From Paraburkholderia acidisoli (GTDB lineage: Bacteria > Pseudomonadota > Gammaproteobacteria > Burkholderiales > Burkholderiaceae): a stretch of 64,000 bases of DNA. The stretch is taken from NCBI RefSeq assembly GCF_009789675.1, contig NZ_CP046913.1:1178001-1242000 (forward strand). Direction: 5' to 3'. The position numbers and the translations under genes are program-made. The notes under the pieces were generated by a model that saw only the letters and a program-made list of their open reading frames with translations, was not told the origin of the DNA and did not search any database. This document shows, one piece after another, positions 1-64,000 of the stretch (within the stretch, counting starts at the first letter, position 1; each line of letters starts with the position of its first letter).

Positions 1-1251
1 AACGTGCCGCAACGCGCGGCGGTGAAGATGCGCGTGGCGCGCGCGAACCGCATTATCGGCGTGAAGATCGGCGCCGACGAGATCGCGCAGATTTTCACAC
101 GCCTCGGCCTCACGTTCGAACGTAGCGCGGACGAGGCGGGTGACGAGTCGTTCAGCGTGACGCCGCCGCCGTATCGCTTCGACATCGAGATCGAAGAAGA
201 TTTGATCGAAGAAGTCGCGCGTATCTACGGTGTCGAAAAGATTCCGGCGCTGCCGCCGGTGGCGCGCAGCGAAATGCGTGCGACCAACGAAACGCGCCGC
301 TCGATCCACACGATCCGTCACGCGCTGGCTGCGCGCGACTACGCCGAAACCATCAACTTCAGTTTCGTCGATGCCGAGTGGGAGCAGGATTTCGCGGGCA
401 ACGCGAACCCGGTCAAGCTGCTGAACCCGATCGCGAGCCAGCTCTCGGTGATGCGCACGACGCTTTTCGGCAGCCTCATCAACGTGCTGCGCCACAACCT
501 CAACCGCCGCGCGGATCGCGTGCGCGTGTTCGAAGCGGGCCGCGTGTTCCTGCACGATCCCGCGATCAAGGCGGGTGAGATGACGGTGGAGGGGTTCGCG
601 CAACCGAAGATGATCGGCGCGCTCGCGTACGGTCCCGCGCTCGACGAGCAGTGGGGCGCGCAAACGCGCGGCGTGGACTTCTTCGACATGAAGGGCGATC
701 TCGAAGCGCTGTTCGCAGGACTTGGCGCCACGAAAACGCCGCGTTTCGTGAAGGCGGAGCATCCCGCCTTGCATCCGGGACGCAGCGCGCGCGTGGAAGT
801 GGACGGCCGCGCCGTGGGCTGGATCGGCGAGCTGCATCCGCGCTGGATGCAGAAATACGATCTGCCGCACGCGCCCATTCTGTTCGAAGTCGAAGCCGAC
901 GCATTGATGGCGCGCGAACTGCCGACGCCTTCCGACGTGTCGAAATTCCCGCCGGTGCGACGCGATATCGCACTGGTGGTCGATCAGAAGATCGAAGTGC
1001 AAGCACTCCTCGACGAGTTCCGCAAGGGCATGCAGGACGAGCCCGCACGGATTGTGCAGAGGGTTGCGCTTTTCGATGAATTTCGTGCAAAATCAAATAC
1101 TTCCGGACTTGGCGCGGACGAGAAAAGCCTTGCCTTCCGGGTGACCCTGCAAGATACTGGCGGAACCCTTCAGGACGAAACGGTCGATACGGCCATCAAG
1201 TCCCTGGTGGATCGCCTGGCTCGAGTGTTTGGCGCCCGGCTGCGCGGATAA
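1..1251 (+). CDS. pheT: Phenylalanine--tRNA ligase beta subunit, 3' part
   Basis: C-terminal 416 residues of the beta chain of the cytoplasmic alpha2-beta2 enzyme that charges tRNA-Phe. The frame is open to the first base of the window, so the 5' half lies outside it; the full chain is normally about 800 residues. Visible in order: a B5-type DNA-binding-fold region ending in [20 protein letters not shown], a catalytic-like core without its own active site, and a C-terminal anticodon-binding FDX-ACB domain that begins at [14 protein letters not shown] and runs to the stop. ihfA follows 103 bp downstream on the same strand, the usual pheT-ihfA order in proteobacteria. Identification is secure from the domain sequence and the neighbour. 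Confidence 0.97.
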
Positions 1252-1280
1252 GCTCCCCGGCTCATCACGTACCGACATTG

Positions 1281-1336
1281 GTTTCCGGTTTGCGAGCGTG
1301 CACGTTACCGTGCACACGAAGCGAGCAGCCGGAAAC
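1281..1336. repeat. Nested inverted repeats between pheT and ihfA
   Basis: An outer 8-bp inverted repeat (GTTTCCGG at 1281-1288, CCGGAAAC at 1329-1336) encloses an inner perfect hairpin GTGCACG-ttac-CGTGCAC (1298-1315). No T-tract follows, so it is not a classical terminator. It could be a processing or attenuation structure between pheT and ihfA, or a protein-binding palindrome. This is seen in the sequence; its function is unknown. Confidence 0.5.
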
Positions 1337-1354
1337 GCGCCATTTCATAGATAG

Positions 1355-1765
1355 ATGAACGAAATGAACTCGAGTGATTTCGAAGCCCTTCTCGCGGCAC
1401 AGCGTAGCGCCATGATTCGCGACATCCCTGCCTCGTCGGCAAGCGCCACGAACGACACGCCCACGCTGACCAAAGCCGAACTCGCCGAGCTGCTGTTCGA
1501 CAACGTCGGCCTCAACAAGCGCGAAGCGAAGGACATGGTCGAAGCCTTCTTCGAAGTGATTCGCGACGCGCTCGAAAGCGGCGACAGCGTGAAGCTGTCC
1601 GGCTTCGGCAACTTCCAGTTGCGCGACAAGCCGCAACGCCCTGGCCGCAATCCGAAGACGGGCGAGGCGATTCCTATTGCCGCGCGGCGCGTCGTCACGT
1701 TTCACGCGAGCCAGAAGCTGAAAGCGCTGGTCGAAAGCGGCGCGGAAGCAAGCTTCCCGCGTTGA
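1355..1765 (+). CDS. ihfA: Integration host factor subunit alpha
   Basis: DNA-bending nucleoid protein that pairs with IhfB. 136 residues. The HU/IHF fold starts near residue 37 ([17 protein letters not shown]), and the beta-arm signature [12 protein letters not shown] is present with the DNA-intercalating Pro context. The first 36 residues ([12 protein letters not shown] and before) are an unstructured extension absent from the 99-residue E. coli protein; such extensions are common in Burkholderiales. The chosen ATG has no strong Shine-Dalgarno; an ATG three codons later is an alternative, and ATG at residue 20 would still leave the fold intact. Position after pheT is the conserved arrangement. 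Confidence 0.96.
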
Positions 1766-1902
1766 TGCGCTGAGCGTGCGCGCTCGCGCCGGTGGCAATG
1801 CGGCGAGCGTGCGACGGACCAGCGGCTTGAGCGGCACTCGCGGACTTCAAAGACCCAGGCGGCAACGCCTCAACGCGCAACCACCACGACGGCAACCCGG
1901 CG

Positions 1903-2301
1903 ATGACATCGACAATCGAAAAGGTCGTCTTGCCTTCCATTCCCGCCAAACGCTACTTCACCATCGGCGAAGTGAGCGAACTGTGCGGCGTGAAGCCCCA
2001 TGTGCTGCGTTATTGGGAGCAGGAGTTCACGCAGTTGAAGCCGGTCAAGCGGCGCGGTAACCGTCGCTACTACCAGCATCACGAGGTCTTGCTGATTCGC
2101 CGTATTCGCGAACTGCTTTACGAGCAGGGCTTCACGATCAACGGTGCGCGCAACCGGCTCGATTCGCACGGTGCGATGGTCGAGGAAGCGGCGCAGTCTG
2201 AAGCGGAAGCGGTGGCGAGTGGGGAAGGCACGACGGCACTTGTTGATGTCGATCAGTTGCGCAAAGAACTGCTGCACGTGATCGATCTGCTGGGAAGCTG
2301 A
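1903..2301 (+). CDS. MerR-family transcriptional regulator
   Basis: 132-residue DNA-binding protein. A MerR winged helix-turn-helix occupies residues about 16-85 (YFTIGEVSELCGVKPHVLRY, then RRGNRRYY and the RIRELLYEQGFTINGARNRL helix). The C-terminal part is short and has no cysteine cluster or effector-binding domain, so it is not a metal sensor of the MerR/CueR type. A MerR-like protein directly after ihfA and before tRNA-Pro is a recurrent arrangement in beta- and gammaproteobacteria, but its target is not established. It lies 137 bp after ihfA on the same strand and may be co-transcribed. Confidence 0.9.
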   Translation: MTSTIEKVVLPSIPAKRYFTIGEVSELCGVKPHVLRYWEQEFTQLKPVKRRGNRRYYQHHEVLLIRRIRELLYEQGFTINGARNRLDSHGAMVEEAAQSEAEAVASGEGTTALVDVDQLRKELLHVIDLLGS

Positions 2302-2349
2302 TGCCGATAAGGCGAAGCTTGGGATGTTAAGGAATTCGCTGTGAGGTGG

Positions 2350-2378
2350 TTCTAATTAGAGAAAGTGTCTGTTATACT
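2350..2378 (+). promoter_or_regulatory. Candidate sigma-70 promoter of tRNA-Pro
   Basis: TATACT at 2373-2378 is a good -10 box, 10 bp before the first base of the mature tRNA. A weak -35 (TTCTAA, 2350-2355) lies 17 bp upstream. The stretch is locally AT-rich. Confidence 0.5.
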
Positions 2379-2388
2379 TTCTAGCTCT

Positions 2389-2465
<77 letters not shown>

Positions 2466-2473
2466 GGAAAATC

Positions 2474-2507
2474 AACGGGTTACAGATGAAAGTCTGTAAC
2501 CCGTTTT
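2474..2507. terminator. Rho-independent terminator after tRNA-Pro
   Basis: Perfect 13-bp stem (AACGGGTTACAGA, 2474-2486, with its complement 2493-2505), a 6-nt loop and a following T run. It may also serve the minus-strand gene ending at 2575. Confidence 0.85.
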
Positions 2508-2574
2508 CCATTTCTGGCGTCTGCTCAAGCGTGCCGGTCACGCACGCTTGTTGAACCTGGTCTCGAGCGGATCG

Positions 2575-3231
2575 CTAGGACGGCTCCTGGCGAAGGTGGA
2601 CGATTCCGGGCATGTCGTCGAAGTCTTCGATCGGCATGTCGAACTGTTTTGGCGCGCCACTCGCTGCGCCAAAAGCGTAAGCGTCGTCGATCAACCAGGT
2701 GCCCGACTCCTTCACGAGAATCAGGTCGGTGCGCCCAATGCCGTAGTAGGCGGCGTTGGGCTTGGTGATCTCAGCCCAGTCGACCCGAAGTCGGATACGC
2801 GAAGGGCTCGCCTGAAGAATTCTCACGGGTTGCGTGATCTTCAGGCGAACATCGTTGCCGTAGCCAGACGGGTCGGTATCGATCTCCGAATCCCATAGCC
2901 GGGCGTCCAGCATGCCGGTGGCCGTGGCGTCGCCCACGCACGAAGTGTGCATGGCGGCAAAGAGCGATCGCGAGAAGAGCGGCTTGAAAGTCCGCGTATA
3001 GGCTTCCTCGCGGAACGCCCGGTTACGAACTCGCGAATCGACCGGATGCCCGTTGCGATCGATTTTGCTGAACATGCATGACGCGTCCGGGTGGGACAGC
3101 GCGTAAAACTGTTTAACGGTCGCGTCGATCTGCTCGTGATCGGCGGACGAGAGCGGCGGCGGTTGCGCAACCACCGTCGTACAACCTATCAATAGCGCGA
3201 TGGCGGTCAGATACGGGACACGCATTCTCAA
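2575..3231 (-). CDS. Exported protein, putative T6SS immunity protein
   Basis: 218 residues with an N-terminal export signal (YLTAIALLIGC, then TTVVAQ). The LIGC at residues 14-17 fits a lipobox, so it may be a lipoprotein; cleavage after VVA is the alternative. The rest resembles the small NTF2-like fold of DUF3828-type periplasmic proteins, but I cannot name a family. TTG at 3231 is the preferred start: it overlaps the effector stop (TTGA) and sits 8 nt after an AAGGAG site inside the effector gene, so the two are translationally coupled. ATG at 3225 is the alternative. A periplasmic product encoded directly after a wall hydrolase on a VgrG operon is typical of an immunity protein that protects the cell and its kin. 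The role is inferred from context. Confidence 0.72.
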   Translation of the reverse strand: MRMRVPYLTAIALLIGCTTVVAQPPPLSSADHEQIDATVKQFYALSHPDASCMFSKIDRNGHPVDSRVRNRAFREEAYTRTFKPLFSRSLFAAMHTSCVGDATATGMLDARLWDSEIDTDPSGYGNDVRLKITQPVRILQASPSRIRLRVDWAEITKPNAAYYGIGRTDLILVKESGTWLIDDAYAFGAASGAPKQFDMPIEDFDDMPGIVHLRQEPS

Positions 3232-5534
3232 TTGCTGAACTCCTTAACGTACTTATCAAAGTCGGATTTTAGCTGCGCCATCGTGTAACCCTGATCCTGG
3301 CTCGTGCCTGGCATGGAGGCCCATTCGCTGCGTAGCAGGCCAACGGCCTTTTCGACTTCGCCGGTTCGCACGTACCCGAGCGCCGTGGGCTGGGGCTGTT
3401 GGGTCTTCGGATCAAAACGCCCCGGACGGCCTTCCATCAAAAACACCGCGTAGCGGTCTTGCGTGGCGGGTTGAAAGTCGGCAGGCAACGCGCCTGCTCC
3501 CGCTGCTTGCCCGGCTGTCCATACCGCCTTGGTCATCTGATACGCGCCCTGATGATGCGCGCCCGGAGGATAGGTCGATAAATCCTTGATGCCGCCCGAA
3601 AGCGAATACACGCCTTGCGACGCGTAGTAAGTCTTCGCGTCTCCGCCCAGTTCGAAAAACGTCTTCGCTTCGCGACTCCGGATGATTTTCAGGAACGCTT
3701 TCATGCGTGCGAGCGCCAGCGGATCGCTGAATCCCGCTTTGCGATAAATGCCGATCGGCTCGTAGAAATGCCGGGTGCCATCGGGATTGCGTCCGCCCAC
3801 GCACAGGTAATTACGCTTGAAATCGCTGACGTAGTAGTGATAAGTCCGGATGTCGATATGCCCGGGTTGGCCTTTTCCGTCCGCGGTCTGCGTGTCGCCA
3901 GCGACGTGATAAACGATGACGTCGCCGGGGAGCGCCCAGCGCGCATCCGGAAGTTCGCTCGTGACGTTCTTGAATCCCTGCGATTCCAGAAACGCCCCGG
4001 CGACTTTCGCATAGCTGCCGCCCGCGCCTTCGTATTTGCCGTGCTTGTCTCGAAGGAACTGGATCGCGTTGATCTTCCAGAGCGCGATCTTCACGAACAT
4101 ATAGCATTGGCCCTTCGATTCCTTGGTGGGCTTCGAGCCATACTTGATGGTGCCGTCGGCGATCTGCTTGAGATTCACGACGGTCGAGGACGACGGCATG
4201 GTATGCATCGTCTGCTCTTCGGCCAGATCACTGGTCTTTCGGGCAACCGCCGCGGGGTCGACCGTGTTGGCGGGTCGCGCCGCCGCGGGTTTGGTCGAGC
4301 CGTTAGCCGAATTCGCGCCCGCCGGCTTCCCGGTAACCGGATTCGTGCCGACGCTCATCCAGTCCTCAATGAAATGCCATGCCGCATTGATTTTGTGACC
4401 GGCCCAGTCGCTCCACGTCTCCTGCGGTTGCGCTTGCGGATGCCCGACCGCGTCGCGTTTCGTCGCGACGACCGGTGCGGCAGGCGTCTTGCCCGTACCG
4501 CCTTTCGGTTTCGTCGACGGGGTCCCCGTCGATGTTTTGCTTGCGGTCGCGGGCCGGGCGGCCGGTGCGGTTTTCGTCGGAGGAAGCGTTTTCGTGCTGG
4601 CGGCGCTGACCACGGGCGCCGCGGCTACCGCGGGAGTCGCGGGAGTCGCGGGAATATTCGCGGTCTGCGCAGCCGCGCTACCGGCTGCTCCGCTGGCCGC
4701 GTTGCTAGTCGCACTACGGGTTGAGTCAGTGCCGGCGGTCGCGCCCGCCATGTCGGTTTCCGTCGTACCGTTGTTCACGGTGGGCGAGGCCGCACTCGAT
4801 GAACTGGCCGTACTCGCGGGATCGTTTCCTTGGTCCGTTGCTCCGCTTCCCGTTGCGCTTCCGCTGTCGGCATAAGCAGGATGGGCTTCGGTCGTGCCGG
4901 AGTTGCCCGGGGCATTGGCGGGCGGTTCCTTGTAAACGTCGTCCTCGGCGCCGCCATGCGGTTGCGTGGCAGTCTTGAGCAAGACGCTCGGGCTCATCAA
5001 CGTAATCGTGCTGTCGACGCTCGGCACCGTAAAGCTGGCGATCTGCTTGTACTCGCCGTCGTCTTTCTTGACCAGCACGAGGCAGTTGGCGCCCACGGCA
5101 AACGTGGTGATTGCGGTCGTATTGCCGTCGCCGTCGGTCGTGCCGTCGATCGTCGTGCTGTCCGACTCCAGGCGGTAAATCAGTCCGCTTATCGGGCTGC
5201 CGTCCAAGCCGATAAACCGGCAGTCGGTTTTGGGCGGCGTGTTGTCGTCGGAGGTTGCCGGTGCCGGCGTCGACGGAGTCGTCCCGGGCGCGAGTCCGTT
5301 CGCGTCCGGGGCCGGCGTGGTCGCTGCGTTGTTGGTAGCCGATGCATCGTCCGTGGCCGCGTTGGCCGCCTCGTCGGTGGAGGGGGCCGTAGGCGAGACC
5401 GGTGCTTCTGCTGGTGCGGCGGTCGTTTCGAGGGGCGTTGCCGTGGGCGCGCTCATGTCCCCGATCGCGTAAGTCTGTACACCGCCTTCGTCGGTGTCCG
5501 AAGGCGCGAGGGCGTTTTGGGAGTCGATGGCCAT
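3228..5534 (-). CDS. Two-domain peptidoglycan hydrolase, VgrG-linked T6SS effector
   Basis: 768 residues, no signal peptide. Residues 1-100 are Ala/Thr/Pro-rich. Residues about 103-192 look like a small beta-sandwich (transthyretin-like), of the sort found on VgrG cargo. Residues 200-450 are a long low-complexity linker. Residues about 455-600 form a Cys-His amidase of the NlpC/P60-CHAP type, with Cys477 in KGQCYMFVK and His559 in PGHIDIRT followed by YYVSDF. Residues about 605-768 align by eye with lambda endolysin R, a lytic transglycosylase: MKAFLKIIRSREA places Glu622 on the catalytic Glu, and HQGAYQ, DFQPATQD and EWASMPG match GAGRYQ, DFSPKSQD and IWASLPG. It would cut both peptide and glycan bonds in a rival's wall. 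AAAGGA lies before the ATG, and vgrG ends 12 bp upstream. Confidence 0.85.
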   Translation of the reverse strand: MAIDSQNALAPSDTDEGGVQTYAIGDMSAPTATPLETTAAPAEAPVSPTAPSTDEAANAATDDASATNNAATTPAPDANGLAPGTTPSTPAPATSDDNTPPKTDCRFIGLDGSPISGLIYRLESDSTTIDGTTDGDGNTTAITTFAVGANCLVLVKKDDGEYKQIASFTVPSVDSTITLMSPSVLLKTATQPHGGAEDDVYKEPPANAPGNSGTTEAHPAYADSGSATGSGATDQGNDPASTASSSSAASPTVNNGTTETDMAGATAGTDSTRSATSNAASGAAGSAAAQTANIPATPATPAVAAAPVVSAASTKTLPPTKTAPAARPATASKTSTGTPSTKPKGGTGKTPAAPVVATKRDAVGHPQAQPQETWSDWAGHKINAAWHFIEDWMSVGTNPVTGKPAGANSANGSTKPAAARPANTVDPAAVARKTSDLAEEQTMHTMPSSSTVVNLKQIADGTIKYGSKPTKESKGQCYMFVKIALWKINAIQFLRDKHGKYEGAGGSYAKVAGAFLESQGFKNVTSELPDARWALPGDVIVYHVAGDTQTADGKGQPGHIDIRTYHYYVSDFKRNYLCVGGRNPDGTRHFYEPIGIYRKAGFSDPLALARMKAFLKIIRSREAKTFFELGGDAKTYYASQGVYSLSGGIKDLSTYPPGAHHQGAYQMTKAVWTAGQAAGAGALPADFQPATQDRYAVFLMEGRPGRFDPKTQQPQPTALGYVRTGEVEKAVGLLRSEWASMPGTSQDQGYTMAQLKSDFDKYVKEFSN

Positions 5535-5546
5535 GCTTCGTTTCCT

Positions 5547-8297
5547 TTAGGCGGATGGAGCGTCGTCGTGTTCTGCGCCGTGTTGCGAGTCGACGAACAC
5601 TCGCCACGGATCGTCGCCGACGTAGAGCTTGAGATTCGTGTCGCCAGGGGTGAACACGCGGTCAGTCAAGCCATCGGCGTCGAGACGTCCGCTGTTGACG
5701 ACATTGCCGTTTTCGTCCTTGAACGCATAAGGAATGTTCTCGAACGGGATCGCGAATTCCTCGCCCAGAAGGGGTTTGACATCGACGCGCTGACTGAACA
5801 TTTGCGATGTCGCCGATACCGGCAGTACCGGGAGCGCTTGTTTCAGCCCGGTCGGTCCGGCGAACGAATGCAGCGCGCCTTTGATATCGATCTGGCCGGG
5901 CGCGTGAATCTCGATATTGCCGTTTTTGATGCGTATGTACGCACCGCCGGAAGTCAGCAAAATTTCCTGTTTCGCCGCTGCTTCGATCTGCTCCGTTGCG
6001 GATATCACCTTCACGGTCTTCTGGGCCGTCAGTTCGATATTGTCCGAGTGCGCACGAAGTTCAACCTTGCCTTTGGCGGCAAAAAATTTCATCCCGGCGC
6101 TCTGGGCAAACAGACTGAGCTTTTCTCTGACGCTCGCGATCAACGACTTGCTGGTGGCGAGATGCGTGTTCTGTCCGCTGACGAGATTGGCCTGGGCATG
6201 GGCGGCGAGATGCACCGATTGCTGCGTCGACAGGGCAATGCCGGCCGGGCTGGCCAGTAGCATGACCGGCTCTCCGAACGCGTTGGCGTTACCCGTTCCA
6301 CCGCCCGCCGTTCGGCCCGGCGAGGTCGAACCTGAAACGTCTTGCTGCGTCGCTGCCGTGAACGACGTTAGCGCAGCGTGGCCGTCGTTGAGACTTTCGG
6401 CGTGGTGCGTCGTGCTTGCCTCGGACAGCGCTCCCAGCACGCTCGCCGAATTCGTCAGTTGCGAATGCGCTTCCTGGACATCCATTTGCTGGCTCGTCGC
6501 CGTCCAGGTCGAGATATACAGCCCTCTGCCCGCACGCACGGCGCCATACGCATCGGATCTGAGGTCGAAGCCGCTTCCCAGGTAGTTGCCTCTCGTGTTG
6601 CCGCTATGCTCGATCAGATACCCCAAATGCAGCTGGGCGCGCGTGCTCGACGAGGAGAACTGCACCCGGTTTTGACCCGTGGCGTCATCCATCACCATCT
6701 GGTTAAAGCCGCTGCCCTGATATTCCCTCGAGCGGTAGCCGGACAGCAGGCCGTTGGAGTGCCAGTTGGGCTTCGTCGCGCTGTTGTAGACCTTGCCGGT
6801 GACGAGGGGGCGATCGCAATCGCCATCTGCCCAGCTGATGAGAACCTCTTCGCCGATTCTCGGTACATGCACGCTGCCGTAGCCGCCGCCCGTATCGGAC
6901 ATGGCAACGCGTACCCAGCACGAAGCTTTTTCATCGCCGTCGTTGAGTCGATCCCAGTGGAATCGCACCTTGATCCGGTTCAACGCGTCGGTATACACCT
7001 CTTCGTTTGCGGGGCCCACAACGATCGCCGACTGCAGGTTCATCGCGGGCTTGTGGTGCTCGAGCGGACTGCGGTAAGGCATGCTCTTGCGTTGTGCTTC
7101 GATCTCGACGAGGAAGAAGCCTTCGTTGCCGTCGTCGTGCCGTATCTTCAACCGCCCGGCGGCGTGGTGCGACTCGATTCTCGCCAGCGTGCTCTTCAGG
7201 CTATGTGGAAAATCCGCGGTCTGGTGAGAAACGGGCAGGTTGTTTTCGATGAACCACGCGGCCTTGATAACGACGAACTGCCGGTTCTGGGCGTTGTCCG
7301 TCGCGTGCCCGGGGTGATTGTCCAACTCGAACCAACGGCCGGCATCCACGGATCGCACGCCTGCGGCGCCGACATAGCGCTTGGCCCGTGACTCCCATTC
7401 CTCCATGCGGATTTTCGACAGGCGATCGCCACGGTCCTGGTCGCCATAGGTGTAGGCGCCGGTGTATTCGTAGACTTCGTTTTGCGGGGGGAGCGCGCCT
7501 TGGGTCGGGAGAGTGGGAACGTGCGTGCCCTTCGGATTCGCAGGCGAAGCCGGCAATTTGTAGTCGAAGGTGCGGGTCGCGAGCGACGTGCTTTGCAGTG
7601 TTCGCGTGCCCGCCCATTGCACCAGCGCGTTGGCTTCGCTGCCGGCTCCCGCGCGATAAAACTCGATGGTCTGGGGGGAGAGCGGGGGACACGCATCAAG
7701 GTGGTCGGTGATCACGAGCGTGTGCGACTTGCCGTCGCTCGCCTGCTCGAAGTAGCCGAAGATTCCCTCGCATTCCATGATCCGGTGGACGAAATTCCAG
7801 TCGTCCTCGAATTGCACGCAGAACGAGCGCGACGGCAGCGGTTTGCTCAGGGCAAAGCGAAATGCGCCTTGAGCCTGCGGGTGCATGTTGAAGACATCGG
7901 TCAGGATCTGGTCGGCGGGCGCGTCTTGCCAGATTCGCGCATCCGAACGAAAGCGCAAAAAGTGCAACCACGATGCGAAGACGATCTGGTAGCTCGTAAG
8001 ACCGCTATCGGCGCCAAGGCGGCGAGCCGTATGCACGTAGCCGTGATGAGGCAGAAAGGATTGATCGTTTTGCTGAATCCACAGCGTTACCGATTGGGCT
8101 ATCAGCGTTTTCAGTTCGATGGAGTCGGACGCCGATACAAGATCTGCCGTGAACTCGAAATGACGTCCTATTTGCGAATAACCGATGACCCGCTGGGGCA
8201 GAAGGAGATTATCGCCCAGTGGATTATCCAGTTTGAGAAGGCGGTTGCTTTGCGACAAACCATTGTTTATTGCCCCGATTATGTTCTGTGCGCCCAT
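5547..8297 (-). CDS. vgrG: Type VI secretion spike protein VgrG (TssI)
   Basis: 916 residues. It forms the trimeric needle tip of the T6SS, equivalent to fused phage gp27/gp5. The N-terminal gp27-like half includes FEFTADLVSASDSIELKTLI. The gp5 OB-fold region follows around DALNRIKVRFHWDRLNDGDE and CWVRVAMSDTGGGYGSVHVP, with the VgrG-typical RIGEEVLISWADGDCDRPLV. A DUF2345-like beta-helix needle comes next (IELTAQKTVKVIS, EILLTSGGAYIRIKNGNIEI). The last 90 or so residues (about 827-916) are an extra beta-rich tail, FENIPYAFKDENGNVV to LKLYVGDDPWRVFVDS, resembling a transthyretin-like adaptor. No T6SS structural genes are in the window, so this is an orphan vgrG cargo module. Confidence 0.96.
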   Translation of the reverse strand: MGAQNIIGAINNGLSQSNRLLKLDNPLGDNLLLPQRVIGYSQIGRHFEFTADLVSASDSIELKTLIAQSVTLWIQQNDQSFLPHHGYVHTARRLGADSGLTSYQIVFASWLHFLRFRSDARIWQDAPADQILTDVFNMHPQAQGAFRFALSKPLPSRSFCVQFEDDWNFVHRIMECEGIFGYFEQASDGKSHTLVITDHLDACPPLSPQTIEFYRAGAGSEANALVQWAGTRTLQSTSLATRTFDYKLPASPANPKGTHVPTLPTQGALPPQNEVYEYTGAYTYGDQDRGDRLSKIRMEEWESRAKRYVGAAGVRSVDAGRWFELDNHPGHATDNAQNRQFVVIKAAWFIENNLPVSHQTADFPHSLKSTLARIESHHAAGRLKIRHDDGNEGFFLVEIEAQRKSMPYRSPLEHHKPAMNLQSAIVVGPANEEVYTDALNRIKVRFHWDRLNDGDEKASCWVRVAMSDTGGGYGSVHVPRIGEEVLISWADGDCDRPLVTGKVYNSATKPNWHSNGLLSGYRSREYQGSGFNQMVMDDATGQNRVQFSSSSTRAQLHLGYLIEHSGNTRGNYLGSGFDLRSDAYGAVRAGRGLYISTWTATSQQMDVQEAHSQLTNSASVLGALSEASTTHHAESLNDGHAALTSFTAATQQDVSGSTSPGRTAGGGTGNANAFGEPVMLLASPAGIALSTQQSVHLAAHAQANLVSGQNTHLATSKSLIASVREKLSLFAQSAGMKFFAAKGKVELRAHSDNIELTAQKTVKVISATEQIEAAAKQEILLTSGGAYIRIKNGNIEIHAPGQIDIKGALHSFAGPTGLKQALPVLPVSATSQMFSQRVDVKPLLGEEFAIPFENIPYAFKDENGNVVNSGRLDADGLTDRVFTPGDTNLKLYVGDDPWRVFVDSQHGAEHDDAPSA

Positions 8298-8872
8298 GCG
8301 ATCTCTTCTTCCTGGCCGTCGCGCCCCCGCGCGTGAGCGGGATTCTACGAAACAACATACGAATCATCCAGTGAAAAGTTTCAGAACAATTGGGCCGGAA
8401 TTTAATGCTGATTTTCTTATGCGAATTGCGTGTCAGGTATATTTTTCCTGGGCGACATGACTGAATTTTTTTCGATTCGATGCCATTTGATAATGCCTGC
8501 CGCTTTTCGGCGATTATAAATGGAGGCGGAATATATAAGGTGTCCGCCAACAGTTGCCTGCGGTGTTGCCGCTAACGAACAGGCGTGGCGCCGCCGTGTC
8601 CAGCATCGTCTTAAACACATCGATAAAAATCCGCACGATTTAAGCGAGCGGCGCGCAGGCAGCTCCACGCGGGCCTTGGCGGTTCCCCAATGACTGCGCA
8701 AGAACCGGCTGTTAATTTTTCTCACATATCGGTGAGAATCCTTCGTTATACGGCCCGCGTCGCACACCTTACGATACCGGTACATCCGCGTTCGCGGCGC
8801 AAGCGACGTCCACGCGCCCGATTCTCCGACTCTCACCGCCCAAGCCCGCGAACGCTCAAGAGCACCCTCCAA
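8298..8872. other. AT-rich intergenic region upstream of vgrG
   Basis: 575 bp without a convincing gene, between divergent vgrG and a DMT transporter. Roughly 8340-8560 is clearly richer in A and T than its surroundings, with runs such as TATATTTTTCC, GAATTTTTTT and GGAATATATAAGG. It must hold the vgrG promoter on the minus strand. The composition is typical of xenogeneic-silenced promoters. From 8580 the base composition returns to the local average. Confidence 0.6.
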
Positions 8873-9811
8873 ATGAATCCGATCGAACTCGCGCAACTGG
8901 TTTTCCTCGCCGCCCTGTGGGGCGGATCGTTTCTGTTTATCCGTGTCGGCGTGACCGATTTCGGCGTGGCGCCGTTGATGGCGTTGCGCGTCGGTATCGG
9001 CGCGGCGTTTCTGCTGATCGTGCTGTTCTCGCGACGTCCCGCGCGCGAGGCGCTCGGCACGTTGCGCGCGCGCGCCTGGCCGCTGCTCATCGTCGGCATT
9101 CTCAACTCGGCGGCGCCGTTCTGCCTGTTCGCGTGGGCCGAACTCACGCTCTCGGCGGGAGTGACCTCGGTGATCAACGCGACCACGCCGCTGTGGGGCG
9201 CCGTGGTTGCCTACGTGTGGCTCAAGGATCGTTTGAGCGGCCCGCGCATTGTCGGACTCGTGATCGGTTTCGCGGGCGTGCTCGCGCTCGTGTGGGACCA
9301 GATCGCCACGCGCGCCGGCAACGGCGCGTCCACCACCTCGGCGGCGCTCGCCGCGTTGGCCGCGCTCGTGGCGGCGGCGCTCTACGGCGTGGCCGCGAGC
9401 TACACGAAGCGCCATCTGACCGGCGTCGATCCGCTCACGGTCGCGGCCGGCACCATGAGCGCCGCGACGATCGTGCTCGCGCCGTTCGCCGTCGCCACGT
9501 GGCCGGCGGCGCCCGTTTCGCTGCACGCCTGGGCCGCCGTGCTTTCGCTGGGCGTCGCGTGCACGGGCGTGGCTTATCTGTTGTTCTTCCGCCTGATCGC
9601 GTCGATCGGCCCGGCGCGCGCGATCACCGTCACGTTCGTGATTCCCGTGTTCGGCATTCTGTGGGGCGCGCTGTTTCTGGGCGAGGGCGTATCGGTCGGC
9701 ATGGTGGAGGCGTGCGTGGCCATCTTGATCGGCACCGCGCTCGCGACCGGCTTCATCAAGCGTCTGCCGGGCTTCGGCACGCGCCGTAGCGGTGCGGGCG
9801 CGGAACGCTGA
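8873..9811 (+). CDS. EamA-family drug/metabolite transporter
   Basis: 312-residue inner-membrane protein with about ten hydrophobic helices arranged as two EamA repeats (first repeat LVFLAALWGGSFLFIRVGV, second begins near ALAALAALVAAALYGVAASY). The EamA signature WGGSFLF is present. Substrate unknown; members export amino acids, nucleosides or other metabolites. I chose ATG at 8873 because the 61 upstream in-frame codons are Arg/Pro-rich and not membrane-like. No strong Shine-Dalgarno is visible. It stands alone, divergent from vgrG. Confidence 0.9.
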   Translation: MNPIELAQLVFLAALWGGSFLFIRVGVTDFGVAPLMALRVGIGAAFLLIVLFSRRPAREALGTLRARAWPLLIVGILNSAAPFCLFAWAELTLSAGVTSVINATTPLWGAVVAYVWLKDRLSGPRIVGLVIGFAGVLALVWDQIATRAGNGASTTSAALAALAALVAAALYGVAASYTKRHLTGVDPLTVAAGTMSAATIVLAPFAVATWPAAPVSLHAWAAVLSLGVACTGVAYLLFFRLIASIGPARAITVTFVIPVFGILWGALFLGEGVSVGMVEACVAILIGTALATGFIKRLPGFGTRRSGAGAER

Positions 9812-9925
9812 TCCCGGCCGCGCGCCGTCGCCACAACGGCGCGTGCGCGCGTGCTTCGTTCCGCCCGGTCAGGCGCGGTCTTCGAGTTGTACGCTCGATT
9901 CGTCTTCCTTTCCCCGTTCGCTCCG

Positions 9926-11332
9926 TCACGCCGCCACGCGCGTTGCGACGCTGGCTTTCTTCTCGCGATTCGACGTGCCCAGCGGCAACGTCGTCACGAT
10001 CCCCGCACCCAGCACGAGCAGCGCCGCCGAATACACGAGCCCCGCGCTGTAGCTGTGCGTCATGTCCTTGAGCCAGCCCACCACGAGCGGGTTCGCCGCC
10101 GAACTGATATTGCCGATCGCGTTGATGACCGCGATGCCGACGGCGCGCGCCTGCGGCGTGAAGGCCTGATCGGGCACGGTCCAGAAAATCGACATCGCCG
10201 TGTACGAGCCCGCCGATGCGAGACACACGCCAAGCAGTTGCACGAGCGGCGCGCCGGCCTGCGCGCTGAGCACGCAGCCCGCGCCTGACAACAGCATCGG
10301 CATGGCGAGGTGCCATTTGCGTTCCTGCCGGCGATCCGAGCGGCGTCCCCACACGATCATCGCGACGATGGTGACGAGTTGCGGAATCGTCGCGATCAAT
10401 CCCACCGTCACGTTGCTCGCGCCCGCGCTGAAGCCTTTGACGATGAGCGGCGCCCATACCGCGACCATCGCGAGCGTGTTGACGAGGCAGAAGTACGCCG
10501 CCGCGAAGCGCAGGACCACGGGCGAGCGCAATTGCTGCCAGAGCGTGGGCGCGACCGCATCGGCCGCCTTCGCGTCTTGCACGGGCATCGCGCTCGCGGT
10601 ATCGGCGGGAATCGCGTCGAGCGCGGCTTCGAGCGTGCGCTTTTCATCGGCGCTCAACCAGCGCGCGGCGCGCGGCGAGTCGTCGAGATAGAAAAACGCG
10701 ACGCCGCCGAGCAACGCGGCCGGCATGCCCTCGAGCACGAACAGCCATTGCCAGCCCGCGAGCCCGGCGTGCCCGTCGAGCTTGAGAATGTAGCCCGAAA
10801 TGGCGGAGCCGAACGCGGCCGTCACGGGCATCGCGATCATGAAGAGCGCATTGGCGCGTGCGCGCCACGCGGGCGGAAACCAGCACGTGAGATAGAGCAG
10901 CATGCCGGGCAGAAAGCCGGCTTCCGTCACGCCCACCAGCATGCGCAGCCAGTAAAGCGTGGTCGCGTTGGTCGCGAACATCGTTGCCGTGGAGGCGAGA
11001 CCCCACGCGATCATGATGCAGCCGATCCAGCGCCGCGCGCCCACACGGGCGAGCACGAGATTGGCGGGAATGCCGCACGCGATATAGGCGATATAAAACA
11101 GCGTGCTCGCGAGGCCGAACTGCGTGCTCGAAAGACCGAGGTCTTTCATCATCGTCAGTCCCGCGAAGCCGATGTTGATGCGGTCGAGAAACGACACGAC
11201 GAACAGCAAAAACAGAAAGCCGAGCAGATGGCGCGAGACCTTGCGCGTGACGGCTTCGGTGGCGTCGGCCGTTCGATGTTGAAGCGGCGAGGGCGGCGCG
11301 CTGTCGACGCGCCGTTGCGGCATGGATTTCAT
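9926..11332 (-). CDS. MFS transporter, anion:cation symporter (ACS) type
   Basis: 468 residues, 12 predicted membrane helices. The first helix carries FVVSFLDRINIGFAGLTMMK, characteristic of the ACS family, which imports organic anions such as tartrate, glucarate, phthalate or hexuronates. Further family features are the STLFYIAYIACGIPANL helix and the RMLVGVTEAGFLPGMLLYL helix, plus a central cytoplasmic loop rich in Ala and Asp. The start has a strong Shine-Dalgarno (GGAGGAG, 7 nt before ATG). No catabolic genes flank it, so the substrate cannot be assigned. It lies tail to tail with the DMT transporter gene. Confidence 0.92.
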   Translation of the reverse strand: MKSMPQRRVDSAPPSPLQHRTADATEAVTRKVSRHLLGFLFLLFVVSFLDRINIGFAGLTMMKDLGLSSTQFGLASTLFYIAYIACGIPANLVLARVGARRWIGCIMIAWGLASTATMFATNATTLYWLRMLVGVTEAGFLPGMLLYLTCWFPPAWRARANALFMIAMPVTAAFGSAISGYILKLDGHAGLAGWQWLFVLEGMPAALLGGVAFFYLDDSPRAARWLSADEKRTLEAALDAIPADTASAMPVQDAKAADAVAPTLWQQLRSPVVLRFAAAYFCLVNTLAMVAVWAPLIVKGFSAGASNVTVGLIATIPQLVTIVAMIVWGRRSDRRQERKWHLAMPMLLSGAGCVLSAQAGAPLVQLLGVCLASAGSYTAMSIFWTVPDQAFTPQARAVGIAVINAIGNISSAANPLVVGWLKDMTHSYSAGLVYSAALLVLGAGIVTTLPLGTSNREKKASVATRVAA

Positions 11333-12269
11333 GGTGTCTCCTCCGAAGCACGTACGCGCGAACGCACGCGACTGCGGCGATGTTGTGATGATGGGATGCG
11401 CCGCGATTCACATTGCCCGCGGATTATGCGAGCGCACTGGGGGCGCGCTGTCCTCAATTTGGGTACAGCGAACGGTTGACTTCGGGAATACCCGTGTTTG
11501 CGTTGACCATGGCATCGCGCCATGGAAAAGCACGTAGCGAAGCCACGATTTTCGGGCGCGATGTCACGTAACGGTGACGCCAACCGACTCATGCCGCGGC
11601 GTTTTTATCGGCCATGCTTTTTCTGATTGTTCTTCGATTCCCGCTAATCGCCTTGCACCGCTTCGGCAATTCGCCGGAAAAAGACTAAGCGCGGCGGCAT
11701 TCAATCTCGCGATTCTTCCGTTGAACTCAGCGCGTTCGTATCCGCGCGCAGCGTAATTCGCGCTAGCGGTTCGCGTTGAAAGCCATCAGTCAGGAAGCCC
11801 GTGGGGCGGGCGTTTGCGGCCGATGAACGAATGCCGGTTTAACAAGCGCATTCGTTATTTCGCGGCTACACTCCGGTTTCGATCATGAGCGCAAGATTTG
11901 TGAACGTTGCATCGATGGACGTTCCTTTATGCGGTGCGTTTTCGTATTTGCGCAATGGCGTGAAAAGCGTGCGTCGATGTTTGTGCCTGGCGCACGGAAA
12001 TTGCTCCTTCGCGAACCGATGCAATTGTGTTGACGATCCATTGCATCGTTGACACTTTATTCGCGGTGGAGCAAGCGGTAGTTTTGAGCCCCGCGTGGGA
12101 TAGCCGGCAGTGGTCTACGGCCATCGCACGCGAATCAGCAAATTGATGTGAGGCATGGCGGCCGCGAACGTTGCAGGGGCCGCGCGACGGCATGCCCGCC
12201 ACGGTCGTCCTTGCGCACGGCGCCGTTGCCCTTGTCGTTTCATGCCGGGTCATCGTCTCGGGGATTTAC
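11333..12269. other. 937-bp gene-free region
   Basis: Divergent promoter region between the MFS carrier and the PagL-like gene. No reading frame here has a credible start and family. The clearest structure is an imperfect inverted repeat, GTGTTGACGAT (12027-12037), 7-nt spacer, ATCGTTGACAC (12045-12055), with 9 of 11 positions paired; it could be an operator. Otherwise I see nothing convincing. Confidence 0.5.
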
Positions 12270-12836
12270 ATGACACAAAGAAAATCGGTCTTGCGGGCTC
12301 ATCTCGTGCGCGGCGCGCTCGGCGCCCTGTGCGCGTTCGGTGCGGCCAGTGCGCACGCGGACACATGGGGCATTCAACTCGGGCCGGGCGTGGCGGACAA
12401 CGACGTCAAGAAGCTCGATCTGGGTCTGGTCTGGGATCCGGGTCTGCAGTGGTGGCACGTCGGCGGCTTCCACTTCACCGTGGTCGGCGAAGCGCATGTC
12501 GCGTACTGGAAGCTCGACGATCCCAACGCGATCTACCCGAACACGTGGGAATTCGGCGCGACGCCGGTATTCCGCTTCATCAAGGACGCCGGATGGTTCC
12601 GCCCGTTCTTCGAAGCCGGTATTGGCGTGCGCCTGCTCTCGCACGTGCGCCAGACGCCGTTTCGCACGATGTCTTCGTCGTTCCAGTTCGCCGACATGGT
12701 GGGCGTGGGCGCGCAGTTCGGCGAGCACCAGAATTATCAAGCGGGCTTTCGCTTCCAGCACATCTCCAACGCCGACATCAAGAAGCCGAACCCGGGCTTG
12801 AACTTCAGCGAAATCTACGTCCAGTACAACTTCTGA
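12270..12836 (+). CDS. PagL-like lipid A 3-O-deacylase
   Basis: 188 residues. Outer-membrane beta-barrel enzyme that removes the 3-O-linked acyl chain from lipid A. A signal peptide ends at AASAHA, followed by DTWGIQLGPGVADNDVKKLD, alternating beta strands and a C-terminal Phe (VQYNF) typical of outer-membrane barrels. The family active-site segment FQHISNADIKKPNPGLNF supplies the catalytic His and Ser. The third member of the described triad is a Glu some 14 residues after the His; here that position is Asn, with a Glu three residues later. I used ATG at 12270, after TCGGGGAT, rather than an upstream ATG that would precede the signal peptide by 33 residues. Usually regulated with envelope stress; nothing visible here. 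Confidence 0.88.
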   Translation: MTQRKSVLRAHLVRGALGALCAFGAASAHADTWGIQLGPGVADNDVKKLDLGLVWDPGLQWWHVGGFHFTVVGEAHVAYWKLDDPNAIYPNTWEFGATPVFRFIKDAGWFRPFFEAGIGVRLLSHVRQTPFRTMSSSFQFADMVGVGAQFGEHQNYQAGFRFQHISNADIKKPNPGLNFSEIYVQYNF

Positions 12837-12920
12837 CGCGACGGAATGCGGCGGGCAGCGTGCTAGTATTTTTGGCATGCCGCCCGTCGCGCGGCATGAC
12901 CGAACCGCATGGGAGGTCCC

Positions 12921-13238
12921 ATGGCCGCAGGCAGTCAACTCACGCTCTACACCCGCCGCAAGCAGAAGAAAGGCCATCAATCGGCGGTTGCGTGGATACT
13001 CGAAGCCGCGAAAGCCCAAGGCGTGGTCGGCGTCACGGTGCTGGAAGGCTATGAAGGCCTCGACGCGCACGGCAAGCTACACGCCGCCCACTTCTTCGAT
13101 CTCGCCGACGAACCCGCCGTGGTGCTGATCGTCGCCGACGAAGCCGCGATCGACGCCCTGCTCGTGACGCTCGGCGCGAGCGGGCTCGAACTCTTTTTCA
13201 CACGCAGTTCCGTCGAATACGGCCGTCTCGGCGGCTGA
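12921..13238 (+). CDS. DUF190 family protein
   Basis: 105 residues, soluble, ferredoxin-like alpha/beta fold related to PII-like proteins. Typical features are LTLYTRRKQKKGHQSAVAWI near the N-terminus, then VVGVTVLEGYEGLDAHG and a C-terminal VVLIVADEAAIDALL. DUF190 proteins are often encoded beside the CrcB/Fluc fluoride channel or potassium transport genes, but no such neighbour is present. ATG at 12921 is preferred over the in-frame ATG at 12909 because GGGAGG (12911-12916) is placed correctly only for the later start. Role unknown. Confidence 0.85.
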   Translation: MAAGSQLTLYTRRKQKKGHQSAVAWILEAAKAQGVVGVTVLEGYEGLDAHGKLHAAHFFDLADEPAVVLIVADEAAIDALLVTLGASGLELFFTRSSVEYGRLGG

Positions 13239-13476
13239 ACGCTGCACCTGCACGATGGTGCAGCGCGTGCAATCGGGTGCCGTCGCGGCTTCGGCCGCCT
13301 GCACTCGCACTATCTTGCCTACGCTCGCCGCCATACGGGTTGGGCTCCCTTCGCGCAACCCGCTACACTGTGAACTTTGATGCAGTGCACCACGCGTCGT
13401 CGTGCGCGGCACTGCATGACCGGCACTTTCATACACGCGGCACGCCGGCGTCGCGGACAAGGAGCGAGGAGCAGGC

Positions 13477-14328
13477 ATGGCAATCGAAACAGTAGGGATC
13501 GTAGGCGCGGGCACGATGGGCAACGGCATTGCCCAGGCCGTGGCGGTGGCGGGGCTCAAGGCGCTCATGATCGACGTGAACGAGGCGGCGTTGCAAAAGG
13601 GCGTGGCGACGCTCACGCACAGCCTCGAGCGGCTGGTCTCGAAGGGCAAGCTCGAAGCCGGCGCGCGCGACGCGGCGCTCGGCCGTATCGAGACCACGAC
13701 CGATTACCAGCGTCTCGCGGCCGCGGATCTCGTGATCGAAGCGGCCACGGAAAACGTCGAGCTGAAGGCGCGCATCCTCAAGCAGATCGAAGCGGCGGCG
13801 CGGCCCGACGCGATCATCGCCTCGAATACCTCGTCGATTTCGATCACGGCGCTCGCCACCACGCTGGCGGATCCGTCGCGCTTCATCGGCATGCACTTCT
13901 TCAACCCGGTGCCGATGATGCCGCTCGTCGAAGTGATCAGCGGCTTGCAGACGCGCGCCGAGGTCGCTCAGGACGTGCGCGAGCTGGCGACGCGCCTCGA
14001 CAAGACGCCGATCGCCGTAAAGAATGCGCCGGGCTTCGTCGTGAACCGCATTCTCGTGCCGATGATCAACGAGGCGTTTTTCGTGCTCGCGGAAGGTGTG
14101 GCGAGCGCCGAGGAAATCGACGCGGGCATGAAGCTCGGCGCGAATCATCCGATCGGGCCGCTCGCGCTCGCGGACCTGATCGGTCTCGACGTATGTCTTT
14201 CGGTGATGGACGTGTTTCTCAAAGACTTCGGCGACTCGAAATATCGTGCCTGTCCGCTGCTGCGCGAAATGGTCGCGGCGGGTCAACTGGGCCGCAAGAC
14301 GGGCCGCGGCGTGTATCAATACGCGTAA
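13477..14328 (+). CDS. hbd: 3-hydroxybutyryl-CoA dehydrogenase
   Basis: 283 residues, the usual length. It oxidises (S)-3-hydroxyacyl-CoA with NAD+ (or reduces acetoacetyl-CoA), in fatty-acid, butanoate or phenylacetate degradation. The N-terminal Rossmann motif is VGIVGAGTMGNGIAQ. The catalytic His lies in FIGMHFFNPVPMMPLVEV and the following Glu is conserved. The C-terminal dimerisation domain contains VNRILVPMINEAFFVLAEGV and GANHPIGPLALADLIGLD. Shine-Dalgarno AGGAGCGAGGAG precedes the ATG. It stands alone, convergent with galM, so the specific pathway (hbd versus paaH) is not fixed by context. Confidence 0.95.
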   Translation: MAIETVGIVGAGTMGNGIAQAVAVAGLKALMIDVNEAALQKGVATLTHSLERLVSKGKLEAGARDAALGRIETTTDYQRLAAADLVIEAATENVELKARILKQIEAAARPDAIIASNTSSISITALATTLADPSRFIGMHFFNPVPMMPLVEVISGLQTRAEVAQDVRELATRLDKTPIAVKNAPGFVVNRILVPMINEAFFVLAEGVASAEEIDAGMKLGANHPIGPLALADLIGLDVCLSVMDVFLKDFGDSKYRACPLLREMVAAGQLGRKTGRGVYQYA

Positions 14329-14338
14329 GCGGCCAAAT

Positions 14339-14374
14339 AGTGCAGATAGTGCAGTCCGCTGCAGGATCTGCACT
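14339..14374. terminator. Stem-loop between convergent hbd and galM
   Basis: Outer stem AGTGCAGAT (14339-14347) with ATCTGCACT (14366-14374) and inner stem TGCAG/CTGCA (14350-14354, 14359-14363) around a TCCG loop. It sits between two stop codons of convergent genes. No T-tract follows on either strand, so it may be a boundary hairpin or an imperfect terminator. Confidence 0.55.
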
Positions 14375-14404
14375 CAGCCTCTGCATTGCGTGCCCGCCTG
14401 AACT

Positions 14405-15502
14405 TCAGTTCAGCACGCTCAACTGATACTGCGTGACCTGGCGATAGGTTTTGCCGGGTCGCAGCACCACTTCTTCGCGCGCGGGCGTTTCCATGTTGAT
14501 CTGATTCGGAAAGCCGCCCGCTTCGAGGCACAAGCCCGCATGGCGCACGCAGGGCGCGCCGTGGCGTCCCGGCTGCCCTTCGAGGTAATTCCCCGTGTAC
14601 AACTGCAAGCCGCGCTGGTCGGTGGCCACCGCGAGCTCGCGTCCGCTGGCCGGTTCGTAGACGCGCGCGACCGTGCGCACGGGCCAGCGGCCCGCCGCGG
14701 CGAGCAGTGTGCCGGGCGTCGTGTCCGGCGCGCGCAGCACGTAGCAATGATCGAAGCCGCGCGCGCGTTCGAGCTGCGCGTTCGGCCAGTCGAGCCGCGC
14801 GCCGAGCGGTGCGCCGTGGCGAAAGTCGAAGGCGCTGCCGGAGACGTCGGCGATGCGCTCGGGAATCATCTGCGGATCGATTTCGAGGTAGGCGTCGGCG
14901 TCGAGCGTGAGGACGTGACCGCGGATATCGGAGCCCGGCTCGCCGGTCAGGTTGAAGTAGCCATGGCTTGTGAGATTGAGCGGCGTGGGCGCGTCGGTGA
15001 CGCCTTCGTAATCGATCGTGAGCGTGCCGTCGTCATCGAGCGTGTAGCGCACCTGCACGCTCACGTTGCCCGGAAAGCCGCCGTCGCCTTCCGGTGACTC
15101 GAGCCTGAGCAGCAGGGCGCCGCGATCTTCTTCCACCTGCCAAAGCTGGCGGTTGAAACCGTTTGCACCGCCATGCAGCAAATTGCCGTTCTCATTGCGA
15201 TCGAGTGCATGATCGATGCCGTCGAGCGTGAAGCGGCCGCCCGCGATGCGGTTCGCCCAGCGCCCGATCAGGCCGCCCATGTAGGTCGTGGCCGAGAGGT
15301 AGGCGGCGGGCGTGTCGTGGCCGAGCAGCACCTCCGCGAGGCGGCCCGCGCGGTCGGGCGCGATCCACGAGACGAGCGTGGCACCGAGATCGCTGATCGA
15401 CACTTTCATGCCCTGCGCGTTGCGCAGTGTGTAGAGCCGGACGGCGTCGCCGCCGGGCAGGGCGCCCCACGGTTCGGAAGACGGATGAGCAAGACGGTTC
15501 AT
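14405..15502 (-). CDS. galM: Aldose 1-epimerase (mutarotase)
   Basis: 365 residues. It interconverts alpha and beta anomers of aldoses. Family motifs are the catalytic His in PLNLTSHGYFNLTGE and the catalytic Glu in AGLCLEAGGFPNQINME, with GRWANRIAGGRF and GNYLEGQPGRHGAP also typical. It lies 66 bp downstream of the xylR-like gene on the same strand, so the two are probably co-transcribed. In this position it likely feeds alpha-D-xylopyranose to the divergently encoded xylose isomerase. The start ATG at 15502 directly precedes MNRLAHPSSEPWG, and the length is close to the family norm. Confidence 0.93.
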   Translation of the reverse strand: MNRLAHPSSEPWGALPGGDAVRLYTLRNAQGMKVSISDLGATLVSWIAPDRAGRLAEVLLGHDTPAAYLSATTYMGGLIGRWANRIAGGRFTLDGIDHALDRNENGNLLHGGANGFNRQLWQVEEDRGALLLRLESPEGDGGFPGNVSVQVRYTLDDDGTLTIDYEGVTDAPTPLNLTSHGYFNLTGEPGSDIRGHVLTLDADAYLEIDPQMIPERIADVSGSAFDFRHGAPLGARLDWPNAQLERARGFDHCYVLRAPDTTPGTLLAAAGRWPVRTVARVYEPASGRELAVATDQRGLQLYTGNYLEGQPGRHGAPCVRHAGLCLEAGGFPNQINMETPAREEVVLRPGKTYRQVTQYQLSVLN

Positions 15503-15568
15503 GAGACGTTAAGTGGGTGAAGTCCTGGGCGGCCGAAGCCGGCATTGAGGTGCATGAGAACGGGGTCG

Positions 15569-16843
15569 TTATCGCGACGATGCATCGATGCATGCGCTCG
15601 CGGTGACATCAGGCGCAGGCGGCGCGCCCGCGCGGTCCTGATATTCGCGCGGCGTGCAATCGAGTTCACGCCGGAACACGGCATACATGTACTGAAGCGA
15701 CGTGAACCCGCAGCGGATTGCCACTTCGGCACTGGACGCGTCACGGCGCGCGAGCAGCGCTTTCGCCGCGTCGAGCTTGTGGCGCAGGATGGCCTGGTGG
15801 ACCGTGCATTGGAGTTCACGCCGGAAATAGTCTTCCAGCGACGAGCGCGACACGCCCACGTAATCGGCGACCTGTTCGGTCTTGATCCCCTGGCAGGCGT
15901 ACTGGCGGATGAAGTGGCGCGCGCGCATGACGTGCGGGCTCGCCAGCGGTTCGTGCCGGGTCGATTCGAGCACGCTGATGCCCACGGGCGGCACCCGAAT
16001 GCGTTGTCCCGGAAAACGTGCACCGCGCAGCATCCGGTGCAGCAGATGCGCGGCGGTCTTGCCCATCTCCTCGGTGCCCTGAATCACGGAAGACAGCGGA
16101 ATGCGCGTGAGCGTGCGGGTGAGCGGGTCGTTGTCGATGCCGATGATCGCCACCTGCTCCGGCACCGCGATGCCGTGAATCAGACAGGCTTGTAGAAGGT
16201 GGCGCGCCCGCGCGTCGGTGACGGCGATCACGCCCACGGGCTTGGGCAGCGCGTGCAGCCAGTCGCCCAGTTGCTCGACGGCCTGATTCCAGACCGACGC
16301 GCTCGTCGCGAGACCGCGATAGACGGGCGCGGCCATGCCTTCCGCGTGCGCGATCGCGGCGAAGGCGAGTTCGCGCTCCTGCGCCCAGCGGTTCTCCTGC
16401 GCCACCGGCAGGCTGTACATCGCGAGTTGCGGCAGACCCGCGCCGATCAAATGCGTGCAGGCGAGCGAGACGAGCTTGCGGTTGTCGGTGGCGATATACG
16501 GCACATCGCGCGGATAGTGCGCCTCGTCTTCGAACGACGACCCCACGGCCACCACGGGCAGCGGGCAATCGCGCAACGCTTCGGCCACGGCGGGATCGTC
16601 GAAGTCGGCGATGATGCCGTCGCCTTCGAATCGCTCGATTCCCGCGAGCCGGCAACGGAAATCGTCTTCGAGAAAGAGGTCCCACGCCACGCGCGTGGAG
16701 CGCAGATAGTGGCCGATCCCGGCGATGATCTCGCGGTCGTACACCTTGTTCGCGTTGAACAGCAACGCGATGCGATGCGGCCGCGGCGCAGGAGCGGAGG
16801 GCGGGGCAGCGGCGAACGAAGGCGGAACGTGGGCGCGGTTCAT
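15569..16843 (-). CDS. xylR: XylR-type AraC-family regulator of xylose genes
   Basis: 424 residues. Residues 20-300 are a LacI/periplasmic-binding-protein-like sugar sensor (HRIALLFNANKVYDREIIAG, then VIAVTDARARHLLQ and VAIIGIDNDPLTRTLTR). Residues about 320-410 are an AraC double helix-turn-helix, with the second motif around EVAIRCGFTSLQYMYAVFRR and FRRELDCTPREYQ. This hybrid architecture is that of E. coli XylR, which activates xyl genes when bound to D-xylose. It is divergent from xylA across 345 bp, the expected control region. I took ATG at 16843 (MNRAHVPPSF); upstream codons have no family resemblance. Confidence 0.92.
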   Translation of the reverse strand: MNRAHVPPSFAAAPPSAPAPRPHRIALLFNANKVYDREIIAGIGHYLRSTRVAWDLFLEDDFRCRLAGIERFEGDGIIADFDDPAVAEALRDCPLPVVAVGSSFEDEAHYPRDVPYIATDNRKLVSLACTHLIGAGLPQLAMYSLPVAQENRWAQERELAFAAIAHAEGMAAPVYRGLATSASVWNQAVEQLGDWLHALPKPVGVIAVTDARARHLLQACLIHGIAVPEQVAIIGIDNDPLTRTLTRIPLSSVIQGTEEMGKTAAHLLHRMLRGARFPGQRIRVPPVGISVLESTRHEPLASPHVMRARHFIRQYACQGIKTEQVADYVGVSRSSLEDYFRRELQCTVHQAILRHKLDAAKALLARRDASSAEVAIRCGFTSLQYMYAVFRRELDCTPREYQDRAGAPPAPDVTASACIDASSR

Positions 16844-17188
16844 GGCGTGATCGGCGGCATGGCGTGCGTGCCGCCGCAGTCTCTCCGGTTCGTGCGCGCC
16901 GTGGGCGCAGGGTTTCGGGCGTCCGGCTATTCTAGGCCGACAATGAAACGCGCGGGCTCTCGCGGGCGCGCCCGGCGCGGATTCGGCAGGAAACATGAAC
17001 GCGGTCGCGCAATTTCGTAATTGCCGGGCCGGCGCACGCGCGGGCAGTATGAGGTGACCCAGACCGGCGTGTCCCGCTGCGCCGCAACACGCCATGGGTG
17101 AGCCAGCGCCGCAAGGGCGAACGCCTGAACGCCTGAAAGCTGAAAGACATCAGCGCAGCCGCTATCCGCAGCCGACACAGGAGACACC
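16844..17188. promoter_or_regulatory. Divergent xylR/xylA control region
   Basis: 345 bp between the regulator and xylA, expected to hold both promoters and the XylR sites. I could not identify a clear direct-repeat operator or a consensus -35/-10 by eye. AGGAGACACC just before the xylA ATG is the xylA ribosome-binding site. Confidence 0.5.
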
Positions 17189-18517
17189 ATGTCGTACTTC
17201 GAATCCATTCCCGCCATTCGCTACGAGGGCCCGCAGTCGGACAATCCGCTTGCGTACCATCACTACGACCGCACGAAGAACGTACTCGGCAAGACGCTCG
17301 AAGAGCATCTGCGGATTGCGGTGTGCTATTGGCATTCGTTCGTATGGCCTGGCGTGGACATCTTCGGTCACGGCACGTTTCACCGGCCGTGGCAGCAGCC
17401 CGGCGACGCCATGGAGCGCGCGCGCCAGAAAGCCGACGCCGCGTTCGAATTCTTCACGAAGCTGGGCACGCCTTACTACACGTTCCACGACACCGACGTC
17501 GCGCCCGAGGGCAAAGACCTGAAGGACTACACGGAAAACTTCGCGCGCATGGTCGACTATCTCGGCGAGCGCCAGCAGGCGAGCGGCGTGAAGTTGCTGT
17601 GGGGCACGGCGAACCTGTTCTCGAATCCGCGCTACGCGGGCGGTGCGGCCACGAGCCCGAATCCGGAGGTGTTCGCCTATGCGGCCACCCAGGTGTGCCA
17701 CGCGCTCGACGCCACGCACAAGCTCGGCGGCGACAACTACGTGCTGTGGGGCGGCCGCGAAGGCTACGACACGCTGCTCAATACCGACCTCAAGCGCGAG
17801 CGCGATCAGTTCGCGCGTTTTCTGTCGATGGTGATCGATCACAAGCATCGCACCGGCTTCAAGGGCACGCTCTTGATCGAGCCGAAGCCGCAGGAGCCGA
17901 CCAAGCATCAATACGATTACGATGTGGCCACGGTGCACGGCTTTCTCACGCAATACGGACTGCAAAACGAAATTCGCGTGAACATCGAAGCCAATCACGC
18001 GACGCTCGCCGGTCACTCGTTCCATCACGAGATTGCCACGGCATTTGCGCTCGGCATTTTTGGCAGCGTCGACGCCAATCGCGGCGATCCGCAAAACGGC
18101 TGGGATACCGACCAGTTTCCGAACAGCGTCGAGGAGCTCACGCTCGCGTTCTACGAAATCCTGCGCCACGGCGGCTTCAGCACGGGTGGCATGAACTTCG
18201 ACGCGAAAGTGCGCCGCCAGAGTGTCGATCCCGAAGATCTGTTCTACGGCCACGTGGGCGCGATCGACATCCTCGCGCTGGCGCTCGAACGCGCGGCCGT
18301 TCTGGTGGAGAACGACCGCCTCGAGCAATTCCGGCAACAGCGTTACGCGGGCTGGGACACGGAGTTCGGGCGCAAGATTCTCGCGGGCGGCTATTCGCTC
18401 TCGTCGCTGGCGGCCGATGCCATGGCGCACGGCGTGAATCCGCAGCACGTGAGCGGCCAGCAGGAACGGCTCGAAAACGTCGTGAATCAGGCGATTTACG
18501 GTCAACGGCCGGCATGA
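17189..18517 (+). CDS. xylA: Xylose isomerase
   Basis: 442 residues, the usual class II length. TIM-barrel enzyme converting D-xylose to D-xylulose with two divalent metals. Conserved segments in order are [10 protein letters not shown] with the catalytic His, [34 protein letters not shown] with metal-binding Glu and Lys, [19 protein letters not shown] (here [19 protein letters not shown]), and [20 protein letters not shown]. It starts after AGGAGACACC. xylB follows 74 bp downstream on the same strand, so the two form a xylAB unit. Confidence 0.98.
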
Positions 18518-18591
18518 CATAACGGCAGCGACGCGGCGCGCGAGCCATGGCGCGTGCCGCGAGACGCATCATGAAGAGAGGGAACGCAGAC

Positions 18592-20082
18592 ATGTACATT
18601 GGTATCGACCTCGGCACCTCGGGCGTGAAAGCCGTGTTGCTCGATCGTGCGGGCGACGTGCTGGGCAGCGCGAGCGCGCCGCTCACCGTGAGCCGGCCGC
18701 AGCCGCGCTGGTCGGAGCAGGCGCCGCAGGACTGGTGGACGGCCACGCAGACGGCGCTGCGCGCCTTGCTCGACGAAGCGCGGTCGCGCGGCATCGACCC
18801 CGCGCAGATCGAGGCGCTCGGCCTGACAGGGCAGATGCATGGCGCCACGCTGCTCGACGCGCAAGGCGAAGTGCTGCGACCCGCGATCCTCTGGAACGAC
18901 GGTCGTTCGGACACCGAATGTCTCGAACTCGAACGTGCCGCGCCGGAACTGCACGCCGTGGCCGGCAATCTGGCCATGCCGGGTTTCACCGCGCCCAAGC
19001 TGCTGTGGGTGCGCAAACACGAGCCGGAGATTTTTGCGCGCATCGCGCAGGTGCTGCTGCCGAAGGACTATTTGCGCTGGCTGCTCACCGGCGTGTTCGC
19101 CACCGATCCCTCTGACGCCGCGGGCACGCTGTGGCTCGACATTGCGAAGCGCGACTATAGCGACGCGCTGCTGGCCGCGTGCGGGCTCACGCGCGCGCAA
19201 ATGCCCGCCGTGTTCGAAGGCAACGAAATCACCGGCAAACTGCGGCCCGAACTCGCGCGTCAATTCGGCTTGCGCGAGATTCCCGTGGTGGCGGGCGGCG
19301 GCGACAATGCGGCGGGCGCGGTGGGCGTGGGGATCGTGCGTCCCGGCGACGCCATGCTCTCGCTCGGTACCTCGGGCGTGTACTTCGCGGTCTCCGACGG
19401 CTTTCTCGCCAACCCCGATTCGGCGGTGCACAGCTTCTGTCACGCGCTGCCCAACACGTGGCATCTGATGTCGGTGATGCTCAACGCGGCAAGTTGCCTC
19501 GACTTCACCGCGCGCCTCACGCATTACGACAACGTGGCCGCCATGCTCGCCGACGCCGAAGCGCACACGAGTGCGGAACTCGACGCGCGACGTCCGTGGT
19601 TCCTGCCGTATCTCACCGGCGAGCGTACGCCGCACAACAACGTCAACGCGAAGGGCGTGTTCTACGGCATGACGCCGGAAACCTCACGCGCCGATCTCGC
19701 CAACGCCACGCTCGAAGGCGTGGGTTTCGCGCTGCTCGACGGCATGGACGCCCTGCATGCGGCCGGGCTCGTGCCCGACACCATCACCGTGATCGGCGGC
19801 GGCTCGCGCAGCGCATGGTGGACGCAGATGCTCGCCGATATCAGCGGCCGCGCGCTCACGTTGCGCGCGGGCGGGGAGGTCGGTCCGGCGCTCGGTGCGG
19901 CGCGGCTCGCGCATCTCGCGGTGGAGCCGGGCGCATCGCTCGAAGCGGTCTGCCCGCAGCCGCCCGTGATCGCGATACGCGAACCCGACGCGGCGCGTCA
20001 TGCGTGGTATCGCGACGCGCGCCGGCCGACGTTCCGCGCGCTTTATCGCGCACTCGATCCGGTGTTCGCGAGCGGCGTTTGA
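18592..20082 (+). CDS. xylB: Xylulokinase
   Basis: 496 residues. FGGY-family kinase that phosphorylates D-xylulose to xylulose-5-phosphate for the pentose phosphate pathway. The N-terminal ATPase phosphate-1 motif is MYIGIDLGTSGVKAVLLD. The substrate-binding LGLTGQMHGATLLDAQG and ILWNDGRSDTEC segments follow, and the C-terminal FGGY signature region is around VIGGGSRSAWWTQMLADISG. The ATG at 18592 follows GAGAGGGAA and is preferred over upstream in-frame starts, because the family begins directly at MYIGIDLG. No xylose transporter gene follows. Confidence 0.97.
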   Translation: MYIGIDLGTSGVKAVLLDRAGDVLGSASAPLTVSRPQPRWSEQAPQDWWTATQTALRALLDEARSRGIDPAQIEALGLTGQMHGATLLDAQGEVLRPAILWNDGRSDTECLELERAAPELHAVAGNLAMPGFTAPKLLWVRKHEPEIFARIAQVLLPKDYLRWLLTGVFATDPSDAAGTLWLDIAKRDYSDALLAACGLTRAQMPAVFEGNEITGKLRPELARQFGLREIPVVAGGGDNAAGAVGVGIVRPGDAMLSLGTSGVYFAVSDGFLANPDSAVHSFCHALPNTWHLMSVMLNAASCLDFTARLTHYDNVAAMLADAEAHTSAELDARRPWFLPYLTGERTPHNNVNAKGVFYGMTPETSRADLANATLEGVGFALLDGMDALHAAGLVPDTITVIGGGSRSAWWTQMLADISGRALTLRAGGEVGPALGAARLAHLAVEPGASLEAVCPQPPVIAIREPDAARHAWYRDARRPTFRALYRALDPVFASGV

Positions 20083-20656
20083 GGCGCCAGCCGGCACCAC
20101 GCGATGGCTGTCTCGACGATTGCAAACACGCGCCGTGCGATCTCGATCCCTCGTGCCTTTCTGCCAGCGCGACGCGCGTGCATGGCGCTCGCTTTCCCGT
20201 GATGACTTGACGCACGGCGGTCACATTCAGGGTGGTCTCCTCGCGCGCGCTGCGCGCCTTCGAGGGCGAAACGCGGCATGCCCCGTTTCGCCCTTTTTCT
20301 TCTGACGATTCACGCTGATGAAATAGCACCGCGCAGCGTTGCACGCTCGATGCGAGCGCGCGCGATTCCTGCCACAATCTTTTTACCCATGCAGGGCAAG
20401 TCGTTCGCGAAGCGCGCGAGACACGTGCCGCCCGCAGGGTTTTCGTCAGTCAGCCGCGGCCTCGCGTGTGCCTGTGTGATGCGTCAGATGTGCGTGAATG
20501 TCCGCACGCGCCGCCGCTTTTCGCTTCATGTCCTTGAGTCGCGCAACCGCCGCGTTGCGCCGAAGTGCGCACAGCCGGCCGGCGGGCGCATGCACTCGAA
20601 GCATGCCAAACGCGCCCGGTCTCGCTCGCGCGCTCCCGTCCGGAGACGAGCCGATC
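20083..20656. other. 574-bp region between xylB and the clp gene
   Basis: Contains the xylB-side terminator (20264-20298) and presumably the promoter of the downstream AAA+ gene. In-frame codons upstream of 20657 are Arg/Ala/Ser-rich and do not look coding. I see no consensus heat-shock promoter that I would defend. Confidence 0.5.
20264..20298 (+). terminator. Rho-independent terminator downstream of xylB
   Basis: 10-bp stem GGGCGAAACG (20264-20273) with CGTTTCGCCC (20284-20293), then TTTTT. It is 181 bp after the xylB stop. Confidence 0.75.
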
Positions 20657-23512
<2,856 letters not shown>

Positions 23513-23525
23513 GCGTATTGAAGAA

Positions 23526-23555
23526 AAACGGCTGATGCGTCAGCCGTTTTTTTTG
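23526..23555. terminator. Rho-independent terminator after the clp gene
   Basis: AAAACGGCTGA (23526-23536), loop TGCG, TCAGCCGTTTT and further T residues. Flanking A and T runs let it serve the plus-strand gene and the minus-strand helicase gene ending at 23584. Confidence 0.88.
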
Positions 23556-23583
23556 TTTGACGGGATCTGCTCAGGATAGCGAA

Positions 23584-25899
23584 TCAATTCGCGTCGATGT
23601 GCCACCAGGCGGGCAGCAACGCGCGCACGTCGGCCTGGGCGAAACGATCGTCGAGCAGGTGCACCACGCCACGATCGGTCTCGGTGCGGATCACGCGCCC
23701 GGCCGCCTGCACGACCTTGCGCAAGCCCGGGATGAGGTAGGTGTAGTCGAAGCCCGAGCCGTAGAGCGCGTCCATGCGCTCGCGCATGGCTTCGTTCAGC
23801 GCGTTCACCTGCGGCATGCCGAGCGTGGCGATGAACGTGCCGATCAACCGCGTGCCCGGCAAGTCGATGCCTTCGCCGAACGCGCCGCCCAGCACCGCGA
23901 AGCCGATGCCGCAGCCGTCTTCGGCGAAGCGCGCGACGAACGCGTGCTGGCCGGCTTCGTCCATGGTGCGCGACTGCAGCCAGACCTGGATATGCGGGTG
24001 CCTTGCGGCGAACGCCTCGGCGGCTTGCTGCAGATAGTCGTAGCTGCTGAAGAAACACAGGTAGTTGCCGGGACGCTCGGCATATTGCGCGGCCACGCGC
24101 GTGACGAGCGCCTCGAGCGAGCGCGCGCGATCCTTGTAGCGTGTGGAAATGTGCCGCGCGATGCGCACGTGCAGTTGCTCGGCGCGAAACGGCGTGCCGA
24201 TGTCGATGCTCACCGTGTTCGTGGGCAGGCCGAGCATGTCGGTGTAGTAGTGCGTGGGCGAGAGCGTGGCCGAGAATAGCGTGATGCTATGCGCGGCCGC
24301 GATGCGCGCGCGCAGTGCGTCGGCGGGCACGATGTTGCGGATCGCGAGCGTGGTGCGCGCGCGCTGGGTCGAACGGATCGAACGTGCGGGGAGCGGCGTG
24401 ATGTCGAACAGCGAATGCGCGCCGAAGCGTTCGGCGATACGCGTGAAATGCAGCGCGTCGAAATAGAAGCGCTCCAGTTCGGGATCGCGCGCGAGCGACG
24501 CTTCCGCGAGTTGATCCCCGATCGCGCCGGTCACGTCGCCGAGCGCGGCGATCAGCGCATCGGGCAGCGCGTCGCTCGCACGCCACGCGCCGGGCGTCAC
24601 GGCGTTCTGGGCGTTCCAGTGCTTCTGCAGGCGCGTGAGCGCGCGTTTGACCGGCGTGCTCGCGTTGCCGCGCAGGGCGTCGATGCGCGTTTGCACGAGT
24701 TCGGCCGAGTACATCGCGCGGGCGCGTTCGGGCAGATTGTGCGCCTCGTCGACGAGCACGCTCGCGCGCCACGCGTTGTGCGCGCCGAGCATGAACAGCA
24801 TCGCGCTCACGTCGAAGTAGTAGTTGTAATCGCCGACGATCAGGTCGCTCCAGCGCGCGAGTTCCTGACCGAGGTAATACGGGCAGACGCGATGTTCGGC
24901 CGCGACTTCGCGCAGCGTCGCGCGGTCGAGCCGCGTACGTTCGAGCGCGGCCGCGCGCGCGGCGGGCAAGCGGTCGTAGAAGCCGCGCGCGAGCGGACAG
25001 GATTCGCCGTGACACGCGGCTTCGGGATGCTCGCAGGCCTTGTCGCGCGCGACGAGTTCGAGCACGCGCAGCGGCAAAACGGGCATTGACGGCGTGGTCG
25101 ATGCGCTCGCGAGTGTCTCGAGCGCATCGAGCGCGAGTTGCCGCCCCGAGCTTTTGGCGCTGAGAAACAGCATCTTGTCGATGCCGCCGCGCGCGCAGGC
25201 CTTCAGTTGCGGGAACAGTGTGCCGATGGTTTTGCCGATGCCGGTAGGCGCTTGCGCGAGCAGACAGCGGCCCTGCGTGGCCGCGCGCCAGACGGCTTCG
25301 GCGAGATCGCGCTGGCCGTGCCGGAACGTGGCATGCGGCAATTGCAGCGCACCGAGTGCCGCGTCGCGTGCCGCGCGATGCGCGCTTTCCTGCGCGGCCC
25401 ACGCGACGAAGCGCGCGCATTGCGCCTCGAACGCGGCACGCAGTTCGGCCGCGCTGGCGTGCTCGACGAGCGCGGTTTCGCGCCCCGAGCCGATCTCGTA
25501 GTACACGAGCGCGAGTTCGAGCGAATCGAGCGCGAGTTTCTCGCAGAGCAGCGCCCCGTACACGCGCAATTGCGCCCAGTGCAGGGCACGCTGATTCTCG
25601 CGCATGGCGTCGAGATCGCCGCGATAGGTCTTGAACTCTTCGAGCCGCCGCCGCGCGGGATCGTAGCCGTCGGCGCGGCCGCGCACGGTGAGCGTTGCGG
25701 TTGCGTCGGCGGCGCTCGTGCTCGAGTAAGTGCCCGCGAGCGCGATCTCCGTTTCGTAGCCTGCGGGGCGGCGCGCGGCGATCGCGGCATGTCCCGCGCG
25801 GCCTTCGCTCGCGTCGGGCGAGGGCGTGAAGCGCAAGTCCAGGTCGCCGCGTTTCGCGGTGAATTCGCAGAGCGTGCGCACGGCGACGGTGTAGCTCAT
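23584..25899 (-). CDS. RecB-like nuclease/XPD-DinG-type helicase fusion
   Basis: 771 residues. Residues 1-130 carry PD-(D/E)XK nuclease motifs of the RecB/Cas4 kind: GRADGYD (Asp77), EEFKT (Glu88, Lys90) and QLRVY (Gln110, Tyr114). A superfamily 2 helicase follows, with Walker A APTGIGKT. Four Cys in ACEHPEAACHGESCPL and RVCPYY match the iron-sulfur domain of XPD/DinG helicases. The DEAH box is VLVDEAHNLPE, and later motifs are LFSATLSPTHYY, GGAFGEGIDLPG and QAAGRVIRTETD. Such helicases unwind 5'-to-3' and act in repair. Its ATG overlaps the stop of the FAN1-like gene (ATGA), so the two are one operon. The 5' extension of this frame inside the FAN1 gene is a high-GC artefact. Confidence 0.92.
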   Translation of the reverse strand: MSYTVAVRTLCEFTAKRGDLDLRFTPSPDASEGRAGHAAIAARRPAGYETEIALAGTYSSTSAADATATLTVRGRADGYDPARRRLEEFKTYRGDLDAMRENQRALHWAQLRVYGALLCEKLALDSLELALVYYEIGSGRETALVEHASAAELRAAFEAQCARFVAWAAQESAHRAARDAALGALQLPHATFRHGQRDLAEAVWRAATQGRCLLAQAPTGIGKTIGTLFPQLKACARGGIDKMLFLSAKSSGRQLALDALETLASASTTPSMPVLPLRVLELVARDKACEHPEAACHGESCPLARGFYDRLPAARAAALERTRLDRATLREVAAEHRVCPYYLGQELARWSDLIVGDYNYYFDVSAMLFMLGAHNAWRASVLVDEAHNLPERARAMYSAELVQTRIDALRGNASTPVKRALTRLQKHWNAQNAVTPGAWRASDALPDALIAALGDVTGAIGDQLAEASLARDPELERFYFDALHFTRIAERFGAHSLFDITPLPARSIRSTQRARTTLAIRNIVPADALRARIAAAHSITLFSATLSPTHYYTDMLGLPTNTVSIDIGTPFRAEQLHVRIARHISTRYKDRARSLEALVTRVAAQYAERPGNYLCFFSSYDYLQQAAEAFAARHPHIQVWLQSRTMDEAGQHAFVARFAEDGCGIGFAVLGGAFGEGIDLPGTRLIGTFIATLGMPQVNALNEAMRERMDALYGSGFDYTYLIPGLRKVVQAAGRVIRTETDRGVVHLLDDRFAQADVRALLPAWWHIDAN

Positions 25900-27764
25900 G
25901 ACGCGAGCGCGTTCGCCGGTTCGGCGCGGGCTTCGGCAGGCAAGGGCCAGCGCACCTGCAACACCGAAACGGGCATGCCGTGCGCGGCGCAGTACGCGAG
26001 CCAGCGCCGCTGGTTGTCCTGCAGACGATCGCCCGGGCCTTTCACCTCGATCAGCTCGTAGCGGCGTTCGGCGGGCCAGAAGCGCACGAGATCGGGCCAG
26101 CCCGAGCGATTCGCGAGCGGCTCGCGCAGCAGGCGCTCGCACCACTTGCGCACATGCGCCGCCGGAAAGCAGTCGAGCGCGAGCGCGAGCAGCGTGTCGT
26201 TCAGCGCGCCCCACGCCACGAACGGCGACTGGATGCCGGCCTTGTCGACATAACGTTGCAGGATGGATTCGCGATACGCGCCGCTGTCGAGTTCGGCGAG
26301 ACAGGCGTCGAACTGGGCGGCGCGGCGCGCGGCGAAGTCGGCGGCGTTCAGGTCGGCGGGACCGCGCTGGAACGGGTGGAAGAACGCGCCCGGCAGCGGC
26401 GCGAACAACGCGGGCCAGCAGAGCAGACCGAACAGCGCGTTGATGAGCGTGTTCTCCACGTAAAACACGGGCGCCTCGGGCGTGGCGAGCGCGAGGCGCG
26501 CGGCTTCCTCGACACGCACGGCGGGCGCATGCGCCAGCACGAGTTCCGCCTGCGCGAAGTTCGCCGCGGCCATGGCCGCCCGCCGGGCGCGAACGGGCGC
26601 GCGCGAGAGACGGCCGAGCGTGCGCGCCGCGCGTTGCGCTTCTTCTTCGTTGATGGGCGCTTCGGCGATACGGCGCGCGAGCGCCAGCGCGTCGTCGCGG
26701 CGATCGAGCTGTTCGAGCACGCGCACGCGCCGGTAACGCGATTCGGGATGACTGCTGTCGAGATAGGCGCGCCACGCGAGTGCCGGTTCGCGCACGCGCT
26801 CGGCGGCGAGACCCGCGGCGTGGCGCAGCTTGTCGTGGCGCTGGCGCAGCCACGGGTTCGCGTGCGTGCGCGGCGCGAGCGCATCGAGCGTGGCGAGCGC
26901 GGTTTCGATCGGCGTGACGAAATCGGGGCGTGGGCTTGGGTTTGCGCTCGTTCCCGCGCTCAGGTCCGCGCTCTGGTTGGTGCTCAGGTTGGTGCTCAGG
27001 TTGGTGCTCAGGTTGGCGCCTGGATCGGCGCTGCTTGCCGCGTTCGCGCTCGCGCTTTGCAGCGCCGCGTCGAGCGCTTCGCGGCAATCGCGCAGCGCGA
27101 GCCAGGCGTCCACGTCGTCGCGACGCTGAAACGCGCGCGAGGCGGCGTCGAACGCGACCGTCTCGTAGCGGAAGACGCCGAGATCGGCGAGCACGAACTC
27201 GCTCCAGTCCTGATGCAGATTGCCGAAGAACATGAGGCGCAAGCGCTCGCAGAGCGGCGCGGCCGCGAACCGCAGCACGGTGTCGGGCGAAGCGGGAAAC
27301 CACGTGTGCCAGCCGCGCGCCACGGGCGCATTCTCTCCGTCGACGAAATGCGCGCGCAGTGCCTCGAGCGTGGCCGCCCGCGTGGCGCGCGCTTCGCAGG
27401 CCACGCCCGCGTGCGCCGCGAGCGCCTGCAATTCGGCCTTCGTGACGAGCGCGGCGAGGGCGGCGAAGTCGAGCGCCGGCGCGCCCTCGAGCCATCCAGC
27501 GGCGACGAGCGGCGCCGCCGCCGCGCGCGGGCAGCCGATCTCCGCGTAATCGAGCCGGCTCGCGCGAAACTGCGGGCCCTTGCGCATCAGCATGCGTACG
27601 AACAGCGCGCGGGCGGGGCGCGGCAGGCGCGGGAACGCGGCGGCGAAACGGCGTTCCTCGGCGTCGAACAGGTCGGCGCAGCGCGCGTCGAGCCACGCGA
27701 GCGCGCGCTCGAAGTTCGCGAGGTAATAGAACGGATCGGGAGAATCGGGAAGCACGCGCGGCAC
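25896..27764 (-). CDS. FAN1-like VRR-NUC structure-specific nuclease
   Basis: About 622 residues. Homologous to bacterial and human FAN1, a 5'-flap nuclease for interstrand cross-link repair. Order: an N-terminal SAP/winged-helix DNA-binding part (YYLANFERALAWL, LFVRMLMRKGPQFRASRLDY), a TPR-like middle (YRRVRVLEQLDRRDDALALA), and a C-terminal VRR-NUC domain with Asp558 in GWPDLVRFW, Glu573 and Lys575 in LIEVKGPGDRL, followed by the QRRWL helix. A 12-bp tandem repeat encodes an STNL-type low-complexity loop in the middle. I chose GTG at 27764; GTG at 27755 is almost as good. Anything further upstream runs into the divergent lipoprotein gene. Neither start has a strong ribosome-binding site. 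Confidence 0.9.
   Translation of the reverse strand: MPRVLPDSPDPFYYLANFERALAWLDARCADLFDAEERRFAAAFPRLPRPARALFVRMLMRKGPQFRASRLDYAEIGCPRAAAAPLVAAGWLEGAPALDFAALAALVTKAELQALAAHAGVACEARATRAATLEALRAHFVDGENAPVARGWHTWFPASPDTVLRFAAAPLCERLRLMFFGNLHQDWSEFVLADLGVFRYETVAFDAASRAFQRRDDVDAWLALRDCREALDAALQSASANAASSADPGANLSTNLSTNLSTNQSADLSAGTSANPSPRPDFVTPIETALATLDALAPRTHANPWLRQRHDKLRHAAGLAAERVREPALAWRAYLDSSHPESRYRRVRVLEQLDRRDDALALARRIAEAPINEEEAQRAARTLGRLSRAPVRARRAAMAAANFAQAELVLAHAPAVRVEEAARLALATPEAPVFYVENTLINALFGLLCWPALFAPLPGAFFHPFQRGPADLNAADFAARRAAQFDACLAELDSGAYRESILQRYVDKAGIQSPFVAWGALNDTLLALALDCFPAAHVRKWCERLLREPLANRSGWPDLVRFWPAERRYELIEVKGPGDRLQDNQRRWLAYCAAHGMPVSVLQVRWPLPAEARAEPANALAS
26969..27016 (-). repeat. 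12-bp coding minisatellite in the FAN1-like gene
   Basis: Three exact tandem copies of TGCTCAGGTTGG (26981-27016) and one degenerate copy before them (26969-26980). The unit is a multiple of three, so copy changes keep the frame and only lengthen an Asn/Leu/Ser/Thr loop. Confidence 0.9.
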
Positions 27765-27898
27765 TGTATGGATATACAGCCGCGATGATAGCAGGCCTGC
27801 GCTGTCACCAACGCGCGCGCTCGTGGGTGACGAAGCCCGGCTCAGGGATTGCCCGGCCCTTACGCTACAATTGCCGCAGCCTGAAAACCGGAAGAGCG

Positions 27899-28510
27899 AT
27901 GAACAAACGCAATGCCTGCCTCGCCGCGCTCGCGGCCGCCACGACCCTGCTCGCGGGATGCGCGGCGCAATATCGCAACATGAATGCGTGCGAAGAGGAA
28001 ATGCGCAACCGGCTCGCCGCGATGCCGGTGAACGACTTCGCGGTCTCGCATCGCGCCACCACGTATCGCGGCGCGCGCGTCGTGGTCGAAGGCAGCCTCG
28101 AAGGCACGCCGTTCGCCGACGCCGCATCTGGCGCTTCGGGCGCTTCGGGCGCGGAAGCGGCCTCGGCCGCATCGGGGGCGTCGAGCGTGTCGGCCCACAG
28201 CGGCGCGCGCCGCGCGGCGGAGGACTCGACCCTCTCGCAGCCCGCAACGGGACTGCCGGGCTTCACGGGCGTGCCCACGACCCATTCGGCGAATTCGACC
28301 GATGGCGCCGATTCGGCCTCGGATGCGAAACCGACGACACCGGTCGGCGTGATCGCGCAAAAGCTCGGTATCGGCAAGGCGAAGCGCACGCCAACGGCCG
28401 CGGAATGCACGTTCGGCGACGCGGGGAACATCGTGTCGTTCCGCTGGCTCGCGCCGGACAAGCTCGCGAAGACCACGCCCGACCCCAACGCCGATAGCGA
28501 CGACGAATGA
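27899..28510 (+). CDS. Hypothetical lipoprotein
   Basis: 203 residues. The signal peptide MNKRNACLAALAAATTLLAG ends in a lipobox, LLAGC, at Cys21. The mature part starts AAQYRNMNACEEEMRNRLAA and has an Ala/Ser/Gly-rich middle (ASGASGASGAEAAS) and a Cys near the end (AAECTFGDAGNIVSFRW), possibly disulfide-bonded to Cys in NACEEE. I do not recognise a named family. Divergent from the FAN1-like gene with 134 bp between. The ATG at 27899 is fixed by the signal peptide; GGAAGAGCG precedes it. Confidence 0.85.
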   Translation: MNKRNACLAALAAATTLLAGCAAQYRNMNACEEEMRNRLAAMPVNDFAVSHRATTYRGARVVVEGSLEGTPFADAASGASGASGAEAASAASGASSVSAHSGARRAAEDSTLSQPATGLPGFTGVPTTHSANSTDGADSASDAKPTTPVGVIAQKLGIGKAKRTPTAAECTFGDAGNIVSFRWLAPDKLAKTTPDPNADSDDE

Positions 28511-28575
28511 CGCGTTCGCGCGTGGCAGCACGCTAACGCCGCCGTATCGACATTGCCCTGGCGTGAGCCAGAAAA

Positions 28576-28597
28576 GAAGGCCTCGCGAGAGGCCTTC
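28576..28597 (+). terminator. Hairpin downstream of the lipoprotein gene
   Basis: Perfect stem GAAGGCCTC (28576-28584), loop GCGA, GAGGCCTTC (28589-28597). The T-tract is weak (GGTGTTTC). It lies between convergent genes. Confidence 0.6.
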
Positions 28598-28635
28598 GGT
28601 GTTTCTGCGCGGCACGGTGCGGCCGCGCGCGCCGG

Positions 28636-29997
28636 TCAGAACGCGAAATACGGGCCGTTGCCGGCGGGCGTGGCCTGCGCCTCGATCGCCGTGAAGACGC
28701 GTCTGCCGAAGAAGAACGGCAAGCCCCAGCCGAACGCGCTCGCGTTGTAGCCCGCGAGATTGTCGAAGGCCCAGTTGCCGCTGCCGAACAGCGTTTGCGA
28801 ACTGGTCACGGCGACATTGATGGTGGCGCTCGCGTCGTCGATACCGAGGATCGTGGCGGCGAGGCTCGTGGGCGTGGCCGGGCAATACCAGAAGCCGCAG
28901 CGCGTGAGCGTCGAGCTATTGAAGTAGAGCGCGTTCGAGCCGCTGTCGAGATAGCTGCGCGAGTACACGGAGCCGTCCGAGGTCGTCGTGCGCACGTAGC
29001 CCGTCACGCTGTTCGCGCGCAGCACGGTCGCGCCGCCGAGCGCGTTGTTGGCCTGCGAGCCGATACCGAAGATGAGCTGGCCCGCGACCGAGGACGCGCC
29101 GCTGTCCGGAATCGCGGGCAGGTCGATCACCACGCCGTTGTTGTCGGTGGCGAACGCGGCCACGGGATTGCTGATCTGTTGCGCGAGCGGCTGCGCGCTC
29201 GGTGTGCAAGCGCCGGCGGGGCACGCGTAATACCACGAACTGAGCGCGGCGTTCACGCAGGCCGCGCCGCAATCGGCGCTGAACGGCCCGACGCCCAGGA
29301 TGCCGTTCGCACGCAGCGTGGTCGCGCTCGTCATCGCGAGACCGAGGCCTGCGCAGCCCGAGGGCGCGGCGGCCACGGCCGGGTCCGCGATCAGCTGGAT
29401 CGGCAAGGCGGCGGCCGTCTCGCCCGCGAGCTTGACGTCGGCGCTGCGCACGGCGCCCCACGTGTAGCCGGTGCCGAACGCCGCGCACGCGCCTGCGGGC
29501 GCGCCGCCCGAACCGGCCGGCACGGCGGGCAGCGCGAAGCCCGTGGGCAACGCCGAAGCGAGCAGGCGCAGGCCCTGGGAGCCCGTGTCGACCTGCACGT
29601 TGTCGACGGTCGCGCAGGTCGCGGTGCCGGGCACGCACACCGTCACGCTGGCCATCAGCATGTTGCGCGTGAGCGTGGGCGTCGCGGCCACCGAGACGGG
29701 CATCACGTTGGGGGTCGTCGATGGCGTGACGGCGCCGGTCGTCGTGACCGGAGGCGTGGCCGGTGTGCTCGCGGCCGTGGGCGCGCTGGCGGTGACGGGG
29801 GCGCTCGCGGGCGTGGCGGCGCCGCTCGCGTTCGAGCCGCTACTGCCGCCGCCGCAGGCCGCGAGCGCGGCGCACAGCAGGCAGGCGAAGCGGCGCGCGA
29901 AGGCGGAGCGAAGCGGCCGGGTTGTCGTGATCGCCCTGAACGCCCGAGCCGCAAGCACCGCGTGCACGGAACATGTGGAACGCGAGCGGGCGCTCAT
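28636..29997 (-). CDS. DUF3443 lipoprotein with two aspartic-protease-like motifs
   Basis: 453 residues. After an Arg-rich leader, a lipobox-like CLLCAALAACGGGSS is followed by a Ser/Ala/Thr/Pro linker. The globular part contains VDNVQVDTGSQGLRLLAS and, about 200 residues later, YSRSYLDSGSNALYFNS. Two D(T/S)GS motifs in hydrophobic strand contexts, one per half, are the hallmark of pepsin-like aspartic proteases. Many Cys (such as CGAACVNAAL, CPAGACTPS, CGFWYCPATP) suggest disulfides and an extracytoplasmic location. DUF3443 proteins have no established function that I can name. ATG at 29997 follows AAGGAGATGTGCA and overlaps the upstream DUF2844 stop (ATGA), so they form an operon. Confidence 0.88.
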   Translation of the reverse strand: MSARSRSTCSVHAVLAARAFRAITTTRPLRSAFARRFACLLCAALAACGGGSSGSNASGAATPASAPVTASAPTAASTPATPPVTTTGAVTPSTTPNVMPVSVAATPTLTRNMLMASVTVCVPGTATCATVDNVQVDTGSQGLRLLASALPTGFALPAVPAGSGGAPAGACAAFGTGYTWGAVRSADVKLAGETAAALPIQLIADPAVAAAPSGCAGLGLAMTSATTLRANGILGVGPFSADCGAACVNAALSSWYYACPAGACTPSAQPLAQQISNPVAAFATDNNGVVIDLPAIPDSGASSVAGQLIFGIGSQANNALGGATVLRANSVTGYVRTTTSDGSVYSRSYLDSGSNALYFNSSTLTRCGFWYCPATPTSLAATILGIDDASATINVAVTSSQTLFGSGNWAFDNLAGYNASAFGWGLPFFFGRRVFTAIEAQATPAGNGPYFAF

Positions 29998-30482
29998 TGC
30001 ACATCTCCTTCGCCCATTCCCACCGGCAGCGCGTCGGGCAGCCACGCGCGCCCTACGTAGCCGCGCATGTGACCGCCGGTTTCCACTACGACGTGAGCGC
30101 CCACCACGCGCGCGGCGTGCAGATCGTCACGATCGGCCGCGTGCAAGGCCGCGGCGGCGCTGCGCCAGTCGGCGGCATAGGCGCCGAGCAGCGCATCGAG
30201 ATTCGGCCGCGCCGGGCCTGCCCACGTATAGGCGACCACGGTCCCGCTGGCGTTCGCGACGTATTCGTTGACGCTCGTGCCCGCGGCATCGACATAACCG
30301 ACTACATGCGCCGTGCCGTTCGCGAGCGTGCGCGAAGTCGCGCCGGCGGGCAGGGTCGGCGCGCCGCCGAGCGCGGCTTGGGCGCTGGGAAGGGCGGCGG
30401 CGAGGCTCAGGCAAGCCAGGCCGCCGAGCGTGCAGGCGCGGGCCACGGCCCGGCCCGCCTGCGCGAGGCTGCAAGTTTTCAT
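29994..30482 (-). CDS. DUF2844 domain exported protein
   Basis: 162 residues. A signal peptide (ACTLGGLACLSLAAALPSAQA) is followed by ALGGAPTLPAGATSRTLANG, which matches the start of DUF2844 proteins. The rest includes VNEYVANASGTVVAYTWAGP and ends WLPDALPVGMGEGDVQ. Function unknown. It is translationally coupled to the DUF3443 gene by a 4-bp overlap; the pair is recurrent in Burkholderia relatives. One possibility is that this protein is a partner, substrate or propeptide-like inhibitor of the DUF3443 protein. The ATG follows CGGAGAGCGTC. Confidence 0.85.
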   Translation of the reverse strand: MKTCSLAQAGRAVARACTLGGLACLSLAAALPSAQAALGGAPTLPAGATSRTLANGTAHVVGYVDAAGTSVNEYVANASGTVVAYTWAGPARPNLDALLGAYAADWRSAAAALHAADRDDLHAARVVGAHVVVETGGHMRGYVGRAWLPDALPVGMGEGDVQ

Positions 30483-30948
30483 GACGCTCTCCGGTGCTGC
30501 TGTGTGTGAACCGCTTTTTTTGAGATTTCGCGGGGAAAAGTAGCACCGGGTCGAATTCGGCAAGGCACTCACGCTGACAGGGCGGCGCAGCGCAAACTGG
30601 CGATACGGCAAGGATGTGCCGTATCGCTTTGATCCATAAGAAGAAAGTTTCGATTAGCGCATGCGGCGAAACCCGCGACAATTGTTGAAGAACGTTACGT
30701 CGATGAGGTGTGAAAACGGCGTAGGTGTGACGTTGGCGCGGCGTGCGCGTGACGCCGGTGTTTCGGCCGTGTTTCCGCCCCGTGTCCGCGGTTTTTCACG
30801 ACGATGAAAACCCCTGCGCGCCGCGTTGCCTGTCATGCCGCGAAACGCGCGAGTATTGCGGATTTTGCACAGCAGGCCGCTAGCCCGGTAAAATGGCTGA
30901 TTGATCCACGGAAGGTGGCCGTGGCGTAGCCGAGGGATTACCCGAAAC
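30483..30948. other. 466-bp region between DUF2844 gene and bamC
   Basis: Divergent promoter region without a convincing gene. The bamC promoter is at 30865-30894. The rest shows nothing definable apart from GC-skewed stretches. Confidence 0.55.
30865..30894 (+). promoter_or_regulatory. Candidate sigma-70 promoter of bamC
   Basis: TTGCAC (30865-30870), 18-bp spacer, TAAAAT (30889-30894). It is about 55 bp upstream of the bamC ATG. Confidence 0.6.
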
Positions 30949-32157
30949 ATGAGTGATTTTCATCAACGTCTTGCCACGCGCGCGGTCGCGCTCCTGATGG
31001 CAGGCGGGCTGGTCGCCGGCTGCAGCTCGCCGACGCCGGGCAAGATCGATTACCGTAGTGACGCCAAGGCGAAGCAGGCTTCGCTGGCCGTGCCGCCGAA
31101 CATGCTCGACGAAACGTCGGACCAGCGCACGCTCGCGCCGCAAGGCGGGGAAACGTCGCTGTCGTCCCTGAAGCAGACCCAGGCCGACGCGCCGCCGTCC
31201 GACCAGACGTCGGTGCTGCCGCAATTGCCGGGCATGCATCTTCAGCGTGACGGCACGGAAAGCTGGCTTGTCATCGACAACCGCACGCCCGACCAGGTCT
31301 GGGCGCAGGTGCGCCGCTTCTGGCAGGAGCAAGGCTTCCTGCTCGTCGTCGACCAGCGCGACAAGGGCGTGATGGAAACGGACTGGAACGAAACCCATCC
31401 GAAGATCAGCGACGGCATCATCCGCAATACGCTCTCGTGGGCCACGGGCAATTCGTACGTGACCGCCGAGCGCAACAAGTACCGCACGCGCCTCGAAACG
31501 TCGCCCACGGGCGGCACTTACGTGTTCATCAGCCAGAAGGGGCTGAGCGAGCAGTTGTCGGGCACCAACAACGACACCAGCAAGTGGGTGCCGAAGCCCA
31601 ACGATCCGGGTCTCGAAGCCGAATACCTCAAGCGCCTGATGGTCACGCTCTCGCGTGCGAAGCCGGGCGTGCCCGACGCGCAGATCGCGGCCGAAGCCGA
31701 CGCCAAGGCCAACCCGAAGAAGGTGCCCGACGCCGCCGCCGCGTCCATCGCCGCGCAAAACGTCGCGGCCGTGGGTCAGCAGTCGGGCGGTTCGGAAGGC
31801 ACCTCGGGTCAGTACTCGTCCACCGAACTCACGCTCGGCGAGCCGTACGACCGCGCCTGGGTGCGCGTGGGCATCGCGCTCGACCGCGGCAATTTCACCG
31901 TGGACGACAGCGACCGCACGAAGGGCATTTACTACGTGCGCTACGTCGACCCGAAGGACATGACGTCGGCCGAGCAGGGCTTCTGGAACCAGATCTTCCA
32001 CGGCCGCAAGGAAAAGGTCGCGAAGCAGTACAAGGTCAACGTGCGCGCGGTGACGGAGAACCAGACGCGTGTCGCGATCATCGACGACAACGGTCAGGTC
32101 GATTCGTCGCGCCCGGCACGCGAGATCATGAGCCTCGTGGTCGACGAACTGCACTGA
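30949..32157 (+). CDS. bamC: Outer-membrane assembly lipoprotein BamC
   Basis: 402 residues. Lipoprotein of the BAM complex that inserts beta-barrels into the outer membrane. The signal peptide ends in the lipobox GLVAGC (Cys24), followed by the unstructured BamD-binding segment (IDYRSDAKAKQASLAVPPNM). Two helix-grip domains follow, the first around SWLVIDNRTPDQVWAQVRRF and the second around LGEPYDRAWVRVGIALDRG, with IYYVRYVDPKD typical of the family. It is longer than E. coli BamC (344) because of the interdomain linker AAAASIAAQNVAAVGQQSGG. In many proteobacteria bamC follows dapA; here it has its own promoter and no dapA upstream. Confidence 0.95.
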   Translation: MSDFHQRLATRAVALLMAGGLVAGCSSPTPGKIDYRSDAKAKQASLAVPPNMLDETSDQRTLAPQGGETSLSSLKQTQADAPPSDQTSVLPQLPGMHLQRDGTESWLVIDNRTPDQVWAQVRRFWQEQGFLLVVDQRDKGVMETDWNETHPKISDGIIRNTLSWATGNSYVTAERNKYRTRLETSPTGGTYVFISQKGLSEQLSGTNNDTSKWVPKPNDPGLEAEYLKRLMVTLSRAKPGVPDAQIAAEADAKANPKKVPDAAAASIAAQNVAAVGQQSGGSEGTSGQYSSTELTLGEPYDRAWVRVGIALDRGNFTVDDSDRTKGIYYVRYVDPKDMTSAEQGFWNQIFHGRKEKVAKQYKVNVRAVTENQTRVAIIDDNGQVDSSRPAREIMSLVVDELH

Positions 32158-32201
32158 GCGTCAAGCGCTGGATCGCCGGTCACCCATATCGGCGTTCGAT
32201 A

Positions 32202-32232
32202 AAAAAAGCCCGCATTTCGCGGGCTTTTTTCT
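32202..32232. terminator. Bidirectional terminator, bamC / lldP
   Basis: A-tract, stem GCCCGC (32208-32213), loop ATTTC, GCGGGC (32219-32224), T-tract. It serves convergent bamC and lldP. Confidence 0.88.
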
Positions 32233-32263
32233 TGGCCGCCGCCAATCGCGCTCGCGGCGGCCT

Positions 32264-33862
32264 TCAATGCGGAATCATCCACGTCAGCACGTTCTGCTGC
32301 AGCCACACGAGTATGCCGAGCAGCACCGTCAGCAGGATCGAATGCTTGAAGGTCTTGGCGAACACGTGGCCTTCCTGGCCCTTGAGTTCGGTGGTGGCGA
32401 CGCCCGTGGCGATGTTCTGCGGCGAGATCATCTTGCCCATCACGCCGCCCGACGAGTTGGTGGCCGCCATCAGCACGGGATTGAGGTTGAGCTGCTGCGC
32501 GGCCACGACCTGCAGATTGCCGAACAGCGCGTTGCCCGAGGTGTCGCTGCCCGAGAGGAACACGGCCACCCAGCCGAGGAACGCGGAGACCAGCGGGAAG
32601 AACGCGCCCACCGAGGCCACGCCGAGCCCGAGCGTGTACGTGAGCCCCGAATAGTTCATGAGGAACGCCAGCCCGACGATGGTCGCGACCGTGAGGATGG
32701 CGATGCGCGTTTGCACCCACGTGTCGCCGATGGCCGCGACGAACTCGGCGGGTTTCAGGCGCACCACGAACGCGGTGATGATGGCCGCGACCAGAATGGC
32801 CGTGCCCGTCGCGAGCGGCTGGAAGTCCCAGATCGCGCCGTACGGCGTCTTGTAGAGCGTGATGAAGACAGCCTTGTCGAGGCCGGGCCACGGCACTTTG
32901 ACGTCGCCGATCGTGAACACCTTGGCGACCGTCCAGACGATCACCACGGCCGCCACGATGATCCACGGATACCAGCCTTGCGCGCCCGTCACGCTGCCGC
33001 GCACCTCGCTCGCGCGATCGACCTTGATCGCGAAGCGGGCATCGGGCGCGGGCTTCCAGACGCGCAGGAACAGGATCGTGAGGATCAGCGAGACCAGCGA
33101 AGAGAGCACATCCGTGAGGCTGTAGTTGATGTAGTTCGCGGTGAGGAACTGCGTGATCGCGAAGCTGCCGCCCGAAACCAGCAGCACGGGCCAGATGCGC
33201 AGCATGCCGCCCACGCCCGCGTAGATGGCGATCACGTAGAACGGCAGCAGCAGCGCGAAGAACGGCAACTGGCGGCCGACCATTTGCGCGAGCAAGTCGG
33301 CGGGCAGGTGGGTGACGGCGCCGAGCACGGTGATCGGCACGCCCAGCGCGCCGAACGCCACCGGCGCCGTGTTGAAGATCAGCGTGAAGGTGAGCGCTTC
33401 GAGCGTGGGGAAGCCGAGCATGATGAGCAGCGAGCTCGTGATGGCGATCGGCGTGCCGAAACCCGAGATGCCTTCGAACAGCGCGCCGAACGAAAAGCCG
33501 ATCACCACGAGCACGATGCGCCGGTCGTTCGGCAGATTGTCGAGCAGCCACATGCGGAACGCGGCGAAACGGCCCGAGCGCAGCGCGATGTTGTAGAGCA
33601 GGATGGCCGTGACGACGATCCACATGACCGGCCACAGCGCGAACACGGCGCCCGCGAGCACCGAATCGATCGCGAGCCCCACGGGGAATTGCCAGCCGAG
33701 CACCGCCACGAGCAAGCCCACTACGAGACCCGCGAGCGACGCCTGCCACGCGGGGCGGCGCGCCCAGCCCAGCATCGCGAGCACCGTCAGGATGGGCAGC
33801 ACGGCCACGAGGAAGGAAAACAGCAGCGAATTGCCGATGGGAGTCAACAGCTGGTGGAACAT
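32264..33862 (-). CDS. lldP: L-lactate permease
   Basis: 532 residues with about 13-14 hydrophobic helices. Proton-coupled uptake of lactate and glycolate (LctP family). Family landmarks are LLFSFLVAVLPILTVLAMLG at the N-terminus, the GFGTPIAITSSLLIMLGFP loop, and AFLGWVAVFLSGSDTSGNAL near the C-terminus, followed by QNIATGVATTELKGQEGHVF. Strong Shine-Dalgarno AAAGGAGACGTC before the ATG. No lactate dehydrogenase or GntR regulator gene is adjacent, so lactate oxidation genes must lie elsewhere. Substrate is inferred from family only. Confidence 0.95.
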   Translation of the reverse strand: MFHQLLTPIGNSLLFSFLVAVLPILTVLAMLGWARRPAWQASLAGLVVGLLVAVLGWQFPVGLAIDSVLAGAVFALWPVMWIVVTAILLYNIALRSGRFAAFRMWLLDNLPNDRRIVLVVIGFSFGALFEGISGFGTPIAITSSLLIMLGFPTLEALTFTLIFNTAPVAFGALGVPITVLGAVTHLPADLLAQMVGRQLPFFALLLPFYVIAIYAGVGGMLRIWPVLLVSGGSFAITQFLTANYINYSLTDVLSSLVSLILTILFLRVWKPAPDARFAIKVDRASEVRGSVTGAQGWYPWIIVAAVVIVWTVAKVFTIGDVKVPWPGLDKAVFITLYKTPYGAIWDFQPLATGTAILVAAIITAFVVRLKPAEFVAAIGDTWVQTRIAILTVATIVGLAFLMNYSGLTYTLGLGVASVGAFFPLVSAFLGWVAVFLSGSDTSGNALFGNLQVVAAQQLNLNPVLMAATNSSGGVMGKMISPQNIATGVATTELKGQEGHVFAKTFKHSILLTVLLGILVWLQQNVLTWMIPH

Positions 33863-34088
33863 GACGTCTCCTTTGTGCTGGTTCGAATCGGCGCGGCGAG
33901 TGAGCGCGCGCGCCGGGGCACGTCGTCAGCGTATTAAGGCTGTGCTTCAAATCCCCGAAGCCCTTTCGAGAATAGGAAACGTGAGGGAGGCGTCAAGGGA
34001 GGGAAACTACGGTCCGGCACCGTTTCGGGATGTGCCTGCGGGCGCCTTCACGAACGGAGGCGCCGGTCCCACGTTGCGCGTATGCGCA

Positions 34089-34574
34089 TCAATGCCAGTG
34101 TCCGCCGCCGCCGTGCCCGCCGCCACCGCCCCAGTGCCCGCCACCGCCGCCCCAATGGCCGCCGCCGCTCCAGTAGCCGAAGCCGAACGAAATAGCGGGC
34201 GCGCCCCAGCCATAACCGTAGCCGTAGCCATAAGCGGGCCAGGCGCCGTAAGCGGGGTAAGCTGGGTAAGGGTAAGCAGCGGGGTAAGCAGCAGGGTAGT
34301 AGCCCGGCCACGCGGAGTACGCGGGCACGGCGAGCGCGACGGGCTGGGTGGAGTAGAGCGGTCCCGGATATTGGGCGTCGGGAACGGCGGCGGGCGCCGG
34401 ATTCGGATTCGCGGTGCGCGCAACGGCGGTTGCCTGCTGCGTGCCCGAGGCGGGCACCGTGGCGCCGTAGTAATAGGGATAGGGCGAGTAGCCGTACGGG
34501 GTGTAGTAATAGCAGCCCGAGAGTGCGAGCGTGGCACCCGCGAGGGCGATCAACGATAGTCTGGACGGCTTCAT
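34089..34574 (-). CDS. Tyr/Gly/His-rich small lipoprotein
   Basis: 161 residues. Signal peptide with lipobox LALSGC (Cys21), then YYYTPYGYSPYPYYY. The body is made of Tyr-Pro-Ala repeats (YYPAAYPAAYPYPAYPAYG) and a Gly-His-Trp tail (GGGHWGGGGGHWGGGGG, ending GGGGHWH). The composition suggests a surface or periplasmic, unstructured or metal-binding (His) protein. No family recognised. Expressed alone on the minus strand; the start is fixed by the signal peptide. Confidence 0.82.
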   Translation of the reverse strand: MKPSRLSLIALAGATLALSGCYYYTPYGYSPYPYYYGATVPASGTQQATAVARTANPNPAPAAVPDAQYPGPLYSTQPVALAVPAYSAWPGYYPAAYPAAYPYPAYPAYGAWPAYGYGYGYGWGAPAISFGFGYWSGGGHWGGGGGHWGGGGGHGGGGHWH

Positions 34575-34774
34575 GGCGAACTCCCCGGCGTTGCTGCACG
34601 TAACCGGATGAGCTTACGCCCGAAGTGTTCGCGATGGGTTGCCGTTCGAGAACAGCTCGTTAACGGATTGTTTCAGCAGGATTGTTTCAGCGCGACGCAC
34701 TGAACGCCGCGCCAGAAAATGGACCGCGGGACCGCGGCCGCGCGAGACGCACATACGGCCAACGCGACGCCAAC

Positions 34775-34805
34775 GCGATGTAGATCGCGCACGAATCTAC
34801 ATCGC
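34775..34805. repeat. 11-bp perfect stem-loop
   Basis: GCGATGTAGAT (34775-34785) pairs with ATCTACATCGC (34795-34805) around a 9-nt loop. It lies 24 bp past the stop of the glycine-zipper lipoprotein gene (minus strand). On the plus strand it is followed by GCTGTTTTT. Possibly a terminator. Confidence 0.55.
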
Positions 34806-34829
34806 GCTGTTTTTCCTGATGCGCAGGTT

Positions 34830-35051
34830 TTACTTGCCGACCTGGTTGCCGATAATGCCGCCGACGGCCGCGCCGCCCACCGTCGACAGCGCGCTGCCGC
34901 CGATCGCCGCGCCCGCGACACCACCCACACCGGCGCCGATCGCGGTATCGCGGTCGCGTCTCGACATGTTGTCGCAAGCCGAAAGACTGCCCAGCACGGC
35001 GACGATCGACGCCGCCGTAACCAAAGTGCGTGCACGTGCGAGGGTTTTCAT
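34830..35051 (-). CDS. Glycine-zipper lipoprotein, OsmB-like
   Basis: 73 residues. The signal peptide ends with a lipobox-like LGSLSAC. The mature part is a short charged linker (DNMSRRDRDTA) and a glycine-zipper membrane segment with repeated GxxxG (IGAGVGGVAGAAIGG, VGGAAVGGIIGNQVGK). This resembles the OsmB / Rick_17kDa lipoproteins, which sit in the outer membrane and are often induced by osmotic or envelope stress. Complete despite its size. Exact role unknown. Confidence 0.85.
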   Translation of the reverse strand: MKTLARARTLVTAASIVAVLGSLSACDNMSRRDRDTAIGAGVGGVAGAAIGGSALSTVGGAAVGGIIGNQVGK

Positions 35052-35202
35052 TGTCCGACTCCGAGAAGTTATGTGCAGTGCGTCATGGGCGTATGCACAC
35101 GTCGCACCTCCAATACACGCATCGTAGGCAAACGACCGGTATCCGGGTGTATGCGCTTGTCAGCGAGTTGTCGGAGTCGTTAAAAAATGTATCAGCACGC
35201 GG

Positions 35203-35232
35203 GCGGCCGCACGGGCATCGCCGTGCGGCCGC
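35203..35232 (-). terminator. Stem-loop downstream of thiC
   Basis: GCGGCCGCACGG (35203-35214) and CCGTGCGGCCGC (35221-35232) form a perfect 12-bp stem around GCATCG. On the minus strand a T run (ACATTTTTTAAC) follows about 13 nt later. Confidence 0.65.
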
Positions 35233-35255
35233 TGATCGACGCGATGACTGCGCCT

Positions 35256-38811
<3,556 letters not shown>

Positions 38812-39783
38812 ATGACGACGCCGCTTCGCTCCACCACGCGCACGCTTGCTGCTGGCGCGCTGCGCTTCGCCACGGCGCTATGGCGCTTCGCGCGCTCGCT
38901 GCGGCTGCCGCAAACGCGCGGCGGTCAGGTCGCGCTGGCGCTGGCCGTCGTCTATTTCGTCTGGGGCTCGACCTATCTGGGCGTGCACGTGGCGCTCGAA
39001 TCGTTTCCGCCGCTGCTGCTCTCGGGCCTGCGCAACCTGCTCGCGGGCATCGGTTTGTTCGTGTTCGCGCTGCGCCGGCGGCCTGTGATGCCAACGCTCG
39101 TCGAGGTGCGCAACGCGGGCGTGGTCGGCACGATGCTGGTGGGCTTGTCGAGTGGCATGCTCGCGTACGGCATGCGTACCGTAGGCACGGGTACGGCGGC
39201 CGTGATGGTCGCCACGGTGCCGCTGTTCGCCACGTTGATCGCCGCGCTCTCGGGGCGCCGCGTCGCGAAAGCCGAGTGGGGCGCGATCGCGCTCGGGCTC
39301 GTGGGCATTGCGATCCTGAGTCGCGGCGGGGGCGCCTCGGGTACGCCGGGCGGCTGTCTCGCGATTCTGTGCGGCGCGCTGTTCTGGGCGGTGGGCGCGC
39401 ATCTGGCCGGGCGGCTCGCGCTGCCGAAGGATCTGTTCATCGCCACGGCCTTGCAGATCGGCCTGGGCGGCGCGATTTCGACGCTCGTCGCGTGGGTCAG
39501 CGGTGAGCGTATGGGCGAGCTGCATTTTTTGCCCGTGGCCGCGTTTCTCTACCTCATGTTGATCGGCACGATGGCCGCGTATGTCGCGTATGGCTATCTC
39601 ATTCGCCATACGAGCCCGCTCGTGGCGAGCAGCTGCATGTACGTGAATCCGGTTGTGGCCGTCGCGCTGGGCGCGCTATTCCTCGGCGAGCCGATCACGC
39701 ATGCCACGGTCATCGCGACCGTGCTGATTTTGGGCAGTGTCGGCTTGTCGTTCATCTTCGACGACCGGCGCCGCGCCGCTTGA
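38812..39783 (+). CDS. EamA-family drug/metabolite transporter
   Basis: 323 residues with about ten membrane helices in two EamA repeats. The first repeat has LALAVVYFVWGSTYLGVHVA, the WG(S/G)xY/F motif of the family. The second ends LVASSCMYVNPVVAVALGAL and GEPITHATVIATVLILGSVG. This is the RhtA/YedA-like branch that exports amino acids or related metabolites; substrate not assignable. The start is uncertain: ATG at 38812 or 38776, neither with a good Shine-Dalgarno. Confidence 0.9.
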   Translation: MTTPLRSTTRTLAAGALRFATALWRFARSLRLPQTRGGQVALALAVVYFVWGSTYLGVHVALESFPPLLLSGLRNLLAGIGLFVFALRRRPVMPTLVEVRNAGVVGTMLVGLSSGMLAYGMRTVGTGTAAVMVATVPLFATLIAALSGRRVAKAEWGAIALGLVGIAILSRGGGASGTPGGCLAILCGALFWAVGAHLAGRLALPKDLFIATALQIGLGGAISTLVAWVSGERMGELHFLPVAAFLYLMLIGTMAAYVAYGYLIRHTSPLVASSCMYVNPVVAVALGALFLGEPITHATVIATVLILGSVGLSFIFDDRRRAA

Positions 39784-40012
39784 TTACCGGCGTGGGTGTC
39801 GCTTTGGCGCCCTCGCCGGCCAACGCATCGCGATCACGCGGGCAGCCTCGAACAGCCTTCTACTCCCGCCAATAAACGCACGGCCGCGCCGCGATGGATT
39901 CGCGGCGCGGCCGTTCGCAGACTTCGTTCACATCCAGCCGGTTTTCGTCCTCGATACGCACATTACAACGGCGTGCACGGGCCCACCGGCGCCAACACCG
40001 TCGTCAGCCCGA

Positions 40013-40150
40013 TTACTTCGCCTTTTCGGCGGAGTTCGTGACGGCGTGGCCGCCAGCGGAAACGTCCTCGCCGGCGCCCGCAATCGTATTGCAGGCGGCC
40101 AGGCCAGCGATCGATGCGGTAACGAGAAAGAGTGCAATCAGGCGCTTCAT
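40013..40150 (-). CDS. Entericidin A/B family lipoprotein
   Basis: 45 residues. MKRLIALFLVTASIAGLAAC is a signal peptide with a lipobox (Cys20), followed by NTIAGAGEDVSAGGHAVTNS and AEKAK. This is the entericidin pattern: a tiny lipoprotein with a short amphipathic mature peptide. In E. coli, EcnA/EcnB act as an antidote/toxin pair linked to stationary-phase lysis. Only one copy is visible here. GGAGGATC lies 7 nt before the ATG. It is convergent with the DMT transporter gene. Confidence 0.88.
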   Translation of the reverse strand: MKRLIALFLVTASIAGLAACNTIAGAGEDVSAGGHAVTNSAEKAK

Positions 40151-40533
40151 GAGGAGATCCTCCACGGTGTCTAGGGAACTCTCCTTGCGCACGGGGCGTG
40201 CCTGAAAGATTCGGTACTTTTTTCAGGGTGCCGCCGACCCGTTTCCGGCGCGAAAAACCGGCTCGGGAGCGGCGTTTGCGCTAGGCGAATGTCGGCGTGA
40301 AGCGGTCCCGTCGGGTTTTGTCGGTGTGCGGGCGAGCTTGCAGTACGTTCGCGGATCGAATCCCGACCGCCACGCGCCTGCCCATCAACGATGCAAACCG
40401 GCGCGCCGCATTACGTGCAGCCATGTGCAGCTTTTGCACGGTATGCGCGAGTGCGGACGGCGAGTTGTGGCCAGATTGACCGGATTCACGCCAACGCCAA
40501 CCCACAAGGCACCAACGTTCGAAGGAGAGTGAG
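40151..40533. other. 383-bp intergenic region
   Basis: Divergent promoter region for the entericidin-like gene and the ferritin-like gene. No coding sequence seen. GAAGGAGAGTGAG at its right end is the ferritin ribosome-binding site. No clear Fur box found. Confidence 0.5.
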
Positions 40534-41073
40534 ATGTCGACTACTACCCACGCTTCGTATGAATTCAACCTCAAGCGCGTGCGCGAGGAAGCGCGCCGCA
40601 ATCTCGAGCAAGGCCCCGTCACCGAAAACTACGGTGCGGATCGCAAGACCGTGCTGAAGCTGCTCAACGATTCGCTCGCCACGGAACTCGTGTGCGTGCT
40701 GCGCTACAAGCGCCACTATTTCATGGCGAAGGGCATTGAGTCCGAAGCGGTGGCGCAAGAATTTCTCGAGCACGCGAACGAAGAACAACAGCACGCCGAC
40801 ATGCTCGCGGCGCGTATCGTCCAGCTCGGCGGCGAGCCCGACTTCTCGCCGGCGCACCTCGTGGAACGCTCGCATTCCGAATACAAGGAAGGCAAGAATC
40901 TCGAAGACATGATCCGCGAGAACCTGATCGCCGAGCGCATCGCCATTGAGAGCTATCGCTCGATCATCCAGTATCTCGGCGAAGGCGACACGACCACGCG
41001 CCGTATCTTCGAAGAGATTCTGGCGGTGGAAGAAGAACACGCCGACGACATGAGCGACCTGCTCGACAAATAA
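40534..41073 (+). CDS. Ferritin-like / bacterioferritin-type protein
   Basis: 179 residues. Four-helix-bundle di-iron protein. Candidate ligands are Glu51 (SLATELVCVLRYKRHYF), Glu84 and His87 (EEQQH), Glu134 (IAERIAIESYR), and Glu166 with His169 (EEEH). These are the two ExxH pairs of the ferritin superfamily. There is no clear haem-binding Met at the bacterioferritin position, so I call it ferritin-like rather than Bfr. It may store iron or detoxify peroxide. Its promoter is not resolved, and no ferredoxin (bfd) gene is adjacent. Confidence 0.88.
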   Translation: MSTTTHASYEFNLKRVREEARRNLEQGPVTENYGADRKTVLKLLNDSLATELVCVLRYKRHYFMAKGIESEAVAQEFLEHANEEQQHADMLAARIVQLGGEPDFSPAHLVERSHSEYKEGKNLEDMIRENLIAERIAIESYRSIIQYLGEGDTTTRRIFEEILAVEEEHADDMSDLLDK

Positions 41074-41141
41074 GCGGAAGACGTCGAGCGAGAGACGCGC
41101 CGGTCGCCCGGCGCGCATCGCCAGATCAAGCCCGCAGGCGT

Positions 41142-42362
41142 TTATTGCGCCGACGAAGCCTGAGCGCCCGCGCCTTCGCGCGGGCGCGTTGCATAGTGGA
41201 TCCAGCCCGCGAGCGCCGTGAAGGCCAGGCCCGCGACGCACGCGCCCACCCAGCCGAACGCGTGCCACGTGATCGCGCCCACGGCCGAGCCCGTCGCGCC
41301 GCCAATGAAATAGCAGACCATGTAGACCGTATTCACGCGGCTGCGCGCCTCGGGCCGCAGGGCGTAAATGCGCGACTGGTTCGAGATCTGCGCGGCCTGC
41401 ACGCCCACGTCGAGCACGATCACGCCGATCACGAGACCGACGAGACTTTTCCCCGAAAACGCGAAGATCACGAACGCCAGCGCGAGCAACGCGAGCGAGA
41501 GCGTGATGACGGCGCGCGGCCCGCGCTTGTCGGCGGAACGGCCGGCCCACGGCGCGGCCAGCGCGCCCGCTGCGCCCACGATGCCGAACAGCCCGGCGGC
41601 CTGCGGACCGAAATGGAATGGCTCGCCCGCGAGCAGGAACGTGAGCACCGGCCAGAACAGGCTGAATGCCGCGAACAGACAGGCGCCCGTTGCCGACGCT
41701 TCGCGCAGGCCTTTCAGCTCGACCGCGAGATGCCACATCGAGCCGATCAGCTTGCCGTAGCCGAGCGTCGAGGTCGGCTGGCTTTTCGGCAGCTTTTTGA
41801 CGATGACGACGGCGAGCACGAGCAGCGCGACGATCGACGCGCCGAACACCGCGCGCCAGCCGAAGTACTGGCCGATGAAACCGGCCGCCGTGCGCGCGAG
41901 CAGGATGCCGAGCAGCAGGCCGCTCATGACGGTGCCGACCGCATGGCCGCGGCCTTCGGGCGGCGCGAGTTCGGCGGCGAACGGCACGGCCTGTTGCGCG
42001 ATGGTGGCCAGCACGCCGATGGCGAGACTTGCGGCGATCAGCACGACGAGCGTGGGCGCCGTGGCCGCGACGAGCAGCGCGACGCACACGAGCGCGATCT
42101 GCAGCAGGATGATGCGGCGGCGGTCGTAGCGGTCGCCGAGCGGGGCGAGCAGCAGCATGCCGAGCGCGTAACCGAGTTGCGTTGCCGCGGGCACCGCGCC
42201 GATCCACGCGGCCCCGGACGGAAAGCTTTGACGAAAATCGTCGAGCAGCGGCTGGTTGAAATAAATGTTCGCGACCGTCACGCCCGCGATGGTCGCGAGC
42301 AGGAGCAAAAGGCCGCGCAACGAGCGGCTCTCGCCGGCGGTTGCGGAATCGGTGTGGGACAT
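41142..42362 (-). CDS. MFS transporter
   Basis: 406 residues, 12 membrane helices. LLLLATIAGVTVANIYFNQP, then AATQLGYALGMLLLAPLGDR and YDRRRI form the MFS motif A loop. This branch (YNFM-like, often annotated as a multidrug or arabinose-type efflux carrier) is common in Burkholderia. No regulator lies next to it, and the substrate is unknown. ATG at 42362 (MSHTDSATAGES) is chosen over an upstream Arg/His-rich extension. Tail to tail with the ferritin-like gene. Confidence 0.92.
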   Translation of the reverse strand: MSHTDSATAGESRSLRGLLLLLATIAGVTVANIYFNQPLLDDFRQSFPSGAAWIGAVPAATQLGYALGMLLLAPLGDRYDRRRIILLQIALVCVALLVAATAPTLVVLIAASLAIGVLATIAQQAVPFAAELAPPEGRGHAVGTVMSGLLLGILLARTAAGFIGQYFGWRAVFGASIVALLVLAVVIVKKLPKSQPTSTLGYGKLIGSMWHLAVELKGLREASATGACLFAAFSLFWPVLTFLLAGEPFHFGPQAAGLFGIVGAAGALAAPWAGRSADKRGPRAVITLSLALLALAFVIFAFSGKSLVGLVIGVIVLDVGVQAAQISNQSRIYALRPEARSRVNTVYMVCYFIGGATGSAVGAITWHAFGWVGACVAGLAFTALAGWIHYATRPREGAGAQASSAQ

Positions 42363-42513
42363 GATGTGAGGCGGGCGGCGCCCGGCATGCGTCGGCTGGC
42401 TTGGAGCGTGCCGATCATACCGGAGCGCGCGCAATCGTGCTGATGGCGCTGGCGGCGCGGCGCGCAGGCGCGCGCCGCCGCCGCGACCGGGTGCGGGGTA
42501 CGGGAAGCGGGAA

Positions 42514-43341
42514 TCAGGCGATCAGTTCGCCGGACATATCGTGAAACGGGTAAGGACCGTCGAACGCGTCCACGTAGCCGTGGTGCGTGACGAGCCCGCC
42601 GCGCGCCTCGTAGCGATGGATCGCGTAAGCGGCCGGTTCGAGCGTGAAGGTCGAAGGCGCGTCGGGCGCCAGATCGAGCGTGACCTGGTGCGCGGGCGCG
42701 GGCACGGCCGCGGCAATGGTGCCGCCGAAGCGCACGAACATCGGCCGGTGCACGTGGCCGCACAGCACGCGCTCCACGTTCGGGTGGCGCGCGATCAGCG
42801 CTTCGAGTTGCTCGGCGGCGCGCGGCTCGAGACGAATCGCGTCCATGTGCGCGATGCCGCAATCGAACGGCGGATGATGAAGCGCGACGATCACGGGCAA
42901 CTCGCGCGCGGCGTCGAGCTGCTCTGCGAGCCACGCGAGACGCGCCTCGCAGAGCGTGCCGGCGCTCTGGCCCGGCTGCATCGAATCGAGCGCGATCACG
43001 CGCAGCGGCCCGAGGTCGACGGCGTACTGAATGAAGTCGCCGCCTTCGCGCAGTTCGGGGCGATCGGCGAAGACTTCGCGCAGCGGCTCGCGCGCGTCGT
43101 GATTGCCGATCAGCAGCCAGTAGGGAATCTCGAGCGTGTCGAGCAAGGTTTTCAGATGTCGATACTCCTCGACCGTGCCGCGGTCGACGAGATCGCCGGT
43201 CATCAGCACGGCGTCGGGGCGCGGCGCGAGGGCGTTCAGGCGCGCGATGGTGCGCGCGAGGCTCGCCGCCGTATCGACGCGACGGTAGGCGAGCGCGCCG
43301 GGTTGCTTGATGTGCAGGTCGCTGATCTGGACGAGCAACAT
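42514..43341 (-). CDS. Metallophosphodiesterase, CpdA/GpdQ-like
   Basis: 275 residues. Calcineurin-like phosphoesterase with the full di-metal set: VQISDLHI, LMTGDLVDRG, LLIGNHD, ALHHPPFD and CGHVHRPMF. This class hydrolyses cAMP (CpdA) or glycerophosphodiesters (GpdQ). It lies 22 bp downstream of the ABC ATPase gene on the same strand, so it is the last gene of the transporter operon and probably acts on the imported substrate. I chose ATG at 43341, with GGAG 8 nt upstream; a GTG at 43353 would consume that site. Confidence 0.92.
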   Translation of the reverse strand: MLLVQISDLHIKQPGALAYRRVDTAASLARTIARLNALAPRPDAVLMTGDLVDRGTVEEYRHLKTLLDTLEIPYWLLIGNHDAREPLREVFADRPELREGGDFIQYAVDLGPLRVIALDSMQPGQSAGTLCEARLAWLAEQLDAARELPVIVALHHPPFDCGIAHMDAIRLEPRAAEQLEALIARHPNVERVLCGHVHRPMFVRFGGTIAAAVPAPAHQVTLDLAPDAPSTFTLEPAAYAIHRYEARGGLVTHHGYVDAFDGPYPFHDMSGELIA

Positions 43342-43363
43342 GGAATTCTCCACTGTGTAGAAA

Positions 43364-44431
43364 TTACGCGAGCGCGATCAATGCTTCCGGGGCGATCGCG
43401 ATACCGACAGGCGTGCCGCGAGCCAGTTCGATCCGGCCCGCGACATCGACGAAAAGCGCATCGGGTGCCGCACCGCCGATCGTGAGGCGCGTGCGCTCGC
43501 CGAGAAACGTGGCCTGTTCGATCACGCCGCGCAAGGGCGCGACGGCGGGATCGGCGAGCGTGGCGTCTTCGGGGCGGAAGAACAGCTCCGCCGCGCCCGA
43601 TGGGTTGGTGCTTGCCGCATGCGTCGCGCTGGCCGCACGCTCTACACGTATTGCGCCGCCGCTCGTGCGCAGCATGCCGTCCTGCCATTCTCCGGCGAGC
43701 CGGTTGAGCGTGCCGATGAACTGCGCGACGGCGCGGCTCGCGGGCTGGTAGTAGATCTCGCGCGGCGTGCCGATCTGCTCGATGCGGCCCGCGCTCATGA
43801 CGACGATGCGGTCGCCCAGTTCCATCGCCTCGGCCTGATCGTGCGTGACGTACACGGTCGTCACGCCCAGTTCGCGCAGGAGCGTGTTCATCTCGGCGCG
43901 CAAGGTGTCGCGCAGGCGCGCGTCGAGCGCGGTGAGCGGTTCGTCGAGCAGCAGCACGCGCGGACGCGGCGCGAGCGCGCGGGCCAGCGCCACGCGCTGC
44001 CGCTGGCCGCCCGACAGCTGGCTGATGGGCTTCGCGGCGTGCGCTTCGAGGCGCATCATCGCGAGCAGTTCGTCCACGCGGGCCCGCGCCTCGGCGGCGG
44101 GCACGCGCTGGATCTTGAGGCCGTAGCCGATGTTGCCGCGCACGTCGAGGTTTGGAAACAACGCGTAGTTCTGGAACACCATGCCGACCTTGCGGCGTTC
44201 GATGGGCAGCGCGGTCACGTCTTCGTCGCCGAACGCCACCCGGCCGTGCGCGTCGGGCATCTCCAGACCGGCGATGATGCGCAGCGTGGTGGTCTTGCCG
44301 CAGCCCGAGGGGCCGAGCAGCACCAGCGTTTCTCCCGCGCCGATCGTCAGATCGAGCGCTTCGAGCACGCGCGCTCCGTGAAAGGTCTTGGCGCAGCGCG
44401 TGAGCGTGATCGGGATCGATTCGAGTTTCAT
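43364..44431 (-). CDS. ABC transporter ATP-binding protein (PotA/FbpC-like)
   Basis: 355 residues. Cytoplasmic ATPase of an importer. Walker A GPSGCGKTT, Q-loop VFQNYALFP, signature LSGGQRQRVALARALAP, Walker B VLLLDEPLTALDARL and switch His in VYVTHDQAEAM are all intact. A C-terminal TOBE domain follows (FFRPEDATLADPAVAPLRG). Length and TOBE domain match the polyamine/ferric-iron/phosphonate subgroup. Its ATG overlaps the stop of the second permease (ATGA). Confidence 0.95.
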   Translation of the reverse strand: MKLESIPITLTRCAKTFHGARVLEALDLTIGAGETLVLLGPSGCGKTTTLRIIAGLEMPDAHGRVAFGDEDVTALPIERRKVGMVFQNYALFPNLDVRGNIGYGLKIQRVPAAEARARVDELLAMMRLEAHAAKPISQLSGGQRQRVALARALAPRPRVLLLDEPLTALDARLRDTLRAEMNTLLRELGVTTVYVTHDQAEAMELGDRIVVMSAGRIEQIGTPREIYYQPASRAVAQFIGTLNRLAGEWQDGMLRTSGGAIRVERAASATHAASTNPSGAAELFFRPEDATLADPAVAPLRGVIEQATFLGERTRLTIGGAAPDALFVDVAGRIELARGTPVGIAIAPEALIALA

Positions 44432-45363
44432 ACGGTGTCCTTCGGTTTCTGCCGCTTGTGCTGCTTTCCCGCCACGCCGGGCACGTCCACGCCGAGCCAT
44501 TGCATTGCCACGAGCAGCGGCATGGTCATCAGGAAGAACAGGATCGTGTACGCGCTGCCCACTTCGAGCCGCAGCGAGGCGTAGGTGTCGGCGAGACCCA
44601 CGGGCAGCGTTTTCGTGTCGGGCGTGTGCAGCATCCACGTGAGGTTGAATTCGCCGATCGAGAGCGTGAGCACGGCGAGCGCGCCCGCCACGATGCCGGG
44701 CCGCGCGTTGGGCAGCACGATCGTCACGAAGCGCTGCCAGAAGCTCGCGCCGAGGCTCGCGGCGCCTTCTTCGAGCGTGCGCAGATCCGCTTGCGAGCAC
44801 ACGGCCGCGACGGGCCGCACCATGAACGGCAGCGTGAACACCACGTGGCCGACCACGATGAACGCCACGCTCATGCGAAACGCGGAGAAGCCGCCGTAGA
44901 CCACGAGCAGCGCGAGCGCCGAAGCGAGGCCCGGCAGCGCGACCGGCAGCACGAGCAGTTCTTCGATCACGCGCGACAGACGCGTCTTGCTGCGCGCGAG
45001 CGCATAGCCCGCTGGCACGCCGGTGAGCAGGGTGACGGCGAGCGTCGCGGCGGCCACTTCGAGCGAGAGGAACACGCTCGCGTGATATTGCGTCCAGACT
45101 TCGTCGAGCCAGCGCAGCGTGAGACCGCTCGCCACGCCGCGAAAATAGTTGACCGTGAGCCCGGCGACGATCGACATCACCACGGGCACGATCAGGAACG
45201 CGCAGGTGGCGAGCGTGACGAGCCACTGGCCGCACGCGATCCACGTGCGGGCGGTGGGCACCGCGAAACGGCGCGGCGTGCGTTGCGCGCCGGGTGCGTC
45301 GTCGTTGTGCGAGCGCGTGGAAGCGGGCAGCGAATGCAGGGGCGACTTCATGGGCGACTTCAT
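44428..45363 (-). CDS. ABC transporter permease 2
   Basis: 311 residues with six or so membrane helices and the EAA loop (EEGAASLGASFWQRFVTIVL). PotC/FbpB-type inner-membrane permease. An N-terminal cytoplasmic extension of about 45 residues precedes the first helix (LVTLATCAFLIVPVVMSIVA). ATG at 45363 overlaps the permease 1 stop (ATGA), and its own stop overlaps the ATPase start. A second ATG four codons later is possible. Confidence 0.93.
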   Translation of the reverse strand: MKSPMKSPLHSLPASTRSHNDDAPGAQRTPRRFAVPTARTWIACGQWLVTLATCAFLIVPVVMSIVAGLTVNYFRGVASGLTLRWLDEVWTQYHASVFLSLEVAAATLAVTLLTGVPAGYALARSKTRLSRVIEELLVLPVALPGLASALALLVVYGGFSAFRMSVAFIVVGHVVFTLPFMVRPVAAVCSQADLRTLEEGAASLGASFWQRFVTIVLPNARPGIVAGALAVLTLSIGEFNLTWMLHTPDTKTLPVGLADTYASLRLEVGSAYTILFFLMTMPLLVAMQWLGVDVPGVAGKQHKRQKPKDTV

Positions 45364-46184
45364 GCGGTGGCCGCGACGGCCGAGCCCGTCACGCTGCGCG
45401 CGAGCGTGAGCACGGCCCACGTCACCACGCCGAGCACGATCGAGAGACCGGCCGCCGTCACCATGTTCGCGTTGAGCGTGAACTCGGTGTAGATCGTCAT
45501 CGGCAAGACGTCGATGTCGGTGGCGAGCGTGAAGGCGGTGCCGAACGCGCCCATCGCCGTCGCGAAGCAGATTGCGCCCGCGGCGACGAGTCCCGGCGTG
45601 AGCGCGGGCAGCACCACGTCGCGAAACACGCGCCACGGCGAGGCGCCGAGCGAGCGCGCGGCTTCTTCGAGCGAGGCGTCGAGCTGGCCCGCGACCGCCA
45701 TCACCGTGACGATCACGCGCGGAATCGAAAAGTACAGATAGCCGATGAAGAGGCCCGCCATCGAATACGCGAACACCCAGCGCTCGCCCGTGAAGCGCAG
45801 CGCGAGCGCGCCGATCAAGCCTTGGCGCCCGGCGAGCATGATGACCATGAAGCCGACCACCACGCCCGGAAACGCGAGCGGAAACGTGAGCAGCGCGAGC
45901 AGCGTGCGGCGTCCGGGGAAGGCGCGGCGCGCGAGCAGCAGGCCGCAGATAGTCGAGATCACGAGCGTCGCAGCGGTCACGGCCGCCGACAGCGCGACGG
46001 TTGCCACGAGGCTTCGCATGTAGCGGCCGTTGGTGAGGAGGGCGCGATACGTGTCGAGGAAATGGCCGTCGGCGCTGACCTGCACGAGCGTGACCATCGG
46101 CAGCAGCCAGAAGGCGAGAAACACGGCGAGCGCGGGCGCGAGTAGCGCCACGCGCCAGCGCAACGGAAAAGTCAGGTCGTGCAT
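45360..46184 (-). CDS. ABC transporter permease 1
   Basis: 274 residues. PotB-type permease. First helix VALLAPALAVFLAFWLLPMV; EAA loop EEAARSLGASPWRVFRDVVL; final helices around VTAAGLSIVLGVVTWAVLTL. It heteromerises with permease 2. The ATG at 46184 follows the substrate-binding gene by 38 bp. The same frame stays open through the upstream gene only because of GC bias. Confidence 0.93.
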   Translation of the reverse strand: MHDLTFPLRWRVALLAPALAVFLAFWLLPMVTLVQVSADGHFLDTYRALLTNGRYMRSLVATVALSAAVTAATLVISTICGLLLARRAFPGRRTLLALLTFPLAFPGVVVGFMVIMLAGRQGLIGALALRFTGERWVFAYSMAGLFIGYLYFSIPRVIVTVMAVAGQLDASLEEAARSLGASPWRVFRDVVLPALTPGLVAAGAICFATAMGAFGTAFTLATDIDVLPMTIYTEFTLNANMVTAAGLSIVLGVVTWAVLTLARSVTGSAVAATA

Positions 46185-46222
46185 GAATCGGGCAAATGAT
46201 GGGGCGATGAAGCGAACACGGC

Positions 46223-47302
46223 TCAGTGCATGATCTGCAGATAGCGCTCGCCGAAGCGCTGTTGCTGCGCGGCCATCTTGCCGAAATCCACCGGCTTGGC
46301 GCGCGCGTATTCGCTCGCGGGCAGGAACTTCGCGGCGGCCTCGGGCGAGAGCGTGTTCGCGCGCACCGGGCGCAGATACGCGTTGGCCCACAGCTTCTGG
46401 CCTTCGTCGGAGAGCACGAAATCGAGCACTTTCTTGCCGTTGTCGGCGTGCGGGGCGTTCTTCACGAGGCTCATCACGTAGGGCACGGAAATCGTGCCTT
46501 CCTTCGGAATCACGAATTCGACGTTCGCGCCGTCCTTGTACTTCGCGCGATAGGCGTCGAAGTCGTAGTCGAGCAGGATCGGAATTTCGCCCGAGAGCAC
46601 GCGCGCATAGGCGGTCTGCTTCGGCACGATCGGCTGGTTGGCCTTGAGCTTGCTGAACCAGTCGAGGCCCGGCTGGAAGTTGTCGAGCGTGCCGCCGAGC
46701 GCGAGATTCACGGCCACGGCGCCTGCATAGCCCACGAAGGCGCTGGACGGATCGAGGTAGCCGATCATGCCTTTGTACTCGGGCTTGAGCAGGTCGGCCC
46801 ACGAGCGCGGCACGGGCTTGCCGTCGAGCGCGTCCTTGTTGACGAAAAAGCCGAGCGTGCCCGAGTGGATCGCGAACCAGTAGCCTTGCGGGTCCTTCTC
46901 GTTGGCGGGAATGTCGTCCCAGTGCGCGGGCTTGTACGGCGCGATCACGCCTTTGTCCTTCGCCTGGAACGCCGACGAGACGCCGAGATACACGACATCG
47001 GCGACCGGGCTTTTTTGTTCGGCCATCAGTTGCGCGATGGCCTGACCGGAGTTCTTGTTGTCGAACGGCACGCGAATGCCGGTCTTTTGCTGGATCGCCT
47101 TGATCTGCGCGGCCCAGTCGGCCCATTCGGGCGGGCAGTTGTAGCAGATCGCGGTGGCGTCGGCGTGCGCGCTGCCGGGCGCGAGGAGCGCGGCGAAGCT
47201 GCCAACGACGAGGGCGGCGGCGCTGGCGGCGCGCAGCGCGGGCGCGGCGAACGCACGCAGGGTCAGCGAGAGCGGGCCGGCGAAGGCGAGTCGGCGAATC
47301 AC
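46223..47302 (-). CDS. ABC transporter periplasmic substrate-binding protein
   Basis: 359 residues. Signal peptide with a long Ala-rich h-region ending SAHA, then mature DATAICYNCPPEWADW. Family 1 extracellular solute-binding fold: GIRVPFDNKNSGQAIAQLMA, AIHSGTLGFFVNKDALDG and MIGYLDPSSAFVGYAGA. Related proteins carry polyamines, iron or 2-aminoethylphosphonate. The substrate here is unknown; the phosphodiesterase at the operon end favours a phosphodiester or phosphonate. The start is GTG with GGAG upstream. First gene of the SBP-permease-permease-ATPase-phosphodiesterase operon. Confidence 0.92.
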   Translation of the reverse strand: MIRRLAFAGPLSLTLRAFAAPALRAASAAALVVGSFAALLAPGSAHADATAICYNCPPEWADWAAQIKAIQQKTGIRVPFDNKNSGQAIAQLMAEQKSPVADVVYLGVSSAFQAKDKGVIAPYKPAHWDDIPANEKDPQGYWFAIHSGTLGFFVNKDALDGKPVPRSWADLLKPEYKGMIGYLDPSSAFVGYAGAVAVNLALGGTLDNFQPGLDWFSKLKANQPIVPKQTAYARVLSGEIPILLDYDFDAYRAKYKDGANVEFVIPKEGTISVPYVMSLVKNAPHADNGKKVLDFVLSDEGQKLWANAYLRPVRANTLSPEAAAKFLPASEYARAKPVDFGKMAAQQQRFGERYLQIMH

Positions 47303-47491
47303 GGCAGGTCTCCAGGTCGGATGAAAAGCGTTCTGCTTGTTAGGGGCATGGCGGGCGGCGTCGTGAGGTCGCCCGGTCGTGGCTTGGGTACGTCGTCAGG
47401 CCGATAAAGCGGAGGCGCAGCGAAACGGGAGGCGTGGGCTGAACGTGTCGAACGTGTCGAGGCGGCTCATGCGAACGATGCGGGCGCGCGC

Positions 47492-48607
47492 TCAGGCGAG
47501 GTCGACGTTGCGGCCGCCTGCCTTGCCGCTCGATCCGCCACGCATCCCGCCACTCGTTTCGCTGCCCGCGTTCTGCGCGTCGCGCCCGTGCGCGGCGAGC
47601 GGCGCATGCGCGATCGCCGCGACGGTACCGCCCATGCGCAGATCGTGCGGCAGCGTGTGCGCGAGCGGTCCCACGTAATGTCCGCCGATGCGCGCCATCA
47701 ACCGCTGCCACGCGGCCCGGCCGATTTCCGCGTTGGGCGTGCCGATGCTCGCGAGCGGCGGCGCGAGCAGTTCGCTCACGGCGAGGCCGTCGAAGCCGAG
47801 TATCGACATGTCTTGCGGCACGCGCATGCGCGCACGGCGCAGGCCGCGCATCACCACCATCGCGAGCAGATCGTTGCTGCAGAAGAGGGCGGTCGGGCGC
47901 TGCGGGCCGTGGGTCAGATGCGCGAGCACGGCAGGCGCGAGTTCTTCGGCGTTGAAGTCGATTTCCAGCGCGGGCGCGGGCGTGAGGCCCGCCTGCTGCA
48001 TCGCGAGCGCGTAACCGGCGTGACGCTGACGCGCACGGTCGGAGGCCGCGAGCGTGCCGGCCAGCATGAGAATGCGCCGGTGGCCATGCGCGATCAGCAT
48101 GCGCACGCCGTCGTAGGCGGCTTGGTGGTTGTCGGCGGACACCGAGGGGCGGCGCTTCGTGTCGTTGTGCATGAGCACGTAAAGCGGGCCGTCGGCGTCG
48201 AGTTCGTCGAGCAGCGGATGCGTATCCGCGTCGGCGACCGTCAGGATCAGGCCTTCCACCCGTTGCGCGCGCAACGTTTCGATCGCATGGCGCTCGCGGT
48301 CGGCGTCGTATTGCGTCGTCATCAGCATGAGACGAAAGCCCTGCGCCGAAGCGAGATCGTCAATACCCTGCAGACATTCGGCGAACACCGGATTAGCGAG
48401 CGTGGGCAGCACCACGCCGATAAGGCGCGAGCGTTCGCCGCGCAACTGGCGGCCGAGCGGGTTGGGGCGGAACTTGAGCGCGTCGATGGCTTCGCGCACG
48501 CGCGCGAGCGTGACCGGATTGACGGTGTGCGGCGCGTTGATCGCCCGCGAGACGGTGGCGATCGAGAAGCCCGCGTGTGCGGCGACATCCTTGATGGTTG
48601 GCGTCAT
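47492..48607 (-). CDS. LacI-family transcriptional regulator
   Basis: 371 residues. N-terminal LacI helix-turn-helix and hinge (TIKDVAAHAGFSIATVSRAI, then ALKFRPNPLGRQLRGERS), followed by a periplasmic-binding-like effector domain (LIGVVLPTLANPVFAECLQG, ILGFDGLAVSELLAPPLASI). It lies 189 bp upstream of the ABC operon on the same strand and is the likely local regulator. A palindrome AAACGTTT sits just upstream of its own start, suggesting autoregulation. The C-terminal 30 residues are Gly/Ser-rich and disordered. Confidence 0.93.
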   Translation of the reverse strand: MTPTIKDVAAHAGFSIATVSRAINAPHTVNPVTLARVREAIDALKFRPNPLGRQLRGERSRLIGVVLPTLANPVFAECLQGIDDLASAQGFRLMLMTTQYDADRERHAIETLRAQRVEGLILTVADADTHPLLDELDADGPLYVLMHNDTKRRPSVSADNHQAAYDGVRMLIAHGHRRILMLAGTLAASDRARQRHAGYALAMQQAGLTPAPALEIDFNAEELAPAVLAHLTHGPQRPTALFCSNDLLAMVVMRGLRRARMRVPQDMSILGFDGLAVSELLAPPLASIGTPNAEIGRAAWQRLMARIGGHYVGPLAHTLPHDLRMGGTVAAIAHAPLAAHGRDAQNAGSETSGGMRGGSSGKAGGRNVDLA

Positions 48608-48629
48608 GCGTGTGCGGCCCCGGCGTCGT

Positions 48630-48643
48630 TGTAAACGTTTTCG
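48630..48643. promoter_or_regulatory. Candidate LacI-family operator
   Basis: TGTAAACGTTTTCG with the 8-bp palindrome AAACGTTT (48633-48640) centred on CG, as LacI/GalR operators are. It lies 23 bp upstream of the lacI-type start codon. A weaker look-alike (AAAAGCGTTCT) is found upstream of the binding-protein gene near 47325. Confidence 0.55.
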
Positions 48644-48742
48644 ATGCAGGGATTATCGGAACTGCATATGACCGCGCGATGACGCGGCGCGTGGCGCGGC
48701 CTTTGGCTGTGCGGTGCGCAATGGTAGAATCGCGTCCGCCCT

Positions 48743-49119
48743 GCCGGGGTGATGAAATTGGTAAACATAGCGGACTTAAAATATTGAGTGCCCGACCGGA
48801 AACGGCCGGTGCAGAACCCCTCAAATTCGGCGAAACCCCTGGGGCTTGCGACACGGCGCGCAAGTCGAACCCGAGGCAACGCCGAGCCAAGCCCGCCGTC
48901 GCGCACAGCGGCGGCGTGGAAGGTGTAGAGACTAGACGGGGGGCGCCTAAGGCGGCGCGCGGCGTGTACAACGCGGCGAGCGGCAACGGCGAAGGCATAG
49001 TCCAGCGCACGAACGCGTCACCTGCGAGCCTCGCAGCTGCGACGCGGCGTCGAAAGGCGTAGTGTGACGAAAATCCGCCGCCTCACGGCCTGCCGGTTCG
49101 AGCCCGGTCCCCGGCACCA
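48743..49119 (+). tRNA. tRNA-Leu(UAA) interrupted by a group I intron
   Basis: Exon 1 is 48743-48777 and exon 2 is 49070-49119. The spliced RNA is 85 nt. Acceptor GCCGGGG pairs with CCCCGGC, then A and an encoded CCA. Anticodon stem GCGGA/TCCGC holds loop CTTAAAA, anticodon UAA. A long variable arm typical of Leu and a T-stem with loop TTCGAGC are present. The D-loop contains AATTGGTAAACA. The break falls between U34 and A35 of the anticodon, the same site as in cyanobacterial and plastid tRNA-Leu(UAA). Confidence 0.95.
48778..49069 (+). ncRNA. Group I self-splicing intron (IC3-like)
   Basis: 292 nt with no room for a homing endonuclease. P1: exon ACUU pairs with GAGU (48786-48789), ending in the required U-G pair at the 5' splice site; the intron ends in G (49069). 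P2: ACCGG/CCGGT. P4: TTCGGCG with CGCCGAG, leading into the conserved GAGCCAAGCC. P7: GACTA (48930-48934) with TAGTC (48998-49002); the G-binding segment reads AGAGACTAGACGGG. From memory this order closely matches the Anabaena tRNA-Leu intron, where P7 is GACUC/GAGUC, so the last pair has changed with pairing kept. GAAA tetraloop-like turns occur near 48830 and 49052. Confidence 0.93.
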
Positions 49120-49177
49120 TTGTTGTTCAGTGAATCGGCGAAGCTGGCTTCGTGCGTTTCATTGTCTGGATTGCGCA

Positions 49178-49211
49178 AACCCGCGACAGCGTCACGCTTC
49201 GCGGGTTTTTT
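49178..49211 (+). terminator. Rho-independent terminator after tRNA-Leu
   Basis: AACCCGCGA (49178-49186) with TCGCGGGTT (49199-49207), followed by TTTT. Confidence 0.85.
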
Positions 49212-49710
49212 CATGGGCGCGCGAATGCCCGGCTCGTCACGCAAAGACACACGCGGAAAAGGGCGATCGGGAAGGAGAAAACGAAGGACGGCAACGTTTG
49301 GCGCGCTGGCCAAATGCGCGATCGAGACGGCCGGCGCGGCAAAGAGCGCGCTCCGGCGAACCTGCCGGACGTTCAGGGAAACGGAAAGCGATCAGCGCGT
49401 GCCGATTCGACCGGTGTGCGGATTGATCAGCTTGGCGAAACCGAACAAGGCTGCGATTGCGAAGGGGCAGGCAATGAAGAAAGCGGTCAACATGATGCGC
49501 ACCAGGTCAATACGTAACAAAATGTTTCGTCAGTGTAACCCGGCTATGTGAATTGGGTATCAGGGAGAACGACAACATAGTGTTGCGTTATCGCAAGATA
49601 ATCAAGGACCTGGCGGTGCGGGGAACGGCCGGAAAAGCCCGGCTGGCGGGGCGTGCGGAAGAAGTGACCGCTTACGGAGCGGAAAGAAGTCGTAATGGCG
49701 GGAAATAATT
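49212..49710. other. Intergenic region after tRNA-Leu
   Basis: About 500 bp. It may contain one very small minus-strand membrane-peptide frame (49392-49493). The rest shows no credible gene. Around 49510-49580 the base composition is less GC-rich than its surroundings. Confidence 0.5.
49392..49493 (-). CDS. Possible small membrane peptide
   Basis: 33 codons: MLTAFFIACPFAIAALFGFA, then KLINPHTGRIGTR. One clear hydrophobic helix followed by a basic tail. GTG at 49502 is an alternative start. No good Shine-Dalgarno is visible and no family is recognised. It may be chance. Confidence 0.25.
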   Translation of the reverse strand: MLTAFFIACPFAIAALFGFAKLINPHTGRIGTR

Positions 49711-49983
49711 TCAGATGCAGTCGAAGATTACTTCTACTGTCTGTGTCGTCATGCCGCGTACGCCGGTGCTGTGAACGGCCACGGCATGCATCTGCTTCTG
49801 TTGCTTGCGGCAGTACGACTGCGCTTCGCTCACGCCAGCGGAGCGGACGCGATTCCATGAAACGAGGTCCCAGCGCGCGCGGCTCGTGACGGTGAGATGA
49901 CCATCCTGTCTCGAATTGATGCCGGTCACCGACGTGCAGGCTGCCAGCATGCTGACTCCAAGCAGGAGGATGTGTCCTTTCAT
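49711..49983 (-). CDS. Small hypothetical lipoprotein
   Basis: 90 residues. MKGHILLLGVSMLAAC is a short signal peptide with a lipobox (SMLAAC, Cys16). The mature part is TSVTGINSRQDGHLTVTSRA through TQTVEVIFDCI, with two further Cys (SYCRKQQKQ and the penultimate residue) that could form a disulfide. GGAG lies upstream of the ATG. No family name recognised; it resembles small secreted proteins of the DUF2968/YgdI size class only in layout. Confidence 0.78.
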   Translation of the reverse strand: MKGHILLLGVSMLAACTSVTGINSRQDGHLTVTSRARWDLVSWNRVRSAGVSEAQSYCRKQQKQMHAVAVHSTGVRGMTTQTVEVIFDCI

Positions 49984-50348
49984 AGATTCTCCGTGGTCCG
50001 CGAGCATTCTCGCCGCCAAAGCGTGACATTGGCAACCCGAAAGAAAGCGGAGCGCACGCGCCGTCAGGCAGGCAAAAAGCCCGCAAGAGCGACGGTAGAA
50101 ACGGGATTCTGGCAAGCGGAGTGTCGCGCATGCAACGAGACGGCGCGCGGAGAAAGCGCGCCGAAGGGGCGTACGCCGATTATCGGGGCGAGATCAGTTC
50201 GAGAATCAGGTGCGACCGAACTCAAACCCTTGGCGGGCGCCACGTTTCACAAGGCTCACGAGCGTTGCGCGACCCTTCAGGGCGATAACGCGCACGCCAC
50301 CTCCGGCAGCGTGCCGCCTTGCGAACGACAAGAACGCGCTGAACGACC
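49984..50348. other. 365-bp intergenic region
   Basis: Between two small minus-strand genes. No credible gene, hairpin or promoter that I would defend. Confidence 0.5.
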
Positions 50349-50597
50349 TTAGTCGTGGGCGATCACGTCGCCGACCTGACCCTGGCCGGACACGAGGCAG
50401 GACGAAAGGAAGCTCTCGCCCTGTGCGCTGGCGCCGTGTTCGCCGAAGCCATGCAGTAGCGCTTTGGCTTTCACGAGCGCGGAACCTTGCGCGCAGGTGA
50501 GCGACCCGGCCTCGTGAGCTTGCACGCGTGTGAACGCGCGGTTCGCGAGGAGAAGTGCGAGGACGATACAGACACCGACATTGAATGCTTGTCTCAT
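50349..50597 (-). CDS. Small exported protein, unknown
   Basis: 82 residues. An N-terminal hydrophobic segment (AFNVGVCIVLALLLANRAFT) acts as signal peptide or anchor. The mature part has two Cys (LTCAQGSALVKAKALL and LSSCLVSGQGQVGDVIAHD), likely disulfide-linked. The perfect AAAGGAGACG before the ATG argues that it is a real gene. No family recognised. Confidence 0.7.
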   Translation of the reverse strand: MRQAFNVGVCIVLALLLANRAFTRVQAHEAGSLTCAQGSALVKAKALLHGFGEHGASAQGESFLSSCLVSGQGQVGDVIAHD

Positions 50598-51124
50598 GAT
50601 TTCGTCTCCTTTGTATTGAGACTATCCCAGTCGATCGACGTCCGAATCCAGGAGTTTCCCGGCGATGCAGTGCAACACATGCGGCGCGTAAAACCACTTG
50701 TTTTATGCACTCCGCGAGATGTTTCGGCATCCTGTTCATGCCCGCGGAACTTCTGCGCCTTGTGGAGCGCGGCGCCGTGTTGCGGCCCCACGAAAATCCG
50801 TCAGGCATTGCGTCGCAACAATGGCGCGACGCATCAGGTGAGACGTCAATTAACGACTGTAGTCGCCAGCCTTTTTTTGCGCGCGCGGCACACGGTCGCT
50901 GCGCGAAAACGCGCAGTTTTCAGGGCATTGGCGTAGCGGGATGCACCGTCAGAACGTTCGCAAACGCTCTTGTACGCCCCTGTTTGATCGACGAAGCCAA
51001 TCACGCGCATTTCTACGCGCCACGCTTTTAAGAGTCCGCTGCAAACCTGAACCCGGGCGCTGCTTGTCAAGCCGATGGCAATCCCGCAAGATCGACGCCC
51101 GCTCCCCAATTTGCGAGGTGACCT
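50598..51124. other. 527-bp intergenic region
   Basis: Divergent promoter region between the 82-residue protein and the GST gene. Frames present are Arg/Cys-rich without ribosome-binding sites. Nothing else seen. Confidence 0.5.
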
Positions 51125-51739
51125 ATGCAGCTGATCGGCATGATGGATTCCCCTTACGTGCGGCGTGTCGCGATTTCGCTGCACGTGCTCGGCTTCGAGT
51201 TCGAACACCGCAGCATTTCGGTGTTCGGCGGCTACGATGAATTCGCCCGCATCAATCCCGTCGTGAAGGCCCCGACGTTCATCGACAGCGACGGCACCCA
51301 GCTCATCGACTCGACCTTGATTCTCGACTACCTCGATCGCAAGGTGCCCGCCGCGCAGCGGCTCATGCCCGAGGAAACGCTCGAGCGCACCTACGCGTTG
51401 CGCGTGACCGGTTTCGCGCTGGCCGCCACGGAAAAGACCGTGCAGCAGGTCTACGAGCGTGCGCTACGCCCGGCCGAGCGTCAGCACGAGCCCTGGTTCG
51501 AGCGCGTGCACGCGCAGATGCACGCGGCGTGGGGCGTGCTCGATACGCTCGTTGCGGGCCGCGACGGCTGGCTGTGCGCGGGCCGTATCACGCAGGCCGA
51601 CATCACCGCGGCCGTGGCGTGGCGCTTCATGCAGCACATGCTGCCGGGCAGCGTGGATGCCGCGCGGTATCCGGCAATCGCGGCGCTTTCGGCGCGTGCC
51701 GAGGCGCTGCCCGAGTTCATCGCCACGCCGCTCGAGTGA
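51125..51739 (+). CDS. Glutathione S-transferase
   Basis: 204 residues. Thioredoxin-like N-terminal domain (MQLIGMMDSPYVRRVAISLH), with the SPYVRR active-site turn where Ser or Tyr activates glutathione. The cis-Pro and glutathione-binding segment is VKAPTFIDSDGTQLIDSTLI, followed by an all-helical C-terminal domain (AWGVLDTLVAGRDGWLCAGR, ITQADITAAVAWRF). It detoxifies electrophiles; substrate unknown. GAGGTGACCT precedes the ATG. Confidence 0.93.
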   Translation: MQLIGMMDSPYVRRVAISLHVLGFEFEHRSISVFGGYDEFARINPVVKAPTFIDSDGTQLIDSTLILDYLDRKVPAAQRLMPEETLERTYALRVTGFALAATEKTVQQVYERALRPAERQHEPWFERVHAQMHAAWGVLDTLVAGRDGWLCAGRITQADITAAVAWRFMQHMLPGSVDAARYPAIAALSARAEALPEFIATPLE

Positions 51740-52010
51740 GCCATTGCGTCCGAGCGCTGGCGTGCCGGGCTGGCGCGCCATCGCCTGGTGACGCCTTGTG
51801 CCGACGCCTTGTGCCGATACACCCGGCGATTGTCGAAATCGATCGCGTCGATAGAGCGGTCCCGCCTCGTGCCATGGCGTGCGATTGTTTGTGAATCGCG
51901 ACAAGTGACTTCGCCGATAGCCCATTTATCGTTGCGTCCCGTCTCCCTAGAATCACATCCATCGAAAGAGCCCGTGTCGCTGCGACGCGGGCACGCAGTG
52001 GGAGCGGGTC

Positions 52011-52220
52011 ATGAAATCCTTTATCGAACGACAGTTGTATCAACCAGCGCTGGTTCTGCCGATGGTGGACCTGATGCAGTTGATGGTGTCGCTCGACTTC
52101 AACATGGGTCAAGTCGGGCTGATGATGGCCACACGCGGCGCGCGTGCGGCATTGACGCGTTCGCGCACGCTGTGGAACGCGGGCCAGGGCGAATGCGCCG
52201 CCACGGATTGCGTGCATTGA
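52011..52220 (+). CDS. Small hypothetical protein
   Basis: 69 residues, starting MKSFIERQLYQPALVLPMVD. A Met/Leu-rich amphipathic middle (LMQLMVSLDFNMGQVGLMMA) is followed by a basic stretch and a C-terminal Cys (ECAATDCVH). GGGAGCGGGTC precedes the ATG. No family recognised; the composition suggests a membrane-associated peptide. Confidence 0.55.
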   Translation: MKSFIERQLYQPALVLPMVDLMQLMVSLDFNMGQVGLMMATRGARAALTRSRTLWNAGQGECAATDCVH

Positions 52221-52577
52221 ACGCACGCTGACTCTCGCTCGCCCCCCCCCAAAACCCTACCGAATGTATTGCTGCTCGCGCGCGGTAACGCGCTGCGTTC
52301 GACGATCCCCCTGACGTGCAGCGGCATCCGCCCGTTTGCTGTTGCGACGTCACCCTGTGAGCCGCCTCGTGATGCGAGGCGGCTCTTTTCGTGCGGGCGA
52401 GCGGCGTTGGCGCGTTCGACGGCTTGTTGATTGCTCGTTGATCGTTTGTTGATCGTTTCTTTATCGTTTGTTCAATGCGACGCGTTGCGCGCGGCACGCC
52501 GCCCGCGCGCGTAAGATGGCGCGAGCCTCGCCGCAACGGCGAAGGCGCGCAGTCCCGCACACGCACAGGAGAGCGGC
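52221..52577. other. Region between small ORF and flavoprotein gene
   Basis: Contains a strong terminator (52359-52390) and an AT-richer stretch with a short tandem repeat (GTTGATCGTTT-like units, about 52424-52475), where the promoter of the downstream gene should be. Confidence 0.55.
52359..52390 (+). terminator. Rho-independent terminator
   Basis: GAGCCGCCTCG (52359-52369), loop TGATG, CGAGGCGGCTC (52375-52385), then TTTT. Confidence 0.85.
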
Positions 52578-54002
52578 ATGGCACAGCGATTCGACGCCAT
52601 CGTGATTGGCACGGGCCAGAGCGGACCGCCGCTCGCGGTGCGCCTCGGCGCGAGCGGACGCAAGACGGCGATCATCGAGCGCGCGCTGTTCGGCGGCACC
52701 TGCGTGAACGTGGGTTGCACGCCCACCAAATCCTATGTGGCGTGCGCGCGGGTTGCGCATGTCGCGCGCCGGGCGGCGGAGTTCGGGGTGCAGATCGGCG
52801 CGTCTGCTCGCGATGCCACGGCGAACGACGTGCGCGTCGATCTCGCCTTCGTGAAGGCGCGCAAGGAGCGGATCATCGGCGAGTCGCGCAACGGCGTCGA
52901 GCGCTGGCTGCGCACCGCGAAGAACGTGAGCGTATTTCAGGGCCACGGGCGCTTCACGGGCGCGCATAGCGTGCGCGTGAGCGCGAGCGACGGCGCCACG
53001 CTCGACCTCGAAGCACCCGAAATCTTCGTCAACACGGGCACGCGCGCGCAGATTCCGTCGATTCCCGGCCTCGACACCATTCGTTACGACACCAACTCCA
53101 CGCTGCTCGAACTGGAGCAGGTGCCGGACCATCTCGCGATCGTCGGCGGCAGTTACGTCGCGCTCGAATTCGCGCAGATGTTCCGCCGCTTCGGGGCGCG
53201 CGTGACGGTGCTCGTGCGCGGCAACCGCGTGCTCGCGCGCGAGGACGACGATATTGCGCGCGCCGTGCAGGAGGTGCTCGCGCGCGAAGGCGTGGTGTTC
53301 CGCCTGGGTGCCGAACCGCGCGGCGTCGCGCCGCTCGACGGCAAAGCGGGCGTGCGCATCGCGCTGGACGACGGCGCGCTCGAGGTCTCGCATCTGCTGT
53401 TCGCCACGGGCCGCGTGCCGAACACCGACGACCTCGGGCTCGAGGCCGCCGGTATCGAACGCGACGCGCACGGTCACATTCCCGTGGACGGTCAGTTGCG
53501 CACGCGCGTGGAAGGCATCTGGGCGATCGGCGACGTGAACGGTCGCGGCGCGTTCACGCACACGTCCTACGACGACTTCCAGATCGTCGCGGCCAACCTG
53601 CTGGACGGCGGCTTCAACGGTATCCCGCGCAGCGCCGACACGCGCATTCCCGCTTACGCTGTGTTCGTCGATCCGCCGCTCGCGCGCGTGGGCCTCAGCG
53701 AGCGCGAAGTGCGCGAACGCGGCACGCCCGCACTGATCGCGACGATGCCGATGTCGCGCGTGGGCCGGGCGCGCGAGCGCGGCGAAACGGACGGCTTCAT
53801 GAAAGCGCTCGTGGATGCGAACACGAAGCGCATCCTCGGCGCGGCGATCTACGGCATTGAAGGCGACGAGGCGATACATACCTTCATCGACACGATGACG
53901 GCCGGCGCGCCCTATACGACGCTGCAATACGCGATGCACGTGCATCCGACCGTGAGCGAACTCGTGCCCACCTTGCTCGACGGGCTCAAGCCGCTCAAGT
54001 AA
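52578..54002 (+). CDS. FAD-dependent pyridine nucleotide-disulfide oxidoreductase (MerA/Lpd-like)
   Basis: 474 residues. FAD-binding Rossmann motif FDAIVIGTGQSGPPLAVRLG; the redox-active disulfide is Cys42/Cys47 in GGTCVNVGCTPTK. NAD(P) motif IVGGSYVALEFAQMF; second FAD motif IWAIGDVNGRGAFTH; C-terminal dimer interface with HVHPTVSELVP, whose His acts as base. It lacks an N-terminal mercury-binding domain and the C-terminal Cys pair of MerA, so it is not mercuric reductase proper. AGGAGAGCGGC precedes the ATG. Substrate unknown. Confidence 0.92.
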   Translation: MAQRFDAIVIGTGQSGPPLAVRLGASGRKTAIIERALFGGTCVNVGCTPTKSYVACARVAHVARRAAEFGVQIGASARDATANDVRVDLAFVKARKERIIGESRNGVERWLRTAKNVSVFQGHGRFTGAHSVRVSASDGATLDLEAPEIFVNTGTRAQIPSIPGLDTIRYDTNSTLLELEQVPDHLAIVGGSYVALEFAQMFRRFGARVTVLVRGNRVLAREDDDIARAVQEVLAREGVVFRLGAEPRGVAPLDGKAGVRIALDDGALEVSHLLFATGRVPNTDDLGLEAAGIERDAHGHIPVDGQLRTRVEGIWAIGDVNGRGAFTHTSYDDFQIVAANLLDGGFNGIPRSADTRIPAYAVFVDPPLARVGLSEREVRERGTPALIATMPMSRVGRARERGETDGFMKALVDANTKRILGAAIYGIEGDEAIHTFIDTMTAGAPYTTLQYAMHVHPTVSELVPTLLDGLKPLK

Positions 54003-54048
54003 GCGATCCTGATTAAATCGAGGCAAGCCTGCTTCACATCACCGAGCC

Positions 54049-54423
54049 ATGACAGCAATGGCAACAGCAATGGCAACCGCAGCGAACGGCAATCTCTACG
54101 CAGGCCTCGTGCACGACGCGCCTGAAGAACGCTTCGATCCGCTCGTCGAGCGCGAGGGCGTGCTGATCGAGCGCATCGTGTCGACGGGGCAGGCGAGCCC
54201 GCCCGGCTTCTGGTACGACGACGCGCGCGAGGAATGGGTGGTGCTGCTCGCCGGCGCAGCGACGCTCGAGTTTGCCGATACCGCCGATACCGCGGGGCAG
54301 TCGCGTCGCCTCGTGCCGGGCGACTACGTGCACATTCCCGCCCATTGCCGCCACCGCGTGTCGTGGACGGATCCGGCCGTGCCCACCGTGTGGCTGGCCG
54401 TGTATCTGGGCGCCCAGGCATGA
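54049..54423 (+). CDS. Cupin-domain protein
   Basis: 124 residues. Single cupin barrel: PPGFWYDDAREEWVVLLAGA supplies motif 1 with a Glu, and LVPGDYVHIPAHCRHRVSW supplies motif 2 with His. The N-terminus has a short Met-Ala-Thr repeat (TAMATAMATAA). Probably a metal-binding protein of unknown substrate. Its stop overlaps the next start (ATGA), so it is coupled to the phosphodiesterase. Confidence 0.88.
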   Translation: MTAMATAMATAANGNLYAGLVHDAPEERFDPLVEREGVLIERIVSTGQASPPGFWYDDAREEWVVLLAGAATLEFADTADTAGQSRRLVPGDYVHIPAHCRHRVSWTDPAVPTVWLAVYLGAQA

Positions 54424-54914
54424 AATCGAGTTCCAGACGCCCGCAGCGCATCGCGCTCGTGTCGGACACGCACAACCTCGTGCGCCCCGAATTGCTCGCC
54501 TTCGTGGCGGGCAGCGACGCGATCGTTCACGCGGGCGACATCTGCGAGCAGGCGGTGCTCGACACGCTCGCCGCCGTCGCGCCGCTCACGGTCGTGCGCG
54601 GCAACAACGATCAGGGCGCCTGGGCCGAAGCGTTGCCGCTGCTCGCCACGTTCGAGGTGAACGGCGTGCGGTTGGCCGTGGTGCACGAGTTGCGCGACTT
54701 GCCTGGCGATCTCGCAGACCTTGCGGCGGGGCGCGTGGCGATCGTGGTGAGCGGGCATTCGCACAAGCCTGCGCTGGAGACGCGCGCGGGCGTCGTGTAC
54801 GTGAATCCCGGTAGCGCGGGGCCGCGCCGCTTCAAGCTGCCGGTCAGCGCGGCCAGGCTCACCATCGAGGCCAACGGCGAGTTCGCGATCGAGCACGCGA
54901 ATCTGATCGACTGA
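54420..54914 (+). CDS. YfcE/MJ0936-type metallophosphoesterase
   Basis: 164 residues. Di-metal phosphoesterase motifs are LVSDTHN, VHAGDICE, RGNNDQG, VVSGHSHKP and NPGSAGPRR. Family members hydrolyse artificial phosphodiesters; the biological substrate is not established. It overlaps the cupin gene by 4 bp and is followed by a terminator. Confidence 0.92.
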   Translation: MKSSSRRPQRIALVSDTHNLVRPELLAFVAGSDAIVHAGDICEQAVLDTLAAVAPLTVVRGNNDQGAWAEALPLLATFEVNGVRLAVVHELRDLPGDLADLAAGRVAIVVSGHSHKPALETRAGVVYVNPGSAGPRRFKLPVSAARLTIEANGEFAIEHANLID

Positions 54915-54947
54915 ATGCATCGCGGGTTTCATCGGCAGAAATAGGAA

Positions 54948-54973
54948 AAGGCCAGCACGAAGCTGGCCTTTTT
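54948..54973 (+). terminator. Rho-independent terminator after the YfcE-like gene
   Basis: AAGGCCAGC (54948-54956), loop ACGAA, GCTGGCCTT (54962-54970), then T residues. Confidence 0.85.
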
Positions 54974-55033
54974 CTTGCGCGAATCCTGCGAACGCGCTGT
55001 CTCGCGCTATCTCGCGCTATCGCGTGTCATCCA

Positions 55034-56518
55034 TCAAGCACGCACGGCGTTGGCGGTCGCGTATTCGTCGTCGAGTTCGCGGGCAAGACGCACGCCGCGC
55101 AATACCGCATGCGCTTCGGCCTTCGTGCTCACGCTCGGCCCCGAACCCGGCAGCGGACGACGCGCCGTTTCATGCAGCGCCAGCACCGAGACGATGCCGA
55201 TCACGGCCGCGCCCATCAGGTAGTACGCGGGCATCATCAGATTCTGCGTGTGGTCGACGAGCCACGCGGCCACCAGCGGCGTCGTGCCGCCGAACAGCGA
55301 GACCGACACGTTGAAGCCAATGGCGAGCGCACCGTAGCGGATCGCGGTCGGGAACAGCGCGGGCAGCGCCGAGGGCATCACGCCCGTGAAGCACGAGAGC
55401 AGCGCGCCCAGGATCAGCAGGCCGAGGAACACCGGCACGAGCGCGCCCGTTTGAATGAGCGTGAGCGACGGAATCGACAGCACGATCAGACCCACGCAGC
55501 CCGCGAGCATCACCGGCTTGCGGCCGATGGCGTCGGACAGGCGGCCGAACGCGAGCGTCATCGGCATCATCAGCACCATCACGGCGAGCACGAGGAAGAG
55601 ACCGTGCGTTTCGTTGAAGTGCAGCGTGGCCGACAGATAGCTCGGCAGATACGAGAGCGCCATGTAGTCGGTCACGTTGAAGATCAGCACGAGACCCACG
55701 CACAGCAGGAACGGACGCAGATGCTGCGTGAGCAGCGTGCCGACCGTGAGCTTCGGGCGCGCATGTTCTTCGGCTTCGCGCAACTCGGCTTCGCGCTTGA
55801 ACGCGGGCGTTTCCTCGAGCTTCATGCGGATGAAGAGGCCGACGAGACCCAGCGGACCCGCCACGAGGAACGGCACGCGCCAGCCCCAGTCGAGCAGGGC
55901 GTCGTGCGAGAGCACGGCGGTCAGCACCGCGACCGAGCCCGCGCCGAACACATAGCCGATCAGCGTGCCGAACTCGAGGAAGCTGCCCATGAAACCGCGG
56001 CGCTTGTCGGTGGCGAATTCGGCGATGAAGGTCGCCGCGCCGCCGTACTCGCCGCCGGTCGAGAAGCCCTGGATCAGGCGCGCCGCGAGCAGCAGCACGG
56101 GCGCGGCAATGCCGATCGACTTGTACGACGGGATCAGGCCGATGGCGAAGGTGCCGCACGCCATCATGATCATCGTCATCGCGAGCACGCGCTGGCGGCC
56201 GATACGGTCGCCGAGCGGGCCGAACACCATGCCGCCGATCGGGCGCACGAGGAACGCCGCCGCGAACGTGCCAAAGGTGGCGATCAGCTGCGCGGACGGG
56301 CTGCTCGACGGAAAGAACACCTGGCCGAGCGTGACGGCGATGTAGCTGTACACGCCGAAGTCGAACCATTCCATGGCGTTACCGAGCGCCATGGCGCCGA
56401 CAGCGCGTTTGAGCAGCGTGTTGTCGACGATGGTGATGTCGTCGAGGGAAAGGTCGGTCGAAGCCGCGCCGCGCGCAGCGGAGGCCGAAGTACCGGAAGT
56501 GGACGCAGTCAAGGTCAA
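55034..56518 (-). CDS. MFS metabolite:H+ symporter (ProP-like)
   Basis: 494 residues, 12 membrane helices. MHS-family motifs: LGNAMEWFDFGVYSYIAV in helix 1, RPIGGMVFGPLGDRIGRQR between helices 2 and 3, and RLIQGFSTGGEYGGAATFIA in helix 4. Related carriers import proline/betaine, citrate, alpha-ketoglutarate or shikimate. It lacks the long C-terminal coiled coil of E. coli ProP, so an osmosensory role is doubtful. The most likely start is TTG at 56518 (LTLTASTSG), preceded by GGAGAA; the first ATG would delete the N-terminal region. Confidence 0.9.
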   Translation of the reverse strand: MTLTASTSGTSASAARGAASTDLSLDDITIVDNTLLKRAVGAMALGNAMEWFDFGVYSYIAVTLGQVFFPSSSPSAQLIATFGTFAAAFLVRPIGGMVFGPLGDRIGRQRVLAMTMIMMACGTFAIGLIPSYKSIGIAAPVLLLAARLIQGFSTGGEYGGAATFIAEFATDKRRGFMGSFLEFGTLIGYVFGAGSVAVLTAVLSHDALLDWGWRVPFLVAGPLGLVGLFIRMKLEETPAFKREAELREAEEHARPKLTVGTLLTQHLRPFLLCVGLVLIFNVTDYMALSYLPSYLSATLHFNETHGLFLVLAVMVLMMPMTLAFGRLSDAIGRKPVMLAGCVGLIVLSIPSLTLIQTGALVPVFLGLLILGALLSCFTGVMPSALPALFPTAIRYGALAIGFNVSVSLFGGTTPLVAAWLVDHTQNLMMPAYYLMGAAVIGIVSVLALHETARRPLPGSGPSVSTKAEAHAVLRGVRLARELDDEYATANAVRA

Positions 56519-57160
56519 ATTCTCCAATGACAGCGACGAGCCCCGAAGCTCGCCACAGTTGCCGGAGAGTGCCGTTTCGCGATAGCGGCGACATTTCGCG
56601 CGGCAAAGGCGGGCGGGTTGGCGCAACGGACAAACGTTGCACGAGCCTCGGCCGCAAACCTGGCGCGCGAAAGCATTGCTGAAGTGTCGCGAAACGACAC
56701 TCGGGACGAGTTGTAATTAACGTTGTGCCTGCGTGGCCGGTTCGGGGGGCAGGGCACGGTAGACGCCGGACCGGCAAGAGGTGCCAGGTACCTGATAAAG
56801 CAGCGCCGCTGAAACGAAAAAGAAGCACCGCGTGGCGGAGCGTTCCTTCTGTGTTATGCGCACTCGGCTGGAAGGCGTTTTGGGGCGCCGAACCGGATGC
56901 AATTGATGGCTAATGCCTGTTGAACGAAGCGTTATGATAGCACGATAACGTAAGATCGTGCAAACCGGGCCATCTCCGGGGTGCGGGAGGATCGCGCCAG
57001 GCCTTGCCTGGCGGGGGATCGCGGCGATTCGATGGAACCGTTTCCGGCGCCTGGAAACCGGCGCGCGGGGCAAAAAAAACCGCGCACACGGCGCGGTTTT
57101 TGCAGTCGGTTTTTACGTCGACAGGATTGGGGGGAGGATCTCCTCGCCTCTCGCTGGCGT
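56519..57160. other. Intergenic region between yggX and the ProP-like gene
   Basis: 642 bp holding the carrier's promoter and the yggX terminator. No gene recognised. TATGAT at 56933-56938 is a possible -10 on the plus strand without a partner -35. Confidence 0.5.
57072..57101. terminator. Bidirectional terminator downstream of yggX
   Basis: AAAACCGCGC, loop ACACG, GCGCGGTTTT, with A and T runs outside. Confidence 0.85.
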
Positions 57161-57436
57161 TCAGCCTTCCGTCGGCGGCACGAAACCCGTTGCCTGGTCG
57201 GCGCCTTCGCCGAAGAAGTACTTCTCCGTTTGCTTCATGAGGTACTGGCGTGCGCGCGGGTCGGCCATGTTCAGACGGTTTTCGTTGATGAGCATGGTCT
57301 GCTGCTTGAGCCAGCCCTGCCAGGCTTCCTTCGACACGCTTTCATAGATGCGCTTGCCGAGTTCGCCCGGCAGCGGCGGGAAATCGAGACCTTCGGCTTC
57401 CTTGCCGAGCTTCGCGCATTGGATCATACGGGCCAT
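57161..57436 (-). CDS. yggX: Probable Fe(2+)-trafficking / oxidative damage protection protein
   Basis: 91 residues, the family length. [20 protein letters not shown] carries the conserved Cys7; also typical are [20 protein letters not shown] and [20 protein letters not shown]. It protects iron-sulfur proteins from oxidative damage and may aid MutY. AGGAGAAGCACAGC precedes the ATG. It lies 98 bp downstream of argA on the same strand and could share its transcript. Confidence 0.97.
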
Positions 57437-57534
57437 GCTGTGCTTCTCCTGTGTCGACGGCAGTGGGCGCTCGCGCGCCGGCTGCCGTCCCATAGCGGGG
57501 GTTATGGGATTTTGTGTGGGTTAGGGCGCGGCGC

Positions 57535-58926
57535 TCACAGCTGCTTCATCAGCACGAGCGACTTGCGCTGCCAGTTGTAGAGACGGCGGCGGTCTTCGGG
57601 CAGGTCGTCCACGTTGGCCTTCACGAAGCCGCGCTTGAGGAACCAGTGCTCCGTGCGCGTGGTGAGCACGAAAATGCGCGTGAGGCCGCGCGCGCGGGCG
57701 CGCTGCTCGATGCGGCGCAGGAGGCGTTCGCCGTCGCCGGAACCTTGCGCTTCGGGCGAGACCGTGAGGCACGCCATTTCGCCGATACGCTCCTGCGAAT
57801 ACGCGTACAGCGCCGCGCAGCCGAACAGCACGCCATCGTGCTCGATCACCGAGAAATGGTCGATGTCGCGTTCGATCTGGTGACGCCCGCGCCGCACGAG
57901 CGTGCCGTCGGTTTCGAGCGGCTCGATCAGTGTGAGAATGCCGCCGACGTCGTCGGGCGTGGCTTCGCGCAGGCTCTCCAGATTCTCGTACGAGATCATG
58001 GTGCCCACGCCGTCGTGCAGGAACAGTTCGAGCAGCAGGCCGCCGTCGAGCGAATACGGAATGATGTGCGCGCGGCCCACGCCGCCGCGGCAGGCGCGAA
58101 TCGAGTGCTTCAGATAGAAACCCGCGTCGCCGAGCACGGTGCCGCTTTCCTGCAGCTTGTAGGCGTCGTCGAGCGACATTTCGCGGATCAGCTCGTTTTC
58201 TTCGTTGATGAGACCCTGCGTTTCCGTGAGGAACACGATCTTGTCGGCGCGCAGCGCGATGGCGGCGGCCGACGCCACGTCTTCCATCGACAGATTGAAC
58301 GCCTCGCCCGTGGGCGAGAAGCCGAGCGGCGAGAGCAGCACGAGCTTGCGGCTCGCGAGCGAATGGCGGATGGAGTCAGCGTCGATCTTGCGCACGACGC
58401 CCGTGTGCTGGAAGTCGACGCCGTCGAGAATGCCGACCGGGCGCGCGGTGACGAAGTTGCCCGACACCACGCTGATGTGCGCGTGCGCCATGGGCGTGTT
58501 CGGCAGACCCTGGCTGATCGCGGCCTCGATGTCGAGACGCACTTCGCCGGCGGCTTCCTTCGCCGATTCGAGCGCGCGGGCATTGGTGATGCGCATGCCG
58601 TGCGAGAACTCGGACTCGACGCCGTGCAGGCTCATCTGCTCCTCGACCTGAGGACGCGAGCCGTGCACGAGCACGATCTGGATGCCCATGGCCTGCAGCA
58701 GCGCGATGTCGGCGACGAGCGCGTTAAGCAGGTTCTGATGCACCACTTCGCCGCCGAAACCGACGACGAACGTCTTGCCCTGGAACGCATGAATGTAGGG
58801 CGCGACCGATCGCATCCAGTCGACGAATTGCGCATGCTGCGCGTCGTGCTGGGAAACGGATTCCGCGGCGTTGGACGGAGCCGGCGCGCCGGCGGGAGCG
58901 GGGACGAGGTCGGTTTGGGAATTCAT
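57535..58926 (-). CDS. argA: Amino-acid N-acetyltransferase (N-acetylglutamate synthase)
   Basis: 463 residues. Classic ArgA: an N-terminal amino-acid-kinase domain (about 35-300; FVVGFGGEVVH, IQIVLVHGSRPQVEEQM) that senses arginine, and a C-terminal GNAT acetyltransferase (about 315-455; MACLTVSPEAQGSGDGERLL, IFVLTTRTEHWFLKRGFVK). It makes N-acetylglutamate, the first step of arginine synthesis. The N-terminal 30 residues are Ala/Pro-rich. A TATAAT lies 7 nt upstream of the ATG on this strand, so the transcript would be nearly leaderless. Divergent from hrpA by 23 bp. Confidence 0.97.
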   Translation of the reverse strand: MNSQTDLVPAPAGAPAPSNAAESVSQHDAQHAQFVDWMRSVAPYIHAFQGKTFVVGFGGEVVHQNLLNALVADIALLQAMGIQIVLVHGSRPQVEEQMSLHGVESEFSHGMRITNARALESAKEAAGEVRLDIEAAISQGLPNTPMAHAHISVVSGNFVTARPVGILDGVDFQHTGVVRKIDADSIRHSLASRKLVLLSPLGFSPTGEAFNLSMEDVASAAAIALRADKIVFLTETQGLINEENELIREMSLDDAYKLQESGTVLGDAGFYLKHSIRACRGGVGRAHIIPYSLDGGLLLELFLHDGVGTMISYENLESLREATPDDVGGILTLIEPLETDGTLVRRGRHQIERDIDHFSVIEHDGVLFGCAALYAYSQERIGEMACLTVSPEAQGSGDGERLLRRIEQRARARGLTRIFVLTTRTEHWFLKRGFVKANVDDLPEDRRRLYNWQRKSLVLMKQL

Positions 58927-58933
58927 GCCCGGG

Positions 58934-58941
58934 ATTATAAT
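58934..58941. promoter_or_regulatory. Symmetrical -10 element shared by argA and hrpA
   Basis: ATTATAAT is its own reverse complement, so it reads TATAAT on both strands. It is the only good -10 in the 23-bp gap. On either strand the expected start site falls within about 2 nt of the ATG. Upstream hexamers are weak (TTGGGA with 15-bp spacing on the plus strand). Confidence 0.65.
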
Positions 58942-58949
58942 GCGCCCCC

Positions 58950-61900
58950 ATGTCGAATGTACCCAAAAGACCTGCCTCGGCGCAGGGCAGCAACACCCCG
59001 GAAGGCAAAGACGCGGCGCACGGCGGCGCGCAGGAAAAGCGTGCGTCGCAGAAGTACGGCGACGGACAGAAGCTCGCGTCCACCGACCGGCTCGCCGCGC
59101 TGATGGGCAGCGGCGCGCTGGGCGGCGCGCGCGTGCAGGACAAGCGCGGCAAAGCGGCGCCTGGCGAGACGCCCGCCGCGACGCGGACGCCGGAGGCGAA
59201 GCCCGAACCGAAGGCGAGCGCGGGTGCGCCGCAAGCAGCGGATCGCGGGGGCGCGGCGCATCGGCCGGTGCAGGCGCCGCGTGACGCGAGTGACGCGGCC
59301 CGGCGCGAGGTGACGCGTGAAGAAGCGCCGGCCGTTGCGCCGCGATCGTCGCCGGTTAAGGCGCAGGCGCCTCGAGCCGCGACTGCGCACGCCTCGCCGA
59401 AAACCGAAACTCGCCCGGCGCAGCCGGCGCCGACTCGCGACGTGGCCCAAGGCGGGACGCGAACCGGCACACCGGCCCGCACGCACGAGGCAACGGCGAC
59501 GCCCGGCAAAGGGCAGCCTGCCCAGCCGCGTACGCGGCACACCGCCGATGCGTCGAGTGATTCGCACTCGAGCCGTGAGCCCAAGTCGCACGATTCGCGT
59601 GACTCGCGTGACTCGCGAGCGCCGCGCCCTGAACGCACGGAATCGCCGCGCCGCGCCGCGCCGCGCGCGCAGCAAGGCGAAGCCCATAGCGAATCACGCG
59701 GCGAATCACGCAGCGAAGCACGCAGCGAAGCACGAAGCCAGCCGCAAGACCGACCGCGCGATGCGGGTAACGCGCCGCGCGCCGCGAAACCGCAAGGCGA
59801 GTCGGTGCCGCGTGCCGCGAACGAGGCCACGCGCGACGGCGACGGTGCACGAGCCGTCCGCGAACCCCGCGAACCCCGCGAACCCCGCGAACCCCGCGAA
59901 ACCCGCGAAACCCGCGAAACCCGCGAAACCCGCGAACCCCGCGAACCCCGCGAAACCCGCACCCAACGGCCCGAAGCCGGGTACGCCGCGCCGCGCGAAA
60001 CGCGCGAACCACGCCGCGAACGCGCGCCGCGCGCGCCCGTCACGCCGAACCCGATTCCGCCCGTGACGTTCCCCGAAGCGCTGCCGGTCTCCGGCCGCCG
60101 CGAGGAAATCGCGCGCGCGATCGCGCAGAACCAGGTGGTGATCGTCAGTGGCGAAACCGGCTCGGGCAAGACCACGCAATTGCCGAAGATCGCGCTCGCG
60201 CTCGGTCGCGGCATTGGCGCGGGCGGCACCGGCTTGATCGGCCATACGCAGCCGCGCCGGATCGCGGCGTCGGCCACGGCGCGCCGCATCGCGGAGGAGT
60301 TGAAGACACCGTTCGGCGAAGTGGTCGGCTACAAGGTGCGTTTCAACGACAATCTCTCGCCGGGCGCCTCGGTCAAGCTCATGACCGACGGCATTCTGCT
60401 CGCGGAGACGCAAACCGATCCGCTGCTCAAGGCCTACGACACGATCATCATCGACGAGGCGCACGAGCGCAGCCTCAACATCGACTTCCTGCTCGGCTAC
60501 CTGAAGGAGATCCTGCCGCGCCGGCCCGATCTCAAGCTGATCGTGACCTCGGCGACCATCGACGCGGACCGCTTCGCGCGCCATTTCGGTAGCGACGAAA
60601 AACCCGCGCCCGTGATCGAGGTGAGCGGGCGGCTGTATCCGGTCGAGGTGCGCTATCGCCCCGTGCAGGAAGACAGCCCGGCGGTGAAGAACGCGCAGGG
60701 CACGGCGCCGCGCGAGGGCAGGAAGTCGCAACGCGACAGCGATCGCGACTTGATGGAAGCGATCGTCGACGCGGTGGACGAACTCTGCCGCGAAGGTTCC
60801 GGCGACGTGCTGGTGTTCCTGCCCGGCGAGCGCGAGATTCGCGACGCGGCCGAGGCACTGCGCAAGCACCATCCGCCGCATACGGAAATCCTGCCGCTGT
60901 TCGCGCGGCTCTCCGCGCAGGAGCAGGAGCGCGTGTTCAAGCCGTCGAACGCGCGCCGCATCGTGCTCGCGACCAACGTGGCCGAAACGTCGCTCACGGT
61001 GCCCGGCATTCGCTACGTGGTCGACACCGGCCTCGCGCGCGTGAAGCGCTATTCGTATCGCAACAAGGTCGAGCAGCTGCAGATCGAGTCGATTTCGCAG
61101 GCCGCGGCGAACCAGCGCGCGGGCCGCTGCGGCCGGGTCGCCGACGGGATCTGCATCCGCCTCTATGAAGAGATGGATTTCGTCGCGCGGCCGCGGTTTT
61201 CCGATCCGGAAATCCTGCGCTCGTCGCTCGCCGCCGTGATTCTGCGCATGAAGTCGCTGCATCTCACGGCGATCGAAACGTTCCCGTTCATCGAGCCGCC
61301 GCCGGGCCGCGCCATCGCCGACGGGTATCAGCTGCTCAACGAACTCGGTGCCGTCGACGACGACAACGCCCTCACGCCGCTCGGCCGCGAACTCGCGCGC
61401 CTGCCGCTCGATCCGCGCGTGGGCCGCATGATTCTGGGCGCGCGCGACCAGCAGGCGCTGCGCGAAGTGCTGATCATCGCGAGCGCGCTTTCGGTGCAGG
61501 ACCCGCGCGACCGGCCGATCGAGGCGCAGGAGCAGGCCGACCAGGCGCATCGCCGCTTCGCCGACGAGCGCTCCGAGTTTCTCCAGTGGCTCAAGATCTG
61601 GGCGTGGTTCGAGGACGCGGTCGCGCACAAGAAGTCGAACAAGCAGCTCGTGGACGCGTGCCGCGCGAATTTCCTCTCGCACTTGCGCCTGCGCGAGTGG
61701 CGCGACGTGCATTCGCAACTGCTCACGGTGGTGCGCGAGCACGGCTGGCGCATCAACGAATCCGACGCGACTTACGAGCAGATTCACCACGCGCTGCTCA
61801 CGGGTTTGCTCGGCAATATCGGCCTCAAAGCCGACGACGAACCGCATTATCTCGGCGCGCGCGGCATCAAGTTTCACCTGTGGCCCGGTTCGGCGCTCGT

Positions 61901-63992
61901 GAAGAAAGCGGGGCGCTGGGTCGTGGCCGCCGAACTCGTGGAAACGAGCCGGCTCTACGCGCGCTGTATCGCGAAGATCGAACCCGAGTGGCTCGAAAAA
62001 GTGGGCGCGCATTTGCTGCGCACGTCGCTTTCGGAGCCGCATTGGGAGAAACGCGCGGCGCAGGTCAGCGCGTTCGAGCGCGGCGTGCTGTACGGCTTGC
62101 CGGTGTATCAGCGCCGGCGCGTGGCGTTCGGCAAACAGGACCCGGCGCGCGCCCGCGAGTTGTTCATCCGCGGCGCGTTCGTGGAGGGCGAGTTCGACAC
62201 GAAGCTCGCGTTCTTCGCGCACAACCGCAAGCTGCTCGCCGACATCGAGCAGCTCGAGCACAAGTCGCGCCGCCAGGACGTGCTGGTCGACGACGAGCTG
62301 ATTTACGGCTTCTACGATCAGGCGATTCCCGAGGGCATGTATTCGGGCGCGTCGTTCGAGCGCTGGTATCGCGACGAAGTGCGCAAGAGCGGCCAGCCCG
62401 AAGACAAGCTGCGCCTGCTGTATCTCTCGCGCGACGACCTGATGCGGCACGAAGCGGCGGGCGTCACCACGGATCTGTTCCCGAAGCGCATGACGATGTC
62501 GGGCGCGGCAATGGCGCTCACGTATCACTTCGAGCCGGGCTCGCCGCGTGACGGCGTGACGCTCGCGGTGCCGCTCTACGCGCTCAATCAGGTCGACGCG
62601 CGCCGCTGCGAATGGCTCGTGCCGGGCATGCTCAAGGAGAAGGCGCAACTGCTGCTGAAGTCGCTGCCGCAGAAGCTGCGCCGCCATTGCGTGCCGCTGC
62701 CGGAGTATGCGGCGGGTTTTGCCGAACGCGCGGGTGGCGAGCGTTTCGGCGCGGGCGGTTTGCTCGAAGCGTTGATTGCCGATGTGCGCGAGCAGAAGCA
62801 GATCGTGCTCAAGACCGCCGACTTCAAGCTCGAAACGCTGCCGGCGCATCTGTTCATGAACTTCAAGGTCGTCGACGAGCACGGGCGTCAGCTCGCGATG
62901 GGCCGCAATCTCGCGCAGTTGCGCTCGGAACTGGGCGCGCAGGCGCAGCAGCAATTCCAGAAACTCGCGAGCGCGACCGCGCTGGCGGCGCTGGAAACGC
63001 ATGCGCAGGGCGGGGCGGCATCGGCATCGACAGGTGGCGCCGCGCAAAACGAGAGCGCGTCGAAGAGAGGCCAGGCACCGCACACGCCCACGGCGAGCGA
63101 AGCTGCGCAAGCCGCGAATGCGGCGAGCACCAACACCGCGCTCTACGAAAACCTCACTACATGGAACTTCGGCAAACTGCCGGAGCTGCTCGAAATCCGC
63201 CGCGGCGGTCAGACGCTCTACGGCTATCCGGCGCTCGTCGATCGCGGTTCGCATTGCGACGTGGAAGTGTTCGACTCGCCGGAGGAAGCGGCGCGCATTC
63301 ATCGCGCGGGTTTGCGCCGGTTGTTCGCGTTGCAGTTGCGCGAGCCGATCCGCTACCTGGAGAGGAGCTTGCCGGGCCTGCGCGAAATGGCCATGCAGTT
63401 CATGGCGCGCGCGACGCAGGAAGAATTGCGCGATCAGCTCGTCGAACTGGCGCTCGATCGCGCGTGCCTGCAAGACCCGCTGCCCGACGACGACGCGAGC
63501 TTCCACGCGCGCAAGGACGAAGGGCGCGCGCGGCTTTCGCTGCTCGCGCAGGAAATCGCGCGACTGGTAGGGCAGATTCTGGCCGAATACGCCTCGGTGG
63601 CGAAGAAGCTCGTGGCCGCCAAGGCGTTCGGCGCGCCCGCCGCCGACATGCAGGCGCAACTCGATGCGCTGATCGGCAAGCGCTTCGTGCTCGCCACGCC
63701 GTATGCGCAGCTCGTGCATTTCCCGCGCTACCTGAAGGGCATCGCGCTGCGCATCGACAAGCTGCGCGCCGATCCCGCCCGCGACGCGCGTCAGGCGGCC
63801 GAACTGCTGCCGCTCGCGCAGCAGTATCAGCGGGCGCTCTCGCAGCGCGGCGGCGTGTTCGATGCGCGCTTGTCGGAGTTTCGCTGGCTGCTCGAAGAGT
63901 TGCGCATCTCGCTCTTCGCGCAGGAACTGCGTACGCCGATGCCGGTTTCGGTGAAGCGGCTGCACAAGGTGTGGGAGTCGATGCAGCGCTGA
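58950..63992 (+). CDS. hrpA: ATP-dependent RNA helicase HrpA, N-terminally extended
   Basis: 1680 residues, against about 1300 for E. coli HrpA. Residues 1-370 are a disordered Ala/Arg/Glu/Pro/Ser extension with a run of Arg-Glu-Pro/Thr repeats. The DEAH helicase starts at LPVSGRREEIARAIAQNQVV: Walker A GETGSGKTT near 401, DEAH in IIIDEAHERS near 502, SATIDADRF, motif V TNVAETSLTVPG, and motif VI QRAGRCGRV. HA2, OB-fold and the DUF3418 HrpA C-terminal region follow. A second low-complexity insert lies near 1350-1395. HrpA resolves stalled ribosomes and processes mRNA. Complete; stop is 8 bp before the window end. Confidence 0.96.
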   Translation: MSNVPKRPASAQGSNTPEGKDAAHGGAQEKRASQKYGDGQKLASTDRLAALMGSGALGGARVQDKRGKAAPGETPAATRTPEAKPEPKASAGAPQAADRGGAAHRPVQAPRDASDAARREVTREEAPAVAPRSSPVKAQAPRAATAHASPKTETRPAQPAPTRDVAQGGTRTGTPARTHEATATPGKGQPAQPRTRHTADASSDSHSSREPKSHDSRDSRDSRAPRPERTESPRRAAPRAQQGEAHSESRGESRSEARSEARSQPQDRPRDAGNAPRAAKPQGESVPRAANEATRDGDGARAVREPREPREPREPRETRETRETRETREPREPRETRTQRPEAGYAAPRETREPRRERAPRAPVTPNPIPPVTFPEALPVSGRREEIARAIAQNQVVIVSGETGSGKTTQLPKIALALGRGIGAGGTGLIGHTQPRRIAASATARRIAEELKTPFGEVVGYKVRFNDNLSPGASVKLMTDGILLAETQTDPLLKAYDTIIIDEAHERSLNIDFLLGYLKEILPRRPDLKLIVTSATIDADRFARHFGSDEKPAPVIEVSGRLYPVEVRYRPVQEDSPAVKNAQGTAPREGRKSQRDSDRDLMEAIVDAVDELCREGSGDVLVFLPGEREIRDAAEALRKHHPPHTEILPLFARLSAQEQERVFKPSNARRIVLATNVAETSLTVPGIRYVVDTGLARVKRYSYRNKVEQLQIESISQAAANQRAGRCGRVADGICIRLYEEMDFVARPRFSDPEILRSSLAAVILRMKSLHLTAIETFPFIEPPPGRAIADGYQLLNELGAVDDDNALTPLGRELARLPLDPRVGRMILGARDQQALREVLIIASALSVQDPRDRPIEAQEQADQAHRRFADERSEFLQWLKIWAWFEDAVAHKKSNKQLVDACRANFLSHLRLREWRDVHSQLLTVVREHGWRINESDATYEQIHHALLTGLLGNIGLKADDEPHYLGARGIKFHLWPGSALVKKAGRWVVAAELVETSRLYARCIAKIEPEWLEKVGAHLLRTSLSEPHWEKRAAQVSAFERGVLYGLPVYQRRRVAFGKQDPARARELFIRGAFVEGEFDTKLAFFAHNRKLLADIEQLEHKSRRQDVLVDDELIYGFYDQAIPEGMYSGASFERWYRDEVRKSGQPEDKLRLLYLSRDDLMRHEAAGVTTDLFPKRMTMSGAAMALTYHFEPGSPRDGVTLAVPLYALNQVDARRCEWLVPGMLKEKAQLLLKSLPQKLRRHCVPLPEYAAGFAERAGGERFGAGGLLEALIADVREQKQIVLKTADFKLETLPAHLFMNFKVVDEHGRQLAMGRNLAQLRSELGAQAQQQFQKLASATALAALETHAQGGAASASTGGAAQNESASKRGQAPHTPTASEAAQAANAASTNTALYENLTTWNFGKLPELLEIRRGGQTLYGYPALVDRGSHCDVEVFDSPEEAARIHRAGLRRLFALQLREPIRYLERSLPGLREMAMQFMARATQEELRDQLVELALDRACLQDPLPDDDASFHARKDEGRARLSLLAQEIARLVGQILAEYASVAKKLVAAKAFGAPAADMQAQLDALIGKRFVLATPYAQLVHFPRYLKGIALRIDKLRADPARDARQAAELLPLAQQYQRALSQRGGVFDARLSEFRWLLEELRISLFAQELRTPMPVSVKRLHKVWESMQR
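59859..59957 (+). repeat. 9-bp coding minisatellite in hrpA
   Basis: Eleven tandem 9-bp units CGCGAACCC or CGCGAAACC, encoding Arg-Glu-Pro (6) or Arg-Glu-Thr (5) in blocks 4P-4T-2P-1T. The unit preserves the frame, so copy number can vary without breaking the gene. It lies within the disordered N-terminal extension. Confidence 0.95.
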
Positions 63993-64000
63993 ACGCGCGA

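Follow-up and report, generated by a model that had tools for sequence, protein, structure and literature searches.

A predicted self-splicing group I intron divides the anticodon of the sole tRNA-Leu(UAA) gene detected in Paraburkholderia acidisoli

INTRODUCTION

How does Paraburkholderia acidisoli come to carry a tRNA-Leu(UAA) gene whose anticodon is cut in two, and what does the interruption mean for the reading of UUA codons? We addressed these questions for a gene lying in a 64,000-nucleotide stretch of contig NZ_CP046913.1 (positions 1,178,001 to 1,242,000), hereafter called the window. We conclude with high confidence that the insert is an IC3-like group I intron of the tRNA type, located between U34 and A35 of the only Leu(UAA) gene found, inherited mostly with its locus and predicted to be self-splicing. 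The intron is of a known kind, looks intact, and is probably old in this bacterial group; the surprise lies in copies carried by phages. The chief value of the locus is that it exposes an annotation gap, offers presence and absence of an intron within one genus, and provides a lead to phage tRNA introns.

RESULTS AND DISCUSSION

Anatomy of the gene and fold of the intron

The tRNA-Leu(UAA) gene occupies window positions 48743-49119, and an insert of 292 nt separates U34 from A35 in its anticodon; the tRNA reads as intact once 48778-49069 is omitted (Table 1). The first-pass annotation, made from the letters of the window, had claimed as much, and its coordinates, intron length, and insertion point were borne out both by the sequence and by ARAGORN, which in the mode that allows introns reports a tRNA-Leu(taa) interrupted after position 35 by a 292-nt intron. 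A sigma-70-like promoter match stops 12 nt 5' of the gene; one such match was found versus 0.1 expected from shuffled sequences, which is not evidence of function. Elsewhere in the window, Rfam places a TPP riboswitch at 37287-37416 on the minus strand (61.5 bits).

Table 1. Features of the interrupted tRNA-Leu(UAA) gene and its surroundings, in window coordinates
Feature	Position	Strand	Basis or observation
LacI-family regulator, upstream and divergent	47492-48607	-	Pfam PF00356 and PF00532
Sigma-70-like promoter match (TTGGCT, 16 nt, TAGAAT)	48703-48730	+	Consensus scan
5' exon of tRNA-Leu(UAA), to U34	48743-48777	+	ARAGORN intron mode
Group I (IC3-like) intron, 292 nt, last base G	48778-49069	+	ARAGORN intron mode, Rfam, fold test
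P1: exon 48774-48777 with guide sequence 48786-48789	48774-48789	+	U48777·G48786 at splice site
P2: 48792-48798 with 48803-48809, GAAA loop cap	48792-48809	+	4 of 7 pairs doubly changed; 88.8% of cells paired
P3: 48817-48822 with 48938-48943	48817-48943	+	100% of cells paired; one doubly changed pair (78 rows)
P4: 48827-48832 with 48880-48885	48827-48885	+	98.5% of cells paired; 0 double changes (78 rows)
P5: 48838-48841 with 48872 and 48874-48876	48838-48876	+	98.1% of cells paired; 0 double changes
P6: 48886-48888 with 48922-48924	48886-48924	+	Invariant in 78 rows: neither for nor against
P7, guanosine-binding helix: 48930-48934 (GACTA) with 48998-49002 (TAGTC)	48930-49002	+	Pseudoknotted with P3
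P8: 48944-48947 with 48988-48991	48944-48991	+	100% of cells paired; 2 of 4 pairs doubly changed
P9: 49047-49051 with 49056-49060, GAAA loop	49047-49060	+	99.7% of cells paired; 3 of 5 pairs doubly changed
3' exon, from A35, CCA encoded	49070-49119	+	Sequence reading, ARAGORN intron mode
Likely terminator of the tRNA transcript: GC-rich hairpin, then T run	49177-49212	+	By eye; hairpin loop exceeds the length permitted in the terminator scan

The group I landmarks that had been claimed for the insert are all present: a U·G pair at the 5' splice site, a terminal G, the joining segment GAGCCAAGCC, and AGAGACTAGACGG paired with TAGTCC. All 69 genus introns likewise end in G, their 3' ends having been located by a rule that demands it. 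Helices P1 to P9, which we assigned from the known anatomy of such introns, were examined in an alignment of 78 introns (the window copy, 68 genus relatives, six from Mycetohabitans and Vallotia, the sister introns L143 and L155, and L414, a carrier from another genus of the same family). They are paired in 97.8% of 3431 cells, and both partners have changed in 10 of 44 pairs; none of 500 shuffles reaches the observed value on any of five measures, and sliding the partners by 1 to 3 columns lowers pairing to 26-43%. The window copy has one A·C mismatch in P2.

The doubly changed pairs are unevenly spread, as P1, P4, P5, P6, and P7 show none among the 78 rows. Across a wider set of 129 introns, P3 (with four varying pairs), P4, P7, P8, and P9 vary in paired manner. 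P7, invariant in the 78, appears across groups as GACTA/TAGTC, GAGCA/TGCTC, and GACTC/GAGTC; most of the 129 introns came from a search pattern in which part of its 5' strand is fixed, so that for P7 only the free 3' strand counts as a test. The splice-site U·G occurs in 78 of 78 rows, 48 of them found with patterns that fix P1, and in 120 of the 126 rows of the wider set in which the search did not fix it, the other 6 having C-G. Both alignments contain a conserved P3-P8 core, the P3/P7 pseudoknot, and compensatory change. A tRNA host, GAAA loops on P2 and P9, and a compact core, which we take to be marks of subgroup IC3, are all present, a few relatives having another P9 loop.

By known group I chemistry, splicing in the cell would run as follows. 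The precursor tRNA would fold, and a guanosine bound in P7 would attack after U34, at the U·G pair of P1. The freed U34 would in turn attack the bond that follows the terminal G, so that U34 and A35 would be ligated and the UAA anticodon re-formed.

Detection by annotation tools

ARAGORN in its default mode reported only a tRNA-Pro in the 64 kb and missed the Leu(UAA) gene. Rfam at its curated (gathering) cut-offs returned nothing at the window gene and detected none of 14 interrupted loci. The Intron_gpI model (RF00028) does match the window gene at 29.9 bits (E = 1.1e-5 for 651 bases), a score that needed permissive filters and lies below the curated cut-off of 50 bits. With the same permissive filters, two relatives scored above that cut-off (L155, 57.2 bits; L256, 56.9 bits) and seven other loci scored 27.7-43.9 bits. 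The low score of the window gene and the missed loci count against the group I reading; a score above the cut-off marks what the model can detect rather than what defines such an intron. Because both searches miss the interrupted gene, genomes annotated with default ARAGORN or curated-threshold Rfam would seem to be without tRNA-Leu(UAA). Whole-gene folding energy is uninformative as evidence, the minimum-energy fold being no better than that of shuffled sequences (z = -1.33; 11 of 100 shuffles fold equally well).

Presence and absence within the genus

The interrupted form occurs in 69 of the 144 genus genomes, that of the window included, and the uninterrupted form in 74; no genome has both, and one has neither. 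That one, G158, exactly matches neither gene form, and another genome, G084, has two uninterrupted copies. The comparison covered 142 genomes and 143 gene copies, of which 69 are interrupted and 74, from 73 genomes, are not; G156 and G158 were left out. An upstream stretch of at least 600 nt, to which the LacI-family gene belongs, marks the locus across the genus and is common to 129 of the 143 copies. On the tree of these 129 rows, which omits the 14 copies without the common upstream stretch, presence and absence require 4 changes versus a shuffled mean of 43.2, and 63 of 66 intronless copies fall in one clade. Host trees likewise give few changes, with 2 on rpoB (34 genomes; G032 has no rpoB match and is not in the tree) and 2 on gyrB (30 genomes). 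The genus offers a natural experiment, in which a single gene occupies the same locus both with the intron and without it.

Change counts do not distinguish gain from loss. Early presence followed by a few precise losses is the simplest reading because Mycetohabitans, Vallotia, and the separate genus of L414 carry the intron, and from these outgroups we infer that absence is loss; the intron would probably have been in the ancestor of the group and been precisely lost a few times. On rpoB, five carriers are nested among the intronless genomes, G033 on a long branch, and this leaves room for loss and regain rather than losses alone. On gyrB, four of those five stand next to 11 intronless genomes, and G034 and G003 fall outside. 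The two trees disagree on where carriers G007, G004, G026, and G030 stand relative to the intronless genomes. The gyrB data reject a topology that unites every intronless genome in a single clade (AU p = 0.0018). We also dropped the idea that the intron of G007, G004, G026, and G030 was acquired from the G025/G027 group, which the tree of 129 introns described below had suggested, as a larger tree gave no resolved sisterhood and vertical descent fits too.

A currently mobile intron that repeatedly re-enters intronless alleles would account for the five nested carriers on rpoB, and it would fit both the closely similar sister-lineage introns found in beta- and gammaproteobacteria alike and the existence of a phage version bearing an HNH endonuclease (see below). 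Against this stand the small number of changes, mostly at one locus and with nearly all intronless copies in one locus-tree clade, and the window copy itself. The first-pass annotation had seen no endonuclease in it, and we agree: the two longest open reading frames overlapping the 292-nt intron matched 0 Pfam families, so it lacks the endonuclease gene that would mark a homing (mobile) group I intron. We consider present mobility unlikely and favor an endonuclease-free intron that would now be mostly inherited with its locus.

Wider surveys also recovered interrupted genes. At the level of the order, 47 of 349 genomes matched; ARAGORN called 19 of 30 loci examined interrupted, the window gene included (18 as tRNA-Leu(taa), and L427 labelled Phe), while of 18 further matches 14 were read by eye as uninterrupted genes and 4 look interrupted. 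At the level of the class, 30 of 369 genomes matched, and of 30 loci 18 were interrupted (16 Leu and 2 with other labels, the window gene included) and 12 were not. In one member of the genus, tRNA-Leu(CAA) too is interrupted between positions 34 and 35 by an intron of this type, the second in that genome (L061, contig G004:C68, 1355-1691, minus strand). This second intron groups with the other beta/gamma lineage, and a pattern search of the G004 genome found no uninterrupted Leu(CAA) gene. In all five aligned Leu(CAA) introns (L061, L106, L179, L186, L199), C-G replaces U·G at the 5' splice site.

Copies on plasmids and in endosymbionts

In PLSDB the interrupted gene occurs in 13 records, 9 from Mycetohabitans (megaplasmids) and 4 from Candidatus Vallotia (plasmids of 61-72 kb). 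The DNA had first been taken for betaproteobacterial from its letters, and these plasmid carriers of the closest relatives, both Burkholderiaceae, agree with that assignment. Splice ends and core are kept in all six plasmid records examined (L254, L255, and L256 from Vallotia; L257-L259 from Mycetohabitans). In these endosymbionts the interrupted tRNA-Leu(UAA) gene is retained on a secondary replicon. At these loci the PLSDB gene table is empty or gives unrelated coding sequences; it lists no RNA genes anywhere.

In eight genes of two Vallotia plasmids, UUA makes up 46 of 190 leucine codons. Because the intron is retained in Vallotia, whose plasmid genes use UUA often, our results suggest that it costs its host little. 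Should the plasmid copy be the sole UAA gene of Vallotia, the plasmid would be indispensable on that ground alone.

Lineage of the intron

A scan for the intron core, with one genome per species, found at least 120 stretches. Among the 121 matches listed, 109 were called as interrupted tRNAs, and 74 of these 109 are tRNA-Leu(UAA) after their ends were re-read. The 74 listed hosts comprise 34 alpha-, 9 beta-, and 9 gammaproteobacteria, 3 other Pseudomonadota, 14 cyanobacteria, 3 Acidobacteriota, 1 Bacteroidia, and 1 Thermoflexia, although labels taken from metagenome bins may reflect contamination. Other interrupted tRNAs among the matches listed include Arg(CCU), Met/Ile(CAU), Leu(CAA), Thr(UGU), and Thr(GGU). 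The related introns in tRNA-Thr (L157 and L162, UGU; L099 and L158, GGU) come from Massilia, Thiobacillus, and alphaproteobacteria. A Legionellaceae (Tatlockia) bin, L208, carries a cyanobacterial-type intron, by transfer or by contamination of the bin.

In a tree of 129 introns, which omits 12 loci with doubtful intron ends, the 22 genus introns, 3 from Mycetohabitans, and 3 from Vallotia form one clade (support 99/97). This clade adjoins introns from Rhodoferax and a Burkholderiales bin (96/93), within a beta/gamma group (96/95) that stands apart from the cyanobacteria. A joint clade of the genus introns with those of tRNA-Ile(CAU) is neither shown nor rejected (AU p = 0.536).

The same tRNA and the same 34/35 site raise the question of whether this is the cyanobacterial/plastid intron itself, present through old common descent or direct transfer. 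The shared position had been stated in the first-pass annotation and holds in the cyanobacterial loci examined, as does its statement that P7 differs by a single compensatory pair: GACTA/TAGTC here versus GACTC/GAGTC in 12 of 14 cyanobacterial rows, the other two having GACCC/GAGTC. Membership in the cyanobacterial lineage nevertheless appears very improbable, as the genus introns lie within the beta/gamma group, apart from all 14 cyanobacterial rows, and a tree constrained to unite the two is worse by 82 log units (AU p = 0.011), a comparison in which the cyanobacterial branch is long and its deep placement uncertain. The insertion site is common to both; the lineage, judged from these sequences, is not.

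The sole UAA gene and the use of UUA

The first-pass annotation had allowed that a separate intact tRNA-Leu(UAA) elsewhere would make this copy dispensable or a pseudogene. None was found by any of three routes. Among 66 tRNA matches in the genome, the 12 long ones were re-read, and their leucine anticodons were CAA, UAG, CAG (twice), and GAG (twice), with UAA absent; the interrupted gene matches the genome at one place; and a search pattern that would fit an uninterrupted gene for either Leu(UAA) or Leu(CAA) found only Leu(CAA). With an assembly completeness rating of 99.83%, an overlooked second UAA copy is unlikely.

UUA accounts for 1 of 1369 leucine codons in 28 genes predicted in the window by a simple open reading frame rule. 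Because the codon is this rare, the proposed dependence of UUA decoding on the splicing fidelity of the interrupted gene is best worded as something we infer, and a poorly spliced gene might be tolerable. Such extreme rarity is also a setting suited to regulated splicing, with the intron as a switch on the few UUA-containing genes, comparable to bldA, the tRNA-Leu(UAA) gene of Streptomyces, which is said to control UUA-containing genes. Given that 74 of 144 genus genomes manage without the intron, we regard such a switch as highly unlikely. Least probable of all is a defective tRNA or pseudogene whose insert no longer splices, UUA being read otherwise or, as its rarity in the window would allow, hardly ever: the 35-nt 5' exon is identical in 128 of 143 genus copies, the core helices are kept under compensatory change, the genome yielded no other UAA gene, and the intron keeps its splice ends and core in Vallotia, with its frequent UUA codons. 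The preferred reading is that of an intact-looking gene with a predicted self-splicing intron.

Copies in phages

The window gene matched none of 50,697 phage records; the intron-core pattern matched at least 120 IMG/VR contigs. Among the 120 contigs listed (L472-L591), 59 passed our rule for an interrupted tRNA-Leu(UAA); their introns span 185-414 nt (median 200), and 52 of these 59 have another ordinary tRNA gene in the stretch examined (30 in L525, 22 in L512). We compared ten neighboring proteins from five of these loci with PHROGs; seven matched phage families and three did not. The matches were a baseplate hub and a family of unknown function (L475), rIIA and rIIB (L485), an HNH endonuclease and a DNA ligase (L479), and a protease (L512, whose second protein had no match); neither protein of L560 matched.

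Named and large phages supply further cases. Agrobacterium phage Atu_ph07 (L592) has a 278-nt intron in a tRNA-Leu(UAA) gene that is absent from the annotation of the record. An uncultured 595-kb phage (L594) has a 700-nt intron in the same tRNA, with a 189-amino-acid open reading frame that matches PF01844 HNH (E = 8.4e-6). This HNH-bearing copy (L594, 866-1435, plus strand) is a possible mobile form. The tRNA-Leu(UAA) gene of an uncultured 735-kb phage (L595) is also interrupted by a group I intron. In cyanophage S-TIM5 the gene is uninterrupted; its exons match those of L475 at 96.6%, and the L475 gene comes after tRNA-Ile and tRNA-Met, in the same order as in S-TIM5.

We built a joint tree in which the 59 phage introns were cut to 22 representatives plus two named records and from which 14 of the 22 genus introns, five long rows, and the HNH-bearing phage copy were omitted. 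Of its 24 phage rows, 21 form one clade (100/99) with five bacterial Ile(CAU) rows, which sit on a long branch of their own, and one Bacteroidia bin. The remaining three fall elsewhere; one, L519, lies beside an Achromobacter intron and is probably host DNA next to a prophage.

Hausner et al. 2014 (PMC3984707) placed all phage introns then known in protein genes, despite the many phage tRNA genes. Our literature search found nothing on group I introns in phage tRNA genes; coverage of subscription papers was thin, and this is weak evidence. Because phages carry copies in tRNA-Leu(UAA) and bacterial Ile(CAU) introns fall among the phage introns, it is conceivable, if on balance doubtful, that phage introns seeded bacterial tRNA introns at several anticodons, the window intron being a settled, endonuclease-free descendant. 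The phage copies open the long-standing question of how tRNA introns spread to direct testing.

Comparison with known systems

Nothing on tRNA-Leu(UAA) introns of Burkholderiaceae was found in the literature, which is again weak evidence with subscription papers thinly covered. Outside the cyanobacteria, Vepritskiy and colleagues reportedly described an intron in tRNA-Leu(UAA) of a deep-subsurface gammaproteobacterium in 2002. It shares its host tRNA with the window intron; the comparison with it, as with the published Azoarcus and Agrobacterium introns, is by description and not letter by letter. BbgpI of Bartonella, in an alphaproteobacterial tRNA-Arg(CCU), is likewise an anticodon-loop group I intron in a tRNA gene that annotation missed, but its tRNA is a different one, and among the introns of alphaproteobacteria the seven Arg(CCU) rows group together in a clade of their own.

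The Azoarcus-type introns of tRNA-Ile(CAU) have the same P7 as the window intron in 5 of 5 betaproteobacterial rows. They differ in their tRNA and in their insertion, which follows the anticodon in 5 of 6 tree rows and is doubtful in L136. We read the CAU tRNAs that ARAGORN labels Met as Ile2; according to PMC8450103, Acidovorax and Burkholderia have group I introns in their tRNA-Ile2. The cyanobacterial/plastid trnL intron, widespread and old according to PMC4476775, has the host tRNA and the 34/35 site of the window intron but belongs to a separate clade and differs from it in P7.
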